Below are positions 1 to 64,000 of a DNA stretch of 64,000 nt, piece after piece. The notes beneath the pieces are model-generated. The model had not been told where the DNA came from and ran no database searches. It saw only the letters and a list, made by a program, of their open reading frames with translations. The number at the start of each line of letters is the position of its first letter. Position 1 is the stretch's first letter. Origin of the DNA: an uncultured Clostridia bacterium (lineage in GTDB: Bacteria; Bacillota; Clostridia; Oscillospirales; Oscillospiraceae); NCBI GenBank assembly GCA_947649615.1, contig CANSSG010000005.1, forward strand, positions 1-64,000. Reading direction: 5' to 3'. Both the position numbers and the translations under genes were made by a program.

Positions 1-2
1 GC

Positions 3-52
3 CCCCCTTAAGTAAGTTTTTGCTACTTTTTCCTTACGGAAAAAGTAGGACC
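3..52. repeat. Dispersed intergenic repeat with hairpin (copy 1)
   Basis: About 45 bases here recur almost identically at 60668-60710. The core is a hairpin in which CTACTTTTTCC pairs with GGAAAAAGTAG around a short TTAC loop. The stretch to base 109 holds a further G/C-rich inverted repeat and the ribosome binding site of the next gene. The function is unknown; it looks like a mobile or multiplying terminator-like repeat. Confidence 0.75.
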
Positions 53-109
53 CCGTCCCCCCGGAGGGGGGTAAAACGAAAGAAAAGATAAGAAGGAGGA
101 AGATTTCCT

Positions 110-790
110 ATGAAAATATTAGTAGTGGACGATGAAAAACTTCTGGTAAAGGGCATTAAATTCAACCTGGAAAACGAGGGCTATCAAGTCGAATGCGCCT
201 ACGACGGCGCAGCCGCCGTGGAACTGGCCCGCTCTGGTGGGTTTGATCTGATTATCCTGGATTTGATGATGCCCGAAATTGATGGGCTGGATGCTTGTAT
301 GCGTATCCGGGAATTTTCCAACGTCCCCATTATTATGCTTACCGCGCGGAGTGAAGATACCGATAAAATCATTGGCTTCGAATGTGGCGCCGACGACTAC
401 ATCACCAAACCCTTTAACATCCTGGAACTGAAGGCCCGCATACGGGCGATGCTCCGCCGGGCCACCGGCGGCGCCCAGGGAAAGGCCGCCAGCTTGATTA
501 CCGCCGGGGACTTGACCCTGGACACCGAACAGCGGGTCGCCATCCGGGACGGAGAAACCGTCGAACTGACCGCCAAAGAGTATGATTTAATCGAGCTTCT
601 GATGAAAAACCCCCGGCGGGTCTACAGCCGGGAAAACCTTATGAACGTGGTCTGGGGCTATAGCTATACCGGGGACTACCGTACGGTGGACGTCCATATC
701 CGCCGCCTGCGGGAGAAGCTGGAACGCCAACCGGCAGAGCCGGAATATATTCTAACCAAGTGGGGAGTTGGCTACTATTTTAAAGGGTAG
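110..790 (+). CDS. OmpR/PhoB-family response regulator
   Basis: A cytoplasmic DNA-binding regulator. The receiver domain (about residues 1-120) shows the acidic pair D7/D8, the phospho-acceptor D51 in LIILDLMMP, and the conserved lysine in YITKPF. The C-terminal half is a winged helix ending in the typical TVDVHIRRLREKLE stretch. It starts at ATG after GAAGGAGGAAG. The following sensor kinase overlaps it by 23 bases, so the two are almost certainly cognate and translationally coupled. Targets cannot be read from the sequence. Confidence 0.95.
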   Translation: MKILVVDDEKLLVKGIKFNLENEGYQVECAYDGAAAVELARSGGFDLIILDLMMPEIDGLDACMRIREFSNVPIIMLTARSEDTDKIIGFECGADDYITKPFNILELKARIRAMLRRATGGAQGKAASLITAGDLTLDTEQRVAIRDGETVELTAKEYDLIELLMKNPRRVYSRENLMNVVWGYSYTGDYRTVDVHIRRLREKLERQPAEPEYILTKWGVGYYFKG

Positions 791-2198
791 AATTTCCTTA
801 CAGCTAAAAATCAGCGCCAGTTACCTGGCCATCCTGCTGATTGTGATGGTCCTGATGAACACCTACCCCCTGGTGGTCAGCGAAGACCTGGTGTTCCAGT
901 CCAAATGCGCCAGCCTGCTCAGCGCCGCCGCCTCCCTCAACACCGCCGTCTCCGGATTGGATGAACTGACGGAGGAAAACGTGGGACAGGCCCTCTCCGG
1001 CGTCAACGTGGCCGGCGTCTCCCGGGCGATTATCTCCGACCCGTGGGGCAAGGTGCTCTACGATACCCGCGAAATCGGCAGCGCCGTAGGGCGGTATGTG
1101 TTCTACAATGAATTGGTGGAAGCCCTCTTGGGCAACAGCACCGCTTACAGCGTGTATAAAGAAGGGGCCTTCCACTCCTCTGCCGCCCAGCCGGTGCTGT
1201 ACCGGAATCAGACCATTGGCGGCATCTACGTCTATGAGTACGACACCCAGCAGGCCTCGCTGCTGGAGAACCTGAGCAGTACGCTGCTGAGCATCTCTAT
1301 CGGCATCGCCGCCCTGGTGGTGATGCTCAGCGCCTTTTTCTCACGCCAGCTTACCCGGCGCCTGGAAAGCTTGCAGGCCGCTATCCGCGGGGTTCGGGAG
1401 GGCGCCTACAACCAGCGCGCCATCCTTTCTGGCCACGACGAATTTACCCAAATCGCCGGGGAGTTCAACGACTTGGTGGACCGCTTGCAGGAGACGGAAA
1501 GCGCCCGGCGGCAGTTCGTCTCCGACGCCTCCCATGAATTGAAAACCCCGCTGGCGGCGATCCGGCTGCTGACGGACTCCATCTTGCAGAATGAAAACAT
1601 GGACAACGACACCGCCAGGGAGTTCGTCAGCGACATCGGCCAGGAGGCGGAACGCCTCAGCCGCATTACAGAGGATTTGCTCCGGCTGACCCGCCTGGAC
1701 AGCGGGCTGGCGGAAGCGGCAAGGCTGGTGGAAGTGGCCCCTGTGCTGGAACGGGCGGCGCGGATGCTGCGGCCCGTGGCTGCGGAAAAGGGCGTGGAGC
1801 TGCTGACCGTCAGCCACACCGGCGCGGAAGCGGCGGCGACAGAAGGCGAGGTCCATCAGATTATCTACAACCTGGCGGAAAACGCCATCAAATACAACCG
1901 CCCGGGCGGCTATGTCCGCGTGACGGCGGAGCCGGGGGAGGAAACCGCCGTTATCACTGTGGAGGACAACGGCATCGGCATTCCGCCGGGGGAACTGTCC
2001 AATGTGTTTAAACGCTTCTACCGGGTGGACAAGGCCCGGTCCCGGGCGGCGGGCGGCACCGGACTGGGGCTGAGCATCGTCAGCGACACCATCAGCCGCC
2101 GGGGCGGCGCCATCCGGGCGGAAAATGTTCCCGGCGGCGGCACCCGGTTCGTGGTGACCCTGCCCAGCGTTATCAGAGGGGAGGAGGAGCCGGTTTGA
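768..2198 (+). CDS. Membrane sensor histidine kinase
   Basis: Partner of the upstream response regulator. There is a membrane helix near residues 16-35, an extracellular sensor region, a second helix near 165-191, a HAMP-like linker, the HisKA motif SDASHELKTP with the phospho-accepting His near 255, and HATPase boxes NLAENAIKYN, VEDNGIGIPPGE and GGTGLGLSI. The only canonical start is TTG at 768, inside the regulator gene. Its ribosome binding site is poorly placed, so a start a few codons later cannot be excluded. The stop overlaps the TTG start of the next gene. Confidence 0.95.
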   Translation: MATILKGRISLQLKISASYLAILLIVMVLMNTYPLVVSEDLVFQSKCASLLSAAASLNTAVSGLDELTEENVGQALSGVNVAGVSRAIISDPWGKVLYDTREIGSAVGRYVFYNELVEALLGNSTAYSVYKEGAFHSSAAQPVLYRNQTIGGIYVYEYDTQQASLLENLSSTLLSISIGIAALVVMLSAFFSRQLTRRLESLQAAIRGVREGAYNQRAILSGHDEFTQIAGEFNDLVDRLQETESARRQFVSDASHELKTPLAAIRLLTDSILQNENMDNDTAREFVSDIGQEAERLSRITEDLLRLTRLDSGLAEAARLVEVAPVLERAARMLRPVAAEKGVELLTVSHTGAEAAATEGEVHQIIYNLAENAIKYNRPGGYVRVTAEPGEETAVITVEDNGIGIPPGELSNVFKRFYRVDKARSRAAGGTGLGLSIVSDTISRRGGAIRAENVPGGGTRFVVTLPSVIRGEEEPV

Positions 2199-3109
2199 AA
2201 AAGTGGCTTGCCTGGATATTGACGCTCGCCCTCTTGCCGGCCGCCGCCTGCGCCGGCCCGGCGGAACAGGACGGCGGAAATGAGGGCGTACAGATTTACT
2301 TCCTGGCCCCGGCAGACGAAGCCCAGGGCAGCGACCGCATCCGCGCCCAGAGGGAAATCCTGGACCTGCCGGAGGACGCCGGGTTGCAGCGGCAGGCGGA
2401 AGCCGTTGTGGCGCGCCTGCTGGAAGGCCCGCCGGAGGGGGATTTGCACAGCCCCTTCCCCCAGGGGGTGGAACTGCTGCATGTGGAACTGCGGGACCAG
2501 ATGGCCCGGGTGGACCTCAGCGAGGAGTTCCGGGAAATGTCCGGGGTGGAGCTGGTGCTGGCAGACTACTGCCTGACGCTGTCATTGACCGCGCTCGATG
2601 GCATTCGGGCGGTGTCCGTTACCGCCATGGGCCGCCCCGTGGGCCAGCAGCCAAAGCAGCTATTCTATGAGTGGGACGTGCTGCTCTCGGATATGGGCGA
2701 CGTATTGCAGACGGTGGAGGTCAGCCTGTCCTTCCCCAACGCCAGCGGCGCTATGGCCGTGGAGCGGCGGACGATCTCCCTCTACGAAGGGCAGACCTTG
2801 GCGGAAACCTTGATCGCCGCCCTGCTGGAAGGGCCGGAAAGCCGGGAACTGGTCCGCGTGATTCCCGAAGGGTTCGCGGTCAACTATGTCCGGGTGGAAA
2901 GCGGCGTGTGCTATGTGAGTCTCCCGGCGGCTTCCCTGGCGGCGCTCCCGGGGGATATGGAGACGCAGCGGTTGATCCTGTGGTCCCTGGCGGATTCCCT
3001 GTACTCCTTGGACGCCATCGAGGAAATACGGCTGCTGGCGGACGGAGAGGAATTGGCCTATTTTGGATCAGTCCCCGTGGAGGAAATCGCCGTCAGGCCA
3101 AAAGGGTGA
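2195..3109 (+). CDS. GerMN-domain lipoprotein
   Basis: A secreted lipoprotein. The N-terminus has a short hydrophobic signal and a lipobox-like AAACAGP, placing the lipidated cysteine near residue 19. Two repeats resembling GerMN domains follow, each with the pattern LLEGP followed later by a V-DLSEEF or YVSLPAAS strand (about residues 50-140 and 180-290). The start is TTG at 2195 with an excellent GGAGGAG site, overlapping the kinase stop by 4 bases. The regulator/kinase/GerMN lipoprotein order resembles actinobacterial MtrA-MtrB-LpqB. A role as accessory sensor of the kinase is inference. Confidence 0.85.
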   Translation: MKKWLAWILTLALLPAAACAGPAEQDGGNEGVQIYFLAPADEAQGSDRIRAQREILDLPEDAGLQRQAEAVVARLLEGPPEGDLHSPFPQGVELLHVELRDQMARVDLSEEFREMSGVELVLADYCLTLSLTALDGIRAVSVTAMGRPVGQQPKQLFYEWDVLLSDMGDVLQTVEVSLSFPNASGAMAVERRTISLYEGQTLAETLIAALLEGPESRELVRVIPEGFAVNYVRVESGVCYVSLPAASLAALPGDMETQRLILWSLADSLYSLDAIEEIRLLADGEELAYFGSVPVEEIAVRPKG

Positions 3110-3140
3110 GGCGGCTGAAACTGTGAAGGAGGATGCAGAA

Positions 3141-3560
3141 ATGTGGATTTGCCCAAACTGCGGGAGAAGCTTTGAGAAGAAAAACCAGGGGCATTACTGT
3201 GGTGAAGCGCCTAAGAGTATCGACGAATACATCGCGGCGCAGCCGGAAACCGCAAGGGGGTATTTGACTGCGGTGCGCGGCGCCGTCCGCGAGGCGCTGC
3301 CAGAGGCCCAGGAGCGGATATCGTGGAGCATGCCCACCTATTGGAAGGGAAAGAACCTGATTCAGTTCGCGGCGTCAAAAGCCCACCTGGGGCTTTATCC
3401 GGGTCCGGAAGCAGTGGACGCATTCCGGGACAGGCTGGCGGATTATCCCGCCAGCAAAGGGACGATCCGATTCCCTTACGGCAAGCCCCTGCCGCTGGAT
3501 TTGATTCGGGAGATTGCGGCGTGGTGCGGCGCGCACTATAGTCCGCCCCATGCTTCATGA
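3141..3560 (+). CDS. DUF1801 protein with N-terminal zinc-binding motif
   Basis: A 139-residue cytoplasmic protein. It opens with a small zinc-finger-like motif, CPNCGRSF followed by HYC, and continues as a DUF1801/YdhG-type domain with ERISWSMPTYW and KAHLGLYPGPEAV. The start at ATG 3141 is chosen because GAAGGAGG lies 9 bases before it; reading further upstream would overlap the GerMN gene. DUF1801 members include a frataxin-like iron chaperone in Bacillus. The exact role here is unknown. Confidence 0.85.
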   Translation: MWICPNCGRSFEKKNQGHYCGEAPKSIDEYIAAQPETARGYLTAVRGAVREALPEAQERISWSMPTYWKGKNLIQFAASKAHLGLYPGPEAVDAFRDRLADYPASKGTIRFPYGKPLPLDLIREIAAWCGAHYSPPHAS

Positions 3561-3626
3561 GGGCGGCTTGCATGCCGCGCCCTTCCGCCCTTTCCGCCGC
3601 CGTTGGCCGCATTTCTTTTTTCCCCC

Positions 3627-3655
3627 TTGCCATCCAGGAAAAAATAGTATATAAT
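3627..3655 (+). promoter_or_regulatory. Sigma-A type promoter for gls24-fakA
   Basis: TTGCCA at 3627-3632 and a perfect TATAAT at 3650-3655 are separated by 17 bases. They sit 46 bases before the Gls24-family start codon. Confidence 0.85.
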
Positions 3656-3700
3656 CAATCATTGTAAATCATTGCTATTTCCGCTGAAAGGGTGTTTTTC

Positions 3701-4066
3701 ATGATAAAACTGCAAGGGAAAAAAGGCACAATCAGTATCAGCGACGCCGTGTTTACCAATATCACCGGCAACGCGGCTACGAACTGCTTCGGCGTGAAGG
3801 GGATGGCCTTCCGGTCTATGACCGACGGCATCGTCCACCTCCTGCGCAAAGAAGCCATGAGCAAGGGCGTCCAAGTCATCTACAACGAGGATTCCACCGT
3901 CTCTATCCGTCTCCATATCATTGTTGAACACGGCATCAACATTACCGCCGTATGCCGCTCCATCATGAGCGAAGTCCAATACAAGGTCAGCAAGTACACC
4001 GGAATCCCCGTCAAAAGCGTGGATGTCTGCGTAGACTCTGTTGTGTCCAATTCCAAGGGGGTTTGA
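3701..4066 (+). CDS. Asp23/Gls24 family protein
   Basis: A 121-residue protein of the Asp23/Gls24 (YloU) envelope-stress family. Characteristic stretches are ISDAVFTNITGNAAT near the start and VEHGINITAVCRSI near the middle, ending in a V-VDVCVDSV strand. ATG 3701 follows GAAAGGG; a GTG nine bases earlier has no site. It is followed after 7 bases by the DAK2/DegV-type gene, the usual Firmicutes pairing. It probably works near the membrane in envelope maintenance; this is family knowledge. Confidence 0.9.
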   Translation: MIKLQGKKGTISISDAVFTNITGNAATNCFGVKGMAFRSMTDGIVHLLRKEAMSKGVQVIYNEDSTVSIRLHIIVEHGINITAVCRSIMSEVQYKVSKYTGIPVKSVDVCVDSVVSNSKGV

Positions 4067-4073
4067 CGGTAAG

Positions 4074-5750
4074 ATGATTCAATGCATTGACGGCATCCAG
4101 TTTAAGCGGATGGTCCTCCACGGTTCCGCCGCGATTATGCTGCAAAAGCAGCAGATCAACGACCTGAACGTGTTCCCCGTCCCCGATGGGGACACCGGCA
4201 CCAATATGAGCCTGACGATTGGCGCCGCCGCTGCCGAACTGAAAAAAGGCGATGTAAAAAACCTGGGTCAGGCCGCTGCCACCGCCGCCGGGGCGCTGCT
4301 GCGGGGCGCCCGGGGCAACTCCGGCGTCATCCTCTCCCTGCTGTTCCGGGGCCTCTCCAAGACCTTGAAGGGGCAGGAGACCGCTGACGCCGTCCTCCTT
4401 GCCGCCGCTATGCAGGAGGGCGTCAACGCCGCCTATGGCGCGGTCATGAAGCCCGCCGAGGGTACGGTGCTTACGGTTTCCCGCCTGGCGTCCAAGCGCG
4501 CCGCCGAGGCCGCAGGGGAGAACAACGACGTGGAATACGCTCTGGCGGAAGCCATCCGCGTGGGCTATGAGGTCCTGGCCCAAACCACGGATATGAACCC
4601 CGTGCTGAAAAAGGCCGGCGTGGTGGACGCGGGCGGCAAAGGGTATCTGGTCATCCTGGAAGGGATGCTGGCCGCGCTGCGGGGCGAGCCTATGCCGGAG
4701 ATCGACGAGTCCGCCGCCGCAAAGCCCGCCAAGGCCGATTTCAACGTGTTTTCCGAGGAAGAGATCACCTTCGCCTTCGACACCGTGTTCATCGTGCGCA
4801 AAACCGACCCGGAGGTCAACCTGACCCCCCTGCGGGACTATTTAAACAGCATCGGCGACAGCCTGGTTATCGGCGAGGATGATGAAGCCTTCAAGGTCCA
4901 TGTCCACACCAATGTCCCCGGCAACGCACTCACGGAGTCCCAGAAGTTCGGCACCCTGGAGCTGGCGAAAATCGAAAACATGCGCACCCAGTACGATGAC
5001 GTCGCCGCAGGGAAGAAGGCCCAGAGCGTAGACGACCTGGACGCTGTGGAGGAGGAACTGGCGGGTGGTTCTCCCGCCCCCGCCGCGCCGGAAAAGCGGT
5101 ACGGCTTCCTGGCGGTTTGCGCCGGGGATGGACTGGCCGATGTGTTCCGCGACCTGGGGGCCGATGGCATCATTTCCGGCGGGCAGACCATGAACCCCTC
5201 CACCGAGAGCATCTTGAAGGAGATTGAAAAGGTTCCGGCGGAAACCGTCTTTGTGCTGCCCAACAACAAGAATATTATTATGGCCGCACAGCAGTGCGTG
5301 GGCCTGACTTCCAGGGAAGTGGTGGTGGTTCCCACTGAGACCATCCCACAGGGCGTCTCCGCCATGATGGCGGTGGACCCGGAGATGGACGTGGGCGAAC
5401 TGCTGGAGACCATGACGGGCGCGGTCAAAAACGTGGCTACCGCGCAGATCACCTACGCCGCCCGGAACAGCGACTTTGACGGCTTTGCCATCAACGAGGG
5501 CGATTACCTATCCCTGCTGGACGGGAAGCTGTTCGGCACCAATCAGGATATTTTCGTCATGCTGGAAAAGCTGGCGGAAAAGGCCGCTGAGAAAAACGCC
5601 GAGTTCGTCACCCTTTTCTACGGCGAGGACGTCACCGAGGAGCAGGCCGGACAGGCGGAAGAAATCTTTACCCAGCACTGCCCCGGCGCGGAACTGTCCG
5701 TCCTGTCGGGCGGACAGCCGGTGTACTATTATATCGTCAGTATCGAGTAA
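4074..5750 (+). CDS. fakA: DAK2/DegV-type fatty acid kinase FakA
   Basis: A 558-residue kinase of the FakA/YloV family, which phosphorylates fatty acids held by a FakB carrier protein. The N-terminal DhaL-like domain shows the metal and nucleotide motif FPVPDGDTGTNMS at about residues 36-48 and RGARGNSGVILS at about 83. A linker and a DegV-like C-terminal domain complete the usual length. ATG 4074 is preferred, as the upstream in-frame start would overlap the Gls24 gene. No fakB is in this window. A terminator follows immediately. Confidence 0.92.
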   Translation: MIQCIDGIQFKRMVLHGSAAIMLQKQQINDLNVFPVPDGDTGTNMSLTIGAAAAELKKGDVKNLGQAAATAAGALLRGARGNSGVILSLLFRGLSKTLKGQETADAVLLAAAMQEGVNAAYGAVMKPAEGTVLTVSRLASKRAAEAAGENNDVEYALAEAIRVGYEVLAQTTDMNPVLKKAGVVDAGGKGYLVILEGMLAALRGEPMPEIDESAAAKPAKADFNVFSEEEITFAFDTVFIVRKTDPEVNLTPLRDYLNSIGDSLVIGEDDEAFKVHVHTNVPGNALTESQKFGTLELAKIENMRTQYDDVAAGKKAQSVDDLDAVEEELAGGSPAPAAPEKRYGFLAVCAGDGLADVFRDLGADGIISGGQTMNPSTESILKEIEKVPAETVFVLPNNKNIIMAAQQCVGLTSREVVVVPTETIPQGVSAMMAVDPEMDVGELLETMTGAVKNVATAQITYAARNSDFDGFAINEGDYLSLLDGKLFGTNQDIFVMLEKLAEKAAEKNAEFVTLFYGEDVTEEQAGQAEEIFTQHCPGAELSVLSGGQPVYYYIVSIE

Positions 5751-5752
5751 AT

Positions 5753-5790
5753 AAAAACCGCCCGGGATGCTTGTCCCGGGCGGTTTTCTT
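5753..5790. terminator. Bidirectional rho-independent terminator
   Basis: Inverted repeat AACCGCCCGGGA / TCCCGGGCGGTT with a short loop, flanked by A-rich and T-rich tracts. It serves fakA from the left and the convergent GNAT/pfk genes from the right. Confidence 0.92.
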
Positions 5791-5822
5791 CATTACAAAG
5801 CGATTTGATGCCTCCTCTGAAT

Positions 5823-6347
5823 TCAGGGAGCAACGCCGCTGCCCAGCGCCAGGCGGAGGACATATTCCGGCGTACCTTCCTCAAGCCGCCGCTCTCCGGT
5901 GGGCCGGAAGCCGTGGGCGCGGTAGAACGCAAGGGCGTTCCGGTTTTTCTCCAGAACCCATAGCGTACGCCCGCCTTGCCGGCGGACGGCAAAGTCCAGC
6001 AGCAGGCCGCCGATGCCCTCGTTCTGGAAAAAGGGGTCCACGTAAAGTTCGTGGATTTCGCCGGAATCAACGCGGACCATGCCCTTGACAAATCCACCGT
6101 CGTAGACCCAGATGTGGGATAAGCTTTTTCTGCCCTCCAGGTAGTCCAAAGCCAGAGGGAGAACCTGCATCTCCCCAAAGGAGACGGCGTCGTTGCGGAA
6201 AATGGGACGGTAGGCGGTGCGCTTGGCGAAAATCAGAATTTCCGCCAGCCGGGACGCGTCCCCTGGGGCGGCTTTTCGAATAGATTCCACATGCACACCA
6301 CCCTCAATCCTATCCTGTCCATTGCCGGCGGATTTGCGTTCTTTCAT
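5823..6347 (-). CDS. GNAT family N-acetyltransferase
   Basis: A cytoplasmic acyl-CoA dependent acetyltransferase. The fold markers are IHELYVDPFFQNEGIGGLLL (acetyl-CoA loop, about residues 100-118) and NRNALAFYRAHGF near 136. The substrate is unknown. The ATG at 6347 has GGGGGTG upstream; a GTG about 17 codons later, preceded by GAGGGTG, is an equally possible start giving a more typical N-terminus. It lies 23 bases after pfk on the same strand and probably shares its transcript. Confidence 0.88.
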   Translation of the reverse strand: MKERKSAGNGQDRIEGGVHVESIRKAAPGDASRLAEILIFAKRTAYRPIFRNDAVSFGEMQVLPLALDYLEGRKSLSHIWVYDGGFVKGMVRVDSGEIHELYVDPFFQNEGIGGLLLDFAVRRQGGRTLWVLEKNRNALAFYRAHGFRPTGERRLEEGTPEYVLRLALGSGVAP

Positions 6348-6370
6348 ACAAGCACCCCCGGCTCGTCACG

Positions 6371-7444
6371 TCAGTTGCCGAAGCTGATGCCCAGAAGCTT
6401 GGCCTCCTTGACAATAGAGGAATCCGGGTCTACCATCTTCAGCTTCCCGGCCACTTCTTCCAGGGGTACCTTCACGATCTCCCGGTTTTTGTAGCCTACC
6501 ATGAAGCCGTACTCGTTTTTCAAAATCAGCTTCCCGGCTTCGCTGCCCAGGCGGGACGCGAATACACGGTCGTAGGGGCATGGGCTGCCGCCCCGCTGGG
6601 TGTGGCCCGGCACCGTGACCCGGACCTCTAAACCGCACCGCTTGCCCAGCTCCTCCGCTATCTCATAAGAGACGGAAGGCTGGGTGCGTTTGGACAGCTT
6701 CTTTTTATACTCCTTTTTGGACAGCTCCGCGTCCTTCTTGGAAATGGCCCCCTCGGCTACCGCCAGGATGGTGAAGCGGCTGCCGCCGTCGTGGCGCTCC
6801 TTGATTTTCTTCGCCAATTTGTCGATGTCGTAGGGAATCTCCGGAATCAGGATGATGTCCGCGCCGCCGGCTATGCCCGCGTTCAGCGTCAGCCAGCCTA
6901 CCTTGTGGCCCATGACCTCCACGACGAAAATCCGGCCGTGGGACGCGGCGGTGGTGTGGATGCAGTCAATCGCCTCCGTCGCCACGTTCACCGCGCTCTG
7001 GAAGCCGAAGGTCATGTCCGTACCCCAAAGGTCGTTGTCGATGGTCTTGGGCAGGGTAATGACGTTCAGCCCCTCCGTGCGCAGCAGGTTGGCCGTCTTA
7101 TGGGTGCCGTTGCCCCCTAAAATCACTAGGCAGTCCAATTGCAGCTTGTAGTAGGTCTGCTTCATGGCCGCTACCTTATCTACGCCGTCTTCGCCGGGAA
7201 CCTGGATGGTCTTGAACGGCGTACGGCTGGTCCCAAGGAACGTTCCGCCCTTGGTCAGGATGCCCGTAAAGTCGGCGTAGGTCAATAGCTTGAACCGGCC
7301 ATAGATCAAGCCCTGGTATCCATCCTGAAAGCCGTAGATTTCTACTTTTTCCCCGGAGTTGAACAGCGCCTTGGCAACGCCGCGCATGGCCGCGTTCAAA
7401 GCTTGGCAGTCCCCGCCGCTGGTCAACATTCCAATTCTTTTCAT
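6371..7444 (-). CDS. pfkA: 6-phosphofructokinase, PfkA superfamily, atypical motif
   Basis: Phosphorylates fructose-6-phosphate in glycolysis. Seen: the N-terminal MKRIGMLTSGGDCQALNAA, the catalytic PKTIDND with its aspartates, and the sugar-phosphate motif EVMGHKVGWL. Two positions are unusual. The nucleotide motif reads GGNGTH instead of GGDGS, replacing the aspartate equivalent to E. coli D103. The loop has PKTIDND, the lysine form common in pyrophosphate-dependent enzymes, while the residue after N is Gly as in ATP enzymes. The phosphoryl donor is therefore uncertain. ATG 7444 has a strong TAAGGAGG; reading further upstream has no support. Confidence 0.92.
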   Translation of the reverse strand: MKRIGMLTSGGDCQALNAAMRGVAKALFNSGEKVEIYGFQDGYQGLIYGRFKLLTYADFTGILTKGGTFLGTSRTPFKTIQVPGEDGVDKVAAMKQTYYKLQLDCLVILGGNGTHKTANLLRTEGLNVITLPKTIDNDLWGTDMTFGFQSAVNVATEAIDCIHTTAASHGRIFVVEVMGHKVGWLTLNAGIAGGADIILIPEIPYDIDKLAKKIKERHDGGSRFTILAVAEGAISKKDAELSKKEYKKKLSKRTQPSVSYEIAEELGKRCGLEVRVTVPGHTQRGGSPCPYDRVFASRLGSEAGKLILKNEYGFMVGYKNREIVKVPLEEVAGKLKMVDPDSSIVKEAKLLGISFGN

Positions 7445-7502
7445 GAACAAGCCCTCCTTACTGTTTGCCGCCCTCCCGTTGGAGACGGACGGCCTTGGCT
7501 TT

Positions 7503-7531
7503 ATTATAGCGCATGGGTCCGGAAGGTACAA
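7503..7531 (-). promoter_or_regulatory. Promoter for pfkA
   Basis: On the minus strand, TTGTAC (7526-7531) and TATAAT (7503-7508) are 17 bases apart, about 60 bases before the pfkA start. Confidence 0.8.
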
Positions 7532-7582
7532 GCTAAATTTTAAATAGAACGGCCCCATGATAAATTTTTCCGCAAACGCCCC

Positions 7583-7611
7583 TTGACAACGCAGGGAAAA
7601 CCTGCTACAAT
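7583..7611 (+). promoter_or_regulatory. Promoter for infC-rpmI-rplT
   Basis: Consensus TTGACA (7583-7588) and TACAAT (7606-7611) with a 17-base spacer, driving the translation operon through a long leader. Confidence 0.9.
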
Positions 7612-7793
7612 CAGTCGAGAAAACAAAGTAGGCAGGTGCATCCGCCTCACCTCCAGCAATGCGAAGAGGTCGATACGGCAAGCGGCGTCCCGTCTGGCGG
7701 GGCGCGTGTGTTCGTGCGGGTGCAGTGTGCATCCGCCGTTTTTGTTTTATGTCCCGTGGTTTGTGGCAAAATGTTGAAGGAGGTGCTTCGGTT
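7612..7793 (+). promoter_or_regulatory. infC leader (L20-leader-like attenuator)
   Basis: About 180 untranslated bases precede infC. They contain several pairing segments and a terminator-like hairpin in which GCGGGTGC pairs with GCATCCGC, followed by CGTTTTTGTTTT near 7717-7747. Firmicutes infC-rpmI-rplT operons are known to be controlled by L20 binding to such a leader. Assignment to that family rests on position and on the terminator, not on a covariance match. Confidence 0.65.
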
Positions 7794-8306
7794 ATTAGCA
7801 TTGTAATGCATCAACTAAATGAGGACATTCGTGACAAGGAGCTGCGCCTGATTGGCAGCGAGGGGGAACAGCTTGGTATCATGTCCGCAGATGACGCACT
7901 GCGCATTGCCGATGAAAAGGGTCTGGATTTGGTGAAAATCTCCCCCCAGGCAAATCCGCCGGTGTGCAAGCTGATGGACTACGGCAAGTTCCGGTTCGAA
8001 CAGGGTAAGCGGGAAAAGGAAGCCCGGAAGAACCAGCATGTCGTGGAAATCAAGGAAATCCGCATGTCTCCCGGCATCGACGTGGGCGACTTCAATGTCA
8101 AATTGAAGAACGCCCAGAAGTTCCTGACCGAGGGCAACCGGGTGAAGGTTTCCGTCCGCTTCCGCGGGCGGGAGATGGCCCATACCGAAATCGGCAGGAA
8201 GCTCCTGGATCAGTTTGCAGAGCAATGCGCCGAGATCGCCAACGTCGATAAAGGAGCCAAGCTGGAAGGCCGGAACATGTCCATGTTCCTCTCCCCTAAG
8301 AAATAA
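7794..8306 (+). CDS. infC: Translation initiation factor IF-3
   Basis: Binds the 30S subunit and checks start-codon pairing. The N-terminal domain reads LNEDIRDKELRLIG and GEQLGIMSADDAL; the C-terminal domain holds EIRMSPGIDVGDFNVKLKNA and VSVRFRGREMAH. The start is placed at ATT 7794: it lies ten bases after AGGAGG and gives the N-terminus ISIVMHQLNEDIR, aligned with Bacillus IF-3, whose gene also uses ATT. The first ATG (7806) is 22 bases from the site, and no ATG/GTG/TTG fits better. It leads an operon with L35 and L20. Confidence 0.93.
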   Translation: MSIVMHQLNEDIRDKELRLIGSEGEQLGIMSADDALRIADEKGLDLVKISPQANPPVCKLMDYGKFRFEQGKREKEARKNQHVVEIKEIRMSPGIDVGDFNVKLKNAQKFLTEGNRVKVSVRFRGREMAHTEIGRKLLDQFAEQCAEIANVDKGAKLEGRNMSMFLSPKK

Positions 8307-8354
8307 GCCAGCGCTTTCAAGTGTAATCAAGGAATACGGAAGGAGTTACCAATT

Positions 8355-8552
8355 ATGCCGAAACTGAAAAGCCATAGCGGCGCGAAGAAAAGATTCAACC
8401 TGACCAAGACCGGGAAGGTCAAGCGGGCCAAGGCCTTTAAGAGCCACATCCTTACCAAGAAGGATACCAAGCGTACCCGTCGTCTGCGGGCGGGCGGCTA
8501 TGCCGACGTGACCAACGAGGCCGCCATCCGCAAGATGATCCCTTACAAATAA
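8355..8552 (+). CDS. rpmI: 50S ribosomal protein L35
   Basis: A 65-residue, strongly basic protein with the family signature [16 protein letters not shown] at the N-terminus and [16 protein letters not shown] in the middle. It starts after GGAAGGAG and lies between infC and rplT as in most Firmicutes. Confidence 0.97.
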
Positions 8553-8584
8553 TACGATACGCTTTAGAATAGGAGGCTTTTACA

Positions 8585-8938
8585 ATGGCAAGAGTTAAGG
8601 GCGCAATGATGACCCGCAAGAGAAGAAACAAAATCCTTAAGATGGCGAAGGGCTACTGGGGCGCTAAGAGCAAGCACTTCAAGATGGCCAATCAGCAGGT
8701 GATGAAGTCCCTGACCTACGCGTACAGAGGACGCCGCCTGAAAAAGAGAGATTTCCGCCGCCTGTGGATTACCCGTATCAGCGCCGCCTGCAAGATGAAC
8801 GGCATGAATTACTCCACCTTCATGCACGGTCTCAAGACCGCCGGCGTGGCTATTGACCGCAAGATGCTGGCTGAGTTGGCCGTCAACAACGAAGCCGCCT
8901 TCAAGCAGCTCGTTGAGATGGCGAAGAAGGCTGCGTAA
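8585..8938 (+). CDS. rplT: 50S ribosomal protein L20
   Basis: A 117-residue ribosomal assembly protein. Family stretches are [31 protein letters not shown] and [19 protein letters not shown]. The ribosome binding site is AGGAGG. L20 is the likely autorepressor acting on the leader at 7612-7793 (family knowledge). A terminator follows 30 bases later. Confidence 0.97.
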
Positions 8939-8968
8939 CACCATAAAGGCCGCGTAACACGATAGATG

Positions 8969-9007
8969 AACTCCCCGGCATCCGATGGGACGCCGGGGAG
9001 TTTTTTT
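8969..9007. terminator. Bidirectional terminator between rplT and icd
   Basis: AACTCCCCGGC pairs with GCCGGGGAGTT, followed by seven T on the plus strand and preceded by A-containing sequence for the convergent icd gene. Confidence 0.93.
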
Positions 9008-9013
9008 GCCTTT

Positions 9014-10228
9014 TTACAGTTTTTCTGCCAAACGGCGGGCAATTTCATCCAGGAATTCTTCGGAATTGACGGCCTTTGCTTCGAAGCCGGGTTCTACCAG
9101 GCCTACCAAGTCCTTGGTCATGACGCCGGCGTTGAGGGTGTCGAAGCAGGCTTCCTCCAGCTTGCCGCCGAAGTTGGCCAGGTCGGTCAAGCCGTCCAGC
9201 TCGCCCCGCTTTTTCAGTGCGCCGGACCATGCGAAGATGGTGGCCATGGGGTTGGTGGAGGTCTTTTCGCCCTTCAGATGCTTGTAATAGTGGCGGGTGA
9301 CGGTGCCGTGGGCGGCTTCGTACTCCGTGGAGCCGTCGGGGGAGACCAGGACGCTGGTCATCATCGCCAGGGAGCCGAAGGCGGTGGAGACCATGTCGCT
9401 CATCACGTCGCCGTCATAGTTCTTGCAGGCCCAGATGTAGCCGCCCTCGCTGCGGATGACGCGGGCTACGGCGTCGTCAATGAGGGTGTAGAAGTAGGTC
9501 AGGCCCAGCTCGTCAAACTTGGGCTTGTAGGTGGCGAACTCCTCCTCGAAAATCTTCTTGAATTCGCCATCGTAGACCTTGGCGATGGTGTCCTTGGTGG
9601 AGAACCATAAATCCTGCTTGGTGTCGATGGCGTACTGGAAGCAGGAGCGGGCGAAGGAGCGGATGGACTTATCCTTGTTGTGGGCGCCCTGCCAGACGGT
9701 GGGGCCGTCGGTCTTCTGGACGGTGACGGTTTTTTCCTCCGAGCCGTCGTCGCTCTTAAAGGTCATGGTGCAGGAACCGGGCTTCTCGGTGACGAAGTCC
9801 ACGCTCTTATATACGTCGCCATAGGCATGGCGGGCGATGGTGATGGGCTTTTTCCAGTTCTTCACCACGGGCTTGATGGCGTCAATGCAGATGGGGGTGC
9901 GGAAAACGGTGCCGTCCAGGATGCTCCGGATGGTGCCGTTGGGGCTTTTCCACATCTCGGTGAGCTGGGGGTATTCCTCCATGCGCTGCTTGTTGGGGGT
10001 GATGGTGGCGCACTTGACCGCTACGCCGTATTTCTTCGCCGCGTTGGCGGCGTCCACCGTGACCTGGTCTTTGGTCTCGTTGCGGTGCAGCAGGCCCAGG
10101 TCATAGTATTCCACCTTCAAATCCACGTAGGGGAGGATTAGTTTTTCTTTAATCATGGCCCACAGGATGCGGGTCATTTCGTCGCCGTCCATCTCTACCA
10201 GAGGGGTGGTCATTTTGATCTTTTCCAT
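9014..10228 (-). CDS. icd: NADP-dependent isocitrate dehydrogenase
   Basis: Converts isocitrate to 2-oxoglutarate with NADPH formation. At 404 residues it is of the homodimeric eukaryote-like subfamily, opening with TTPLVEMDGDEMTRILW and containing PNKQRMEEY, NGTIRSILDGTVFR, and the metal/coenzyme segment CKNYDGDVMSD then EAAHGTVTRHY. It starts at ATG 10228 after GGAGATATA. Aconitase is encoded just upstream on the same strand, so the window supplies the citrate to 2-oxoglutarate branch, probably feeding glutamate synthesis. Confidence 0.96.
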   Translation of the reverse strand: MEKIKMTTPLVEMDGDEMTRILWAMIKEKLILPYVDLKVEYYDLGLLHRNETKDQVTVDAANAAKKYGVAVKCATITPNKQRMEEYPQLTEMWKSPNGTIRSILDGTVFRTPICIDAIKPVVKNWKKPITIARHAYGDVYKSVDFVTEKPGSCTMTFKSDDGSEEKTVTVQKTDGPTVWQGAHNKDKSIRSFARSCFQYAIDTKQDLWFSTKDTIAKVYDGEFKKIFEEEFATYKPKFDELGLTYFYTLIDDAVARVIRSEGGYIWACKNYDGDVMSDMVSTAFGSLAMMTSVLVSPDGSTEYEAAHGTVTRHYYKHLKGEKTSTNPMATIFAWSGALKKRGELDGLTDLANFGGKLEEACFDTLNAGVMTKDLVGLVEPGFEAKAVNSEEFLDEIARRLAEKL

Positions 10229-10288
10229 AGCTTATATCTCCTTATCTGCCGCCCTGCGGGCGGCACGGCAGTTGTTTTTTCGTATTGG

Positions 10289-10475
10289 CCCGGGGGCTGC
10301 GCACCCCCGGACCCTGCGCCTACTTTTGCCCCGCGGCAAAAGTAGGCAAAAACGCGCTTAAACCTACGGTTTAAGAATCCCTTATTTATTACGGGGGTTG
10401 TTTAGTTTTCGCTACGACCTTTAGCTGTTTTTTCTATCTCCGGTGCATTGGGCCGATGAAACTGCTTACTTCTGC
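10289..10475. repeat. Dispersed intergenic repeat (copy 2)
   Basis: This stretch between icd and the methyltransferase holds a CCGGGGGC hairpin, then CTACTTTTGCC pairing with GGCAAAAGTAG, then a block from CTTAAACC through TTTAAGAATCCC and TTATTTATTACGGGGG that recurs at 60328-60369. The following CGCTACGACCTTT and TTTTTTCTATCTCCGGTGC segments recur at 60381-60418. No coding function is visible. Confidence 0.8.
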
Positions 10476-10483
10476 GCATAGCT

Positions 10484-11116
10484 CTATCGGTAAATTTCTC
10501 TGCTGCGCCGATGGTGCGGCAGTTTTGTCAGCTTCCAATACTGCGCTCGGATATCATGCGCGGTATCCAGCAAATACGCTTCCGGATTGATATTGTATTT
10601 TTCACAAAAAGTTGCCATCCAATCTTTCGATTCCTCTGCGTCTAAGGTTTGGTAATATAAGCTTCCTCCCGGTTTCAAGAAAGAGATGGCTTTCATTAAA
10701 ATGTTTTCGTGTAGGCCGCTTTCCCTGCGGGTGGAACCGACCATTGTCACAACATCAAACTGCTCAGATAAAATATCTAACTGCATCACATCGGAATGAA
10801 TAATACGTACCGGGTTTGGGTTCCGTTCATTGACTAGACATTCCCGCAATTGGTGGCAGCATTCCTCCATAATATCAATGCTTGTCAGTATCCCGCCATC
10901 TAAACGGTAAGACAAATAGCGGTCCCAATATCCAGCCCCAATGCCGATATTGCAGAGGTTCGCCCCGGGCTGAATAGGGAAATAGTTCTCAAAGAACTTA
11001 GTGATCATATACTCCAGATACTTGTTCTGGAGAGATAGATTCCAAGGGCCAGCTTCCTCGTTATAACATCTGCCGTAAGCATTCAGCAGAAAATCCTTGT
11101 CATCAATCTTTCCCAT
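10484..11116 (-). CDS. Class I SAM-dependent methyltransferase
   Basis: A 210-residue cytoplasmic methyltransferase of unknown substrate. The SAM site is the glycine loop NLCNIGIGAGYWDRYL near residues 53-69, an acidic SIDIMEECC after the second strand, and SDVMQLDI before the fourth; SFLKPGGSLYYQT is the typical late strand. Codon use is clearly more AT-rich than that of icd and aconitase. Its start overlaps the end of aconitase by 14 bases, so it is coupled to that gene but may be a late arrival. Confidence 0.85.
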   Translation of the reverse strand: MGKIDDKDFLLNAYGRCYNEEAGPWNLSLQNKYLEYMITKFFENYFPIQPGANLCNIGIGAGYWDRYLSYRLDGGILTSIDIMEECCHQLRECLVNERNPNPVRIIHSDVMQLDILSEQFDVVTMVGSTRRESGLHENILMKAISFLKPGGSLYYQTLDAEESKDWMATFCEKYNINPEAYLLDTAHDIRAQYWKLTKLPHHRRSREIYR

Positions 11117-13364
11117 ACCCCGCCGCGTAGTAGTTCATCAGGCAGCCTTCCTGGAGGATCAGCCGCTCGTCAGGGGTCAGGCCGGCGCACTTGAGGGCTA
11201 GGTCGTGGACGGAACCATCTTTACAAATGACTTTGGCGGAAATGTCCTCGACACCCTCTGCGATGGCCTTCTTCGCGCCGGGAATGTAAACCCAGTCGCC
11301 GTCCTCGTAGGGGAACGCCGCGCCGCTTTCCATGGTGAAGGGTACAATGCCCCAGTTGATGCAGTTGGAACGGTAACGCTTGGTGGCGTACTCATAGCAG
11401 ATGTTGGCGAAGCCGCCCAGCACCTTCTGGCAGGACGCCGCCTGCTCGCGGGCGGAGCCGTCGCCGGGCTTGTTGGCAAACACGCAGGAGCCAATGGTGG
11501 TCCGCTTTACATCGCCGCCTACCTTGGAGAGGACTTCCGCCGCTTCCGCAGGGGCTTCTCCCGCTTCACGGGCTTCCTCCAGGGCGCGGACTGCCTTGCT
11601 GCAGCCTACGTACTCCGGTACGCGGCGGCTCAGGGCGAACTCGCTCAGGCCAATGGGGTTGGAGCGGTAGGAGCTGGTCTCGCCGGAGGGAATCAGCTCA
11701 TCGGTGGTGGTGACGGGGTCGTGGATGACCGCGCACAGCTTCACCAGCAGGTCTTCCTCCAGCTTGGGCATGTGGGGCCAATCCTTGATGTTGGGACCGT
11801 AGCGCAGCTCCACGGTGGGGTCGGCCTTGCCGAAGCCCTCGTAGCACCGTTTGGCATATACGCTGCCGTCATAGGTGTAGTGCAGCTCCTCGGCGGTGGG
11901 GGATTCGTATTCAATATCTGTGGCCGCCGTCAGAACGCCGCCGTTGCGGGCCGTTGCGGCAATGGAGCGGGCGTCCATCAGGGCTACTGCGGAAATCTGG
12001 CCGTTGCCGGGCTTGGAGCCTTCCCGGTTGGCAAAGTTCCGGGTGGCGTGGCGGATGGACAGGGCGTTGTTGGCCGGGGTGTCCCCCGCGCCGAAGCAGG
12101 GGCCGCAGAAGGCGGGCTTCATTACGCATCCGGCTTCCATCAGCTTCTCCGCTGCGCCGCAGCGGGTGACCGCCAGGGAAATGGGGGTGGAGGAGGGATA
12201 GACGCTCATATCAAAATAGCCGTTGCCGATGGACTGGCCGTCCAAAATGTGCGCCGCTTCCACGATGTTCTCATACATGCCGCCGGAGCAGCCTACGATG
12301 ACGCCCTGGTCGCAGGCGACCTTGCCGTCCACAATGTTGCGGTGGAGGTCCATGGTGACCTTGCCGCCAAGCTGCTTGTTGCAGGCCGCTTCCACTTCCG
12401 CGAAAATCTTGTCCGGGTTGGCTTGCAGCTCGTGGACAGTATAGGCGATGGAGGGGTGGAAGGGCAGGGCGATCATGCACTCTACGCGGCTCAGGTCAAT
12501 CTTGACTACGCTGTCGTAATATGCGCCGTCCTGGGGCTTCAGTTCCTTATACTCCTCGGGACGGCCAATGTTTTCATAGTAGCGCCGGATGGTATCGTCC
12601 GTCTCCCAGATGGAGGTCAGGCAGCTCGTTTCGGTGGTCATGACGTCGATGCCGATGCGGTAGTCGCAGCTCAGCTCCTTCACGCCGGGGCCTACGAACT
12701 CCAAAACCTTGTTCTTTACGTCCCCCTTGGGGAAGGTGGCGGCTACCAGGGCGATGGCTACGTCCTGGGGACCGACGCCCTTGCGGGGCTTGCCGTCCAG
12801 GTAAACCATGACCACCTCGGGAGCGGCCACGTCGTATGTATTTTCCAAAAGCTGCTTGACCAGCTCGCCGCCGCCTTCGCCGACGCCCATGCAGCCGTAA
12901 GCGCCGTAGCGGGTGTGGGAGTCGGAACCTAAGATCATCTTGCCGCAGCCCGCCAGGCGCTCACGGGCGTACTGGTGGATGACGGCCTGGTTGGCGGGGA
13001 CGTAGATGCCGCCGTACTTCCTGGCGGCGGAGAGGCCGAAGGCGTGGTCGTCCTCGTTGATGGTGCCGCCCACGGCGCACAGGCTGTTGTGGCAGTTGGT
13101 CATGGCGTAGGGAATGGGGAATTCCTTCAAACCGCTGGCTTTCGCGGTCTGGATGATGCCTACGAAGGTGATGTCGTGGGAGATCAGCGCGTCAAACTTG
13201 ATGCGCAGCTTCTTGGGGTCCCCGTACTTGTCATGGGCGCGCAGGATCGAGTACGCAATGGTCTTTTCCCTCGCGGCCTCGGGGGAGGGCTGGCCCTGGG
13301 CCTCATTGGCCCAAACGATCTGTCCATCCAGAAGATACGCGCCTTTTTTTATGACTTCTACCAT
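11103..13364 (-). CDS. acn: Aconitate hydratase family protein
   Basis: A 753-residue Fe-S hydratase that isomerises citrate and isocitrate. Seen: SDSHTRYGAYGCMGVGEGG, the cluster cysteine segments TTETSCLTS and PAFCGPCFGAGDTPANNA, and the C-terminal swivel domain with GSCVFANKPGDGSAREQAA and YATKRYRSNCINWG. It belongs to the less-studied YbhJ-like branch as much as to classical aconitase, so citrate activity is inferred mainly from the neighbouring icd. ATG 13364 follows GGAGGAAAA; reading further upstream would run through its own promoter. Confidence 0.9.
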   Translation of the reverse strand: MVEVIKKGAYLLDGQIVWANEAQGQPSPEAAREKTIAYSILRAHDKYGDPKKLRIKFDALISHDITFVGIIQTAKASGLKEFPIPYAMTNCHNSLCAVGGTINEDDHAFGLSAARKYGGIYVPANQAVIHQYARERLAGCGKMILGSDSHTRYGAYGCMGVGEGGGELVKQLLENTYDVAAPEVVMVYLDGKPRKGVGPQDVAIALVAATFPKGDVKNKVLEFVGPGVKELSCDYRIGIDVMTTETSCLTSIWETDDTIRRYYENIGRPEEYKELKPQDGAYYDSVVKIDLSRVECMIALPFHPSIAYTVHELQANPDKIFAEVEAACNKQLGGKVTMDLHRNIVDGKVACDQGVIVGCSGGMYENIVEAAHILDGQSIGNGYFDMSVYPSSTPISLAVTRCGAAEKLMEAGCVMKPAFCGPCFGAGDTPANNALSIRHATRNFANREGSKPGNGQISAVALMDARSIAATARNGGVLTAATDIEYESPTAEELHYTYDGSVYAKRCYEGFGKADPTVELRYGPNIKDWPHMPKLEEDLLVKLCAVIHDPVTTTDELIPSGETSSYRSNPIGLSEFALSRRVPEYVGCSKAVRALEEAREAGEAPAEAAEVLSKVGGDVKRTTIGSCVFANKPGDGSAREQAASCQKVLGGFANICYEYATKRYRSNCINWGIVPFTMESGAAFPYEDGDWVYIPGAKKAIAEGVEDISAKVICKDGSVHDLALKCAGLTPDERLILQEGCLMNYYAAGYGKD

Positions 13365-13427
13365 AAAGTTTTTCCTCCATACGTCTGCGGCGGGGTTCCA
13401 GCCCGCCCGCTTTGAGTTGACAGCATG

Positions 13428-13456
13428 AGTGTAGCACAGTTTGCTTTTTTTGTGAA
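13428..13456 (-). promoter_or_regulatory. Promoter for aconitase
   Basis: On the minus strand TTCACA (13451-13456) and TACACT (13428-13433) are 17 bases apart, 64 bases before the start codon. Confidence 0.75.
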
Positions 13457-13749
13457 TAGTGAATAAGCAAAAAACTGGTTTCCAGCCTATTTTCGTATGA
13501 TTGACGGGCCTTCCCCCTGCGGGCGCGGGGTTTTGCAATCCGATGATTTTCTTCTTGCAGAATTTCCCGGAGGATGAAGGATTTGATGCGGTTCCAGGCG
13601 GGCAGAATGAAAAATTGCTTTTCAGCCCCCGGCAAAAAATTGCACAAAGAAAAAGATGCGTATCGCTTTCCGCGCTTCGCGGGCAATTGCGGCAATGCGG
13701 CGCAGGCTGGCGGCTTGATGGGAAATTTCCGTGAATTTTAGCAAAACCC

Positions 13750-13778
13750 TTGCCAAAAGGGGAAAAGTGTGCTATAAA
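13750..13778 (+). promoter_or_regulatory. Promoter for the pheST T-box transcript
   Basis: TTGCCA (13750-13755) and TATAAA (13773-13778) with a 17-base spacer, immediately before the T-box leader. The region 13457-13749 shows no gene. Confidence 0.82.
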
Positions 13779-13789
13779 AGAAAAAGTAA

Positions 13790-14025
13790 AATTGCGAGGA
13801 ACGGGAAAATAGGGAGCAGTTCAGCCACAGAGAGGGGCGGCCGCCGGCTGTAAGCCGCCCTGGTCAGGACACCCTTGGTTCGCCCGGGAGCGGCCCGCGA
13901 GAGCGGGACGGCCTGCCCTGCCGTTACCGGGGCCGGAGTGTCCGCGCCATGGCGCGGAAATGCGGGTGGTACCGCGGAAGGCTTGCCTTTCGTCCCCTTT
14001 GGAGGGACGGGGGGCTTTTTTTCTT
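13790..14025 (+). promoter_or_regulatory. T-box riboswitch, Phe specific
   Basis: The leader carries the invariant T-box GGGTGGTACCGCGG at 13964-13977, which pairs with the acceptor end of uncharged tRNA. The likely specifier triplet TTC (Phe) is at 13879-13881, just before CGCCCGGGAGC. A terminator hairpin follows at about 13990-14022 with a T-run. The specifier agrees with the downstream genes. Low charged tRNA-Phe should allow read-through. Confidence 0.95.
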
Positions 14026-14167
14026 GGCCGGATGCAGCGGCGGCGCGCGCCGTGGGCGGGCGGTTCTGCTTTGTTCCGGCATTTTTATCGTGACATCGTT
14101 TCGTTTTTGGCAATACCCGCTGGGTATGTCCTTCAAAAAACACAAAAATGGTTAAGGAGTATCTGCA

Positions 14168-15193
14168 ATGAAAGACCAATTAGCAAAAATCCGCGCGGAA
14201 GCCCTGGCGGCTCTGGAGGGCGTCCAGGACGCCGCCGGGCTGGACGGGCTGCGCGTCAAGTACCTGGGCAAAAAGGGTGAGCTGACCGGCGTACTGAAGA
14301 TGATGGGCAAGCTCTCCCCGGAGGAGCGCCCCGTCATGGGCCAGATGGCCAACGACGTCCGCGCCGCCCTGGAAAAGGCCCTGGACGAAGCGTCCCAAAA
14401 GCTGGAAGCCGCCGCCTTGGCGCTGCGGCTCAAGGCCGAAGCCATCGACGTCACAATCCCCGGCCAGGCCGTCGCCGTAGGCCGCGAGCATCCGATGAAT
14501 ATTGCCCTCAACGAGCTGAAGGACATCTTCACCGGCATGGGCTTCACAATCATGGACGGCCCGGAGGTGGAACTGGCGGCGTATAACTTCGACCGGCTCA
14601 ACGCCGGGGAGGGCCACCCCTCCCGGGATTGGTCCGACACCTTCTATTTCGACCAGGACAGCCGGGTGATGCTCCGCAGCCAGACCTCCCCCATGCAGGT
14701 GCGGGCGATGGACACCCTGCCCCTGCCCATCCGCATACTGGCCCCGGGCCGGGTCTACCGGAAGGACGAGGTGGACGCCACCCATTCCCCTATGTTCCAC
14801 CAGGTGGAAGGGCTGGTGATCGACAAGGGCGTGACCATGGCGGACTTGAAGGGGGCGCTGAACACCGTGGCGGAGCGCCTGTTCGGCGAGGGTACCAAGA
14901 CCCGCTTCCGGCCCCATCACTTCCCCTTCACCGAACCGAGCTGCGAAATGGACGTCCAGTGCCACAAATGCGGCGGCGTGGGCTGCCCCACCTGCAAGGG
15001 CGAGGGCTGGATTGAACTGCTGGGGGCGGGCATGGTCCATCCCCGGGTGCTGGAAATGGCCGGCATCGACCCGGAGGTTTACTCCGGCTGGGCCTTCGGC
15101 TTCGGCCTGGAGCGGCTGGCGCTGCGGCGGTTTAAGATTGACGATATGCGCCTGATTTTTGAAAATAACATCCGCTTCTTAGAGCAGTTTTAA
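14168..15193 (+). CDS. pheS: Phenylalanyl-tRNA synthetase alpha subunit
   Basis: The catalytic subunit of the alpha2-beta2 enzyme charging tRNA-Phe. After an N-terminal coiled coil (about residues 1-85), class II motifs follow: HPSRDWSDTFYF, motif 2 in PGRVYRKDEVDATHSPMFHQ, and motif 3 in FGFGLERLALRRF. The 341-residue length is normal. It starts after AAGGAG and lies directly behind a Phe-specific T-box and ahead of pheT. Confidence 0.98.
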   Translation: MKDQLAKIRAEALAALEGVQDAAGLDGLRVKYLGKKGELTGVLKMMGKLSPEERPVMGQMANDVRAALEKALDEASQKLEAAALALRLKAEAIDVTIPGQAVAVGREHPMNIALNELKDIFTGMGFTIMDGPEVELAAYNFDRLNAGEGHPSRDWSDTFYFDQDSRVMLRSQTSPMQVRAMDTLPLPIRILAPGRVYRKDEVDATHSPMFHQVEGLVIDKGVTMADLKGALNTVAERLFGEGTKTRFRPHHFPFTEPSCEMDVQCHKCGGVGCPTCKGEGWIELLGAGMVHPRVLEMAGIDPEVYSGWAFGFGLERLALRRFKIDDMRLIFENNIRFLEQF

Positions 15194-15211
15194 ATAGGGG
15201 GGAACCAATTT

Positions 15212-17608
15212 ATGAAATTAAGCAGAAAATGGCTGGGCGAGTTCGTCGCCGTTGACGCCAGCGATAAGGATTTTGCGGAAGCCATGACCCTCTCCGGCTC
15301 CAAGGTGGAGACCACCGAGGACCTTGGCGCGGAAATTCAGAACGTGGTGGTGGGGAAGGTCCTCTCTATGGAGCGGCACCCTAACTCCGACCATATGTGG
15401 ATCTGCCAGATGGACGTGGGCCGGGATGAGCCGGTTCAGATCGTCACCGGGGCGCAGAATGTGAAGGTGGGGGACTTGGTTCCCGCCGCCCTGCACAAAT
15501 CCCTCCTCCCGGGCGGGAAGAAGATCGAGAAGGGCAAGCTGCGGGGCGAGGCCTCCAATGGAATGCTCTGCTCTTACCTGGAACTTGGCCTGGACCAGCG
15601 GGATTTCCCCGGGGCCTATGAGGATGGCATCTGGATCCTCTCCGACGACCCGGAACTGGCGGGCCTGACCGTAGGCGAAGACATCCGCACCGCCGTGGGC
15701 CTGGACGGCCATGTGGTGGAATTTGAGATTACCCCCAACCGTCCCGACTGCCTGAGCGTCATCGGCCTGGCGCGGGAAGCGTCCGCCACCTTTGACGCGC
15801 CCCTGCGCCTCCACGCGCCCGAGGTGAAGGGCGGCGGGGACGGCTGCCTGGCGGAACTGCTGGACGTGGAGACACCCGACCCGGAGCTTTGCCCCCGGTA
15901 CACCGCCCGGATGGTCCGGAATGTAAAGATTGCCCCTTCGCCCAAGTGGATGCGGGAGCGGCTGCGGGAAATGGGCGTACGGCCCATCAACAATATCGTC
16001 GATATCACCAACTACGTCATGCTGGAATACGGCCAGCCTATGCATGCCTTTGACTACCGCTACGTCAAGGGCGGCAGGATCATCGTCCGCCGCGCCCAGG
16101 AAGGCGAGGAACTGACTACGCTGGACGGAAACGTCCGGAAGCTGACACCCAATATGCTGGTCATCGCGGATGAGACCCGGGCCGTAGGCCTGGCGGGCAT
16201 TATGGGCGGCGAAAACAGCGAGATCGTGGACGACACCGTGGACGTGGTCTTCGAGTCCGCCAACTTCGACGGCACCTGCATCCGGAAAACGGCCCTGGCT
16301 TTGGGCATGCGCACGGAAGCGTCCGCCAAGTTTGAAAAAGGCCTTGACCCGCTGAACACCCTGCCCGCCGTCAACCGGGCCTGCGAACTGGTGGAGCTGC
16401 TGGGGGCGGGCGAGGTGCTGGACGGCGTCATCGACATCCTCAACCATGTCCCCCAGCCCACCGTTCTGAAGCTGGAGCCGGATAAGATCAACGCCCTGCT
16501 GGGTACCGGTGTGCCGGAGGAGGAAATGCGGCGCATCCTGAAAAAGCTGGACTTTGGCGTGGACGGAGAGCATGTCACCGTGCCGTCCTGGCGCGGCGAC
16601 GTACAGCGGATGGCGGACCTGGCGGAGGAGGTGGCCCGGTTCTACGGCTACAACAACATCCCCTGCACCCTCCAGCGGGGCGAGACCACCCAGGGCGGGT
16701 ACTCTCCCGTCCAGATGGCGGAGCGGCGGCTGGGCGCCCTCTGCCGGGCCTGCGGGTACAGCGAGATTATCACCTATTCCTTCATCTCTCCCGCCTGCTA
16801 TGACAAAATCGGCTGGGCGGAGGACGAGCCGCTGCGCAATTCGTTGAAAATCCTCAACCCCCTGGGAGAGGATACGTCCATCATGCGCACCACCACGCTG
16901 CCGTCCATGCTGGACATTCTGGCAAAAAACTACAGCTACCGCAACAAAAACGCGCGGTTTTATGAGATCGGCCGCATTTACCTCCCCGGCGGTCCCGACG
17001 GGCTGGCCAACGAGCCGCGGATGCTCACCCTGGGCGCGTACGGCGAGGGATACGGCTTCTTCACCATGAAGGGCGCGGTGGAAGCCCTCCTGCGGGAGCT
17101 TCGGATCGCGGATGTAAGCTTCCTGGCCTGCCAGGACGACCCCTCCTACCACCCGGGCCGCTGCGCGGGGGTGTACGCGGGCGAAAAGCTGCTGGGCGTC
17201 ATGGGGCAGGTCCACCCCACTGTGGCGGCTAATTACGGCGTGGACTGCGAGCTGTACTGCGCGGAGCTGAGCTTTGACGCGCTGCTGGACGCCCAAGGCC
17301 CCGGCGCGGAGTACCATCCGCTGCCCCGGTTCCCGGCGGTGAACCGGGATATCGCGGTGGTCTGCAAGGACGGGGTCACCGTGGGCGCCTTGGAAGGCTG
17401 CATCCGCAAGGCCGGCGGCAGGCTGCTGCGGGAGATCGCCCTCTTTGACATCTACAAAGGAAAGGGCATCCCGGAGGACAGCAAGAGCGTAGCCTTCAGC
17501 CTGACCCTCCGTGCAGACGACCGGTCCATTACCGCAGGGGAAGCGGATGAAGAAATCAAGACAGTTCTCGCCGCCTTGGAGAAGGAATTGGGGGCGGTCC
17601 TCAGATAG
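15212..17608 (+). CDS. pheT: Phenylalanyl-tRNA synthetase beta subunit
   Basis: The partner of PheS. Domains in order: an EMAP-II-like tRNA binding fold (HPNSDHMWICQMDVG near residue 54), B3/B4 editing region (RPDCLSVIGLAREASA and the central domain around 200-400), B5, a catalytic-like core, and a C-terminal FDX-ACB domain starting at HPLPRFPAVNRDIAVV. At 798 residues the length is standard. The ribosome binding site is AGGGGGGAA. A terminator follows. Confidence 0.97.
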   Translation: MKLSRKWLGEFVAVDASDKDFAEAMTLSGSKVETTEDLGAEIQNVVVGKVLSMERHPNSDHMWICQMDVGRDEPVQIVTGAQNVKVGDLVPAALHKSLLPGGKKIEKGKLRGEASNGMLCSYLELGLDQRDFPGAYEDGIWILSDDPELAGLTVGEDIRTAVGLDGHVVEFEITPNRPDCLSVIGLAREASATFDAPLRLHAPEVKGGGDGCLAELLDVETPDPELCPRYTARMVRNVKIAPSPKWMRERLREMGVRPINNIVDITNYVMLEYGQPMHAFDYRYVKGGRIIVRRAQEGEELTTLDGNVRKLTPNMLVIADETRAVGLAGIMGGENSEIVDDTVDVVFESANFDGTCIRKTALALGMRTEASAKFEKGLDPLNTLPAVNRACELVELLGAGEVLDGVIDILNHVPQPTVLKLEPDKINALLGTGVPEEEMRRILKKLDFGVDGEHVTVPSWRGDVQRMADLAEEVARFYGYNNIPCTLQRGETTQGGYSPVQMAERRLGALCRACGYSEIITYSFISPACYDKIGWAEDEPLRNSLKILNPLGEDTSIMRTTTLPSMLDILAKNYSYRNKNARFYEIGRIYLPGGPDGLANEPRMLTLGAYGEGYGFFTMKGAVEALLRELRIADVSFLACQDDPSYHPGRCAGVYAGEKLLGVMGQVHPTVAANYGVDCELYCAELSFDALLDAQGPGAEYHPLPRFPAVNRDIAVVCKDGVTVGALEGCIRKAGGRLLREIALFDIYKGKGIPEDSKSVAFSLTLRADDRSITAGEADEEIKTVLAALEKELGAVLR

Positions 17609-17629
17609 CGGGAAGCCCCCCCCAGCTTG

Positions 17630-17682
17630 AACCCCTCCGCGCGGCCGCGTTAAGCGGCTGTGCGGAGGGGTTGGGTTTTTTC
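17630..17682 (+). terminator. Terminator of pheST
   Basis: AACCCCTCCGC pairs with GCGGAGGGGTT across an internal loop, followed by GGGTTTTTTCG. Confidence 0.9.
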
Positions 17683-17690
17683 GTTAGGGC

Positions 17691-17930
17691 GTGTTTGAAA
17701 AATGTCAAAACGCCCAAACGGCGGATATTTTTCCGCTGTACAGCGTTAAAAAATCTTGAAATACACAAAGTATTCCTGCGTAGATCGCGCAATGGGCGCA
17801 TCGAGCGCCCATGCGCGATTGAATTCCACACGGCCCCTCGACGGGGCCGTTGTGGAATCATATTTGCCTTGTCCATCGAAAAAATTACTCGCTTTTGGTC
17901 ATTCCGCCATTTATCAAACAAGCCCTAAGC
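17691..17930. repeat. Hairpin-rich repeat at the left edge of the island
   Basis: The first 50 bases, beginning GTGTTTGAAAAATG and including AACGCCCAAACGGCGG, recur with few changes at 54523-54570. Two long hairpins follow: GCGCAATGGGCGC / GCGCCCATGCGC at about 17788-17817, and GATTGAATTCCACACGGCCC with its complement GGGCCGTTGTGGAATC at about 17817-17861. No protein is evident. It resembles a non-autonomous mobile repeat or a transposon end. Confidence 0.65.
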
Positions 17931-17934
17931 AAGG

Positions 17935-18073
17935 CGTTTGTTGGTCTCCGCAGCGAGCCGCTATCATCCGTGCCAACCGATACATGGTGGAGCACGGCGA
18001 TTACTTGATTGCTTACGTGTGGCATTCGGCCAGTAATGCCAAGGGTTTAGTTGAATATGCCAGAACAAGATAA
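17935..18073 (+). pseudogene. C-terminal remnant of a SLOG/DUF1273-like protein
   Basis: One frame reads RANRYMVEHGDYLIAYVWHS then ASNAKGLVEYARTR and a stop. This is the end of the YpsA/DUF1273-type SLOG nucleotide-binding fold as I know it from Firmicutes mobile regions. No start codon or N-terminal Rossmann part exists upstream, where the hairpin repeat abuts it. It is a truncated relic. Confidence 0.65.
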
Positions 18074-18173
18074 AGACAGGGGAAAATTAGTATCTCAAGT
18101 CTACCAAGGTGTTGGCCAGAGTGCTAAGTCTATGGAAATTTCAGTAACCAGTTGGCATAAATACGACACAATA

Positions 18174-18202
18174 TTGATTTTTCCAGTTTTTGCGTCTATA
18201 AT
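18174..18202 (+). promoter_or_regulatory. Promoter of the four-gene island operon
   Basis: TTGATT (18174-18179) and TATAAT (18197-18202), 17 bases apart, 70 bases before the first start codon. No second promoter is seen before the terminator at 28651. Confidence 0.8.
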
Positions 18203-18272
18203 AATTTGAGTAGTAGAAGAGTTAAGCTTTCATTTGGCGTATCTTAATTTTCGAAGGAGGGGGAAATAAGCG

Positions 18273-19244
18273 ATGAAAATGCTGTTATGCGCGGATATGC
18301 GCTTGGGAGCTGCCTGCTTAGAGAATCTGGACGTAAATCTCTCGCATAAATGGCAGGCCGCCAGAACAGAGAAACTGACGGACTTGATTGATAAAGCCGC
18401 GCAAAACAATGCTGAATATGTTTTTTTGCTTGGGCGGATGTTCGGGCGGGAGAGGGTCTCAGAATCGGTAATCGACAGTTTGTTCCACGCCGTAAGCGGG
18501 GATCAACATATTCAGGTCATGGCTTTTCTTATTGTTGACGAATATAAGAGAATTTCCTACAGGAATGATCTTCCGAAAAATCTGCATTTGATCTACACAC
18601 AAACCGGAGAGAATTTCCTGGACAATCATATTGCTCTTCGCATTGATAATGATTCAATAGAGCTTCAGCTTGCGGATAATGCTTCTGTGTGGATTCATAG
18701 AAACACAGAAGGCAGATTTGTGCTAAGCGGAGTCGGTGAAGATCAAATCATACCTTCCTTCGAACCAATCGGCTTTGAAGATGCCCGGGAAATCCAAGCC
18801 GGATATTCTGTGCTCGAATGGGCCGAAGAGAAGCTGGCCGGATGTAATGTGGTAGAAGACCAGAAATACGCCTTCCAGTCCGTTGAACTGAAGATCCTGC
18901 CGGAGGATGGGCAGAAGGATGTGATCAGAAAAATCAATGCCGCAGTGAACAAAATTGGAATTGATACATTTCTTCATATTACGATTACTGGCCGGTCCGC
19001 ATTTGGACTGACCTTAAGCAGCGATGCTTTGAAAAAGCAGCTTCAAAACCGCATATTCTTTGTGGAGATATATGACAATACGCGGATGGATATTGACGAG
19101 GAGATGTTTGAGAATGACATTTCCCTGCGCAGCGAGTTCGTCCGTCTGGCGCTTCAGGACGATTCTTTGAGCGAGTCCGAACGCAGCCGGATTATTAGCT
19201 GCGGCTGGAATGTGTTAAGCGGCGGGGAGGTGTCAGCGGAATGA
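18273..19244 (+). CDS. SbcD/YhaO-like protein with degenerate phosphoesterase site
   Basis: 323 residues. The N-terminus follows the SbcD/Mre11 pattern but has lost its metal ligands: CADMRLG (residues 6-12) replaces CADLHLG, LLGRMFG (52-58) replaces the AGDLFD motif, and FLIVDEYK stands where GNHD is expected. Only the first aspartate (D8) survives. It is therefore probably a structural partner rather than a nuclease. It starts after GAAGGAGGGGG and overlaps the SbcC-like gene by 4 bases (ATGA), implying a stoichiometric complex. The family link is inferred from pattern and context. Confidence 0.75.
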   Translation: MKMLLCADMRLGAACLENLDVNLSHKWQAARTEKLTDLIDKAAQNNAEYVFLLGRMFGRERVSESVIDSLFHAVSGDQHIQVMAFLIVDEYKRISYRNDLPKNLHLIYTQTGENFLDNHIALRIDNDSIELQLADNASVWIHRNTEGRFVLSGVGEDQIIPSFEPIGFEDAREIQAGYSVLEWAEEKLAGCNVVEDQKYAFQSVELKILPEDGQKDVIRKINAAVNKIGIDTFLHITITGRSAFGLTLSSDALKKQLQNRIFFVEIYDNTRMDIDEEMFENDISLRSEFVRLALQDDSLSESERSRIISCGWNVLSGGEVSAE

Positions 19245-22200
19245 AGCTGCTCAGGATACATATTGATGACTTCGGATGCCTGCACGATTACGACTATGAA
19301 TTTGAGGACGGCTTGAATGTTGTCCTTCATGACAACGGCTGGGGCAAAACCACCATGGGCGCATTTTTAAAGGCGATGCTGTATGGTTTTTCTTCCAAGA
19401 GAAGCAAAGATATCACGGAGAATGAAAGGCGGCGTTACTTCCCCTGGCAGGGCGGCAAATACGGCGGCTCTTTGGATTTTGAGACCGAAGGTGTAAGATA
19501 TCGTATTTTTAGGACCTTTGGGGAGACGCCGCGTTTCGACAAAACGAAAATTCTGAACCTTGATTCCAAAACCACGGCCAAGATTGATCCGGAAAATATT
19601 GGCGATAGCCTGTTCAAGCTGGATGTCAGCGCTTTCCAGCGGAGCGTATTTATCAATCAGAACGGCCTGTCTCTGGACGGCGCCGCCAGCAGCATCCATA
19701 CCAGGCTGAATGCGCTGGTCAGTCAGGCCAACGATGTTGCCGCCTTTGATGATGCCATAGCGAAGCTGACCGCGCAGGCCAAGCTTTATGAGAAGACTGG
19801 GGCCAGAGGGCAGATTGGTGATATAAACAGGGAAATTTCTATGCTGGAACAGCATCGTGACCATTTGGAATCTGATATAGCGAAGCAGGACGGCGCCAGA
19901 AATCGTATCTTAGAGATTGACGCACTTCTGAGCGCGATTGAGGATGACCTTGCGGCAAAAAAGAAAAGGCTGGACGAGGTCTCCGGTGAAGCCAAGAAGC
20001 GCGAAGCGTCGGAGGAACTGTTGGCGGATTTGAATCAGCAGATTGCGCAGCTCCAAGAAAAAATGGATGCGGTCAAAGCGGACCTGGGCGGCGAACTCCC
20101 CAGCGCCGCCGAACTTAACCAGGCAACGCACCAGAAGCAGTCCGCAGCCGTATTGGCACGGCAACTGGCTGAACTAGAGGAAGGATATACACTGCTGGAG
20201 ACCAGCTATAACAACCTCCTGGACGCTTATCACGGTACATTGCCTACCACGGCACAGTTGGACGAACTGCAAAATATCTACGGCGAGCTTCAAGGCATCC
20301 GCTCAGCCGGGGTGGAAGCGGATGATGCGGTTGGCGAGGAGCCGGAAGCATATACCCTCATCAAAGCAGCCGCCGGCGGGTCGCCAGATTATATCGCCAG
20401 GCTTCAGCATATCGTTGGCACACAGGAAACCGTCCAGGGACATATCCGCGCGTTGGAGACTGCCGAAAGCGAATGGAATCAAGAGCAAAATTCCTGGGCC
20501 GGCCAGAAGAAGCAGTATGCCGCGCTTGTACAGGAGACAGTGCGCTTGCAGGATGAAGCGGGACAGGCGGAGGGATACAGGCCTGATGTGATTGGGCCGG
20601 TCATCCGTGATATGGAGTCGCTTCAGGAGAGACAGAGGGCCTTGACACAGCAGAGCGCGAACCAGGACGCGGCAATCAAGCAGGAAGCGGCTGGATGGCG
20701 TGAGAAGAAACGCCGGTACGTCTCTTTCAAAGATGAAGTGGAGCATCTCCGGGCGGAGGCCGGCGCAAGGAGCGAATTTGCCCCGGAGAACGTCACGCCC
20801 GCCATTGCGGAACTGGAAGATTTGCAGAAGCAGCAGCAGATTGTGGATGTGAAATCGGAGGAACTGTCAGAGGTCGGATTCACCGCGGAGCAGGAGGCCC
20901 TGCTTGCGCAGTACCCTGGGGATTTGCCGGATGCAGCGGAGGGAAACGAGGTCCTGAAAAAAATGCGCGGCATTGCGCAAAAGGCTTCGGATATACATGG
21001 TCTGGAGGCCAGGAAGGCCGGCGAGCAGAGCAGGGCCGGCAGCCTGCAAGCCTCCATGGATCAGCTCAACGCCCTGCCTGATGATGAAAACGGCGGAGCG
21101 GTGGAAAAGCCGAAGAAATCCTCTGGAACGGCAATGATGGGGGCCGGTGCTGCGCTTGCCGTGGCCGGCGTGGTTTTGATGTTTGTGATTGCGCCCATTA
21201 TGGCAATCGTTGCCGCTGCCGGCGCTGTCCTGGCAGCCCTGGGCATAGTCCATACGAACAATTATAAGACAAAACTGAAAGCATATGAAGCATATCAGGC
21301 GTCCTCCGCCCAGAGACAGGAAAACCAGCAGAAGAAAGCGGAACTCCAGGCCCAATTCGATGCGGCAAGAAACGCTGTGGACGCGCTTCAAAAACAGATT
21401 GACGGTTTGAGCCGGGACCTTCAAACGGAGCAGGCATTGGTCGATTCCTGGGCGGCAAAATGGCTGTCCGGCAGGAAAGCGGATGAAGAGAGCGTATCTG
21501 CGGCCATGGAACAGGCGGCGCAGGCCGCCAAACTCCGGGAGAAGCGGCAGGATGCCGCTGAAAAAGAGCGCTTTGTAACGGAAAAAACGGCGCAGATTGC
21601 CGCCGGGAGGAAGACAATTGAAGCGCGGTTCCCCGCAATTTCGGGAAAAACCATTCCGGATGCGTTGGAGCTTCTGCGCTCCTCCCAGACGGACTATACG
21701 CTTTACGCAGGCCGGCTGCAAACAGCCGAGCAAAACCTGAATCAGTTTTTCTCTGAATCCAAACTCACCGCAGAGCAAATCAGCGCTTCAGAATCCCCGC
21801 GTATCGCCAAGATGAAAAGCGAACAGGAGCAGACCCGCCAGGAGTTGGAGGAGATTGACGCGCAGCGCCAGGCATATGAGCAAACCTATCCAGAAATTGC
21901 GGGGGCAACTTATGACGGCGCCTTAAAAATTTTGCGCACCAAGGAAGGAAGCTATATGGTGATGGACGGCCAGCTACAGGCCGCTATGCGCAATCTGAAG
22001 GAATTTCTGGCAGGCGCAGAACTTTCAGAAGCGCAGCTTTCCGCAGAGGAGTCACCGGGCATGGCAGACCTGGCGCAGGCCAAGGCCGAGACGTCGCAAA
22101 AGCTGGCGCAGGCCATAGAGGACGCGAATGAGGTTCTGGCCCTGCTGGAAATGGATACGGATTCCGCGCATATTATCCAGGCCCTTCGTGAAGCGGGGCA

Positions 22201-23734
22201 GATGCTCCATGAATACCGGCAGTATGCGGATAAACTCCAGGAACATGCCGGACGGCGGGAAAAGAAACAGGCGCAGCTTGACGCACTTCAAAAGAAGCTA
22301 GCGGATAAACTGGTGGTTCTTCGAGACAGATATCCGGATGCGGAGGTCCCGGCCAGATTGGCCTTAATCCGTGAGGAGACCAGCAACGCGGCCAAGTACA
22401 GAGAGAAGCTGGCGGAATCTAAGGCCAGTCAGGAGAAGCAGAGAGTGGAACTGGACAGAGCAAACGAGTCTATTGCCGCGTTTATATCCGCGTACGGCCA
22501 CTTTTCTCCGGAAACAGAGGATATTCTGGCTGAAATTCACGCGAAAGCGTCGTCTTACTCGGAGCTGGCCGCAGCAAGGCAGCAGCTTGAAAAGCAAAAA
22601 AGCGTTGCCAATCCGGCTGAAACAGACGGCGGCGTCCCTGCCGGGAAGGAAGAAACGGAACTCCGGGCAGAGATCGCCAGCCTGGAAGAGCGAAGGGACG
22701 CTCTGCGCGACGAGTACACGCACAAGAGCGGCTTTATCCGCCAGGCCGACCAGTCTCTTGAGCAATACCCCGATGTGGTACAGGAAATCCACCAGCTCTA
22801 CGACCGGAAGCAGAAGGCCCAGAACACGCTTGCCATGTTAAAGCGCACGATCCAGTTGATTACAAAGGCGAAGGGAAATCTGGCCAACCGGTATTTAAGC
22901 AAGGTGGAACAGCGCTTCAACAGCTATATGCAGATATGGATGAACAATGATGCTGTGCGGGGGATACTGGATATTGACTTCAACATCGAAATCAAGGAAA
23001 ATGACAAGACCCATGTGGCCGAGGGGTACAGTACCGGCTCTTGTGACTTGATCGACTTTTGCATGAGACTGGCCTTGGTGGACACGTTGTTTGAGAGCGA
23101 GCAGCCGTTTTTGATTTTGGATGATCCGTTTGTGAATCTGGACGTGGAGCGCCTGGATAAGGCGTTGGAACTTCTGGATGTTATGGCTGCGCATAAGCAA
23201 ATCATTTACTTCGTATGCCATCCGATTCGAGCCGTGGAGACAAACGAGGATTCTGCAACGCGGGCAGAATTTGTCCGCCTGGCGGAGACGGCAAGAAAGG
23301 CGGTTGAGGGCCGCAAATCCACTGGTGCGGAGCGGAAGAAAATTGTCCGCAAATCTCCAAAAGAGATATATCAGGTCGTAAATCCGGACGGCGCGGTTGC
23401 AATCCGGCCCGTAAAGACCGATTATACGATTACAAACAGTATTTTCAGTATGCAATTTGCACTAAGCGATGCCGGTGCAGCGAGGGACCGCTCATATGAA
23501 CTGTTTTTCATTGACGAGATCGGCCATGTTTTGAACGACCGCCAGCTAATTGAAATCAAAAACGGCAAGCTGTCCACAGAAAGAGTTCAGTTCTGCCTGA
23601 ATACCCGTGACGACAGCGGAGGACAATACGAACTGATGATTCGTGAGAGCGGCCAGGATGACTATGAAATCGCTGCCAGAATTCCCTTTAAAGCAAAGCT
23701 GGCATTTGCAGGAACCTTTAGTTTTGATTTGTAA
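19241..23734 (+). CDS. SbcC/YhaN-like SMC-type ATPase with membrane hairpin
   Basis: 1497 residues, SMC-like layout. The N-terminal ATPase half has Walker A NGWGKTT with K36; the usual first glycine is His. Long coiled coils (about 170-620 and 680-1240) surround a hydrophobic pair of helices at about 629-673 (MMGAGAALAVAGVVLMFVIA then PIMAIVAAAGAVLAALGIV), where SbcC has a zinc hook. The C-terminal half has signature YSTGSCDLIDFCMRL near 1262 and Walker B PFLILDDPFVNLD near 1287. About 150 extra residues form a beta-rich tail of unknown family. It is likely membrane-tethered and paired with the preceding SbcD-like protein. Confidence 0.85.
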   Translation: MKLLRIHIDDFGCLHDYDYEFEDGLNVVLHDNGWGKTTMGAFLKAMLYGFSSKRSKDITENERRRYFPWQGGKYGGSLDFETEGVRYRIFRTFGETPRFDKTKILNLDSKTTAKIDPENIGDSLFKLDVSAFQRSVFINQNGLSLDGAASSIHTRLNALVSQANDVAAFDDAIAKLTAQAKLYEKTGARGQIGDINREISMLEQHRDHLESDIAKQDGARNRILEIDALLSAIEDDLAAKKKRLDEVSGEAKKREASEELLADLNQQIAQLQEKMDAVKADLGGELPSAAELNQATHQKQSAAVLARQLAELEEGYTLLETSYNNLLDAYHGTLPTTAQLDELQNIYGELQGIRSAGVEADDAVGEEPEAYTLIKAAAGGSPDYIARLQHIVGTQETVQGHIRALETAESEWNQEQNSWAGQKKQYAALVQETVRLQDEAGQAEGYRPDVIGPVIRDMESLQERQRALTQQSANQDAAIKQEAAGWREKKRRYVSFKDEVEHLRAEAGARSEFAPENVTPAIAELEDLQKQQQIVDVKSEELSEVGFTAEQEALLAQYPGDLPDAAEGNEVLKKMRGIAQKASDIHGLEARKAGEQSRAGSLQASMDQLNALPDDENGGAVEKPKKSSGTAMMGAGAALAVAGVVLMFVIAPIMAIVAAAGAVLAALGIVHTNNYKTKLKAYEAYQASSAQRQENQQKKAELQAQFDAARNAVDALQKQIDGLSRDLQTEQALVDSWAAKWLSGRKADEESVSAAMEQAAQAAKLREKRQDAAEKERFVTEKTAQIAAGRKTIEARFPAISGKTIPDALELLRSSQTDYTLYAGRLQTAEQNLNQFFSESKLTAEQISASESPRIAKMKSEQEQTRQELEEIDAQRQAYEQTYPEIAGATYDGALKILRTKEGSYMVMDGQLQAAMRNLKEFLAGAELSEAQLSAEESPGMADLAQAKAETSQKLAQAIEDANEVLALLEMDTDSAHIIQALREAGQMLHEYRQYADKLQEHAGRREKKQAQLDALQKKLADKLVVLRDRYPDAEVPARLALIREETSNAAKYREKLAESKASQEKQRVELDRANESIAAFISAYGHFSPETEDILAEIHAKASSYSELAAARQQLEKQKSVANPAETDGGVPAGKEETELRAEIASLEERRDALRDEYTHKSGFIRQADQSLEQYPDVVQEIHQLYDRKQKAQNTLAMLKRTIQLITKAKGNLANRYLSKVEQRFNSYMQIWMNNDAVRGILDIDFNIEIKENDKTHVAEGYSTGSCDLIDFCMRLALVDTLFESEQPFLILDDPFVNLDVERLDKALELLDVMAAHKQIIYFVCHPIRAVETNEDSATRAEFVRLAETARKAVEGRKSTGAERKKIVRKSPKEIYQVVNPDGAVAIRPVKTDYTITNSIFSMQFALSDAGAARDRSYELFFIDEIGHVLNDRQLIEIKNGKLSTERVQFCLNTRDDSGGQYELMIRESGQDDYEIAARIPFKAKLAFAGTFSFDL

Positions 23735-23753
23735 CGCAGAGGGAGGCAAGGAC

Positions 23754-25874
23754 ATGACCCCGTTGGACCAAAAGATTTTGGGCAATTTCCCGGGAAAGGT
23801 TGTCAGGAAGGACCTGACTTCCCTGATGAAAAAGGGCGCAAATGTGCCTACATACGTGTTGGAGTACCTGCTAGGCATGTACTGCGCCACGGATGATGAG
23901 GACGCGATTGAGACCGGCTTGGACAAAATCAGGCGTATCCTGAGCGAAAACTATGTCAGGCCGGACCAGAGCGAGTATGTCAAATCCAAGATCAAGGAGA
24001 ACGGCCAGTACACCATTATTGACAAGATCACGGTAGAGCTGGATGAACGCGAGGACAAGTATATCGCCTGGTTTACAAATCTGAATATGGACCCCTTTGA
24101 AGTAAGTTCGGACTTGGTTGTCCATAACGAAAAGCTGCTGGTCGGCGGGATCTGGTGCATCATCAAGATTGAGTATGTCGGCTTGGACAAGGGCAGGGAG
24201 CAGGAGGATGAATACGAGGAGGACATTTTCGGAAACCGGAAAAAAAGAAAGAATGTCCGTAAAAAGCGCTCCCGGTACGAATCTCCGTTTGAGATTGCCG
24301 CGCTGAAGCCAATTCAGATGCCAAATCTGGACCTGGAGGAGATCAAGGACGCCCGCCGGAACTTTACCAAGGACGAGTGGATATCCCTGCTCTTGAAATC
24401 CGCAGGCTATGAGCCGGAAGCGCTGACAGACAAGCAGAAACTCCACTATTTGCTCCGCTTTGTCCCGTTCATCCAGAAAAACTACAACCTGGTGGAACTT
24501 GGCCCGCGCGGCACAGGGAAGTCCCATGCTTACAGCGAACTGTCCCCGTATTCCATTCTGATCAGCAGCGGCCATACGACCGTATCCAATATGTTTTACA
24601 ATATGGGTTCCCGCAAGATCGGCCTGGTCGGGAATTGGGACTGCATTGCGTTTGACGAGGTCAGCGGGATTACACAGGCTTCCGGCGACATGATTCAGAT
24701 TATGAAGAATTATATGGCCAACGGCTCCTTTGCAAGAGGGGCAGAGTCTATCAGTTCCGATGCGTCCATCGCATTTGAGGGCAACACCTTTAGAAGCGTT
24801 GCCGATATGATGCGGACCACCAACCTGTTCGAGCCGTTTCCGGAGGAATTCAATCATGACTCGGCCTTTTTTGACCGCATCCACGCCTATCTGCCCGGAT
24901 GGGAGACGCCGAAGCTGAGAGCCAGCCTGTTCACGAAGGGCTATGGCCTGATCTCCGACTGTTTTTCAGAATTTTGCCATGGGATGCGGAAGTATGACTT
25001 CACCAACACATTTGGCGCCTATTTCGCGTTCAATGACAATTATAACACCCGGGATGACACCGCCGTCAGAAGGACCTTCTCCGGCATGGCAAAGCTGATG
25101 TATCCCAATGAGGAGATGACGAAGGAAGAGACCCGCGAACTGCTGGAATATTGTATCGAAGGCAGGCGGAGGGTCAAGGAGCAGCTGCGCAAAATGAATC
25201 CGGCGGAGTTCAGTGATGTTGCACTGGGCTATATTGATTTAGACACCGGCGAGGAGCATATTGTCAGCCTGCCGGAGGTGGCTACCGGAACACTGATTTT
25301 TGAAGGCTTTGAAAAGCCGGGATATGTGTACGCGGTCGGCCGTTCTGTCGATGATAAGGTCGGCATCTATCGCCTTGAGAACAAGCTGCTGACCGGCTCC
25401 GGTAAATTCAGCTTCAAAAACGTGGAGGGGCTTGCCCACTCCCCAAAGGGCGTCCGGGACAGCATCACGGCCGCATTCAACTATTTCAGTGAAAACGCAG
25501 GCCGGCTGATTTCCAGCGATTGCGAGACCTATGATTACAGCCTGTATTTCAATGACCTGCAAAACCGGAACGTCAGTGACGAGGTGTCTGTTGCGGAGGT
25601 TGTGGGCCTGTTTTCAGCCCTAGCCAATCGCTCCGTGCTGCCGTCGCTTGTTATTTGCGGACGCGTTGTCATGTCCGGCAGCATGATGCCGGTTACGACA
25701 GAACTGGATGAAATATTTGTGGCAGTGTCCAACGCAGGAGCCAGGAAAATCATGCTGCCTGCTGAGAGCGAAAAGCAATACGAGACCATCAGCAGGGAGC
25801 TGAAGGATGAACTTGAGGTTATCTTCTATCAATCGCCGTTGGACGCGGTCAAAAAAGCGCTTGGAGTGGAATGA
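23754..25874 (+). CDS. BrxL-like AAA+/Lon-related protein
   Basis: 706 residues matching the BrxL (Lon-related, COG4930) pattern: an N-terminal domain, Walker A ELGPRGTGKSHAYSELS near residue 250, Walker B WDCIAFDEVSGI near 297, and a Lon-protease-like C-terminal domain (about 540-706). In the Lon domain a serine is present in EVSVAEVVGLFSAL near 609, but the catalytic lysine position in the MPVTTELDEIFVAV segment is not a lysine, so proteolysis is doubtful. BrxL proteins act in BREX phage defence; no pglX, pglZ, brxA-C is here. ATG 23754 follows GGGAGG, 19 bases after the ATPase gene. Confidence 0.88.
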   Translation: MTPLDQKILGNFPGKVVRKDLTSLMKKGANVPTYVLEYLLGMYCATDDEDAIETGLDKIRRILSENYVRPDQSEYVKSKIKENGQYTIIDKITVELDEREDKYIAWFTNLNMDPFEVSSDLVVHNEKLLVGGIWCIIKIEYVGLDKGREQEDEYEEDIFGNRKKRKNVRKKRSRYESPFEIAALKPIQMPNLDLEEIKDARRNFTKDEWISLLLKSAGYEPEALTDKQKLHYLLRFVPFIQKNYNLVELGPRGTGKSHAYSELSPYSILISSGHTTVSNMFYNMGSRKIGLVGNWDCIAFDEVSGITQASGDMIQIMKNYMANGSFARGAESISSDASIAFEGNTFRSVADMMRTTNLFEPFPEEFNHDSAFFDRIHAYLPGWETPKLRASLFTKGYGLISDCFSEFCHGMRKYDFTNTFGAYFAFNDNYNTRDDTAVRRTFSGMAKLMYPNEEMTKEETRELLEYCIEGRRRVKEQLRKMNPAEFSDVALGYIDLDTGEEHIVSLPEVATGTLIFEGFEKPGYVYAVGRSVDDKVGIYRLENKLLTGSGKFSFKNVEGLAHSPKGVRDSITAAFNYFSENAGRLISSDCETYDYSLYFNDLQNRNVSDEVSVAEVVGLFSALANRSVLPSLVICGRVVMSGSMMPVTTELDEIFVAVSNAGARKIMLPAESEKQYETISRELKDELEVIFYQSPLDAVKKALGVE

Positions 25875-25877
25875 GTT

Positions 25878-28616
25878 ATGGCAGAGTATCAATGTATATG
25901 CTGCGGCGAAGTAAAGCAAAGTGAGAAGGACTGCACATGTCCCAACTGCGGCTATAAGATGTATCCGGCGCCTTATGACCGCAAACAGGTGCTTGCAAAC
26001 GAAATCAACAGGTTTCTACAGCGTTTGCAGCTTAGTGAAATCAAAACGGAGTCCGTCAGCTTCCTTCGCCGGGAGCCGTCTTCCCCAAAAGAGCAGGCAT
26101 CCGGGGATAAAAAGATGAAGGTAATCCCCAAAAGCAAAGATGACGAACGGTTTCCGGATTTTGACAGGATTCAAGGCTATGTCTGTGCCGGCAAAAAATC
26201 TGAGGACTTTTTTGCCCGCCTGAACCAATCCCTGGAAGAAATCAAAACGCATATCCATACAGACTATCAGCGTGTCTATGAGGTGGATTTTGGCGATGTA
26301 AAATCCCAGATGGAAGAACTTGACGCTGTATTGGAGGAAGCCCTGCGGGAGACCGGCCTTCCCTGCGAACTGAAGGCGGCGGTTTTTCCGAAGGTTGTCC
26401 TGCACTATCGCGAGACGCCGAATGAGGGGCTTATGGATATTGCGGATGAACTGCTTGCCCTCCTGGCGGAGCTGTCTGCCAAGGTGGGGCGGTTCATCAA
26501 GGTCAATAATATTTATGGAACCGGCTATCAGAAAAAGATGAAGCCATCCCTGAAGCGGTTGCGGGAAACGGACGGCCGGACTGCTCTCAGCAATATTTTG
26601 GCAGCCGTAAAACAGGTGTTGTCAAAAAAATACGTGGTCGATATTTTCTCTGACGGCTCGGATGAACTCGAAGAAATGCTGAAGGCCTTATGGACGGCAA
26701 TCTGTGCCGTTATGACGCTTCCGGTGCTGAAGAAGGAGTATATCTACCGCTTCGAAGACGGCGGCGAGGTGATGGGCGACGCCTTTGCCGGTAAGACGGC
26801 GGCCACGATATCGGAGCGGTATGCAAAAATCAAATCACCGGCCATCGACTCTGATTTTATGGCAGCGAAGGACGCGGACCACCTGTTTGACCTCTATAAC
26901 AAGATGATTCAACTGGACTCTTTTGGATTCATGGGCGTGAACGCGGCAAAACTGACGAATATCGGGGAGAGCGAAAAAGAACTGAAGCGGTTGATTGGCC
27001 TTTCCAGCATCAAAGACAGCATCCAAAAGATCCGTGCATACGCGCTGGCCAACAAGGGGAGCAAAGCCCTGAATATTCATATGTGTTTCTATGGGAACCC
27101 CGGAACCGGGAAGACGGAGGTAGCCAGAATTATCGCGGGAATCCTGTATGAGAATAAGATTCTGCCGTCTAAACAGGTTGTGGAAGTGGACCGCAGCGGC
27201 CTGATTGGGCAGTACGTGGGCGAAACGCCCCAGAAGACGATGCGGGCGGTCCATCGCGCCATGGGCGGCGTCCTCTTTATTGACGAAGCTTACGCGCTGG
27301 TTCCCAAAGACGGGGGCGCGTGGGACTATGGGCAGGAAGCGGTGGCAACGCTGGTTAAGGCAATGGAAGATTATCGCGGCAAGTTCTGCGTGATCCTTGC
27401 CGGATATAAAAACCAGATGTTGGAGATGCTGTCCACAAACCCCGGCTTTCAGTCCAGAATTCAATTTGAACTGGATTTCCCGAACTATGATAGAAACGAA
27501 CTAAAGCAAATCACGCAGTTAATGCTTTTGGACAGAAAGTATACTCTCACGGATGCCGCCATGGAAAGGCTGCTGGATATAACGGACGTAAAGCGTAAGA
27601 ACCCCAATTTTGCCAATGCGCGGGAAGTCCGCAACATTCTCGATCAGGTTATCATGTGTCAAAACCTGCGCACGGCAGGCACGGACGACCATGAACTTGG
27701 GATTACGGATGTGAATCGCTATATCACAGACGCAAAGATAAATCTTCCCATATCCGGGAATGGCGCCGTGAAGAAAATTTTAACCGGAGAAGAGGAACTG
27801 GAACGGCTGACCGGCCTCGTCTCGGTAAAACGCATGGTCAAGAAAATCAAAGCGTACGCTAAGAAAAATAAGGACGCTGAAAATTTTAACCTCCATATGT
27901 GTTTCTATGGCAATCCAGGCACGGGAAAAACGGAGGTTGCCCGCATTCTTTCCAGGATTCTTTATGATGCCGGCGTACTGGCGGAAGCCAAGTTGGTTGA
28001 GACGGATTCTACGGGCTTTATCGGAAAGGTTGTTGGCGAAACAGGCCCGAAGACGAAGGAAAAGGTGCAGGACGCCATGGGCGGGGTGCTTTTTATTGAT
28101 GAAGCCTATAGCTTGTCCAGCGGCGGTTCAGCACCCGGTATTCCCGCGAGCTATGGAGATGAGGCAATTGCCGTCCTACTAAAGGAGATGGAGGATCACT
28201 GCGGGCAGTTCTGCGTGATTCTCGCCGGCTATCAGGAGGAGATGAAGGCCATGCTGAGCGCAAATTCTGGATTTGAATCCAGGATTCAGTTTACGCTGGA
28301 TTTCCCAGATTACACCAGGGAAGAACTTGGCGAAATTGCGGAAACGTTTTTGAATGACAAGAACTATAAGATTGATGCCCAGGCCTTAAACCGGCTTCTG
28401 GATATAACGGATTACTATAGACAGCGGCCAAATTTCGCGAATGCCAGAACCGTCCGAAATATTCTCGATCAGGTTATTATGAATCAGAATCTACGCACAG
28501 AGGATGACGATGATAACCGCGTCCTGATTGCCAGCGACGTAGAAGATTATATCACGGATACGGATATTGATTTGAAGGCACCTTCCAAGCGCAAGATTGG
28601 CTTTAGTATGGATTAA
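25878..28616 (+). CDS. Zinc-ribbon protein with two CbbX/SpoVK-type AAA+ modules
   Basis: 912 residues. The N-terminus carries CICCGEVKQS followed by CTCPNCGYKMYP, a likely zinc ribbon. A helical region (about 60-360) leads to two AAA+ modules of the CbbX/SpoVK class: Walker A GNPGTGKTEVAR near 405 and 677, Walker B GVLFIDEAYAL/S near 464 and 735, and sensor stretch NFANAREVRNILDQVIM / NFANARTVRNILDQVIM. The modules are close duplicates, both apparently intact. It begins 3 bases after the BrxL-like stop. CbbX-type proteins remodel other proteins; the target is unknown. It ends the operon. Confidence 0.88.
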   Translation: MAEYQCICCGEVKQSEKDCTCPNCGYKMYPAPYDRKQVLANEINRFLQRLQLSEIKTESVSFLRREPSSPKEQASGDKKMKVIPKSKDDERFPDFDRIQGYVCAGKKSEDFFARLNQSLEEIKTHIHTDYQRVYEVDFGDVKSQMEELDAVLEEALRETGLPCELKAAVFPKVVLHYRETPNEGLMDIADELLALLAELSAKVGRFIKVNNIYGTGYQKKMKPSLKRLRETDGRTALSNILAAVKQVLSKKYVVDIFSDGSDELEEMLKALWTAICAVMTLPVLKKEYIYRFEDGGEVMGDAFAGKTAATISERYAKIKSPAIDSDFMAAKDADHLFDLYNKMIQLDSFGFMGVNAAKLTNIGESEKELKRLIGLSSIKDSIQKIRAYALANKGSKALNIHMCFYGNPGTGKTEVARIIAGILYENKILPSKQVVEVDRSGLIGQYVGETPQKTMRAVHRAMGGVLFIDEAYALVPKDGGAWDYGQEAVATLVKAMEDYRGKFCVILAGYKNQMLEMLSTNPGFQSRIQFELDFPNYDRNELKQITQLMLLDRKYTLTDAAMERLLDITDVKRKNPNFANAREVRNILDQVIMCQNLRTAGTDDHELGITDVNRYITDAKINLPISGNGAVKKILTGEEELERLTGLVSVKRMVKKIKAYAKKNKDAENFNLHMCFYGNPGTGKTEVARILSRILYDAGVLAEAKLVETDSTGFIGKVVGETGPKTKEKVQDAMGGVLFIDEAYSLSSGGSAPGIPASYGDEAIAVLLKEMEDHCGQFCVILAGYQEEMKAMLSANSGFESRIQFTLDFPDYTREELGEIAETFLNDKNYKIDAQALNRLLDITDYYRQRPNFANARTVRNILDQVIMNQNLRTEDDDDNRVLIASDVEDYITDTDIDLKAPSKRKIGFSMD

Positions 28617-28650
28617 GGCGAAGCCATCCCCGGCAGATATGGTTATGATG

Positions 28651-28672
28651 CGGGCTGCGCCCAGCCCTTTTT
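28651..28672 (+). terminator. Terminator of the island operon
   Basis: GGGCT pairs with AGCCC around GCGCCC, followed by five T, 36 bases after the last stop codon. Confidence 0.8.
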
Positions 28673-28740
28673 GACACACAGCAGGAGAATGGCACCCTGC
28701 GCCAGCATCGAAAGTAATTTTTAAAAAGGAAGGTGCAAAA

Positions 28741-28905
28741 ATGAAACGGAACGATGATACGGAAGCCCTGCGCCAGGAGTTGCTGGACGAAATATATGCT
28801 GGGGCGGTCTCCGGCTTGGACGCTATGCTATTGGACGAAGGCGAAATCCGCAGCGCAGACGCGGAGGAGTTGCAGAATATTTCCCAGCGGTATGGATTGA
28901 TATGA
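28741..28905 (+). CDS. Small 54-residue protein
   Basis: A complete short reading frame with a good ribosome binding site (AAGGAAGG, 8 bases before ATG). The product starts MKRNDDTEALRQELLDEIYA, is acidic, and contains GLDAMLLDEGEIRSADAEEL. I recall similar short proteins accompanying mobile regions of Clostridia but cannot name a family. It lies between the operon terminator and a broken helicase, and its stop abuts the helicase remnant. It could be a small regulator, an antitoxin-like protein or part of the former helicase locus. Confidence 0.55.
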   Translation: MKRNDDTEALRQELLDEIYAGAVSGLDAMLLDEGEIRSADAEELQNISQRYGLI

Positions 28906-29870
28906 ACGGCATACCGCAGAAAGCGGAATGCCGCGCTCCGGATAGCAACAAACGCCATAAAGGAGAGAATCCGGCGGGCGATGGAAGGTTCCGGGCTGGA
29001 AGACGCGGGACAGCGGATACATGTGGGTACCATCCACGCCTTCTGCAAGCAGTTTTTGAACCGCTATAGCGGTATTTTTCAAGATTACAAAGTCCTGGAC
29101 GCCGTCAAGGCCCACCTGCTCGTGGAGCGGTATAGCCGCGAATGCAGTCTGGAAGCCTTGGGCCTCTCCCGGTGGCTGAACGATATCAAGCTGTTCTGTA
29201 CCTGCATTGAAAAGATGGCGGATGACTATAGCTGCCGGGAACTGTGGCCCCAGAAGCAACGGGAGGTGATAGAACAGTACCGCTCCGCGCTGCACAGCCG
29301 CCGTTTTATGGACTTTTCCCTGCTCCTTCTGGAAACGATGGAACAAATCCGGGCCAATCCCCAGGCAGGGGAATATTTAAAGAGCATCCGGTATTTCATT
29401 GTGGATGAATATCAGGATGTGGACGACCTACAAGAGAAGCTGATTGCCAGCATCGCTGCTGCGGGGGCCAATATCTGCGTAGTGGGGGACGACGGCCAGA
29501 CGATCTACCAGTTCCGGGGCAGCAACACTGGAAATATGATCAGCTTTGCCCGGCTGTGGGCGTGCTGGAAGGGCGTATTGCAGGAAGAACGGCTGAACGC
29601 CGGGTTCCGGCAGCTGCGGCGGACGGCCCGGAGCGGCAGAGACGGATATTCCCTCCCCCTCAGCGGAATTCTCCGAGACTTCGCAGAACTGACGGGTTTT
29701 CTTGCGGAGGGGTTCCGGATTGCGCTGCCCGGGCGAAGAAGCAGCTATATCTGTGCTGGGAGGACTCGAAAAAGCTGCCGTCCCTGTTTGTAGCCGAAGC
29801 CGCCCAGTCCCCCGCTTTGGACCGGGGAGAACTGTGCCAGAAGGAAATCGACATTGCGCTGTACAATTAG
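28906..29870 (+). pseudogene. Broken UvrD/PcrA-family helicase
   Basis: Fragments of an SF1A DNA helicase in order but without its ends. Just inside the left end one frame reads IATNAIKERIRRAME, matching motif Ia; then VGTIHAFCKQFL, the DEAD-box-like FIVDEYQDVDDLQ (Walker B), and VVGDDGQTIYQFRG (motif III) follow. The N-terminal Walker A is missing. After about 29590 the frame breaks; pieces such as [20 protein letters not shown] appear in another frame. At least one deletion and two frameshifts make it non-functional. Confidence 0.85.
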
Positions 29871-29889
29871 GATCAGATTCACCAAGGCA

Positions 29890-30030
29890 AATACAAAATT
29901 CAGTTTAACGGCAAAAATCTTCAAGGTATGTACCAACCCGTTATCCTTGTCTACACCAACGTGGGCCTTATAGCCGAAGTGCCAGGCGCCTCCTTTCTTC
30001 GTCGAATGCACCTGGGTATCCCGCTTCTTT
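29890..30030 (-). pseudogene. IS5-family transposase fragment
   Basis: On the minus strand a frame reads [20 protein letters not shown] then [13 protein letters not shown], the segment around the second catalytic acidic residue of IS5-type DDE transposases. No start, terminal repeats or C-terminus remain. It sits at the right edge of the island. Confidence 0.8.
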
Positions 30031-30065
30031 CCCCCCTAATTTGGATAGGTTTTTTAACATGTAAA

Positions 30066-30091
30066 CAAGCCCTTCCGTTCGGAAGGGCTTG
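30066..30091 (-). terminator. Hairpin terminator after gtrA-like gene
   Basis: CAAGCCCTTCCG / CGGAAGGGCTTG, a perfect 12-base stem placed 4 bases beyond the GtrA-family stop. The T-run is short. Confidence 0.7.
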
Positions 30092-30095
30092 CATC

Positions 30096-30521
30096 TTACT
30101 TCCCGCGTTTCTTCTCTGCCACACAGTTGGTATCCAGGGAATCCCGGAATACCACAAACCGGTCGTAGAGGAACTCCAACACGAAATTTGCAATCATATT
30201 GATCGCGGTAACCAGGTACTCGTTCCACCCCAGCACATCCGCCAGATAATGCCCCAGCCAGGTGGACAGCGGCGTAAACACGCAGTAAAACCCGAACACC
30301 AGGGCCATGGCCTTGGGTACGTTGCTGGCGGACTGGAAGGTGTAGCGGCGGTTCAGCGTAAAATTCCACAGCACTGACAGCGTCAGGGCAATCAGGTAGC
30401 AGGGCCAGTAGCTCCAGGCGGTCAGTTCGTTGAGGAGCGAAAACGCGCCGATCTCAATGATTCCCGCCGACAGGGAGAACAGCAAAAACTTCAGCGACCG
30501 GATCAGTTCCTTCCGTTTCAT
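30096..30521 (-). CDS. GtrA family membrane protein
   Basis: A 141-residue inner membrane protein with four hydrophobic segments and the family stretch LTLSVLWNFTLNRRYTFQSA near residue 47. GtrA proteins are thought to help move polyprenyl-linked sugars across the membrane or assist glycosyltransferases. It lies 15 bases after the FGGY kinase on the same strand and is likely co-transcribed, although the functional link to sugar catabolism is not obvious. Confidence 0.88.
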   Translation of the reverse strand: MKRKELIRSLKFLLFSLSAGIIEIGAFSLLNELTAWSYWPCYLIALTLSVLWNFTLNRRYTFQSASNVPKAMALVFGFYCVFTPLSTWLGHYLADVLGWNEYLVTAINMIANFVLEFLYDRFVVFRDSLDTNCVAEKKRGK

Positions 30522-30536
30522 AGGCGCACATCCTTT

Positions 30537-32129
30537 CTATCCGTTCAAAGCCCGGAAATTTGTTCGGTTGGCGGCGTAGAGCTTCCGGAACACGCCGTAG
30601 TTCCGGTCATAGGCCGCCCGGTGGGCGGCGTTGGGGGAGAAGCGGCGTTCCGGGGGAATCAGCGTCCCTACTCCGTCCAAGTCCGGCGCGATACCCAGCC
30701 CCACGGCCATCACTGCCGCCGCGCCTACGCTCCCTGCGTTTTGGGGACTGGCTACGGTTTCCACAATCCGTCCGGTCACATCGGCGAGAATCTGGCATGT
30801 CACCGGAGACAAAGCGCCGCCTCCTACGAACCGCACCGGGTCGGAGGTGGGGATTTTTTTTGCCTGGCATTCCAGCATCCAGCGCAGATGGAAGCATACC
30901 CCTTCCAGCACCGCCCGGATCAGCTCCGTCTTCCCGGTGTCCAGCCGGACGTTGAAGAACATCCCCGCCGCGGCCGGGTCCTCGAAGGGACAGCGGTTGC
31001 CGTGGAGCCAGGGCGTGAAGACCACGCCCCCCGCCCCCGGCGGGATTTTTTCCACCGTCTCGGTGAGGTAGTCGTACAGGCTGGCGTACACCGTCTCCTG
31101 GCTGCCCGCCACATCCTTTTTCTCCAAATACACGCCAATTTCATCCAAGGCAAGGTGGTCCTTTACCCACTCCAGGCATTTCCCGGCGGTCTCCATCTCC
31201 GCGAAGTAGTTGTACCGCCCCGGCCTTGCCCCCACGATGGCGGCAATCATAGCGTTTACATCCACCCGCTGCCGGTCCGTCACCGTGGAAACCCAGCCGG
31301 AGGTGCCGCAGTAAATGTGGGTATCCCCCACTTTCACCGCCCCGGCCCCTACGCCGATAAGGGACGCGTCCCCGCCGCCGCCGAATACCGGCGTACCGGA
31401 CGCCAGACCCAATTCCGCCGCCGCCCGGCCGGTCAGGCCTCCAATCTGCTCCTGGGCCTGGACTACAGGCGGCAGGTGGGCCGTTTCCACGCCGAACATC
31501 CGGCACAGCGGCTCGCTCCATGCCCGTTTCCAGGTGTCGTAGAGCAGGGTAGCGTAGGCGGAATCCTCCGTGGCCGCCGCCCGGCCTGTGCAGCGCAGAA
31601 TCAGGTAGTCCTTCACGTCCAGCCAGTACGCCGTCCGGGCAAAGGCTTCCGGCTCATGGGCCTGCACCCATTTGTATTTCCAGACCGGGTCCTTGACGCT
31701 GCTGGGTACCGCCCCAGTGGCGCGGAGACAGCGCAGCAGCTTTCCTACGTTGGCCCCGGCGATTTGCGGGCCGTGGGCAAGGCCTTTTTTCAGCTCCGCC
31801 CCCGCCCGCTGATCCATGTAGCTCATCGCCCTGCGTACCGGCTTCCCCTCCTGGTCCACCAGCACCAAGCCCTGCATCTGAGAACAGAAGGACAGGCCCG
31901 CCACCTGTTCGGGCTGGATCTGATTTTTTTTGAACAGGGCTTGGGTGGTATGGCACATGGCCTGCCACCACTCCTCCGGGTCCTGTTCTGCGCCGCCGCC
32001 GTCCAGAAGATACAAGCCGTAGCCCTCCTGGGCGCTGCCCAGCAGGGTAATCCGCTCCGCAAGGGAAAACAGGCAGGTTTTCACCCCCGTCGTCCCAATG
32101 TCATAGGCCAGCACATAGGTCATTTTCAT
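30537..32129 (-). CDS. FGGY-family carbohydrate kinase
   Basis: A 530-residue sugar kinase of the xylulokinase/gluconokinase type. The N-terminal domain opens MTYVLAYDIGTTGVKTCLF with the phosphate-binding loop; DQRAGAE and GGGDASLIGVGAG follow; the ATP site is FVGGGALSPVTCQILADV with NAGSVGAAA near the end. The substrate is unknown; the neighbouring aldolase suggests a ketose or related sugar acid that is phosphorylated and then split. ATG 32129 follows a GGGGAGGG site and overlaps the TetR stop, so the genes are coupled. Confidence 0.92.
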   Translation of the reverse strand: MKMTYVLAYDIGTTGVKTCLFSLAERITLLGSAQEGYGLYLLDGGGAEQDPEEWWQAMCHTTQALFKKNQIQPEQVAGLSFCSQMQGLVLVDQEGKPVRRAMSYMDQRAGAELKKGLAHGPQIAGANVGKLLRCLRATGAVPSSVKDPVWKYKWVQAHEPEAFARTAYWLDVKDYLILRCTGRAAATEDSAYATLLYDTWKRAWSEPLCRMFGVETAHLPPVVQAQEQIGGLTGRAAAELGLASGTPVFGGGGDASLIGVGAGAVKVGDTHIYCGTSGWVSTVTDRQRVDVNAMIAAIVGARPGRYNYFAEMETAGKCLEWVKDHLALDEIGVYLEKKDVAGSQETVYASLYDYLTETVEKIPPGAGGVVFTPWLHGNRCPFEDPAAAGMFFNVRLDTGKTELIRAVLEGVCFHLRWMLECQAKKIPTSDPVRFVGGGALSPVTCQILADVTGRIVETVASPQNAGSVGAAAVMAVGLGIAPDLDGVGTLIPPERRFSPNAAHRAAYDRNYGVFRKLYAANRTNFRALNG

Positions 32130-32800
32130 CCCTCCCCACACATACTGTCCCCTTGCCGGTGGGAGATATCCTCCTCCGCAAAGGTAAAGGCGGATTCCAG
32201 AAATTTCAGCAATTCCCGCTCCAGCCGTTCCTCCTGCTCCTCCAAGGCCCCGCCGCAGTAGAGCCGGAACCGTTCCCGGTAATACGCGCAGCATCCGGCG
32301 AACTGCGCCGCCATCAGCAGGTTGTCGAAAAAGAAGGCGAACATCCCCGGGTCCATGTCCCGCCGCAAATCCCCGGCGTCCTGTCCGGCGGAGATGAAGC
32401 GGGTGTAAAACCCTGCCGCAGCCCCTTCCAGCTCTCCGGCCAGCCCTGCGGCATCCGCCCCGCCGGAAGCGGCGATGGCGCAGTACAGCCGCACATATCC
32501 GCCGTGCTCCCGGGAGAACCGGAGCATGGCGCGAATCACCCGCCGGGCGTACTCCTTCATTCCCGCAGGCGCTCCGGTGGCCTCCTCAAGGGCTTCCTGG
32601 ACCGCCCGCAGGCTCCGGTCCAAGCAGGCCCGGAAAAGGCCGTCCTTGTCGCCGTAGTACTTGTATAAGGCTCCCACGCTGACCCCCGCCCGGTCCGCTA
32701 TGGCGCGCATATTGGCCCCGGCGGCGCCATGGAGGGCGAACTCTTCCACCCCGGCTTCCAGAACCGCGTCCAGCCGCTCCCCGGACAGTTTTTTCAGCAT
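32126..32800 (-). CDS. TetR/AcrR family transcriptional regulator
   Basis: A 224-residue repressor. The N-terminal helix-turn-helix reads MRAIADRAGVSVGALYKYYG then DKDGLF, and the C-terminal ligand domain is alpha-helical. It lies inside the aminotransferase-aldolase-kinase operon, overlapping the aldolase gene by 7 bases, and probably controls the operon through the inverted repeat at 35409-35424. The start at ATG 32800 begins the standard TetR N-terminus; the upstream extension reads aldolase in another frame and is spurious. Confidence 0.93.
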   Translation of the reverse strand: MLKKLSGERLDAVLEAGVEEFALHGAAGANMRAIADRAGVSVGALYKYYGDKDGLFRACLDRSLRAVQEALEEATGAPAGMKEYARRVIRAMLRFSREHGGYVRLYCAIAASGGADAAGLAGELEGAAAGFYTRFISAGQDAGDLRRDMDPGMFAFFFDNLLMAAQFAGCCAYYRERFRLYCGGALEEQEERLERELLKFLESAFTFAEEDISHRQGDSMCGEG

Positions 32801-33897
32801 GGCGGCTTCTTCCTGGCGTAAGACCGCTGGTAAATGAACCGCTGCACCCTGGCGTCCCCTTCGCTCAGAGGGCGGCACCGGGGAACCTCGCGGGCATACA
32901 GGCAGGCGGCGCAACCCTTGCGCAGCAAGACCCGGACTGCTTCCGCATCCCCTTCTTCCGTTCCGGCGCACAGCGCCCCGGCGCTGCGGAGCAGTACCGC
33001 GTTCCGGCCGCGGATGGCTTTTTCCACATGCTTGGGATCCGGCGGGACGCAGCGGATGTCCGCTCCGGCGATTTGAGCCAGGTCGTCCAGATAAGGCCGC
33101 AGACGGCGCTGGCCGCAGACGGCCAGCGTCTCCCAGCCGGTTCCGTGAACCACCTGCCGGAAGTTCCCCCCACGGTAGACCGCCGCGTGGAGGGCGGCGG
33201 CGGAGGGTAGGCCGGTCCCCGCAAGGGGATACCGCCGGCTGACCCCGCCCCGGGTCAGGATAAAGCTGTCGCCTTCCCGGATGCTGCTCCCCAAATCCGG
33301 GGGCACAGGCAGCGGTTCCGGCTCTCCCATGGCGTCCATGACCCGGTTTTCGCAGACCTCCTCCAAGGCCCGCGCGGCGGCAAAAGCGTCCTCCATATCC
33401 CTTCCCAGGCACAGCGCCCCATGGTTGCGCAATAGGAAAGCCCGGCAGTCCGGCCACGCCGCCATTTCCGTCTCCACGGCCCGCCGCAGGCTCTTTGTCC
33501 CCGGCAGGCCGTAGGCGGCGCAGGGAATGCGTTTTCCCAGCAGGGGGTGGATGAAGCCGGTGACCGCCGTCCCGGCTATCCCCGCCACCGACGCCCAGTA
33601 CTGGTGGGTGTGGATGACAAAGCGAACCTCCGGCCGGAGACGGTAGGCGGCGGCATGGATGCCCTTCTCGCTGGAAGGCTTTACCAGGCTGCGGTAAGAA
33701 CCGTCCGCGATATCCACCAGTACAAGCTGATCCGCCCGCATGGTTTCGTAGGCCAGCCCGCTGGGGGTAATCAAAAACTGCGTCTCCGACACGCGGACGC
33801 TGATGTTGCCCCAGGTGCGCGCAATCAGCCTGTCCTCTACCAGCCACCGGGCCGCCGCGAGAACCTGTTCCCGCCCCCGGGTTTCCAGGGCGGTCAT
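32794..33897 (-). CDS. Class II aldolase/adducin family protein, two domains
   Basis: 367 residues. The first domain (about 1-200) is a complete class II aldolase: TWGNISVRV, ITPSGLAYE, the zinc histidines in VRFVIHTHQYWAS, and a third in FLLRNHGALCLG. The second half (about 220-350) repeats the fold in degenerate form (VVHGTGWETLAVC, RNAVLLRSAGALCAG) without the paired histidines, so it is probably structural. It cleaves a sugar phosphate or acts as an epimerase; the substrate is unknown. It overlaps the aminotransferase stop by 4 bases. Confidence 0.88.
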   Translation of the reverse strand: MTALETRGREQVLAAARWLVEDRLIARTWGNISVRVSETQFLITPSGLAYETMRADQLVLVDIADGSYRSLVKPSSEKGIHAAAYRLRPEVRFVIHTHQYWASVAGIAGTAVTGFIHPLLGKRIPCAAYGLPGTKSLRRAVETEMAAWPDCRAFLLRNHGALCLGRDMEDAFAAARALEEVCENRVMDAMGEPEPLPVPPDLGSSIREGDSFILTRGGVSRRYPLAGTGLPSAAALHAAVYRGGNFRQVVHGTGWETLAVCGQRRLRPYLDDLAQIAGADIRCVPPDPKHVEKAIRGRNAVLLRSAGALCAGTEEGDAEAVRVLLRKGCAACLYAREVPRCRPLSEGDARVQRFIYQRSYARKKPPC

Positions 33898-35384
33898 GGC
33901 TGAACCTCCAATGGCCCGCAGGACGCGAACACCCGGTCAAACCGGGCCAGCACGTCGTCTATCATCTCCTCTGTGTAGGCCGCGCTGGTATACAGGCGGG
34001 AGCCAGCCAAGGTGACGATCCCTTCCGCCATGTAAGCTGCGCCCATGTGCTCCATCTCCTTCTGCCGGACGCTGGTCTGCTTGAGAATCTCCGGGATTGT
34101 CCAGGGCTTTTTCCAGTCGATGCAGAAGTGCATGGTGCCAGCGTTGTCCAGGTGGCATATAGAGCCTTGGTTGAAGGCCACAAAGGGCAGGTTGTACTTT
34201 TTGATGAGAAGCTGGAGACCTCGGGTCAGCCGGTCCCCCATCCGTCCCGCCCTCTCGCAGGCGTCAGTGCGCTCGATCTCGCACAAGGTATAATATCCCG
34301 CCGCGCAGGACACCGGCGTTGCCGCCATAGTGCCGCCGCACAGGGCCTTCGGCACCTTCTTCCCGGAGGAATCCAGGCCCGCCCCCAGGTGGGCCATACA
34401 GTCGGCGTGGCCGCCTACGCCGCCGGCGCCGGGATAACCGCCGGCGATAATTTTCCCGAATACGGTCAAATCCGGGTCTACGCCGAAAAATCCCTGCGCG
34501 CCGCTCAGGCCGATGCGGAACCCGGTGACCACCTCGTCAAAAATCAGCAGCGCCCCGTACTGCCGCGCCAGCCGGGCCGCGCCCCGGACGAACTCCCGGC
34601 TGACAGGCCGTGTGCCGCTCTCCGGACCCACCGGCTCCAGGTACACCGCCGCCGTGCCGCCGGTCAGGCGGTTGGCTTTCAGCTTCCGTTCCAGGTCTTC
34701 CAGGTCGTTGGGGAAAAATTCGCCGGTGTGCTTGAATACAAAGTCCGGCACACCCTTGGACATGATGCCTTTGGTGCCTGGGACGCGCATCCCGTAGGCA
34801 AGCTGGTCAGACCAGCCGTGGTAGGCCCCGCCCATTTTGAGGATGTTCTTCTTCCCTGTTTTCAGCCGCGCAATCCGTGCCGCGCACATGGCGGCTTCCG
34901 TGCCGGAACCAAGCATCCGGAACATTTCCACCGACGGCACCAGGTCGGAAATTTTTTTCGCCAGCTTGTACTCATACTCATGGAACAGCCCTGTGGACGG
35001 CCCGCAGGTGTTCAAAAGCTCGATTACCTGATCCCGGACCGCCGGCATGTTGCTGCCCAAAATGGTGGGGCCGCCCGCCTGGAGCAGGTCGTAGTACCAG
35101 TTGCCGTCTATGTCCCACAGCTTGGCCCCCTCGGCCTTGGTGATGACAATGGGGAACGGGTAGTTGAAGGCCAGGTTATGCTGTACGCCGCCGGGGATGA
35201 TTTTTTTCGCCTGGGAGATCATCGCCCGGGACGTGGGGCATTTCTGGTTAAAATAGTTTTCTACATAGTCCGCCAGCTTCTCCCGGCGGATCGACCAGAC
35301 GGGCTTCTGAATGAGCGCGTCCAGCTGCGCGGTCACCGCCGCCGCGTCCAGGTACTCGTCTATGGCAAAACCGTTGTAACCCAT
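33894..35384 (-). CDS. Class III PLP-dependent aminotransferase
   Basis: 496 residues, related to glutamate-1-semialdehyde aminomutase and omega-transaminases. Seen: PGGVQHNLAFNYPFP, LLQAGGPTILGSN, RMLGSGTEAAMCAAR, AYHGWSDQ, LLIFDEVVTGFRIG, and the PLP lysine in FGKIIAGGYPGAG. It heads an operon with a class II aldolase, TetR regulator and FGGY kinase, suggesting it removes or adds an amino group on a sugar-derived intermediate. It is not clustered with haem genes, so a haem role is unlikely. ATG 35384 follows GGAGGA. Confidence 0.92.
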   Translation of the reverse strand: MGYNGFAIDEYLDAAAVTAQLDALIQKPVWSIRREKLADYVENYFNQKCPTSRAMISQAKKIIPGGVQHNLAFNYPFPIVITKAEGAKLWDIDGNWYYDLLQAGGPTILGSNMPAVRDQVIELLNTCGPSTGLFHEYEYKLAKKISDLVPSVEMFRMLGSGTEAAMCAARIARLKTGKKNILKMGGAYHGWSDQLAYGMRVPGTKGIMSKGVPDFVFKHTGEFFPNDLEDLERKLKANRLTGGTAAVYLEPVGPESGTRPVSREFVRGAARLARQYGALLIFDEVVTGFRIGLSGAQGFFGVDPDLTVFGKIIAGGYPGAGGVGGHADCMAHLGAGLDSSGKKVPKALCGGTMAATPVSCAAGYYTLCEIERTDACERAGRMGDRLTRGLQLLIKKYNLPFVAFNQGSICHLDNAGTMHFCIDWKKPWTIPEILKQTSVRQKEMEHMGAAYMAEGIVTLAGSRLYTSAAYTEEMIDDVLARFDRVFASCGPLEVQP

Positions 35385-35408
35385 ATGGCAAATCCTCCAT
35401 TTCCTCTT

Positions 35409-35424
35409 GTGAACAAAGATTCAC
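35409..35424. promoter_or_regulatory. Candidate TetR operator
   Basis: GTGAA-N6-TTCAC inverted repeat lying between the promoter and ribosome binding site of the aminotransferase operon. Position and symmetry suit autoregulation by the TetR protein encoded in the operon. Confidence 0.6.
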
Positions 35425-35435
35425 GTCATGCACCA

Positions 35436-35464
35436 AGCGTACCACACTCCGGCGGGAATGTCAA
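35436..35464 (-). promoter_or_regulatory. Promoter of the aminotransferase operon
   Basis: On the minus strand TTGACA (35459-35464) and TACGCT (35436-35441) are 17 bases apart. The -35 box overlaps the stop codon of the upstream DUF3737 gene. Confidence 0.72.
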
Positions 35465-36312
35465 TCAATCCCCGCGGAATTTGCGGAAATGACCGCCCCC
35501 TTCGCGCCGTCAATATCCATAATGACCGCCCCTGCATAAGGAACATAGATGTGTCCGGACAGCGGGTTTTTGATGCTGTCGATGGGAGCGGTGAGGGTGG
35601 CTTCCACATCGGAGCGCTCAAAAGCAAGGTCAGTGCCGGTCATTTCGCAGTTGATGAGCCGCAGCCCCTTACAGTAGCAAAGGGGCTGTGTGCCGGTGAT
35701 CTTGCAGTTTTCAAAGGTGACGTTCTCACTGTACCAGGCAAGGTACTCGCCTTTTACCACGCTGTTTCTTACCGTTATGTTTTTCGCATGCCAGAAGGCG
35801 TCTTTCGTATCAAATGTGCAGTTTTCAAAAACAGAATCCGTAATGTACTGGAAGGAATATTTGCCCTTCATACGGACGCTACGGAATGTCAGATGCGCGG
35901 AGCGAAGCATAAAATATTCACTTTCCACCGTGCAGTCTTCCATTAAAACGCCCTCCGCCGACCAGCCAAATTCGGCGGAGACTACATCACAGTCTCGAAT
36001 GGAGATATTGGCGCATTCCCGCAGGGCCTTGATGCCGTGAAGCTTGGTCTCGTTAATCTCCACATTCTGAGAATACCACAGGGCTGCCCGGCAAAGCGCC
36101 GTCAGTTCGGAATTCTCAATTTTCAGCCCTGTATCGTGCCAAAACGGGTAGCGGAGATTGAAAAAGCAGTTGTTCACCGCTATATTCCGGCACTCCTTGC
36201 ATGCGCTCTCGCCGTCAGCCGGCCCGTCAAAGGCACAGTCCGTTACCAAAACGTCTTGCACCCCATAAAGCGCCCGTTCTTCATCAAAGGTTTTGTTCTG
36301 GATTGTTGTCAT
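35461..36312 (-). CDS. DUF3737 right-handed beta-helix protein
   Basis: 283 residues with no signal peptide. It is built of short repeats of the type I-NCTF or IENSELTALCRAALWYSQNV, typical of a parallel beta-helix, and matches DUF3737 (FDEERALYGVQDV at the N-terminus, GTDLAFERSDVEATL near the end). Function unknown; it resembles pentapeptide or pectate-lyase-like helices without visible catalytic residues. Codon use is more AT-rich than that of the neighbouring operon. It has its own promoter at 36425. Confidence 0.85.
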   Translation of the reverse strand: MTTIQNKTFDEERALYGVQDVLVTDCAFDGPADGESACKECRNIAVNNCFFNLRYPFWHDTGLKIENSELTALCRAALWYSQNVEINETKLHGIKALRECANISIRDCDVVSAEFGWSAEGVLMEDCTVESEYFMLRSAHLTFRSVRMKGKYSFQYITDSVFENCTFDTKDAFWHAKNITVRNSVVKGEYLAWYSENVTFENCKITGTQPLCYCKGLRLINCEMTGTDLAFERSDVEATLTAPIDSIKNPLSGHIYVPYAGAVIMDIDGAKGAVISANSAGID

Positions 36313-36424
36313 GGTTATGTACTCCTTTGGATTGCGGTATTTTGGCTTTCTGCACCTGGAGCCGTCGCACGGACTGGCCCCAGGTGCAGATATTTTGCTG
36401 TTTTATGCTGTTTGCTGCGCCTAC

Positions 36425-36453
36425 ATCATATACCTGGCCCCGTCAAACGGCAA
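36425..36453 (-). promoter_or_regulatory. Promoter of the DUF3737 gene
   Basis: On the minus strand TTGCCG (36448-36453) and TATGAT (36425-36430) with 17 bases between. The leader of about 110 bases contains a strong hairpin at about 36350-36392 (CTGCACCTGG / CCAGGTGCAG), purpose unknown. Confidence 0.7.
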
Positions 36454-36510
36454 ATACTTATAATGAATATAAATCTATAGGCATGAGGCATGGATTTTTC
36501 CTCGGCTGAA

Positions 36511-36550
36511 CGAAAAAGGGTAAGGCGACGCGGCAGTCTGCCTTACCCTT
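36511..36550 (-). terminator. Terminator of the PfkB-family kinase gene
   Basis: AAGGGTAAGGC pairs with GCCTTACCCTT, followed on the minus strand by TTT and C. Confidence 0.85.
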
Positions 36551-36606
36551 GCTTTCTTTACGGATTGCTCCCCCGTGAATATGGAGCCTTACACTGGCCT
36601 TCCCGC

Positions 36607-37518
36607 TCACAGTTCCGTCTTTTCCACATGAACCTGCTCCATGAGGGCCATGGTTTCCTCCCGGGTACCCAGCCAATCGTTGAACGCCGTGGCGCAGCCG
36701 GCAGCAACGCCCATTTGCAGCGCCTTGTCAAATTCCCCCGTCTGCCGCAGGCCCGTCAAAAAGCCCGCAACCAGTGAGTCTCCCGCGCCTACCGTGTTCA
36801 CCGCCGGGCCGCAGCAGGCGTTGGCAATATACAGCTCCCGGCTCTCGGTCAGCAGGAACGCGCCTACGCCGCCCATAGAGACCAGGACGTTGCGCGCGCC
36901 TTCCAATTGAAGCTGGTGGGCCAATTCCACGCCCTCCTCGTATTCCAGGTCCTCCACGCCGAACAGTGCGCCAAGTTCCGTCAGGTTGGGTTTAATCAAA
37001 AACGGGTGGCAGCTCAAGCACTGCCACAACGCTTCGCCGCTGCAATCGAGCACCGTCATGCAGCCCGTTTCGGCAAGCTGCTGGAGAATAGATACATAGA
37101 AGGAGATGTTTTGCGCCCAGCCGGAGAGGACTACCGCGTCGCCCCGCTGCACATCCTCCAGCAATTCCAGAAGGCGCACCAGGTCTCCTGCGCCCAGGCT
37201 GGGTCCGCAGCCGTTGATAGCCGTTTCCATCGCGCCGCGCACCTTAACATTGATGCGGCTCTGGCCGCTGGGCAGGTCCAGTAGCGTATGGGGACAGCCC
37301 AGGTCATCCAGCAGGTCCCGGATCGTCTGCCCAATGCGCCCGGCGGCGAAGCCCAAAGCCCGTGTTTCCTGCCCCAACCGCTGAAGCGACAGGGAGACGT
37401 TCAGCCCCTTGCCGCCAGGGTAGATGGCTTCACTGCGGGTTCGGTTGATTTGGCCAGGGACCAAATCTGTATCTACCGTATAGTCCAGGGAAGGATTGAT
37501 GGTGATGGTGTAAATCAT
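36607..37518 (-). CDS. PfkB-family kinase (1-phosphofructokinase/tagatose-6-P kinase type)
   Basis: 303 residues. N-terminal MIYTITINPSLDYTV and the substrate motif YPGGKGLNVSLSLQRLG identify the FruK/LacC branch; the catalytic motif NTVGAGDSLVAGF, with the base aspartate, lies near residue 246. It phosphorylates fructose-1-phosphate or tagatose-6-phosphate. No fructose PTS or fru regulator is adjacent, so it stands alone. ATG 37518 is preferred over the GTG three codons earlier because AGGTG is spaced correctly for it. Confidence 0.9.
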   Translation of the reverse strand: MIYTITINPSLDYTVDTDLVPGQINRTRSEAIYPGGKGLNVSLSLQRLGQETRALGFAAGRIGQTIRDLLDDLGCPHTLLDLPSGQSRINVKVRGAMETAINGCGPSLGAGDLVRLLELLEDVQRGDAVVLSGWAQNISFYVSILQQLAETGCMTVLDCSGEALWQCLSCHPFLIKPNLTELGALFGVEDLEYEEGVELAHQLQLEGARNVLVSMGGVGAFLLTESRELYIANACCGPAVNTVGAGDSLVAGFLTGLRQTGEFDKALQMGVAAGCATAFNDWLGTREETMALMEQVHVEKTEL

Positions 37519-37783
37519 ATGGCACACCTGCTCTCTCTTACAAATAAAATTAGTGACAGAATATCATGAATCGCCCGGATTTGCAAGAGGGTTGGAAAAT
37601 TATTGCCGAAGCGGATTGTACGTTTGTCAAACAAATAGGCTAAGGAAGTCAACAGGAGAAAGCTAATGGAGTGGCCGCATCGGCAAGTTGTTGGAGCGGC
37701 GGTTATAAACAGCAATCTGTTTCTGAAAGTCATCCAGGGAGAAGAAAGAGCGGACAGAATATAGTAAAAATGGTTGAAAAAAG

Positions 37784-38035
37784 GCAGGACATAGCTTGGA
37801 AGCGACCCATCAAGTCTTCAAGGTTTCCAAATTGACGATACAAAAGTGGGAAAAGCAGCTGAAAGAAACAGGGAATTTGGAAAAGAAAGATCTGCATAGA
37901 AGTTTCCGAAAGATCGATCCGGAAAAACTGAAGGCATATGTTGCGGCCCACCCAGACGCATACCAATCAGAAATGGCGGAGACATTTGGATGCAGCGAAA
38001 GCGGCATTCGAGACGCATTGCGGCGGCAGTACTGT
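37784..38035 (+). pseudogene. IS630-type transposase N-terminal remnant
   Basis: A frame reads AGHSLEATHQVFKVSKLTIQ then KWEKQLKETGNLEKKDLHR and PEKLKAYVAAHPDAYQSEMA, the two helix-turn-helix units of IS630 transposases. The usual N-terminal strand is cut off by a stop, and after RDALRR the similarity ends without the DDE domain. Surrounding bases 37519-37783 and 38036-38193 show no other gene. Confidence 0.78.
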
Positions 38036-38193
38036 TTTCTCTCGCTGCCGCGCTGGTATTCCGCCCGGGAGAGAAGCGGTAAAACGTCTGCATTCAAAGC
38101 GAAAAACAGTTCCGCCCTTCTGCGCAAATGCGGTTTATGAACCAGCCCGCATCCGCACAGAGGGGCGGAGCTATTCTACTATGCGGTACAGTC

Positions 38194-39804
38194 TCAACTC
38201 ATTGTAATCTGCGCAGATCCAATAAAAAGCGGCCAGGCGGGATTAGGTGCGAACAATTCTGCGGACTGCGTGTAATCCTCAGCGGCTTTATACTGGTCGA
38301 AGAAATCCGCATAGGCCCCTTCTGTTAACGGCAGGCTGGCCGCTGGCCACGAAAGCTGTCCTGCATCCCAGCCAAGCGCACCAAAAAACTGTACGCCGGA
38401 TACCATGCCGCCGCGCTGAACAGAGTCCGCCTGGAGGGCTGCTTCTAGGTCCGCCATATTGTCGAAGGCGCGGGCATCGACAGTCATGATTTGTGCATCA
38501 GTGATAGCCGCCAGATAGGCGCTTACGGCGGTCATATCCTCCTCGCTCATAGCCGTCGGATCCATCACAGCATAGAGATACCGTTCCCGCGCCGCCGCAT
38601 CCTGAAGGAGAGCATCCGCCTCATCGCTGCGGCCGGCGCCATCCAGAACGGCGGCGATGAAACCTGTCGGGTTGATGATGGACATACCGTTATTTTTATA
38701 AGCGGTGTCCATTACTAATGTCCGCAGATCGTTCTGGGTCAGTGAAGGGTCGATTTCGTTAGCGATAGCGTACAGTCCCAGCATATAGGGCATTGCCCAA
38801 CTTAGTCCGCCGTTAAAAGCCCAATAGATATAATTGACGCCATCCATGACGGATGCTGTTGTCCGGCCCGCCTCAGGAACAAAGACCACCTCCTGCGAGC
38901 TTCCTGTCCACCATACGTCGGAGACCAGGTTGCGGAAATCATCCTTGTTGCTGAAAGGCAGGAAGACGGCCGCTCCATACTCGCCGCAGAACCAAACCAT
39001 GATCCCAGCTTCCTCACATGCGGCGACAGCCTCCCGAAAAGCGTCTTCGTTTTTCACGTCGCTGCGGATATTGTTGGAAAACCCCACCATCGTGATCTTC
39101 TCCCCTTCCGGCAGCGATTTATTCTGCTCGATAATCTGGTAAAGACATTCAGCCTGACTCGCCTGATCGCCCTCCCAAGCGGCGTGTCCATAGTAATAGA
39201 CTTCCGTCTCCGGCGCGGTACCGATGTCCTTTCCTGCAAGCAGAGACAACACCGCCAAACCATGCATGGAACTTTCCGAATCCGTATTGTTGGTGTAATG
39301 GAGCGTCATGCCGCTGAACTGCTCATGCTCAGCAATGGGTTGATCTACATAAGCAATTACCGCGCCCTTGCCGGTAAAGCCGTGCTCATGCAGGACATCT
39401 ATGTTCAAGCCAGGGGCTTTCCCCCACTCCAACAACGAGTCCATGTCGTAACCCTGGGGACTGCCATTAGGGAATGTAGTTTTGTCACCGATTGTCAGAG
39501 AATAGGTCAGAGCCAATTTTTCGGATAAATCGGCATCTATCCTTGCCTGCTCACGGAACCAACAATCGGCATATGGCTCAATGCCGCCCACCCCCTGCGG
39601 CGTCATCAGGGATCGCTTTACTTCCAGAGGATGAATAGCGTCCTCCGGGGCAATAGTGGGTTTGGGTACGGGTTCATCCTGAATGGAATCTGTCTGGCTT
39701 GCGCCGTCTGTTTTTGCGAAGGGTATTCCGGCTTCTTCACTGCATCCCGTTAGGACCAGCAGGAGACCAGCTACCAGAAAAAACAGCCAACAAACTTTTT
39801 TCAT
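38194..39804 (-). CDS. Subtilase-like (S8) lipoprotein
   Basis: 536 residues. A signal peptide ends in a lipobox VLTGCSEE (Cys about 21), so it is anchored outside the membrane. A degenerate subtilisin triad can be followed: Asp in GKGAVIAYVDQPIA, His in SSMHGLAVLSLLAG, and Ser in NGGLSWAMPYMLGLYA, where a classical enzyme has GTSMATP. Activity is plausible but the serine motif is unusual. The C-terminal 150 residues are of no known family. ATG 39804 starts the lysine-rich signal. It stands alone between transposase remnants and may be imported. Confidence 0.78.
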   Translation of the reverse strand: MKKVCWLFFLVAGLLLVLTGCSEEAGIPFAKTDGASQTDSIQDEPVPKPTIAPEDAIHPLEVKRSLMTPQGVGGIEPYADCWFREQARIDADLSEKLALTYSLTIGDKTTFPNGSPQGYDMDSLLEWGKAPGLNIDVLHEHGFTGKGAVIAYVDQPIAEHEQFSGMTLHYTNNTDSESSMHGLAVLSLLAGKDIGTAPETEVYYYGHAAWEGDQASQAECLYQIIEQNKSLPEGEKITMVGFSNNIRSDVKNEDAFREAVAACEEAGIMVWFCGEYGAAVFLPFSNKDDFRNLVSDVWWTGSSQEVVFVPEAGRTTASVMDGVNYIYWAFNGGLSWAMPYMLGLYAIANEIDPSLTQNDLRTLVMDTAYKNNGMSIINPTGFIAAVLDGAGRSDEADALLQDAAARERYLYAVMDPTAMSEEDMTAVSAYLAAITDAQIMTVDARAFDNMADLEAALQADSVQRGGMVSGVQFFGALGWDAGQLSWPAASLPLTEGAYADFFDQYKAAEDYTQSAELFAPNPAWPLFIGSAQITMS

Positions 39805-40065
39805 GCTCACTCAACCTCTTTCCGTGATTTTTACAACAGTCCGCCTATAAAGCAGATGAAGGATAACTTCACCATCAGATTCGGATTTGTCGATTTACTG
39901 CGATTCAAGTATAGCATCAAGGCGTGGGGAAGTCAATCTCTTCGTTAATAGGTGCTGACCGTAGTGGACAATCAATACGCCGAAGTGCCAGTATATGCCT
40001 GGCGCAGCTTGCTAGTGGCCAGAACTATGGAACTTGGTTGCATACCTGCGGTACCGTAAAAAAGC

Positions 40066-40202
40066 AACCGCAAAAATCCGTGGGACTACGATAAACTATT
40101 GTATAAACAGCGGAATCAGGTCGAGCGGCTTTTTCGCTGATAAACTTGATACTGTCTTTTGGGCCTTTAACTATTTCTCTTTTATTGCCGATGCACGTAC
40201 AT
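40066..40202 (+). pseudogene. IS5-family transposase C-terminal remnant
   Basis: One frame reads NPWDYDKLLYKQRNQVERLF, the DDE glutamate segment; after a stop and a one-base frame change ADKLDTVFWAFNYFSFIADA follows, the normal end of the protein. The intervening part is deleted. Bases 39805-40065 hold no recognisable gene. Confidence 0.8.
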
Positions 40203-40223
40203 GAACAGCCCCCTAAAAAACAC

Positions 40224-40252
40224 ATGACAAACCTGGCCGCAGCGTGTATAAT
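40224..40252 (+). promoter_or_regulatory. Promoter for the M20/S66 peptidase pair
   Basis: ATGACA (40224-40229) and TATAAT (40247-40252), 17 bases apart, 52 bases before the start codon. Confidence 0.75.
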
Positions 40253-40304
40253 GGTGGGACACCTCAAAGACTTCCGAATCTAAATGACGCAGAAGGAGCG
40301 GCCT

Positions 40305-41498
40305 ATGTCCACAGATTACAAAGAAGAAGCCCTCGCATTGGCCCCGGCATGGCGGGAACTGTTTTATACCTTGCACCAATGCCCGGAACTGGGTAAAGCG
40401 GAACATCAGACGGCGGCGCTGATCCGCCGGCGTCTGGCAGAACTTGGCATTCCCTATACGCCAGTGGCGGATACCGGTACTATGGCAATTATCCAAGGCC
40501 GGCGCCCCGGGAAAACGATTGGCTTTAGGGCGGATATTGACGCGCTGCCTATTACGGAAGAAACAGGCCTTGCTTACGCTTCCCAGCGCCCTGGCGTGAT
40601 GCATGCCTGCGGCCACGATTTTCATACAGCCGCCCTTTTAGGCGCGGCGGAACTGCTGCAAAACCACCGGGAAGACCTGCCCGGAACTGTCAAGCTGTTT
40701 TTCCAGCCCGACGAGGAAGGCGACGGGGGCGCGGCCCGGATGATTGCGGCAGGCTGCATGGAGTCCCCCCATGTGGACGCCATGCTGTGCTGCCACGTAG
40801 AGAGCGGCATCCCTGCGGGGACGCTCTCCACCCGCAGCGGCCCGGTATGCGCAGCATCCAACCCCTTTGCCGTTACCTTGCGGGGGCATGGGTCTCACGG
40901 GGCAAAGCCCCATCTAGGGACGGACGTGATCGCGGCGGGAGCACATATCATCACCGCCCTGCAAACCATCGCCAGCCGCCGTACCTCCCCCACGGAGCCG
41001 GTGGTGGTGACGGTAGGTTCCTTCCACAGCGGCGAAGCGGGCAACGTCTTGCCGGAGACGGCGCGTTTTACCGGCATCCTCCGGACTATGGGCGGCCCGG
41101 CCCGGGAGCGGGTGAAGGCGGATTTCCGTACCATCGTCACCGGCGTCGCCGCCGGAATGGGCGTGGAAGCGGAAATTGAGATTTTGGAAAGCTATCCCGG
41201 CTGCATGAACGATCCCGCCATAACGGCGTTGTTGACGGCGGCGGCACGGAAGGTACTGGGGGCGGAAAACGTACTGGAGCAGGACGCGCCTACCATGGGT
41301 ACCGATGATTTCGGGTACTTCAGCAACGCGGCCCCGGGCTGCTACTTTTACATCGGCGTGGGGAACCAGGCGAAGGGCTGGACTTTCCCCAACCACAGCC
41401 CCCACTTCGCCGCAGACCCGGACGCGTTGCCGCTGGCCGCCGCCGTAGAAGCGCAGGCGGCGGCAAACTTTCTCTTGCAGGAGGAAACCGCCCTATGA
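40305..41498 (+). CDS. M20-family amidohydrolase
   Basis: 397 residues, of the hippurate hydrolase/N-acyl-amino-acid amidohydrolase group. The metal site is visible: GFRADIDALPI, MHACGHDFHTA (Cys and His ligands), and FFQPDEEGDGGA; a dimerisation lid follows (about 180-290) and the last ligand is in PNHSPHFAADPDAL. It removes acyl or aminoacyl groups from amino acids; the substrate is unknown. ATG 40305 follows AAGGAG. The next gene overlaps it by 4 bases. Confidence 0.93.
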   Translation: MSTDYKEEALALAPAWRELFYTLHQCPELGKAEHQTAALIRRRLAELGIPYTPVADTGTMAIIQGRRPGKTIGFRADIDALPITEETGLAYASQRPGVMHACGHDFHTAALLGAAELLQNHREDLPGTVKLFFQPDEEGDGGAARMIAAGCMESPHVDAMLCCHVESGIPAGTLSTRSGPVCAASNPFAVTLRGHGSHGAKPHLGTDVIAAGAHIITALQTIASRRTSPTEPVVVTVGSFHSGEAGNVLPETARFTGILRTMGGPARERVKADFRTIVTGVAAGMGVEAEIEILESYPGCMNDPAITALLTAAARKVLGAENVLEQDAPTMGTDDFGYFSNAAPGCYFYIGVGNQAKGWTFPNHSPHFAADPDALPLAAAVEAQAAANFLLQEETAL

Positions 41499-42442
41499 AA
41501 TTTCCACCAAAATTGAAAAAGGGTGATACCATTTTACTGGTCTCACCCTCTTCCCCGCTTTCTCCAGACCAGCCGGTGGAACAGATCGCCGCCAATGTGG
41601 AAGCCCTTGGTTTTCAAGTTAAAATCGGGCGTTCCTGCCGCTGCTCCACGCCCAGCGGCTACGCCGCCGCCCCTGCGGCGGTCCGGGCCGCCGACTTGAA
41701 CGAGGGCTTTGCCGATCCGGATATTTCCGCTATTTGGTGTACCCGGGGCGGCAGCACCGCATGGCAGGTTCTTCCCCTGCTGGATTATGGCAGAATCGCC
41801 GCCCACCCAAAGCCCTTTATCGGCTTTAGCGACGTGACCACGCTCCACACCGCCATTGGACAGCGGTGCGGGTTTGTTACCTTCCACGGCCCTACGGCCA
41901 ACCGAACCTTCCAGTGGCAGAACGATCCTTTTTCCTGGGAGAGCCTGCAAGCCGCCCTGGGAATGGGCGCCTGCCTGGATATCCAGAACCCGCCGGGGGA
42001 AGAAATAAAAGTCCTCCGCCCCGGCAAGGCCTGCGGGCGGCTGGCGGGGGGCAACTTGTCCCTGCTTGCCGCCGGGATGGGGACGCCCTGGCAGATCGAC
42101 GCCAAGGGCTGCATCTTGTATTTGGAGGACGTGGGGGAAAATGTTTACGCCCTGGACAAAATGCTCTGCCAGCTTCAATACGGCGGCGTCCTGGACGCTG
42201 CCGCCGGGCTGGTTTTCGGCGCGTTTACCAACTGCACCAACGCCTACCAGGCGGACTACGGGCCGGAAGCCCTTTTGCAGGATTTCTTCGCCAGCTGGCC
42301 GAAGCCCGTGCTGTACAATCTCCGCTCCGCCCACTGTACGCCAATGGTGACGCTCCCGCTGGGAATGCGGTGCGTGGTTGACGGCGGCCGGGTGAGCGTA
42401 GGACGGTCTCTAGGCCAGCCCCCTTATGCGGATGCTCCATAA
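41495..42442 (+). CDS. S66 family LD-carboxypeptidase / MccF-like peptidase
   Basis: 315 residues. The Ser-Glu-His triad of peptidase family S66 is readable: nucleophile in PFIGFSDVTTLHTAI (Ser about 110), Glu in ILYLEDVGENVYALDKML, and His in RSAHCTPMVTLPLG. Family members cut murein tetrapeptides or inactivate microcin-type peptide-nucleotides. With no signal peptide it acts in the cytoplasm. Coupling to the M20 amidohydrolase suggests a shared role in recycling peptides or acyl-peptides. Confidence 0.92.
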   Translation: MKFPPKLKKGDTILLVSPSSPLSPDQPVEQIAANVEALGFQVKIGRSCRCSTPSGYAAAPAAVRAADLNEGFADPDISAIWCTRGGSTAWQVLPLLDYGRIAAHPKPFIGFSDVTTLHTAIGQRCGFVTFHGPTANRTFQWQNDPFSWESLQAALGMGACLDIQNPPGEEIKVLRPGKACGRLAGGNLSLLAAGMGTPWQIDAKGCILYLEDVGENVYALDKMLCQLQYGGVLDAAAGLVFGAFTNCTNAYQADYGPEALLQDFFASWPKPVLYNLRSAHCTPMVTLPLGMRCVVDGGRVSVGRSLGQPPYADAP

Positions 42443-42474
42443 CAGAATGAAATCCCTTTCAGGAAATTCTGTTA
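42440..42474. terminator. Hairpin shared by two convergent stop codons
   Basis: TAACAGAAT and ATTCTGTTA pair, and the TAA stops of both convergent genes lie inside the arms. There is no T-run, so termination strength is uncertain. Confidence 0.5.
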
Positions 42475-43575
42475 CAGCATGATCACGCCATACCGCATCA
42501 GCCGCAAATCATCGCTTTGGTCCGCGCTCACGTCGATACGGAGCCGAACCGAGTTGGCAAAGCTGCCTGTGCAGGTGTGCCAGGATTCCCAGTAAAGCGC
42601 CTGGTTCTCATCGTAACGCTGCGCCCGGCTAATCAGACGCATGGTCTTCCCATCCAGGGACGGCGTTATATTGGTCTGCTCCACATTTTTCCTGTATTGC
42701 ATCATCACCAATCCACGGCTGGCGCCGCCTTCGGTGGCGAAGGTCCGGGTGAGGCTTCCGGCAGTGACCGGCGGTTTTTCAACCGTGAAGCTGCTGTGGT
42801 CTGCGTAGCCCTGCGTGGGATTGACTTCGCTGATACGGTCCACCGCGAATCCGAAACGCCCGGCAACTTTTACCCTGTCGGTACTCTCTTCCAGGGTCAG
42901 CTTGAAACGGTATTCCACGTTCTTCTCAATAGGAAAGCCCAATTCCAGTTCCAGTTCGTGGCGCTTTGTCTCCGTGCCGGAGCGTTCGATATAAAAGAGC
43001 TTCCGGTAGATTTCATCAAATGTTCCGCCTGCATTCCGCTTTTCCGCCGTGAAAGCCAGCGTCATCGCAAGCTTCGGGCTGGACGCCGTGAAGTAGGTGT
43101 AGAGGAACATGGCGCATCTCCGGACCAAGCCGTCCACCGGCGCATTGAAGCGGTAGAGGGCATACGCGTCGCTATCGCCGGCGCTGGCGCTGGAATTTCC
43201 GGGCCAGTGGTCGATGCGGCCGCTGCGCAGGACGGTGGTCCCCAGGGAGTCCCCCCGGCCGGCGCAGACGCCCTTCTGGTCGTCCCAAACCAGGCCGCTA
43301 AGGGTTTGGGACAGCTCCTGCCGGGTCAGGGGATTGAATATAAGCCCATTGGCAGAATAGAGGTTGTTCTGGTCCAGTCCGGGCCAGCAGATGGACAAAT
43401 TCTGCCGCGCCGTCCGCAGCAGGCCGTCCCAGGCTTCCTTTTCCGTTTGCTGTCCCCCTTGGGCGGCTTCCGCTATGCCGGCATCAATATTGGCGCACAT
43501 CTGGTTGAAGTCCGTGCGCAGGATGTGGTCGTCCTCAGCCCACTGGGGAAGGTGGTAGTTGGTGGTATACTGCAT
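42472..43575 (-). CDS. Orphan phage-tail-like protein
   Basis: 367 residues, no signal peptide. The N-terminus (YTTNYHLPQWAEDDHILRTD then FNQMCANIDAGI) has the form of the short attachment domain at the start of tail-fibre or tail-appendage proteins in Clostridia phages. The rest is beta-rich, with jelly-roll-like stretches such as YRFKLTLEESTDRVKVAGRF, and no known enzyme motif. No other phage gene is nearby. ATG 43575 follows a GGAGAG site. The family assignment is tentative. Confidence 0.55.
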   Translation of the reverse strand: MQYTTNYHLPQWAEDDHILRTDFNQMCANIDAGIAEAAQGGQQTEKEAWDGLLRTARQNLSICWPGLDQNNLYSANGLIFNPLTRQELSQTLSGLVWDDQKGVCAGRGDSLGTTVLRSGRIDHWPGNSSASAGDSDAYALYRFNAPVDGLVRRCAMFLYTYFTASSPKLAMTLAFTAEKRNAGGTFDEIYRKLFYIERSGTETKRHELELELGFPIEKNVEYRFKLTLEESTDRVKVAGRFGFAVDRISEVNPTQGYADHSSFTVEKPPVTAGSLTRTFATEGGASRGLVMMQYRKNVEQTNITPSLDGKTMRLISRAQRYDENQALYWESWHTCTGSFANSVRLRIDVSADQSDDLRLMRYGVIML

Positions 43576-43688
43576 GCTGTTCTCTCCTTTTCGGTTGTAG
43601 TGTAAGCGCAATACGCTTCTACCATTGGACCGAAAGGGCCGAAAGTTGCCGTGAAGCATGCAACGGCAAATTGTACAAACTTTTTGCG

Positions 43689-43997
43689 TCACTTCGCCGG
43701 AACCAGCCGCCTCGCTTTCAAAAACGCCGCATCCCCGCCGTACCGCGCCGCCAACGCCGGGTCGTTTTCCAGGAACTTTCCGTATAGCTCCTCCGGCACC
43801 CGCCCCGCCGCCATGCGCTCATAAATGGGAACGTTCAGCGTGTGCCTGCACTTACCGCACTGGTAGATCAGCCACACGTCCAGCTTGTTCTTGTTGGCGT
43901 TCACCCGGAACCGCCCGGTGTTGACAAAGTCCATTTTCTTTCCGCAATGGCCGCACTTATGGATGATTTTGTAATCCTTTTGGTTTGAATAGCCCAT
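43689..43997 (-). CDS. DUF1062-like zinc-finger protein, short form
   Basis: 102 residues. Two CXXC pairs, CGHCGKKMDFVNTGRFRVNAN and later YQCGKCRHTLNVPIYER, form a zinc ribbon, and the sequence matches the N-terminal half of DUF1062 proteins. I believe longer members continue with a further C-terminal region, absent here after KARRLVPAK. ATG 43997 follows CAGGAGAT. Function unknown. Confidence 0.75.
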   Translation of the reverse strand: MGYSNQKDYKIIHKCGHCGKKMDFVNTGRFRVNANKNKLDVWLIYQCGKCRHTLNVPIYERMAAGRVPEELYGKFLENDPALAARYGGDAAFLKARRLVPAK

Positions 43998-44112
43998 CGT
44001 ATCTCCTGTTTTTCCCGATACGGCGGCTATCACATGGTATTATTTTTTCAGATTTGCAATAGCCGCGCTATGCAAACTGTACGGGTTTCAGCAAACCGAT
44101 GCCCTCCCTTCG

Positions 44113-44766
44113 TTATTTTAACCGGCTCTCCTCTATGGCCCTGTCCCAATCGGCCCGGATTTCCTCCATATCCTCCGGCGGGATGTGGAAGATGAAGTCT
44201 TCCTCTCCATACGCCTGCCCCGCCATGGGGGAGAAAATTTCATCAGAGCAGTCCAGCCCTACCTTCTTCCCCACGGCGGCGGCAAATTCCCGGAACGCCC
44301 CGCCATGGGCGGTAATGAGGTTGCCGTCCTCCACCAGATAGGTCCGCACGATGCCCTCCCGGGGCATGACCGGGAAGGCGTCCAGGAATTCCTCATATAC
44401 GCCGTGGGTAAACCGTTTCCCTTCCAGCAGCCCCGCTTTCCCCAGCAGCAAGGGCGCGGCGGATATGGCGGCAATCAGCAATCCGCCGTCCCCCCGGAAC
44501 TGCTCTAAAAACCGGATGTTTCTCCCGTCCAGCAAAACCGGCAGCGGCTCCCAAATGCCCGGCAGAACCAGGCAGTCGAACTCCTCCCGGTCAAAGCCGG
44601 AGAAATCCCGGTCTGGCAGGATGGTGAACCCGTCCTCGCTGGCAACGGGCTTGCCGTCCGCCGAGAATGTCACGATCTCCTTGTCGTAGAACTTGAACAG
44701 CTCCGTCACACAACTGATTTCCTGAAGCGAAAACAGCGGGTAGAGCATTACAGCAGCCTTTTTCAT
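44113..44766 (-). CDS. DJ-1/PfpI family protein lacking the nucleophilic cysteine
   Basis: 217 residues with a class I glutamine amidotransferase-like fold. The elbow reads LIAAISAAPLLLGKAG, with Ser where DJ-1 and PfpI proteins have the reactive Cys (usually AAICAAP). The acidic residue after the first strand (LQEISCVTELF) is present. It is therefore likely to bind rather than process a small molecule, or to use serine. Its start overlaps the ABC-F stop by 4 bases, so it is translated with it. Confidence 0.85.
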   Translation of the reverse strand: MKKAAVMLYPLFSLQEISCVTELFKFYDKEIVTFSADGKPVASEDGFTILPDRDFSGFDREEFDCLVLPGIWEPLPVLLDGRNIRFLEQFRGDGGLLIAAISAAPLLLGKAGLLEGKRFTHGVYEEFLDAFPVMPREGIVRTYLVEDGNLITAHGGAFREFAAAVGKKVGLDCSDEIFSPMAGQAYGEEDFIFHIPPEDMEEIRADWDRAIEESRLK

Positions 44767-46310
44767 ACAAACAGTTCCTCCTTTTCCACCAAAACAAGTC
44801 CATTTTCTGTAAACCGGTACAATTTATCACAGACCTCCGTTAAAAACTTCCGGTCATGAGATACGCTGATGACGGTTCCCTCATAGGCCCGGAGGGCTTC
44901 CCGGACTTTTGGCCCGGATATGGGGGAGAAATTCCGGGTTGGCTCGTCCAGAATCAGCACGTTCACCCCGTCCAGCACCATTTTTGTCAGCAGCAGCTTC
45001 GCCTTCTGCCCGCCGGACAACTCCCGGATGGGATGGGATACCTCCTGGCGGGTGTAGCGGATGCTGCCAAGGTATGTCCGGGCCTTGGTCTCCGATGGGA
45101 CGTCCCCCTCCGGGGCCAGATATTCGACAGGCGTCTGGTCCAGGGGCAGCGTCTCGGCGTAATCCTGGGACATATATGCCGCCCGCAAATCCCTGCGGGC
45201 CAATAGCTGGGCCTGGATTTCCCGCAGCAGGGTGGTTTTTCCCGCGCCGTTGGGGCCAAAAATGCCAACCTTTTCCCCGCCGGACACATGGAGCCGGACG
45301 TCCCGGGCCAGCACCCTCTCCCCCGCCCGCAGCTCCGGCAGGCACAGGTCCAACACCGCCTTCCCGGCGGGAATCCCCGTCCCTTCCGGGAACCGCAGGA
45401 AGATGGCTTCCTCCACCTCCGGCAGTTTCGTCATCTCCTCCGCTTCCCGCTCGAACCGCCGCCCCATGGACAGCACCGCGTGCATCTTCTTTTTCAGCAG
45501 CCGCCCCCCACTGGGGTTCTGCCGGGAAATGGCGTTCTGGGCGTGTTCCACGCTCTGCTGGATGCGGCGGTATTTCTCCATTTTCCTGTCGTACTCCTCT
45601 TTTTCCTTCCGGGCCTGCTGGGTCTGGGCGGCGATGGCCCCGGCCCGCTGGCTGGCGTAGGTCTGGTAGTCCAGGCGGTGGGCGGTGCAGCGGGGCGGCC
45701 TGCCCTCCCGGGGGTGCTCCATGTGGAGAACCATGGTGGCGGTGTTCTCAATGAGGGCTTCGTCGTGGGAGATATACACCACGCTGCCGGGAAAGCCGTT
45801 GAGGAATTCTTCCAGCCACTCCAGGGTCTCCAAATCCACGTCGCTGGACGGCTCGTCCAGCAGCAGGGCCGGGCGGCCAAATAGCAGCCGGCCCAATTGC
45901 AGCTTGATTTTCTCCCCGCCGGACAGGCTGGACACAGGCCGCTCGCTGTAGAATTCCCCGGCCGGGAAGCGGAGCTGCCTTGCGATATCCGCCAATTCCT
46001 TCGGCGTCTGGTCGAAGAAGTAGGGGGACGCGGCACAGAAGTCGTAGATGCTTCCCGCCTTCTCCTCCTCCGATAAGTCCTGGGCCAGGTAGCCCACAGG
46101 CCCCGGGTCCCCGGCGATTTCCCCGCTCCACTCACAGTATGATTCCACGAGGGCGGGGTCGCAGACCCACTTGAGCAGGGTGGATTTCCCGTTGCCCTCC
46201 TCGCCGATAATGACAGCCTTGTCGCCGTCTCCCACCACGAAGGAAAAATCCTCCGCCAACGTGCGCAAATCCTTCCGGTGGGTCAGGGTCAAGCCCTTTA
46301 CTTGCAGCAT
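44763..46310 (-). CDS. ABC-F family ATPase (ribosome-associated)
   Basis: 515 residues with two nucleotide-binding domains and no membrane part. First: Walker A IGEEGNGKST, signature VSSLSGGEKIKLQL, Walker B LLLDEPSSDVDL. A charged linker (about 215-290) follows. Second: GPNGAGKTT, IRELSGGQKAKLLL, LILDEPTRNFSP. ABC-F proteins act on the ribosome, and several give resistance to 50S-targeting antibiotics. The attenuator in front favours such an inducible role, but the drug cannot be told. ATG 46310 follows GAGGAG. Confidence 0.93.
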   Translation of the reverse strand: MLQVKGLTLTHRKDLRTLAEDFSFVVGDGDKAVIIGEEGNGKSTLLKWVCDPALVESYCEWSGEIAGDPGPVGYLAQDLSEEEKAGSIYDFCAASPYFFDQTPKELADIARQLRFPAGEFYSERPVSSLSGGEKIKLQLGRLLFGRPALLLDEPSSDVDLETLEWLEEFLNGFPGSVVYISHDEALIENTATMVLHMEHPREGRPPRCTAHRLDYQTYASQRAGAIAAQTQQARKEKEEYDRKMEKYRRIQQSVEHAQNAISRQNPSGGRLLKKKMHAVLSMGRRFEREAEEMTKLPEVEEAIFLRFPEGTGIPAGKAVLDLCLPELRAGERVLARDVRLHVSGGEKVGIFGPNGAGKTTLLREIQAQLLARRDLRAAYMSQDYAETLPLDQTPVEYLAPEGDVPSETKARTYLGSIRYTRQEVSHPIRELSGGQKAKLLLTKMVLDGVNVLILDEPTRNFSPISGPKVREALRAYEGTVISVSHDRKFLTEVCDKLYRFTENGLVLVEKEELFV

Positions 46311-46341
46311 ATGCACCAGCTCCTCTCCACAAAATGGCAGC

Positions 46342-46374
46342 AAAAAAAGCGCCTCCGAACCGTGCCGGAAGCGC
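46342..46374 (-). promoter_or_regulatory. Transcription attenuator before the ABC-F gene
   Basis: On the minus strand GCGCTTCCG pairs with CGGAGGCGC (9-base stem) followed by seven T, ending about 31 bases before the ABC-F start. A second hairpin, CCGGAGC / GCTCCGG at 46397-46415, lies just upstream and shares sequence with the terminator arms, so an alternative antiterminating fold is possible. Confidence 0.8.
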
Positions 46375-46518
46375 AAGAGGGCTATGACAGGGCGCGCCGG
46401 AGCAAGACGCTCCGGTTCACATCAAAATGACCCTGGCATCCTCTGACTTCCGGCAACGGGAACCAGACGCCCGCCCATGGCGCGGCGCCCCAAAACGTCC
46501 TGTTACACGAAAATCAAA

Positions 46519-46530
46519 TCAGCCGATCAT
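46519..46530 (-). CDS. Possible three-codon leader peptide of the ABC-F transcript
   Basis: ATG ATC GGC TGA (Met-Ile-Gly-stop) lies about 30 bases downstream of the -10 box and follows GGAAAGGGTGAAAA, a reasonable ribosome binding site. Short leader ORFs commonly sense ribosome stalling upstream of ABC-F resistance genes. Such a short frame can occur by chance. Confidence 0.35.
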   Translation of the reverse strand: MIG

Positions 46531-46558
46531 TTTTTCACCCTTTCCGATATTTGCTGTC

Positions 46559-46586
46559 AGTATATCACAATTCAGGAAAATGTCCA
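46559..46586 (-). promoter_or_regulatory. Promoter of the ABC-F transcript
   Basis: On the minus strand TGGACA (46581-46586) and TATACT (46559-46564) are 16 bases apart. The leader to the ABC-F start is about 240 bases. Confidence 0.65.
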
Positions 46587-46681
46587 GTTACAATTCTGTT
46601 ACAACGCCCCGGTATAAAATCCCGCATTTTGGCGCAGAATAAGGCAGCGCGTCCCATTTGGGCGAAGAAAGGACAGAAACC

Positions 46682-46915
46682 ATGAAAACCTATGAAGTCA
46701 TCAAAGAAGAATACGTTCCCTGCACCGGGAACATGGTTCCCGACCGCCGGGAAATCTTGGAGCTTCAACTGGACAACCCCGCCATGTACGTCCAAGACCT
46801 GTATAAGCAGGAGCGTTCCGTGGAGTTCCTGGCCACCCAGCAGGAAAGCGGGCCGGTCATCGAAGCCCACCTGGAGGGTGGGCGGAAGCACCGGTATATC
46901 TTCAGCGAAATTTAA
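46682..46915 (+). CDS. Small conserved-looking protein, 77 residues
   Basis: Starts MKTYEVIKEEYVPCTGNMVP after GAAAGGACAG and ends in a terminator. The composition is soluble with about equal acidic and basic residues, one cysteine and no membrane segment. I do not recognise a family. It is divergent from the ABC-F transcript and convergent with padR. Confidence 0.65.
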   Translation: MKTYEVIKEEYVPCTGNMVPDRREILELQLDNPAMYVQDLYKQERSVEFLATQQESGPVIEAHLEGGRKHRYIFSEI

Positions 46916-46921
46916 CACACA

Positions 46922-46955
46922 GGCAGGGCGCGGAAGGATATTCCGCGCCCTGTTT
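46922..46955. terminator. Bidirectional terminator
   Basis: CAGGGCGCGGAA pairs with TTCCGCGCCCTG around GGATA, followed by TTTTGC, between the 77-residue gene and padR. Confidence 0.88.
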
Positions 46956-46957
46956 TG

Positions 46958-47269
46958 CTACGTGATGCCCAGGCGGGCCATAATGACCTGCAAATTCCGC
47001 CAGTCCCCGGTCATTTCCGCCAGGCGGGTACGGCCCTCCCCGGTGAGCCGGTAGTACTTGCGCACCGGGCCGTTGGATTCGCTGCCCTGGAAGGTATCCG
47101 CCGCCCCCTCCTTGGCCAGGCGGCGGAGGATGGCGTAGAAGGTGCTTTCGGTCACATCCGGGAAGCACTCCCGCACAGTCTGGATCACGTCGTAGCCGTA
47201 CTTCGGCCCGCTGCTGAGACATTGGAGCAGGCACAGCTCCAATACGCCTTTTTTCAATTGCGCGTCCAT
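46958..47269 (-). CDS. PadR family transcriptional regulator
   Basis: A 103-residue winged-helix repressor: LKKGVLELCLLQCLSSGPKY and the recognition region TESTFYAILRRLAKEGAADT, ending in a short dimer helix. It begins 2 bases after the stop of the HAAS-domain membrane protein and shares its transcript. Such PadR/HAAS pairs usually answer to envelope stress or antimicrobial peptides (family knowledge). The likely operator is at 49029-49053. Confidence 0.9.
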   Translation of the reverse strand: MDAQLKKGVLELCLLQCLSSGPKYGYDVIQTVRECFPDVTESTFYAILRRLAKEGAADTFQGSESNGPVRKYYRLTGEGRTRLAEMTGDWRNLQVIMARLGIT

Positions 47270-47271
47270 GG

Positions 47272-49014
47272 CTACCCCCGCTTCCCGGCGGCACGGAGAA
47301 CCGCCCAGAAAACCGCCGCCAGCAGTACTCCCAGAAGATAAGGGACGGGCAGAAAAACTTGCAGCGACTCCGGGACAAAGGGATACTGGATAAAAAAGGG
47401 CAGAAAAGACGCAATATCAAGATGCTGAAGCATAATCAGCATTGTCAGCATCCCTGCCAATCCCCCGGCGGCGTGGACGGCGGCTGGGAAGTACCAGATG
47501 GATCTGGTGGTACACCGCGCCAGCGTCCACAACAGCAGCGCAAACATGGCAAGCATGGAGCATTCAAGAAGCTGCATCAGAATCCACGGTATAGCATGGC
47601 CGATGAACTCCACCTCAGGATGGGCAATGGAGTACACCGTCCAGCTTACGATCACCGCCGCACATACCGGCGGCAGCAGGAACACCCAGACGGCAGGCCC
47701 TTTGCCGGCAGGAAATTTTTTCTCCAACACGGCCCGTCCCCGGCCGTGGAGCAGCGCAAACAGCGAAACCGACCCCAGCAGCAGGAACAAGCACCCCTCC
47801 AAGTGGTCAAATATTGCATAGGTGAAAATACTGCCAAAGCAGTACGACAGCAGCAGCCGTACCAGAAACCAGACCGACAGCAGGAGCGGGATGCCCCACA
47901 GCCATGCCTTCCTGCTGCGCAGGCGGGCTGTCCGGTCCTCTTGCAGCAGGGCGCGGGTCACGGCAGTGGGACGGCCAAATTCGGACAGGAGACTATCCTC
48001 GCTTCTCCCCCGCTCCCGGCCCATCTCGAACCGCTCCTGATAATCAGCGATAATCTCCCCGGCCTGTTCCAGGTCGTACCAGCCCAGCAGGTTCACCCCT
48101 AAATGGCGCCGCCAGTCCGTCCACGTCACCGCTCGGGCCTGGAAGCACCAGGGAAGCGGCTTGCGCCCGTCAATCCATCGCTGGAACGCCAGGGCGGTAA
48201 ACAGCCCCACGAAATAGGGCGCTAAACGCGTCAGAATTTCCACCTCCGGCGGCACGATGAACGACGGTTCCACATCCATGGAAACATAGTAACGCAGCAT
48301 AAACAGCGCCGAACCTGCCGCGCCCCCCAGGGCGTGGACTGCGCCGGGAAAATACCCGATGGACATTGTGACGCTCCGCAGCAGAAACCACGCCGCCAGC
48401 GCCAGCATAGTAACGATGAACAACAGCAAAAAAAGGGCGACCGGATACCCGATGTACTCCATCAGGATGACGTGCAGCCGCATCACGGCGATGAAAACAG
48501 CTTCCTGTATCAGTGTGCAGATCAGCATAGCCGCGCCAGGCAGCCAGAAGGTTCCCCGCCGCGAGACCGGCTTCTCCGGTGGAACCAGCCGTTCCATTGC
48601 GATTCTGGCAGGTCCCCGCATCAGCATGAACAGCGTGGAAGCCATCATGGGGATTACGGCGCAGAACGCCGCCAGCCGCAAGAAGTCGGAGTACCCATAC
48701 AGGCAGAACCATCCGAAAGCCCAGCACACCACAGCCGCCGCCACCCACAGCAGGGTGTAGCGGAGCTGCTCTATCCGTGCGGCGGGGTCCTCCTCCAAAA
48801 GCTGGGCCACGGCTTCCCGGGGCGCGCCCAGGGCTTCGATGATCTCTCCGTCTGATTTGCCGCGGCTGCGGCCCTCATCAAACTGTTCCCGATAATCCGC
48901 CAGTATCTCCTTTGCCTGCGGCTCCGGGAAGGCCCAGGCCAGGCGGCGGCACAGGCTCTCCAGCCATCCCTGCCGGGTGGCGGGCGGCTTTCCTATGGTG
49001 AGCATTTTCATCAT
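47272..49014 (-). CDS. Duplicated HAAS/DUF1700 membrane protein
   Basis: 580 residues made of two similar halves. Each begins with a HAAS-type signalling module (residues about 15-80: EILADYREQFDEGRSRGKSD and LGAPREAVAQLLEED; residues about 305-370: EIIADYQERFEMGRERGRSE and FGRPTAVTRALLQEDR) followed by five or six membrane helices. The fused duplication is longer than the usual single-module DUF1700 protein. Several adjacent ATGs offer starts after GAAAGGATG; the first is given. It is co-transcribed with padR. Confidence 0.8.
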   Translation of the reverse strand: MMKMLTIGKPPATRQGWLESLCRRLAWAFPEPQAKEILADYREQFDEGRSRGKSDGEIIEALGAPREAVAQLLEEDPAARIEQLRYTLLWVAAAVVCWAFGWFCLYGYSDFLRLAAFCAVIPMMASTLFMLMRGPARIAMERLVPPEKPVSRRGTFWLPGAAMLICTLIQEAVFIAVMRLHVILMEYIGYPVALFLLLFIVTMLALAAWFLLRSVTMSIGYFPGAVHALGGAAGSALFMLRYYVSMDVEPSFIVPPEVEILTRLAPYFVGLFTALAFQRWIDGRKPLPWCFQARAVTWTDWRRHLGVNLLGWYDLEQAGEIIADYQERFEMGRERGRSEDSLLSEFGRPTAVTRALLQEDRTARLRSRKAWLWGIPLLLSVWFLVRLLLSYCFGSIFTYAIFDHLEGCLFLLLGSVSLFALLHGRGRAVLEKKFPAGKGPAVWVFLLPPVCAAVIVSWTVYSIAHPEVEFIGHAIPWILMQLLECSMLAMFALLLWTLARCTTRSIWYFPAAVHAAGGLAGMLTMLIMLQHLDIASFLPFFIQYPFVPESLQVFLPVPYLLGVLLAAVFWAVLRAAGKRG

Positions 49015-49028
49015 CCTTTCTACTGTGC

Positions 49029-49090
49029 GATACTACTGTTTATTGAATAGTACTTAAGCAAATCATACCACGCCGGAATACGGATGTCAA
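49029..49090 (-). promoter_or_regulatory. Promoter and probable PadR operator
   Basis: On the minus strand consensus TTGACA (49085-49090) and TATGAT (49062-49067) are 17 bases apart. Directly after the -10 box lies TACTA-N12-TAGTA (about 49031-49052), a symmetric site well placed to block transcription. Confidence 0.75.
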
Positions 49091-49125
49091 GAGCCTGCCG
49101 CCATCATTTTCCGCGCCGCCAGAGA

Positions 49126-49167
49126 CGGCAGAGAGGACGCTTCCTGGTGGAAGCGTCCTCTCTGCCG
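49126..49167. terminator. Perfect 19-base-stem hairpin
   Basis: CGGCAGAGAGGACGCTTCC pairs completely with its complement across a 4-base loop, 32 bases beyond the stop of the GTPase-nuclease fusion gene. No T-run follows on its strand, so it may act as an RNA stabiliser or processing site instead of a simple terminator. Confidence 0.6.
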
Positions 49168-49198
49168 GATTCCCTCTTCATTTTTCCAAGGGAAAGCA

Positions 49199-51910
49199 TC
49201 ATGCCCCGCCCTGCCCCGGCTTTTTAAGCTGGTGCCGGAGCTGGCGGAAGCTCTTGCCCCGCAGGTTGTTCTGGTCGATAATCTGGGAAATCCGGCCTTC
49301 GGCGGCTTCCACCTCGTCATGGAAGTCCCGGGCGGACACCCGCACCGCCCCGTGTCCCAAAATGATAAGCTGTTCCAGGTTGTCCGACGTTGCCACCCGG
49401 ACCCGGCGGTCTGGATGCTCCCGGGCAATCTCGTAGGTGGCCCGCTCGATGTAGGCGTCCGCCGTCTCCGCTTCCTTGGTGTAGACAACATGGATGTTGC
49501 GGTAGTGCTCCACAGAGCCGGGATTGCCCTTTACCTTGTAGGCGTCAAAGACCAGGATCACCACGCATTTTTTATATCCCTGGTAATTGCACAGCAAATC
49601 CATCAGCAGATGCCTCGCACCTTCCAGGCTCTCCCGGGCGGTGTTTTTCAACTCGTCCCAGGCAAAAATCACGTTGTACCCATCCACCAGCAGATACTCA
49701 GGACCCATGGCCCTGGGCGGCACCGTCCGCTTTTCCAGGGACGGAGGCGGCTTAGGCCGGGAGCGAAAGGCTTCCCCGGGGTCCGGGCCTTTCCGCCGGA
49801 CCTGGCCGTATGTCCGCTCAAAAATCGCTTGCAGGGATTTTTCCTCCTCCCGGGAGGTGGGATAGGGTGCCGGAACCCGAAGCGGAGGGGCCTGAGACGC
49901 CGGCGGGGGCGGTTCCCCGCCCTCCAAGCCAAGGTCTGTTTCCAAATGGGCGTATTCCGGCACCATATTCCATTTGACCGGGAAGCCCGCGCCGTGGGCG
50001 CAGAAAACGGAGTCCGGGGAGTTGTCCAAATCCCCCTCCGGGTCGTAGGCCATGGCCTGGATGACTTCTTCCCGGTTGTGGCACTCCTCATATCCCCGCA
50101 GGGTGCAGCTCAGCCGCCCCCGGCCCCTGGTGTAGGAAGCCACCGTCTGCCAATAGGCCCCCAGCTCCGACACCGGGCCGCTGCCGGTGAGCAGGGCCGT
50201 CTCCCCCAGGGTTTCCGGCGGATCAAACCGCCCGCCCATTTGCTGGATATCGTTCATAGCCCGGCCCAGGGTCTCCCCTGGAAGCTCCAGCCGGAAGTCG
50301 TACCACGGCTCCAGCAGGACGCTCTCCGCGCACATCAACCCCTGGCGCACCGCCCGGTAGGTGGCTTGCCGGAAGTCGCCGCCCTCGGTGTGCTTGAGGT
50401 GGGCGCGGCCCGCCGTCAGGGTAATGCGCATATCCGTAACAGGGGAGCCGGTCAGTACGCCCAAATGGGCTTTCTCCCCCAGATGGGTCAGCACAAGCCG
50501 CTGCCAGTTCCGGTCCAGCCGGTCCTCGCTGCATATCGTGTCAAACCGCAGCCCGCTGCCACGGGGCAGCGGTTCCAACAGGAGGTGTACTTCGGCGTAA
50601 TGCCGCAGCGGCTCATAATGGCCCACGCCCTCCACAGGAGCGGCAATAGTCTCCTTATAAATAATCCCCCCCGGCCCAAAGGACGCTTCTATGCCGAACC
50701 GCTGGGCGATGACCCGGCGCAAGACTTCCAACTGCACCTGCCCCATCAGCCGGACATGGATCTGCTGAAGCCGTTCATTCCAGAGGATATGAAGCTGGGG
50801 GTCCTCCTCCGCCAGCAGCCGCAGCTTATCCAAGGCCACATGGGGGTCCACCCCCTCGGGCAAAAGAAGCTGGTAATTTAAAACCGGCTCCAGTTCCGGA
50901 GGGGCGGATGCGGCTTCCATCCCCAGCCCTTGCCCCGGGAAGGTTTTCGACAGCCCTGCCACCGCACACACCGTCCCGGCGGGGGCTTCGTCCAGCATTT
51001 TGCACTTTGTGCCGGAGTAGACCCGGAGCTGCTCCGCCTTTTCCTCCCAGACGCTCCCCCCGGCGTCCGCGCCGGACAGAAGGGCCTTGACCCGCAGCTT
51101 CCCGCCGGTGACCTTCAAATAGGTGAGCCGGACGCCCTGGGGGTCCCGTCCGATTTTATAGACCTTGGCTCCGAAATCCGGCCCGTAAACGGGCCGGGGC
51201 GCGTACCGGTTCAGGCCGTCCAGGAACTCGTCCACCCCCGTCAGCTTCAGCGCGGAGCCGAAAAAACAGGGGATGATCTTCCTGGACGCGGCCAGTTCCG
51301 CCAGGGTTCCGTCCGCCAATCCGCCGGTCTCAAGATATTCCGCCAAGGCTTCCTCGCTGGCGGTGGCGGCTTCCTCAAACAGGGCGTCTTCTGGCAGGCC
51401 GAAATCCACGCAGCCGTCCCCCAACCGCTGCCGCAGGGACGCAAGCAGCCCCTCCCGGTCCACGCCCGCCAAATCCATTTTGTTGATGAACAGAAACACC
51501 GGAATCCGCCACTTCTCCAACAGCCGCCAAAGGGTCAAGGTATGGGCCTGCACCCCGTCCGCCCCGCTGACCACCAGCACGGCGCAGTCCAGCACTTGCA
51601 GCGTCCGCTCCATTTCCGAGGAAAAATCCACATGCCCCGGGGTGTCCAGTAGCGTGACCGTCCGGTCCCCCAGGGGGAACACCGCCTGCTTGGAGAAAAT
51701 CGTAATACCCCGCTCCCGTTCCAAATCCTCCGTGTCCAAAAACGCGTCCCGGTGATCCACCCTTCCCAGGGCGCGGATTGTCCCGGTTTGGTAGAGCAGG
51801 GCCTCCGACAGGGTGGTCTTGCCCGCGTCCACATGGGCCAGCATCCCCAAGCACAGCCGTTGGCCCGGCCCGCCAGGGGACGGACCCGCACTCTCCCGGC
51901 CCTGGCTCAT
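49199..51910 (-). CDS. TetM/EF-G-like GTPase fused to a YacP/Rae1-type NYN nuclease
   Basis: 903 residues. The first 660 follow the ribosomal protection protein layout: G1 AHVDAGKTT, G3 DTPGHVDF, G4 NKMD, then EF-G-like domains II-V. After a proline-rich linker (about 660-735) comes an NYN/PIN-like domain: YLLVDGYNVIFAWDELKN (Asp about 743), VVILVFDAYKVKG, ETADAYIERATYEIA and ATSDNLEQ, the Rae1/YacP acidic residues. Rae1 cleaves mRNA in the ribosomal A site in Bacillus. The fusion would deliver a nuclease to the ribosome. ATG 51910 overlaps the upstream stop (ATGA). Confidence 0.9.
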   Translation of the reverse strand: MSQGRESAGPSPGGPGQRLCLGMLAHVDAGKTTLSEALLYQTGTIRALGRVDHRDAFLDTEDLERERGITIFSKQAVFPLGDRTVTLLDTPGHVDFSSEMERTLQVLDCAVLVVSGADGVQAHTLTLWRLLEKWRIPVFLFINKMDLAGVDREGLLASLRQRLGDGCVDFGLPEDALFEEAATASEEALAEYLETGGLADGTLAELAASRKIIPCFFGSALKLTGVDEFLDGLNRYAPRPVYGPDFGAKVYKIGRDPQGVRLTYLKVTGGKLRVKALLSGADAGGSVWEEKAEQLRVYSGTKCKMLDEAPAGTVCAVAGLSKTFPGQGLGMEAASAPPELEPVLNYQLLLPEGVDPHVALDKLRLLAEEDPQLHILWNERLQQIHVRLMGQVQLEVLRRVIAQRFGIEASFGPGGIIYKETIAAPVEGVGHYEPLRHYAEVHLLLEPLPRGSGLRFDTICSEDRLDRNWQRLVLTHLGEKAHLGVLTGSPVTDMRITLTAGRAHLKHTEGGDFRQATYRAVRQGLMCAESVLLEPWYDFRLELPGETLGRAMNDIQQMGGRFDPPETLGETALLTGSGPVSELGAYWQTVASYTRGRGRLSCTLRGYEECHNREEVIQAMAYDPEGDLDNSPDSVFCAHGAGFPVKWNMVPEYAHLETDLGLEGGEPPPPASQAPPLRVPAPYPTSREEEKSLQAIFERTYGQVRRKGPDPGEAFRSRPKPPPSLEKRTVPPRAMGPEYLLVDGYNVIFAWDELKNTARESLEGARHLLMDLLCNYQGYKKCVVILVFDAYKVKGNPGSVEHYRNIHVVYTKEAETADAYIERATYEIAREHPDRRVRVATSDNLEQLIILGHGAVRVSARDFHDEVEAAEGRISQIIDQNNLRGKSFRQLRHQLKKPGQGGA

Positions 51911-52953
51911 TCCCCGTCTCCGCCGCCAAAGGACATATTGGCGAAAATGCGCTCCATCCGCTGGTCTGGGAACCGCTGGTCCACCATCTCCCAAAAGGCA
52001 TTCGGGGCGGGGCTGCCCTCAATCCGCTTGGACCAGCGGCCTACGGCCACGCAGGTGACGATGATGTTGACAATCATGAAGACGGTCAAAGCCCAGGTGA
52101 GGGGCCTGCCCACCCGGTTGGAAATCTTCAGAATCCACTTGGCCATCCGGGGATACAGGTCTTTAATCCACAAAATCCCCAGCAGGCCCCAGAAAACGGA
52201 GTACGTAAAGCAGATGCGCCCGTTGAGGTTCAAGGGCAGATTGCTGTAGTCCCAGGAGCGGGACCCCAGCAGAACCTCCTGCCCCCAGGAGCAGACATAT
52301 TCCAATACGCTGCCCACAATAAACCCGCCGCAGAAAGACCAAAGCCGCCCCCTGTTGCGGTACTTATACAGCGCCAGGGTGAGGAACACCGCCCCCGCGC
52401 CGTAGAGCAGGTTAAACGGCCCGTAGACCAGCCCCCGGCGGCTTTCGATGATGCCGTACCGGGCGAAGGCCCACATCATCTCCACCACCACCCCGGCGAA
52501 GCTGCCCACCACGCACACCAGTAGGATTTTATAGATGTTCAGGCCCCGGGCGAAGTGGTTGAGCCGCTTTTCCGCCAGGTCGATGCCCGCATTGGCGGGC
52601 GGATTGGCGGCGTACCATTTCCGGTTCTGGCTTTTCCTGGTATCCCGGACCCGGGCGCTCAGCTCATCCTCTAGCTCCACCACCGCCTGATAGGACTGGG
52701 ACAAAGAGCGGGAGGTCTGATGCAGGCGGTCAAGCTCGCCCTGCACATGGTTCAGCATTTCCCGGGCTTCCGGGCTGGGGATGCCGCCCTCCCACTTGGG
52801 TCCAAGGGCTTCCTCCGCCAGGCGCTCAAAATACCGTTTCTCCATCTCGTCCCTGGCCCGCCCCACCGCTGGCGGGACGGCGGCGCATAACGCTTCCAGC
52901 TCCGCGGCGGCGGGAAGGACTTCCGGCTCCGCGGCAATGGTTTTTTTACTCAT
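51907..52953 (-). CDS. CmpB-family (putative ABC permease) membrane protein
   Basis: 348 residues. A soluble alpha-helical N-terminal part (about 1-130, probably coiled coil) precedes five membrane helices with the PF06541 pattern RRGLVYGPFNLLYGAGAVFL and FIVGSVLEYVCSWGQEVLLG. The family is called a putative ABC transporter permease but its function is not established. Both ends overlap neighbours by 4 bases, in an operon with tgt and the GTPase-nuclease fusion. Confidence 0.85.
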   Translation of the reverse strand: MSKKTIAAEPEVLPAAAELEALCAAVPPAVGRARDEMEKRYFERLAEEALGPKWEGGIPSPEAREMLNHVQGELDRLHQTSRSLSQSYQAVVELEDELSARVRDTRKSQNRKWYAANPPANAGIDLAEKRLNHFARGLNIYKILLVCVVGSFAGVVVEMMWAFARYGIIESRRGLVYGPFNLLYGAGAVFLTLALYKYRNRGRLWSFCGGFIVGSVLEYVCSWGQEVLLGSRSWDYSNLPLNLNGRICFTYSVFWGLLGILWIKDLYPRMAKWILKISNRVGRPLTWALTVFMIVNIIVTCVAVGRWSKRIEGSPAPNAFWEMVDQRFPDQRMERIFANMSFGGGDGE

Positions 52954-54083
52954 ACTTTTTCCTCCAGCTTCCGGCTGTACGCATTGCGGAAGTCCTCGTA
53001 CGCCCCTTCGTCCAGGGCGGCGCGGATGCGCTCCATCAGCGTATTATAAAACCACAGATTATGCATCACCGCCAGACGCATGGCCAGCATCTCCTCCGCC
53101 TTGAACAGGTGACGGAGATAGGCCCGGGAAAAGCTCCGGCAGGTGGGACAGCCGCAGCCCTCGTCAACAGGCCGCTCGTCCAGCTTATATTTCTCATTTT
53201 TGATGTTCAGGCTTCCCTGCCAGGTGAACAGCTTCCCATGGCGGGCGTTCCGGGCGGGCATGACGCAGTCGAAGAAATCCACCCCCCGCCAGACGCTCTC
53301 GATGATATTGGATGGCGTTCCCACGCCCATTAGATAGCGCGGCTTGTCCTCTGGCGCGTAAGGCAGTGTCACGTCCAAGATCCGGTACATCACCTCCGTC
53401 TCCTCGCCCACCGCCAGGCCTCCGATGCCGTAGCCGTCGCAGTCGATTTTCGCGCTCTCCTGCATGGACCAGACCCGCAGGTCCTCGTAAGTCCCGCCCT
53501 GGTTGATGCCAAAAAGCATCTGCCCTGGATTAAGGCAGTCCGGCAGGGCGTTCAACCGGTCATGCTCCTCCTTGCACCGCTGGAGCCAGCGGACCGTCCG
53601 CTCACAGGACTGCTTGACGTAGTCGTAAGGCGCGGGGTTCTCCACGCACTCATCGAAAGCCATGGCGATATCGCTGCCCAGGTTGGACTGAATTTGCATG
53701 GATTCCTCCGGACCCATAAAAATCCGCCGCCCGTCGATGTGGGAAGCAAAGGTAACGCCCTCTTCCGTGATTTTCCGCAACCCGGACAGGGAAAACACTT
53801 GAAAACCGCCGGAATCGGTGAGAATGGGACCGTCCCAGTCCATCATTCGATGCAATCCGCCCAGGGCCTTCACCACGCCGTCCCCGGGACGCAGGTGGAG
53901 GTGGTAGGTATTGCTAAGTTCAATCTGGCACTTAATGTCCTTCAAATCATGGGCGCTGACCGCGCCCTTGATGGCTCCCTGGGTGCCAACGTTCATGAAA
54001 ACCGGGGTCTCCACGACCCCGCCATGGGCGCAGGAAAACTGCCCCCGGCGAGCGCGGCCCTCCCGTGTGATGACTTTAAACAT
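52950..54083 (-). CDS. tgt: Queuine tRNA-ribosyltransferase
   Basis: Exchanges guanine for preQ1 in the anticodon of Tyr, His, Asn and Asp tRNAs. 377 residues, usual length. Seen: VETPVFMNVGTQGAIKG, catalytic ILTDSGGFQVFSL, the second Asp region in MPARNARHGKLFTW, and the zinc ligands CGCPTCRSFSRAYLRHLF. It starts at ATG 54083 after AGGAGAA. It leads the coupled genes for a CmpB-like protein and the ribosome-acting fusion, an operon largely concerned with translation. Confidence 0.97.
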   Translation of the reverse strand: MFKVITREGRARRGQFSCAHGGVVETPVFMNVGTQGAIKGAVSAHDLKDIKCQIELSNTYHLHLRPGDGVVKALGGLHRMMDWDGPILTDSGGFQVFSLSGLRKITEEGVTFASHIDGRRIFMGPEESMQIQSNLGSDIAMAFDECVENPAPYDYVKQSCERTVRWLQRCKEEHDRLNALPDCLNPGQMLFGINQGGTYEDLRVWSMQESAKIDCDGYGIGGLAVGEETEVMYRILDVTLPYAPEDKPRYLMGVGTPSNIIESVWRGVDFFDCVMPARNARHGKLFTWQGSLNIKNEKYKLDERPVDEGCGCPTCRSFSRAYLRHLFKAEEMLAMRLAVMHNLWFYNTLMERIRAALDEGAYEDFRNAYSRKLEEKV

Positions 54084-54132
54084 GACGTTCTCCTTTTTCG
54101 TTTATGCCGGCTTTGCCCCAATATTGGGCGGG

Positions 54133-54354
54133 TCAGCCGGATTTTCCATCCTTCTCCTCCCCGTCCTCCGGCGCGTTGGGGTCTTCGGTCAGCATGCCAT
54201 CGTAATAACTCTTATTGGCTGCGTCCTTTTTATCCAGCCACTTCGCCAGCCTGGGCGTCAGCCACAGTGCGCCGCCCACAATGACGAGAAACATCACCGC
54301 GAAAATCAGGGGCGCCAGCGCGTCGCTGACATGGCCCCGCAGAAGGGATAACAT
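54133..54354 (-). CDS. Small single-span membrane protein
   Basis: 73 residues with one membrane helix (about 15-33, IFAVMFLVIVGGALWL) and a charged, disordered tail rich in Asp, Glu and Lys. It lies 49 bases ahead of tgt where many genomes have yajC, but it does not look like YajC. A GGAGGAC site precedes the ATG. Function unknown. Confidence 0.7.
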   Translation of the reverse strand: MLSLLRGHVSDALAPLIFAVMFLVIVGGALWLTPRLAKWLDKKDAANKSYYDGMLTEDPNAPEDGEEKDGKSG

Positions 54355-54522
54355 TGTCCGTCCTCCTTGTTCTATGTACCGGCGGGGCTGGGGGCAGTTT
54401 CCTGCCTTGTCCCGCCGCCCGCCTTATTGTATATGATTTGGCGGAAGTTTGCAACCTTGCACGAATAAAAAAGCGCCGGCTGGGAGATGAAAGTGGGGTT
54501 CCAACCGGATCAAGCATCCTTG

Positions 54523-54570
54523 GGTATGTTTGAAGAATGACAGAACGCCCAAATGGCGGCTCTTTTTCCG
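54523..54570. repeat. Second copy of the island-edge repeat
   Basis: A 48-base block containing TGTTTGAAGAATGACAGAAC and GCCCAAATGGCGG matches 17693-17741 with scattered differences. The rest of 54355-54636 shows no gene. Confidence 0.75.
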
Positions 54571-54636
54571 CCGGGCGGCGTCCACCCTCAATGGCTTGAT
54601 ATGGTGCAGGGAGCCATCGCCGCTGAAAAGTGCAAA

Positions 54637-54680
54637 AAATCAAGCCAGACAGGTCAAAAGGCCTTGTCTGGCTTAATTAC
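54637..54680 (-). terminator. Terminator of ribU
   Basis: AAGCCAGACAAGGCC pairs with GGTCTGTCTGGCTT-type complement across TTTT, then GATTTTTTG on the minus strand, 20-25 bases beyond the ribU stop. Confidence 0.8.
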
Positions 54681-54702
54681 AGGGGTGCAGATAACCGGTT
54701 TG

Positions 54703-55317
54703 TTATCTGTGCAGCAGCGGAGACAGCGGCTTGTAAATCAAAAAACATAACGCCGTGTCCAGCAAGCCCTTGAGCAGGGTAAAGGGGGCGTTGAAGATAA
54801 TCAGGCAGGCCAGCAGGCCGTCTACGCCGGGGTAGATTTCCTGGTACATGCCAATAATGGCGTCCAGGGGCATGAACACAGTATAGACAGGGTAGGAAAT
54901 GAAATAATTCACCGGGATGCTACCCAGGGCCATGATGGCGGCGCCTGCCAGTGCGCCAATCAATGCGCCGGAACGGGTTTTTTTGTACTTGTATATCACC
55001 CCGGCAGGGATGATAAAGCAGACGCCCAGCAGGAAGTTGCACAGTTCTCCAACGCCGCTGGTGCCGGAGAAAAGCAAGCCCTTGATCACGTTTTTCACAA
55101 AACAGACCACAACGCCGCTAACCGGCCCTAAGCTGAACGCCGCCAGCAGGGCGGGAAGCTCTGAAAAGTCCATTTCAACAAAGGGAGGAATCAGGAAGGG
55201 GATGGGGAATTCCAGAAACATCAGCACCGTTGCCGCCGCTGAAAGCATGGCAGTGACAGCGATTTTGTGGGTTCTGGATTTCTGCGACGCGGAAAATGTG
55301 TTGGACATGGTTGACAT
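54703..55317 (-). CDS. ribU: ECF transporter S component, riboflavin (RibU)
   Basis: 204 residues, six membrane helices, substrate-binding subunit of an energy-coupling factor transporter. MDFSELPALLAAFSLGPVSG, FVKNVIKGLLFSGTSGVGEL and PVNYFISYPVY are RibU-like. The FMN riboswitch upstream supports riboflavin as substrate. It starts at ATG 55317 after AAAGGAG. The EcfA/T energising module is not in this window, as usual for group II systems. Confidence 0.93.
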   Translation of the reverse strand: MSTMSNTFSASQKSRTHKIAVTAMLSAAATVLMFLEFPIPFLIPPFVEMDFSELPALLAAFSLGPVSGVVVCFVKNVIKGLLFSGTSGVGELCNFLLGVCFIIPAGVIYKYKKTRSGALIGALAGAAIMALGSIPVNYFISYPVYTVFMPLDAIIGMYQEIYPGVDGLLACLIIFNAPFTLLKGLLDTALCFLIYKPLSPLLHR

Positions 55318-55404
55318 AATAAAACACTCCTTTACAATTGTACCCGAAGACACAGCATCTTCTGAGTACAGCCGTAAACGAGCGCAACAAAACACGTTTA
55401 CGCC

Positions 55405-55530
55405 ATCTTCTTCCATCCAGACTGTCACTGTCGGTACCGGATTTGCACCAGTTCAACGCTTGCGCGGTCGCGGACTTACGCCCATACGGACGCTTACCGC
55501 CGGTGGGGAATTGCACCCCGCCCTGAAGAT
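55405..55530 (-). promoter_or_regulatory. FMN riboswitch (RFN element)
   Basis: On the minus strand the conserved pieces appear in order: ATCTTCAGGGCGGGGTGCAA, TTCCCCACCGGCGGTAA, GTAAGTCCGCGA, AACTGGTGCAAATCC and GACAGTCTGGATGGAAGAAG. FMN binding should lower expression of the downstream ribU. CGTAAACG / CGTTTACG after the aptamer may form the switching hairpin. Confidence 0.97.
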
Positions 55531-55553
55531 GTGGCGATCAGGTTGTCAGACTT

Positions 55554-55582
55554 ATTATACATCAGGGGGTTGGGAATTGCAA
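55554..55582 (-). promoter_or_regulatory. Promoter of the FMN riboswitch-ribU transcript
   Basis: On the minus strand TTGCAA (55577-55582) and TATAAT (55554-55559), 17 bases apart, about 25 bases before the aptamer. Confidence 0.85.
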
Positions 55583-55641
55583 GCCTTTTTTAGGAGGGTA
55601 GATAACAAAACATTTATTCTAAATCCCTCTTTTCAAACAGG

Positions 55642-55683
55642 AAAAAATGTGGTATGCTGTTTTTGCAGCATACCACATTTTTT
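55642..55683 (+). promoter_or_regulatory. Hairpin with T-run abutting the dinB ribosome binding site
   Basis: AAAAAATGTGGTATGCTG pairs fully with its complement across TTTTTG and ends in six T that touch AGGAGG (55684). As a terminator it would silence dinB unless an upstream transcript refolds; as a simple RNA fold it could also limit ribosome access. Confidence 0.7.
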
Positions 55684-55697
55684 AGGAGGAGACGGCA

Positions 55698-56915
55698 GTG
55701 GAACGGGTGATTCTGCATTGTGATTTAAACAGCTTTTACGCATCGGTAGAGCTTCTCTCCCGCCCTGAACTGCGGGAATTTCCAGTAGCGGTCTGCGGCG
55801 ACCCGGAGAGCCGGAGGGGCATCATCCTGGCAAAAAATGAACCGGCGAAAGCCTTTGGCATTAAGACGGCCGAGACCATCTGGCAGGCAAAGCGGAAATG
55901 TCCCGACCTGATCCTCCTACCGCCCCACCACAAATTATACCGTGACTTTTCCAGGGTAATCAACGACCTTTATGGCCAGTACACGGATTTGGTCGAACCT
56001 TTCGGCATAGACGAAAGCTGGCTGGACATCACCGGCAGCATGCACTTATTTGGCGGAGATGGCAAGGTTGTTGCCGACGCCCTCCGCGCCCGGGTAAAAA
56101 AAGAACTAGGCCTCACCCTGTCGGTAGGCGTCAGCTTCAACAAGGTATTTGCCAAACTGGGCAGCGACTACAAAAAGCCGGACGCCACCACGGTCATATC
56201 CCCGGACAACTGGCGGCCGGTAGTATGGCCCCTGCCCTTAGGCGACATGCTGTTTGCAGGGCCAGCCGCCCAGCGGGCCTTAGGCCAGTACGGCGTCCAT
56301 ACCATCGGCGGCTTAGCCGCGCTGGAACCCAGCCTGCCGGAGCACCTGTTGGGGAAGCTGGGCCGGCAGCTATGGGAATATGCCAACGGCCTGGATTGCT
56401 CGCCCGTCCGTCCCCAGCACGAAAAGGAGCCGGTCAAAAGCGTCGGCAACAGCTACACCTTCCCGGCGGACCTGACCACCCGCCGCCAGCTCCGCCAAGG
56501 CGCATCTATGCTGTGCGACAGCGTAGCGGGCCGCTTACGCGCCCAAGGCCTATACTGCGGGGCGGTAGCGGTAGGCTTGAAGGACCCCGCTTTCCGCAGC
56601 ATCTCCCGCCAGAAGCACTTATCCCACAGTACGCACCTGCGCGGAGAACTGCTGGAAGCGGCGATGGAACTGATTGACAAAGCCTGGAAGCCCAACACGC
56701 CGGTGCGTCTGCTCAGCGTCACCGCCCTGGCCCTGACAGACAGCCTGGAAACCTACGAGCAAACAGACCTGTTTGCTCCCCAAAAGCCTATGGAGGACGT
56801 TAAAAAAGAAAAACTGGGGCAAGCGGTAGACAGCATCCGCAAAAAATACGGCGGCGGCGCCATCACCTACGGCGAAACCGTAGGCCACGTAGTCCACGGC
56901 GAGGACGCCGAATAA
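55698..56915 (+). CDS. dinB: DNA polymerase IV (Y family)
   Basis: 405 residues, translesion DNA polymerase. Catalytic acids: ILHCDLNSFYASVE (Asp about 9) and PFGIDESWLDITGS (Asp/Glu about 103). The thumb (LPLGDMLFAGPAAQRALGQY) and a little-finger domain (about 235-350) are complete. The start is GTG 55698, placed 7 bases after AGGAGGA. No LexA-like site was noticed; the hairpin just upstream is the obvious candidate control element. Confidence 0.96.
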   Translation: MERVILHCDLNSFYASVELLSRPELREFPVAVCGDPESRRGIILAKNEPAKAFGIKTAETIWQAKRKCPDLILLPPHHKLYRDFSRVINDLYGQYTDLVEPFGIDESWLDITGSMHLFGGDGKVVADALRARVKKELGLTLSVGVSFNKVFAKLGSDYKKPDATTVISPDNWRPVVWPLPLGDMLFAGPAAQRALGQYGVHTIGGLAALEPSLPEHLLGKLGRQLWEYANGLDCSPVRPQHEKEPVKSVGNSYTFPADLTTRRQLRQGASMLCDSVAGRLRAQGLYCGAVAVGLKDPAFRSISRQKHLSHSTHLRGELLEAAMELIDKAWKPNTPVRLLSVTALALTDSLETYEQTDLFAPQKPMEDVKKEKLGQAVDSIRKKYGGGAITYGETVGHVVHGEDAE

Positions 56916-56963
56916 CCACCATGGCGGGCAGGAATGCAGGCGCGGCAGAAGAGAACCCAAGTC

Positions 56964-57344
56964 TCACCGTTTCCCCGCCGCCAACGCCGCCGCATCCCTC
57001 ACCCAGCCCATCAATTCCCCATCGACCTCCTCCGGGGAGCCAATCATAAAGTGGTGGGTCCACCGTCTGGGATACGGTTCCACCGCCCCGTCCACCCTGG
57101 GCGAATCCAACCTCCGGTCCAGCCCAAGGGTAACGGTAATATAGTGGGGCGGCCGCTTATCCTTTTTGCGGACAGGCAGCAGGGATACAGCGGCGAACAC
57201 CTTCGGATTCGTAAAGGTGATCTGGGTTTTCTGCACTCTGACCGCTGCGTTTTCCACCGCCGCCAAGGTTTTCGATTCAAAAACCTCATACAGCGCAGCA
57301 GCAGCCGGGTCTTTCTCAAAAAAGAACAGCACGTCAGGTCCCAT
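56964..57344 (-). CDS. DUF5655-like protein
   Basis: 126 residues, soluble, without known catalytic motif. QKTQITFTNPKVFAAVSLLP followed by HYITVTLGLDRRLDSPRV fits the DUF5655 pattern. It begins 9 bases after the htrA stop and is likely the last gene of the two-component/protease operon. Function unknown. Confidence 0.7.
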   Translation of the reverse strand: MGPDVLFFFEKDPAAAALYEVFESKTLAAVENAAVRVQKTQITFTNPKVFAAVSLLPVRKKDKRPPHYITVTLGLDRRLDSPRVDGAVEPYPRRWTHHFMIGSPEEVDGELMGWVRDAAALAAGKR

Positions 57345-57353
57345 ACGCCGTCC

Positions 57354-58724
57354 TCACCCCGCCATCATAATCATCGTCACATCCACATATTTGCCATCCC
57401 GGAACACCCGTGCGGCCACCGCATCGCCCACCCGCAGTTCCCTGCGGATATTCAGCAATTGCTGGAAGCTGACGATATCCTGGCCTGCAAAGCGCACAAG
57501 GCAATCCCCGGCCCGCAAGCCGGCCCGGTCGCCGCTCTGTCCCGGCGTAATTTCCTCTAACAGCAGCCCCGTGGTTCCATCCGGCAGGGTTTTGGGGATG
57601 CGGTTGACAACAACGCCCAGTACGGGCTGGGGCTGTATCTCTCCAAACTCAATCAATTCATTGACCCACCGCAGGGCCAGGCTGGAAGGAATGGCAAACC
57701 CCAGCCCTTCGATCGTATCATAATCGCTCATCATTTTAATGGTATTGATGCCGATGACCTGCCCATATTGGTTAATGAGCGGCCCGCCGGAGTTCCCAGA
57801 GTTAAGCGCGGCGGTAGTCTGAATGAGCGTCATGGTCACGCCGTCCACATCCACGTCCCGGTTAATAGCGGACACGATGCCATCGGTCAGGGTGTTGCGC
57901 AGTTCCACCCCCAGAGGGTTGCCAATTGCGTACACCGGATCCCCCACCTGCAAGTCGTCGGACACGCCGAACTCCGCCGCAGGCAGCTCCGTCCCGTCCA
58001 CCTTAAGCACCGCCAAATCCGCATCCGCGTCATATCCCACCACTTTGGCTTCGTACTCCGCGTCCACGCCATATCGATCCGTGATCCACACCGCGCACTG
58101 GCTGCACCCGGCGATTACATGGCAGTTGGTAATAATATACCCATCCGCAGAAAAAATCACGCCGGTTCCCACGCTGACCCCGGCGTATTTTGCCTGCTTG
58201 CCGAGCACGGCTACCACGGAGGGCGTGACCTTATCATAGACCTCCTGAATAGACAATTCCGGCAGGCTTTCCGCCTGGACCAGCCGCAGCCTGGTCTCCC
58301 CGCCGGTAGGATAGACGGGGATGGAGATGGTGGTATCCTTCATCGCCTCGTCGTTCCAATAATAGTAATCGTCCTCCCAAGGCCGCAAATCATCCCTTGG
58401 CGGCGGTTGCTGGCTGGACTGCCCCCAGTCATACTGCCCGGCGTACCAAATCCCCACGCCGGTGCAGATAACGATAACCAGCAGGGAAATCCCTACATAC
58501 AGCCGTACGCCCCAATGTTTTTTCGGTTTTTCCGGCGGATTAAGGGGGTTCTGCCCCACAGGAACACGCTCTTGTACAACAGGGGTTTCGGGCATTTTCC
58601 GCATTTGTTCCGGCAATTCCCGCTCATAGCGCAGCACCACCGGTTCCGTCTCCTGGGGGCGGTAGGTCAGCACAACCTCTTTATCCGCCGGGGACGATTC
58701 CAATTCCCTCCGAAAATTATCCAT
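57354..58724 (-). CDS. htrA: HtrA-type membrane-anchored serine protease
   Basis: 456 residues: a cytoplasmic N-terminal tail, one membrane helix (about 73-96), then an extracellular trypsin-like domain with triad His in IITNCHVIAG, Asp in DADLAVLKVDG and Ser in LNSGNSGGPLINQ, and one C-terminal PDZ domain (from about 365, with RAGLRAGDCLVRFAGQDI). It degrades misfolded envelope proteins. Directly downstream of a sensor kinase, recalling envelope-stress systems such as CssRS-HtrA. ATG 58724 follows GAGGGA. Confidence 0.93.
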   Translation of the reverse strand: MDNFRRELESSPADKEVVLTYRPQETEPVVLRYERELPEQMRKMPETPVVQERVPVGQNPLNPPEKPKKHWGVRLYVGISLLVIVICTGVGIWYAGQYDWGQSSQQPPPRDDLRPWEDDYYYWNDEAMKDTTISIPVYPTGGETRLRLVQAESLPELSIQEVYDKVTPSVVAVLGKQAKYAGVSVGTGVIFSADGYIITNCHVIAGCSQCAVWITDRYGVDAEYEAKVVGYDADADLAVLKVDGTELPAAEFGVSDDLQVGDPVYAIGNPLGVELRNTLTDGIVSAINRDVDVDGVTMTLIQTTAALNSGNSGGPLINQYGQVIGINTIKMMSDYDTIEGLGFAIPSSLALRWVNELIEFGEIQPQPVLGVVVNRIPKTLPDGTTGLLLEEITPGQSGDRAGLRAGDCLVRFAGQDIVSFQQLLNIRRELRVGDAVAARVFRDGKYVDVTMIMMAG

Positions 58725-58759
58725 ATCCACACATCCCTCACATTTGGATTTAAACGCGC

Positions 58760-60202
58760 TCAAGCCTTCCCTGTTTCCTCCGCCAACTGCACGGTAAAGG
58801 CGAAGGTCGTCACGCCATCCTCGCTGGTGGCGGTGATCTTCTCATGATGCTGTTCCAGAATCGTCCGCACGATATATAGCCCCAGCCCGACGCCGTCCTT
58901 ATCGGCGCTGCGGGACCGGTCGCTTTTATGGAACCGTTCAAACAGCAGGGGCAGTTCTTCGGGCGGAATCGTCTGTCCGGTGTTGCGCACAGTAACCACG
59001 GCTTTCCCGCCCTTCTTTTCCAGCCCAAGGAACAAAGTGCTGCCCTGGGCGGCGAACTTAGCGGCGTTTTCCAGCAGATTATACACCACCTGGGTCAGCA
59101 GATCATTGTCGCCCAGCACAAGCACAGGGTCCTCAGGGATTTCCACATCCACATCCAGCCCCCGGCTGGTAATTTTTTTCTCCATAGACACCAGCACCCG
59201 CCGCATAGACTCAGACAAATCGAAGGGCTTTTTCTGTTTGATAAGGTCCAAGCTTTGCAGCTGGCTCACATCCAGCATTCTGCGCACCAGCCTGGCCAGC
59301 CGCCTGCTTTCGCCGGAAATAATGGAGAGATATTGGCGCTGTTCCTCCGGAGAGATCACCCCGTCCAGGATGCCGTCGGCATATCCGGCAATCGTTGTCA
59401 TCGGCGTTTTCAGTTCATGGGAAATATTCGCAATAAACTCCCGCCGCTGCTGCTCAGTTTTCTGCAAGGAATCGGCCATAGCGTTAAAAGACTCGGTCAA
59501 TTCTCCGATTTCGTCCTCCCGCCCCGCGTCCATGACCCGGGCGTCAAAATTCCCCTCGGCAAATTTCCTGGCGGCGGCGGCCATATCGCGGATAGGCTTT
59601 GTCTGCTGCATAGCCGTCGTCGCCGTAGCCACGAAAGCAATCAGCAGCACCGTCACCGCCGTCATACCGAAAATACCCAAAAACGCCCGCCACATTTCGG
59701 TCATGGCGTTCGGCTCAGCCACGGCGAGGACGGGTCCGATTTCCATCAATCCATTGCTTCTTGCCGGGACGGCGACGATGGCCCTGGCCTTTTCGTAGTA
59801 GCCGAGGGTAGACACGCCCATATAGACCTCGCCCTTAGAGAGCTTTTCCCACATAGCCACAGGGAGTTTCAGTTCTTGGTTATGCATTTCGGTATCGGTA
59901 CCCATAAATTCCAGCTTATAGGGGTCCCAAATCAAGAAATCGGTTCCACTCATCAGCTCCGCCACATTGAGCATAGAGCGGAGGTTTTCCGCCTGGGCGA
60001 GATGGGATTGGGCCGGCCCATAGGCTTCCAGCGCCATTTGTGCAATAATTTCGGCGCGGTCTTTCAGTTCGCTTCTTTTCTCGGTCATAATGTAGCTATA
60101 GGTCAAAGAAAAAAAGGACGCCCCCAGCAGGACCAAAGTCAGCGCTACCATTCCAACGGTAACAGTGAAAATCCGCCAGTAGATGCCCTTAAACTTGCTC
60201 AT
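58760..60202 (-). CDS. Membrane sensor histidine kinase
   Basis: 480 residues. Membrane helix at about 11-33, an extracellular domain of about 135 residues (FLIWDPYKLEFMGTDTEMH within), a second helix near 175-197, HAMP, HisKA with FIANISHELKTPMTTIAGYA, and HATPase boxes NLLENAAKFA and DKDGVGLGLYIVR. It is the likely partner of the response regulator at 60772, although a 570-base repeat region separates them. ATG 60202 follows GAAGGAG. HtrA follows after 35 bases. Confidence 0.94.
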   Translation of the reverse strand: MSKFKGIYWRIFTVTVGMVALTLVLLGASFFSLTYSYIMTEKRSELKDRAEIIAQMALEAYGPAQSHLAQAENLRSMLNVAELMSGTDFLIWDPYKLEFMGTDTEMHNQELKLPVAMWEKLSKGEVYMGVSTLGYYEKARAIVAVPARSNGLMEIGPVLAVAEPNAMTEMWRAFLGIFGMTAVTVLLIAFVATATTAMQQTKPIRDMAAAARKFAEGNFDARVMDAGREDEIGELTESFNAMADSLQKTEQQRREFIANISHELKTPMTTIAGYADGILDGVISPEEQRQYLSIISGESRRLARLVRRMLDVSQLQSLDLIKQKKPFDLSESMRRVLVSMEKKITSRGLDVDVEIPEDPVLVLGDNDLLTQVVYNLLENAAKFAAQGSTLFLGLEKKGGKAVVTVRNTGQTIPPEELPLLFERFHKSDRSRSADKDGVGLGLYIVRTILEQHHEKITATSEDGVTTFAFTVQLAEETGKA

Positions 60203-60240
60203 TATAAAAGACTCCTTCTTCGCGCCGTTGGCGCGAAAGA

Positions 60241-60712
60241 TAAATTTTTCTTTGACTGACCCCGGGGCCTGCCCGGCCCCGAACCCTGGGGTTACTTTTT
60301 GTGCGAACAAAAAGTAACCAAAAAACCGCTTAAACCTGCGGTTTAAGAATCCCTTATTTATTACGGGGGACATTATTTTACGCTACGACCTTTGGTCTTG
60401 TTTTTTCTATCTCCGGTGCCGTGGGCCGATGCCGGTGCTTGCTTCTGCGCACAGTTCTAGCGATGGTACTGGTTGCCGCGTGAGACGCGGCACGGGGGAC
60501 TGTACCTCCCCGCATGCGTAGCGCCGGGAGTACCCAAAGCAAAAAAGGTAGGCACCCACAAAATGCCCGTGGGTAGACGCAGCATCCGGCGCACAAAGTC
60601 TACGCAGTTCTGACAGAACGCCAGAAGCGTACCAACAGGAGGGATTCTTAAGGGGGGCCAGCCCCTCTTAAGTAAGTTTTTGCTACTTTTTCCTTACGGA
60701 AAAAGTAGGTCC
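60241..60712. repeat. Composite intergenic repeat between regulator and kinase genes
   Basis: About 470 bases without a credible gene. It contains a CGGGGC hairpin, GTTACTTTTTGT / ACAAAAAGTAAC, the block at 60328-60440 shared with 10356-10475, a middle part rich in small hairpins (60441-60640), and the block at 60668-60710 shared with 10-52. It appears to join both dispersed repeat types in one element lying inside a two-component operon. Confidence 0.82.
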
Positions 60713-60771
60713 CGCCCCGATTGTACATTGAAAAATGAATCATGTGGGAAAAATAAGCGATTTAAATGCTT

Positions 60772-61464
60772 TCACTTTGCCTTGGGTGTGACCTCAAATT
60801 TATACCCGACTCCCCACACGGTTTTCAGCGCCCACTGGTCGGAGACATCCTCGACCTTCTCCCGAAGCCGCTTGATGTGGACATCCACGGTCCGGCTGTC
60901 GCCAAAGTAATCGAACCCCCACACCTCATCCAAAAGCTGGTTCCTGGTGTAGACCCGGTTCGGCGTAGACGCCAGATGGTACAAAAGCTCCAATTCCTTC
61001 GGCGGCGTATCCACCTTCTTTCCATCGACGGTCAACTCATAGGAATCTAAATTGATTTCCAGCTTATCAAAAACCAACCGCTTCCGGGTGTCCTCCGGAA
61101 TCTCCGTCCGCCGCAGCACCGCATTGATCCGCGCAATCAGTTCCTTCATTTCAAAGGGCTTTACAATATAGTCGTCCGCCCCCATCTCAAGGCCCTGAAT
61201 CCGGTCAAAAACCTCGCTTTTGGCCGTAATCATAATGATAGGGGTCCGGCTGCTCTCCCGTATCTTACCGCACACCGCCCAACCGTCCATGACCGGCAGC
61301 ATCAAATCCAGCAGCACCATGTCGGGCTGCCAGGAACGGAAGGATTCCACCGCCGCGCCGCCGTCAAAAACCGTTTGGATTTCGAAGCCTTCTTTTTCCA
61401 GATACATGCGAATCAAATCGGAAATATTGTGGTCGTCCTCCACCACCAAGATTTTTCTAGCCAT
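60772..61464 (-). CDS. OmpR/PhoB-family response regulator
   Basis: 230 residues. Receiver domain with E9/D10/D11, phospho-acceptor D53 (DMVLLDLMLPVMDGW) and lysine in YIVKPFEMKEL; winged helix with PPKELELLYHLASTPNRVYT and TVDVHIKRLREKVE. ATG 61464 follows GGGAGGTTGG; further upstream has no conserved sequence. It probably receives phosphate from the kinase encoded downstream and controls htrA. Confidence 0.95.
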   Translation of the reverse strand: MARKILVVEDDHNISDLIRMYLEKEGFEIQTVFDGGAAVESFRSWQPDMVLLDLMLPVMDGWAVCGKIRESSRTPIIMITAKSEVFDRIQGLEMGADDYIVKPFEMKELIARINAVLRRTEIPEDTRKRLVFDKLEINLDSYELTVDGKKVDTPPKELELLYHLASTPNRVYTRNQLLDEVWGFDYFGDSRTVDVHIKRLREKVEDVSDQWALKTVWGVGYKFEVTPKAK

Positions 61465-61568
61465 GCCAACCTCCCGTCCCCCGGCTGCGTTACCGGAACA
61501 GGGACTTCTCCATCGTATTGAATCCAATTATACCCGAAAACCGGATTTTTTCTTGAACATTCTGTAAA

Positions 61569-62675
61569 TTACGCCGTCAGCCGCCAGGAACTAAGCCGGT
61601 AACGCCCTTCTTCCAGGCTCTTAAGCAGTTCCGGCAGAGCATCCAAGCACTCCGCGCCGCCCAGATAGACCGCCACGTCTTCCCTTCTCCGGCCAATAGA
61701 CCGCAGCAGTTCTCCGGCTCCGCCGGATAAATCCAATTCCGTCCGGACCCTGGCGCATCCCTCTGCTTCCAGCACTTCGCCCCAATCCGCGTCCCCGCCG
61801 GACCAAGCCAGTTCCAGCCAGCAGCAAGCCGCCTGCCACAGTATTTCCCGGCCCCGCCGCAGCTCCTCCGCCGCGCCGTCCGCCGTCTCGCCAGAAATCC
61901 GCAGTACGATTCCATGCCCCTCTCCGGCCAGCATCCGCAGCAAGTCGCCGTCCGCCATTTCCTCCGCCGTCAGCAGGAAGGTACCCTGTACCTCGCCCAA
62001 AGCAGGCAGAATGTCCCGGGCGTCCTTGCCGTCGAAGACGAGGTATACCTTCTGCCCCTCCGCCGCCACAACAGGCGGTTCCTCTTGAACGGGCGGCTCT
62101 GGCGTAGTCCCCGGCTGCGTGGGCCGGGTCCCCAGGGACCGCTGATACTCCTCATACCGCGAGGTCATCAGGTTAGTGGCGGCGCTGATAAAGTCGCCGT
62201 CGCTCAAAATGACGCTGTCGCTTTTGACGCGGATCAGCGGCGCAATATCCGTCTCGTTCTGGCTCCAAGACAGCCCAAAATACCGGCAGACCAGCTTCAG
62301 CGGGAAAAAGACCACGCCGCCCTTTTCCACTGCGTAACCGTCATAAAAATTCCCTTGTTTGTCGTAAGCCACCTGCCCCGCCAGATCAAACCGCAAATCC
62401 AGGTTGCTCCCCTGCCGGTACAGCGTAGCCAAGCCCAGCGTAGTATTGCGGCCATAGGACAAGCCTACCTCGCCGCCCTCAAAGACCCGGCTGGAAACAT
62501 ATAGGACGCCGTTAGAGAAAAAGGGCATTGTCTCTGTGTTAAGGTCCATAAGCTGCTCATTCGCGGCGGTAAAATAGACGCCGTTTCCAGCAGCAGCGCC
62601 AGTTCCCGGCAGCAAAACCGCCAGCAGGAGGAAAACCATCCACACCGGCGCAAGCCGCCCCAGCTTATCTCCCAT
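61569..62675 (-). CDS. Secreted stalk-domain protein with degenerate NodB-like region
   Basis: 368 residues. A signal peptide (hydrophobic about 11-28, ending GAAAG) leads to a copper-amine-oxidase-N-like stalk domain (VYFTAANEQLMDLNTETMPF, VEKGGVVFFPLKLVCRYFGL). After a proline-rich linker (about 190-205) a part resembles a polysaccharide deacetylase opening (KVYLVFDGKDARDILPALGE, GTFLLTAEEMADGDLLRMLA, GHGIVLRI) but without the metal-binding DD and HXXXH. It is probably a cell-surface binding protein. Confidence 0.72.
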   Translation of the reverse strand: MGDKLGRLAPVWMVFLLLAVLLPGTGAAAGNGVYFTAANEQLMDLNTETMPFFSNGVLYVSSRVFEGGEVGLSYGRNTTLGLATLYRQGSNLDLRFDLAGQVAYDKQGNFYDGYAVEKGGVVFFPLKLVCRYFGLSWSQNETDIAPLIRVKSDSVILSDGDFISAATNLMTSRYEEYQRSLGTRPTQPGTTPEPPVQEEPPVVAAEGQKVYLVFDGKDARDILPALGEVQGTFLLTAEEMADGDLLRMLAGEGHGIVLRISGETADGAAEELRRGREILWQAACCWLELAWSGGDADWGEVLEAEGCARVRTELDLSGGAGELLRSIGRRREDVAVYLGGAECLDALPELLKSLEEGRYRLSSWRLTA

Positions 62676-62793
62676 AGCCCCGCCTCCCCTCCGCAGGAAA
62701 TAACATGATAGCTACAGTGTACCACAAAACCGCCCCGCTGACAACGATAAAATGCGGGACCCGCCCCAAAAGAGCGCGTCCCGCACAAAAGCA

Positions 62794-63663
62794 TTATGGC
62801 TTGCAGGTTCCACACGGCTGATAGCCCTGGTCCAGCAGGCTTTCCCTGGAACCGGTAAACTCCTGGCGGTTTTCCTCTTTCATGGAAGCCGCACCGGAGC
62901 AGTCCGACAGATGGAACTTCTTGGAGCTGGTGTTAAGGACGTAAGACGTACCGGCGTCATCCGGACGCTCCCCGCCCTCCAGCCAGCTTTCCCCAGTGGC
63001 GTAGTCAATTTCCACACCGGGCTGGCAATTGTAGACGTAGACGTTGAAGCAGACGCCCTCGCCGCCGTCCTCTACGCTCTTGGCTTCCATGAGAACGCCT
63101 GCGGCTACCAGATCGTCGCCGGTATACATAGGCGTCACCCGGTAAAGCACATGGTTTTCCGTTTCCTTCACATAGTCGGCCACCATGTTCTCAAAGGGCA
63201 GCATCCCGTCTACATTCATGTACCGCGTACCGGTAATAAGGTTCTGCTTGTTGGCGTTCTCCCCCGTGAGCTGGAAGCCGATCAAATGGCAGCGGTTGTA
63301 GAGGTACTTCCCATCCACGCAGTCATATTTTACCGTCTGCCACCCGCTGGGCTTCACCTGACCGATGGACCCCCGTTCCTCTGTAGGCATCAAATCCAAA
63401 CCGACACACGCGCTGGCCGCGCCGCAGCGGCCCAAGCTGTCCAAAGGGCTGTAAACCTCATAAGAACTGGACGTCATCTCCCCCGGCAAAAAGTACGGCT
63501 CGTTGTCATTGACCACCACATAAGGCTCTCCGGAAAAGGGCGGAATATCCGTCAGCGCCGCAACAGAGGAAACCCCTCCGCCCTGCTGGGCCTGGCACCC
63601 CGCCGCCAGCAGGCACCACAGCGCCAGCAAGACGATTGCGCCCCGTTTTATCTCTCTGCTCGT
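62794..63663 (-). CDS. Lipoprotein DNA/RNA non-specific endonuclease
   Basis: About 290 residues. A signal peptide with lipobox LLAAGCQ indicates a surface lipoprotein. The nuclease core reads YNRCHLIGFQLTGENANKQN then LITGTRYMN, with the catalytic His and Asn of the streptococcal DNase type. The C-terminus (KFHLSDCSGAASMKEENRQE to CGTCKP) is a small Cys-rich cap often found on such proteins. The AGGAGG site points to an ACG codon at 63663 as start (TSREIKRGAIVLLALWC); the next usable codon, TTG 63630, would halve the signal peptide and lies 40 bases from the site. Confidence 0.85.
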   Translation of the reverse strand, partial: TSREIKRGAIVLLALWCLLAAGCQAQQGGGVSSVAALTDIPPFSGEPYVVVNDNEPYFLPGEMTSSSYEVYSPLDSLGRCGAASACVGLDLMPTEERGSIGQVKPSGWQTVKYDCVDGKYLYNRCHLIGFQLTGENANKQNLITGTRYMNVDGMLPFENMVADYVKETENHVLYRVTPMYTGDDLVAAGVLMEAKSVEDGGEGVCFNVYVYNCQPGVEIDYATGESWLEGGERPDDAGTSYVLNTSSKKFHLSDCSGAASMKEENRQEFTGSRESLLDQGYQPCGTCKP

Positions 63664-64000
63664 AGGAAAACCTCCTTCGTAATCCGCTCATGGCTGCTCC
63701 CGGGGAAATCCTCCCGCCGCGCCGGAGTCCAGCCTTTTTGGGGCAGGAAAAAGCGCCGGTCAGCGGGATAGGCCCGGTTCCAGCAGTAAAGAATGACTTC
63801 CTCCGCCTTGGCCAGCCAGGGGGCGGGGTCCTCGTCTTCAAAGAAGCAAAACTCCCCTTCCCCCGCCTGGGTGAAAAAGTCCTCCGCGCACCGGACGTTT
63901 TCCGGCGCGGGGACGAACTGCTTGTAAGAGTAGGCGTTCATCCACACCGCCCGCCCGGCGGCCTCCTCCAACAGATTTTGCCGGAGGAGGCGGTCCTGGC
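63648..64000 (-). CDS. Unknown protein, 5' end outside the window
   Basis: The open frame continues past the right edge (…DRLLRQNLLEEAAGRAVW at the border), so the start is not seen. Visible residues include MNAYSYKQFVPAPENVRCAE and VILYCWNRAYPADRRFFLPQ; no signal, membrane helix or catalytic motif is evident. Its last codons overlap the nuclease gene and carry that gene's ribosome binding site. I do not recognise the family. Confidence 0.65.
   Translation of the reverse strand, partial: QDRLLRQNLLEEAAGRAVWMNAYSYKQFVPAPENVRCAEDFFTQAGEGEFCFFEDEDPAPWLAKAEEVILYCWNRAYPADRRFFLPQKGWTPARREDFPGSSHERITKEVFLRAER

What the first reader, a model, noticed from the sequence alone, without database searches (positions are those of the whole stretch)
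18174..28672. Four-gene island operon: dead SbcD-like / membrane SMC / BrxL-like / tandem CbbX
One promoter, one terminator and tight coupling (4-base overlap, 19 and 3-base gaps) unite a catalytically dead SbcD-like protein, an SbcC/YhaN-like ATPase with a membrane hairpin, a BrxL-like AAA+ protein and a zinc-ribbon double-AAA+ protein. BrxL is a known phage-defence effector of BREX, SMC-type ATPases sense DNA in several defence systems, and the operon sits between mobile-element debris with more AT-rich codon use than its flanks. I know of no named system with this composition. Role in defence or DNA surveillance is inference.
Basis: partly seen in the sequence, partly recalled or inferred. 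Interest (0 to 1): 0.92.

Follow-up and report, generated by a model that had tools for sequence, protein, structure and literature searches.

The report
SbcCD-like sensor fused to BREX effector
Four linked genes in a gut bacterium couple a DNA-repair-type sensor, whose cutting enzyme has been disabled, to the DNA-clamping effector of a known antiviral system called BREX, through a tail taken from another BREX protein; this points to a probable, undescribed antiviral system that works without DNA methylation.

Summary
The operon is real. Its core (SbcD–SbcC–BrxL) recurs in the same order in three distantly related bacteria. All four SbcD-like proteins have lost their nuclease motifs. All four SbcC-like proteins carry a C-terminal tail absent from the ordinary SbcC/YhaN relatives compared: the Ig-like C-terminal domain of BREX PglZ. 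In BREX operons pglZ lies directly upstream of brxL, so the tailed SbcC occupies pglZ's place. BrxL and the zinc-ribbon tandem AAA+ protein are a BREX pair: the closest BrxLs (66–85% identical) mostly end complete clostridial BREX-1 operons and are followed by the same AAA+ gene. In Aphodovivens the SbcDC pair sits between PglZ and BrxL. The window's genome (96% complete) and one relative have no detectable BrxC, PglX or PglZ, so there the module stands alone, without a methyltransferase. Most likely mechanism (inferred): a nuclease-dead, membrane-anchored Mre11–Rad50-like sensor uses the PglZ tail to load BrxL, an MCM-like DNA-encircling ATPase, onto phage DNA; the tandem AAA+ protein remodels BrxL. 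No phage experiment exists. In over 1,000 sampled relatives the system appeared only in its own genome. No named system matched.

The parts
18174..18202 (+). promoter-like site (TTGATT-17-TATAAT), candidate operon promoter
   Evidence: 10 of 12 consensus matches; the scan itself is not above chance overall
18273..19244 (+). dead SbcD: Mre11/SbcD-fold protein, 323 aa, with metal-binding motifs lost (DxH now DMR, GD now GR at residue 55, GNHD and GHxH absent); C-terminal part best conserved
19241..23734 (+). SbcC/YhaN-like coiled-coil ABC ATPase, 1497 aa, overlaps the SbcD gene by 4 bases
19331..19354 (+). Walker A of the SbcC-like ATPase (residues 31-38, DNGWGKTT)
   Evidence: sequence
21122..21259 (+). 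membrane hairpin (residues 628-673) in mid coiled coil, where Rad50 has its zinc hook; also in ordinary YhaN-type relatives
23108..23131 (+). Walker B of the SbcC-like ATPase (residues 1290-1297, FLILDDPF)
23396..23731 (+). PglZ C-terminal Ig-like domain grafted on the SbcC C-terminus (residues 1386-1497); proposed BrxL-docking tail
   Evidence: HMM of 48 PglZ C-termini: E 3.8e-7 at Z=10000, best decoy 1.3; kept in all four relatives; predicted beta-sandwich
23754..25874 (+). BrxL: BrxL_N, MCM-like AAA+ core and Lon-like C-domain, 706 aa; Walker A GPRGTGKS and Walker B CIAFDE intact
25878..28616 (+). zinc-ribbon plus tandem SpoVK/CbbX-type AAA+ protein, 912 aa; recurrent neighbour of this BrxL clade in BREX operons
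25893..25949 (+). N-terminal zinc-ribbon-like CxxC pair (residues 6-24)
28652..28667 (+). terminator-like hairpin with T tract
   Evidence: consensus match only

Best explanation
A BREX-derived, methyltransferase-free immune module. A nuclease-dead SbcD and a membrane-anchored SbcC-like ATPase form an Mre11-Rad50-type DNA sensor (ends, hairpins or other abnormal DNA at the membrane). The Ig-like PglZ C-domain at the end of SbcC binds BrxL, as it is proposed here to do in BREX-1, and loads it onto the sensed DNA. BrxL assembles around the DNA as a ring and blocks its replication. The zinc-ribbon tandem AAA+ protein works on BrxL (activation, remodelling or recycling). Shown: conserved gene order, loss of nuclease motifs in all four SbcD proteins, homology of the tail to PglZ, pglZ-brxL adjacency in BREX, the BREX origin of the BrxL/AAA+ pair, and no detectable BREX modification core in two host genomes. 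Inferred: the defence role, DNA as the trigger, docking of the tail on BrxL, and the job of the fourth protein.
For: Order SbcD-SbcC-BrxL kept in window, L253 (Lachnospiraceae), L254 (Clostridia, with the AAA+ gene) and L260 (Coriobacteriia, inside BREX after PglZ), with the ATGA SbcD/SbcC overlap in all four. PglZ-C tail in all four SbcC proteins, HMM E 3.8e-7, 1.3e-6, 1.9e-5 and 2.8e-4; ordinary SbcC/YhaN homologues were compared and none had it. PglZ lies directly upstream of BrxL in nearly all sampled BREX loci. E. ruminantium BREX (L250) has an analogous arrangement: a coiled-coil protein with the PglZ-C tail (E 5.7e-9) beside an SbcD with intact motifs and an SbcC. SbcD motifs lost in all four, fold kept in the window protein. 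BrxL 66-85% identical to BrxLs of BREX-1 operons, usually followed by the same AAA+ gene. No PglZ, BrxC or PglX in the window's genome or in L253's. BrxL encircles DNA, is needed for restriction, and a loader has been suggested (PMC10164562). Type-2 PglZ has a wHTH instead of this C-domain and Type-3 lacks any, and BrxL is specific to Types 1 and 4 (PMC12839542). A WYL regulator follows the operon in L254.
Against: No experiment. Only four SbcDC-BrxL loci known; at least three are MAGs, so mis-binning is possible. The PglZ Ig domain has other proposed jobs: recognition of invader DNA or protein (PMC12839542) and PglZ dimerisation (PMC13326643). In L254's genome a BREX-1 operon with a gutted BrxL sits on another contig, so there the module may serve BREX in trans. 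Housekeeping SbcDC relatives are common in Clostridia, so a repair role is not excluded. Absence of BREX genes rests on draft assemblies.
Confidence: 0.5

Rival explanations
1. BREX accessory acting in trans or as a backup: SbcDC-BrxL is an auxiliary module of BREX-1 that supplies BrxL or couples BREX to DNA ends, and solitary copies are leftovers after loss of the BREX core.
For: L260 carries SbcDC inside a BREX operon between PglZ and BrxL; L254's genome has a BREX core whose own BrxL is gutted; this BrxL clade is mainly found in BREX operons.
Against: The window's genome (96% complete) and L253's genome have no detectable PglZ, BrxC or PglX, yet all reading frames are intact; SbcC divergence (46% identity) between these two argues for long maintenance.
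Confidence: 0.22
2. The PglZ-C tail is an invader-recognition or dimerisation domain, not a BrxL dock; the system is still defensive.
For: Published proposals: recognition of invader DNA or protein (PMC12839542) and PglZ dimerisation through its Ig-like C-terminal domains (PMC13326643); the domain evolves fast.
Against: Tailed proteins occur here next to BrxL in SbcC and in the L250 adaptor, with no PglZ in two genomes; loci were chosen by BrxL, so this association is biased.
Confidence: 0.15
3. DNA repair or chromosome maintenance module, not defence.
For: SbcDC/YhaN-type pairs are housekeeping in Clostridia.
Against: Absent from all other sampled relatives in genus, family, order, class and phylum; low-G+C segment at a sharp break after pheT; nuclease motifs lost; partner genes are BREX genes.
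Confidence: 0.1
4. Accident: a deletion in a BREX operon fused SbcC to the 3' end of pglZ; the tail has no function.
For: pglZ's 3' end directly precedes brxL in BREX, so one deletion would create this arrangement.
Against: The tail is kept in four diverged proteins (33-56% identity to the window tail) with a shared ITN...FS motif and predicted fold, and a second, unrelated protein in L250 has it too.
Confidence: 0.03

Closest known systems
BREX Type 1
   Same: BrxL is a true family member, and its closest relatives end BREX-1 operons; the SbcC tail is the PglZ C-terminal domain and sits where PglZ sits
   Different: no BrxA/B/C, PglX or PglZ in the operon, and no PglZ, BrxC or PglX detected in the genome; SbcDC in their place
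SbcCD / Mre11-Rad50 and YhaO/YhaN-type housekeeping pairs
   Same: gene pair, ABC ATPase motifs, SbcD fold, membrane hairpin of YhaN-type relatives
   Different: SbcD nuclease motifs lost; SbcC much longer (1497 vs about 660-890 aa) and with a PglZ-C tail; partnered with BrxL
BREX Type 4 and published BREX-Related (BR) systems (PMC12839542)
   Same: reuse of BREX parts in other systems
   Different: those are modification-based or DUF499-centred; a term search of that paper found no SbcC, Mre11, CbbX or SpoVK
Lamassu (LmuB) and other SMC/ABC-ATPase defence systems
   Same: coiled-coil ABC ATPase coupled to an effector
   Different: only a weak LmuB match (55 bits); no LmuA-type nuclease effector; effector is BrxL
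SpoVK/CbbX AAA+ proteins
   Same: both AAA+ modules match TIGR02881/TIGR02880
   Different: tandem duplication (58% identical halves), zinc ribbon and long N-terminal extension; follows BrxL

Membership tests
BrxL | BrxL_N + AAA+ ATPase + Lon-like C-domain above curated cut-offs, intact Walker motifs | tested here: met
BREX Type 1 | PglZ present | tested here: not met
   PF08665 finds none in the window's genome, none in L253's
BREX Type 1 | BrxC and PglX present | tested here: not met
   no match in the window's genome
BREX Type 1 | site-specific N6-adenine methylation of the host | not testable with these tools
   no methylation data; no PglX gene found
SbcD/Mre11 | SbcD fold | tested here: met
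   Z 16.7 to E. coli SbcD 4lty; predicted model pLDDT 85
SbcD/Mre11 | DxH, GD, GNHD, GHxH metal-binding motifs | tested here: not met
   lost in the window protein and in all three relatives
SbcC/Rad50/YhaN | N- and C-terminal ABC halves with Walker A/B and signature | tested here: met
SbcC/Rad50 | CxxC zinc hook | tested here: not met
   no CxxC; membrane hairpin instead, as in YhaN-type relatives
PglZ C-terminal Ig-like domain | sequence homology to PglZ C-termini | tested here: met
   E 3.8e-7 vs best decoy 1.3
PglZ C-terminal Ig-like domain | beta-sandwich fold | tested here: inconclusive
   predicted seven-strand sandwich, core pLDDT about 85-90; best Z 7.8, common fold
SpoVK (TIGR02881) | score above curated cut-off | tested here: met
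   465.5 bits vs 422.95, summed over two modules
CbbX (TIGR02880) | score above curated cut-off | tested here: not met
   422.2 vs 459.25
Any PADLOC-DB 2.0 system | more than one component recognised | tested here: not met
   only BrxL is a strong match; others weak and partial

The most novel reading that the evidence does not exclude
A stand-alone immune system in which self/non-self recognition by DNA methylation (BREX) has been replaced by structural DNA sensing by a nuclease-dead Mre11-Rad50 complex, which uses a captured PglZ Ig domain to load the BrxL ring onto foreign DNA; the PglZ C-domain would then be the missing BrxL docking module of BREX itself.
Probability: 0.35. Interest if true: 0.88.

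Novelty: new variant of a known kind. Interest (0 to 1): 0.76.

Why it matters
How BrxL is recruited and what it does in BREX is open in the literature (PMC10164562, PMC13326643). A natural system that keeps BrxL and only the C-terminal domain of PglZ, on a different sensor, gives a minimal, testable answer: the PglZ Ig domain docks BrxL. It would also show that BREX's effector can work without methylation-based self-recognition, and that a repair complex can be turned into an immune sensor by disabling its nuclease. It also points to a new BREX-associated gene, the zinc-ribbon tandem AAA+ protein in clostridial BREX operons.

Tried and rejected
Plasmid tblastn: BrxL top hit is ordinary BREX-1; no full-length match of the tandem AAA+ protein; SbcC only distant housekeeping pairs; SbcD none. 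Viral contigs: no relative of SbcD; BrxL relatives there are ordinary BREX. Sampled genomes of genus, family, order, class and phylum: no second copy of the system. BrxL tree: whether the three clostridial SbcDC BrxLs form a clade is unresolved (support 69/88, neither shown nor rejected), so repeated swapping within Clostridia is not claimed; L260's BrxL does not belong with them (p-AU 0.0003). Empty-site test failed: pheT and the downstream kinase lie on different contigs in the genus relatives checked; homology to relatives simply stops at the end of pheT. PglZ-C domain versus BrxL type: 119 of 121 loci with similar BrxL have it, but loci were chosen by BrxL, so this is no proof. The membrane hairpin as a special feature: rejected, housekeeping relatives have it. 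PDB sequence search with the tail: nothing real. To steer the pattern choice of one viral-contig scan, a scrambled copy of BrxL was aligned with BrxL; it found only ordinary BREX. Literature: no held paper mentions both BrxL and SbcD; the ABC-ATPase classification paper could not be read.
Full report
Anatomy. The four genes at 18273-28616 are on one strand and tightly coupled: 4-base overlap, 19-base gap, 3-base gap. Promoter- and terminator-like sites flank them but are no more than weak support. G+C falls to 47-57% against roughly 57-66% in the nearest flanks. Upstream is pheT; in genus relatives homology stops at the end of pheT. Downstream are a UvrD-helicase fragment and a DDE transposase fragment.

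Gene 1 is a pseudo-nuclease. It matches no family above cut-off, but the predicted model (mean pLDDT 85) is SbcD/Mre11 (E. coli SbcD 4lty, Z 16.7; P. furiosus Mre11, Z about 15). Alignment with ordinary clostridial relatives shows that the metal ligands are gone: DxH has become DMR, GD has become GR, and GNHD and GHxH are absent. The same motifs are lost in L253, L254 and L260. By contrast the SbcD of L250 keeps them.

Gene 2 is an SbcC/Rad50-type ATPase, 1497 residues against about 660-890 in the intact ordinary homologues. It has a membrane hairpin and no zinc hook; ordinary homologues have the hairpin too. The ordinary homologues end near residue 1330 of gene 2. The extra tail matched the C-terminus of PglZ in a BREX operon. 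A model built from 48 PglZ C-termini finds the tail at E 3.8e-7 (Z=10000); apart from PglZ proteins nothing else reaches it, and the best decoy is 1.3. The tail is predicted to be a beta-sandwich; complement C3 and bacterial alpha-2-macroglobulin are among the weak structural matches (Z 7-8), in line with the published reading of the PglZ domain as macroglobulin-like Ig (PMC12839542).

Gene 3 is BrxL, about 43-49% identical to common BREX-1 BrxLs, full length, with intact Walker motifs. In the sampled BREX loci PglZ lies directly upstream of BrxL almost without exception. Here the SbcC protein with the PglZ tail occupies that position.

Gene 4 is a zinc-ribbon protein with two SpoVK/CbbX-type AAA+ modules that are 58% identical to each other.

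Relatives. Their surroundings: BREX-1 with the tandem AAA+ gene in Eubacterium ruminantium L250, L251, L252, Ruminococcus callidus L255 and L257; BREX-1 without it in L256; SbcD-SbcC-BrxL-AAA+ in L254; SbcD-SbcC-BrxL in L253. A more distant BrxL (51%) in Candidatus Aphodovivens L260 has PglZ-SbcD-SbcC-BrxL; BrxC and PglX lie on another contig of that genome. All four SbcC tails match the PglZ-C model, and the ATGA start/stop overlap of SbcD and SbcC is kept in all four. L254's SbcC has one apparent frameshift and is a MAG sequence.

An analogous arrangement. In L250 the BREX operon continues after the AAA+ gene with a 669-aa coiled-coil protein that ends in the PglZ-C domain (E 5.7e-9), an SbcD with intact motifs, and an SbcC-like ATPase without the tail. 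So SbcCD appears to have been tied to a BREX locus twice, once with the tail on SbcC and once on an adaptor.

Dependence on BREX. The window's genome (95.8% complete) and L253's genome have no detectable PglZ, BrxC or PglX. L254's genome has a BREX core on another contig whose BrxL lacks its AAA+ core.

Phylogeny. L260's SbcC groups with the other three (81/91, not decisive), while its BrxL belongs with coriobacterial BREX BrxLs (one-clade test p 0.0003). The SbcDC-BrxL pairing therefore spans two deep BrxL clades. Within Clostridia the BrxL tree cannot say whether pairing happened once.

Rarity. No second copy in sampled genomes of genus (25), family (300), order (295), class (321) or phylum (398), some counted in more than one sample.

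Mechanism. Published work shows that BrxL is an MCM-like ring that assembles on DNA with ATP, that its ATPase is needed for restriction, and suggests that other BREX factors may load it (PMC10164562). BrxL co-purifies with the BrxB/BrxC/PglX/PglZ complex (PMC12205998). BrxL is reported as specific to BREX Types 1 and 4, while Type-2 PglZ has a wHTH in place of this C-domain and Type-3 lacks any (PMC12839542). The simplest reading of the present data is that this domain is the BrxL docking module, and that here it links BrxL to a DNA-sensing SbcDC complex that cannot cut. This is inference; the same domain has also been proposed to recognise invaders (PMC12839542) or to dimerise PglZ (PMC13326643).

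Verdict. A real, conserved, rare BREX-derived module of new composition. It is not a BREX system by membership (core genes absent), and its SbcD is not a nuclease by motif. No matching system in Pfam, NCBIfam, PADLOC-DB 2.0 or the held literature.

Noticed in passing
L250:14908-20516: Eubacterium ruminantium BREX locus continues with a coiled-coil protein ending in a PglZ C-domain, an SbcD with intact motifs and an SbcC: a second, analogous coupling of SbcCD to a BREX locus.
   Followed up: partly
L250:12118-14865, L251:12124-14817, L252:4626-7307, L255:12127-12447 (cut), L257:7708-11376: The zinc-ribbon tandem AAA+ gene directly follows BrxL in clostridial BREX-1 operons: a BREX-associated gene not found by term search in the recent BREX survey.
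   Followed up: partly
L333:939-12118: BREX-1 operon whose BrxL has lost its AAA+ core (only N- and C-terminal pieces remain), in the genome that also carries the SbcDC-BrxL operon (MAG).
   Followed up: no
window 28981-29790: UvrD-helicase fragment most like Gabija GajB (PADLOC E 2.5e-24), possible remnant of another defence gene.
   Followed up: partly
window 29748-30011, - strand: Fragment of a DDE transposase (Pfam DDE_Tnp_1, weak).
   Followed up: partly
L254:14857-15843: WYL-domain regulator gene 6 bases after the tandem AAA+ gene, a regulator type also seen with BREX (BrxR) and other defence systems.
   Followed up: partly
window 17609-18172: About 560 bases without homology to genus relatives between pheT and the operon, containing a 19-nt imperfect palindrome at 17724-17755; origin unknown.
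   Followed up: no
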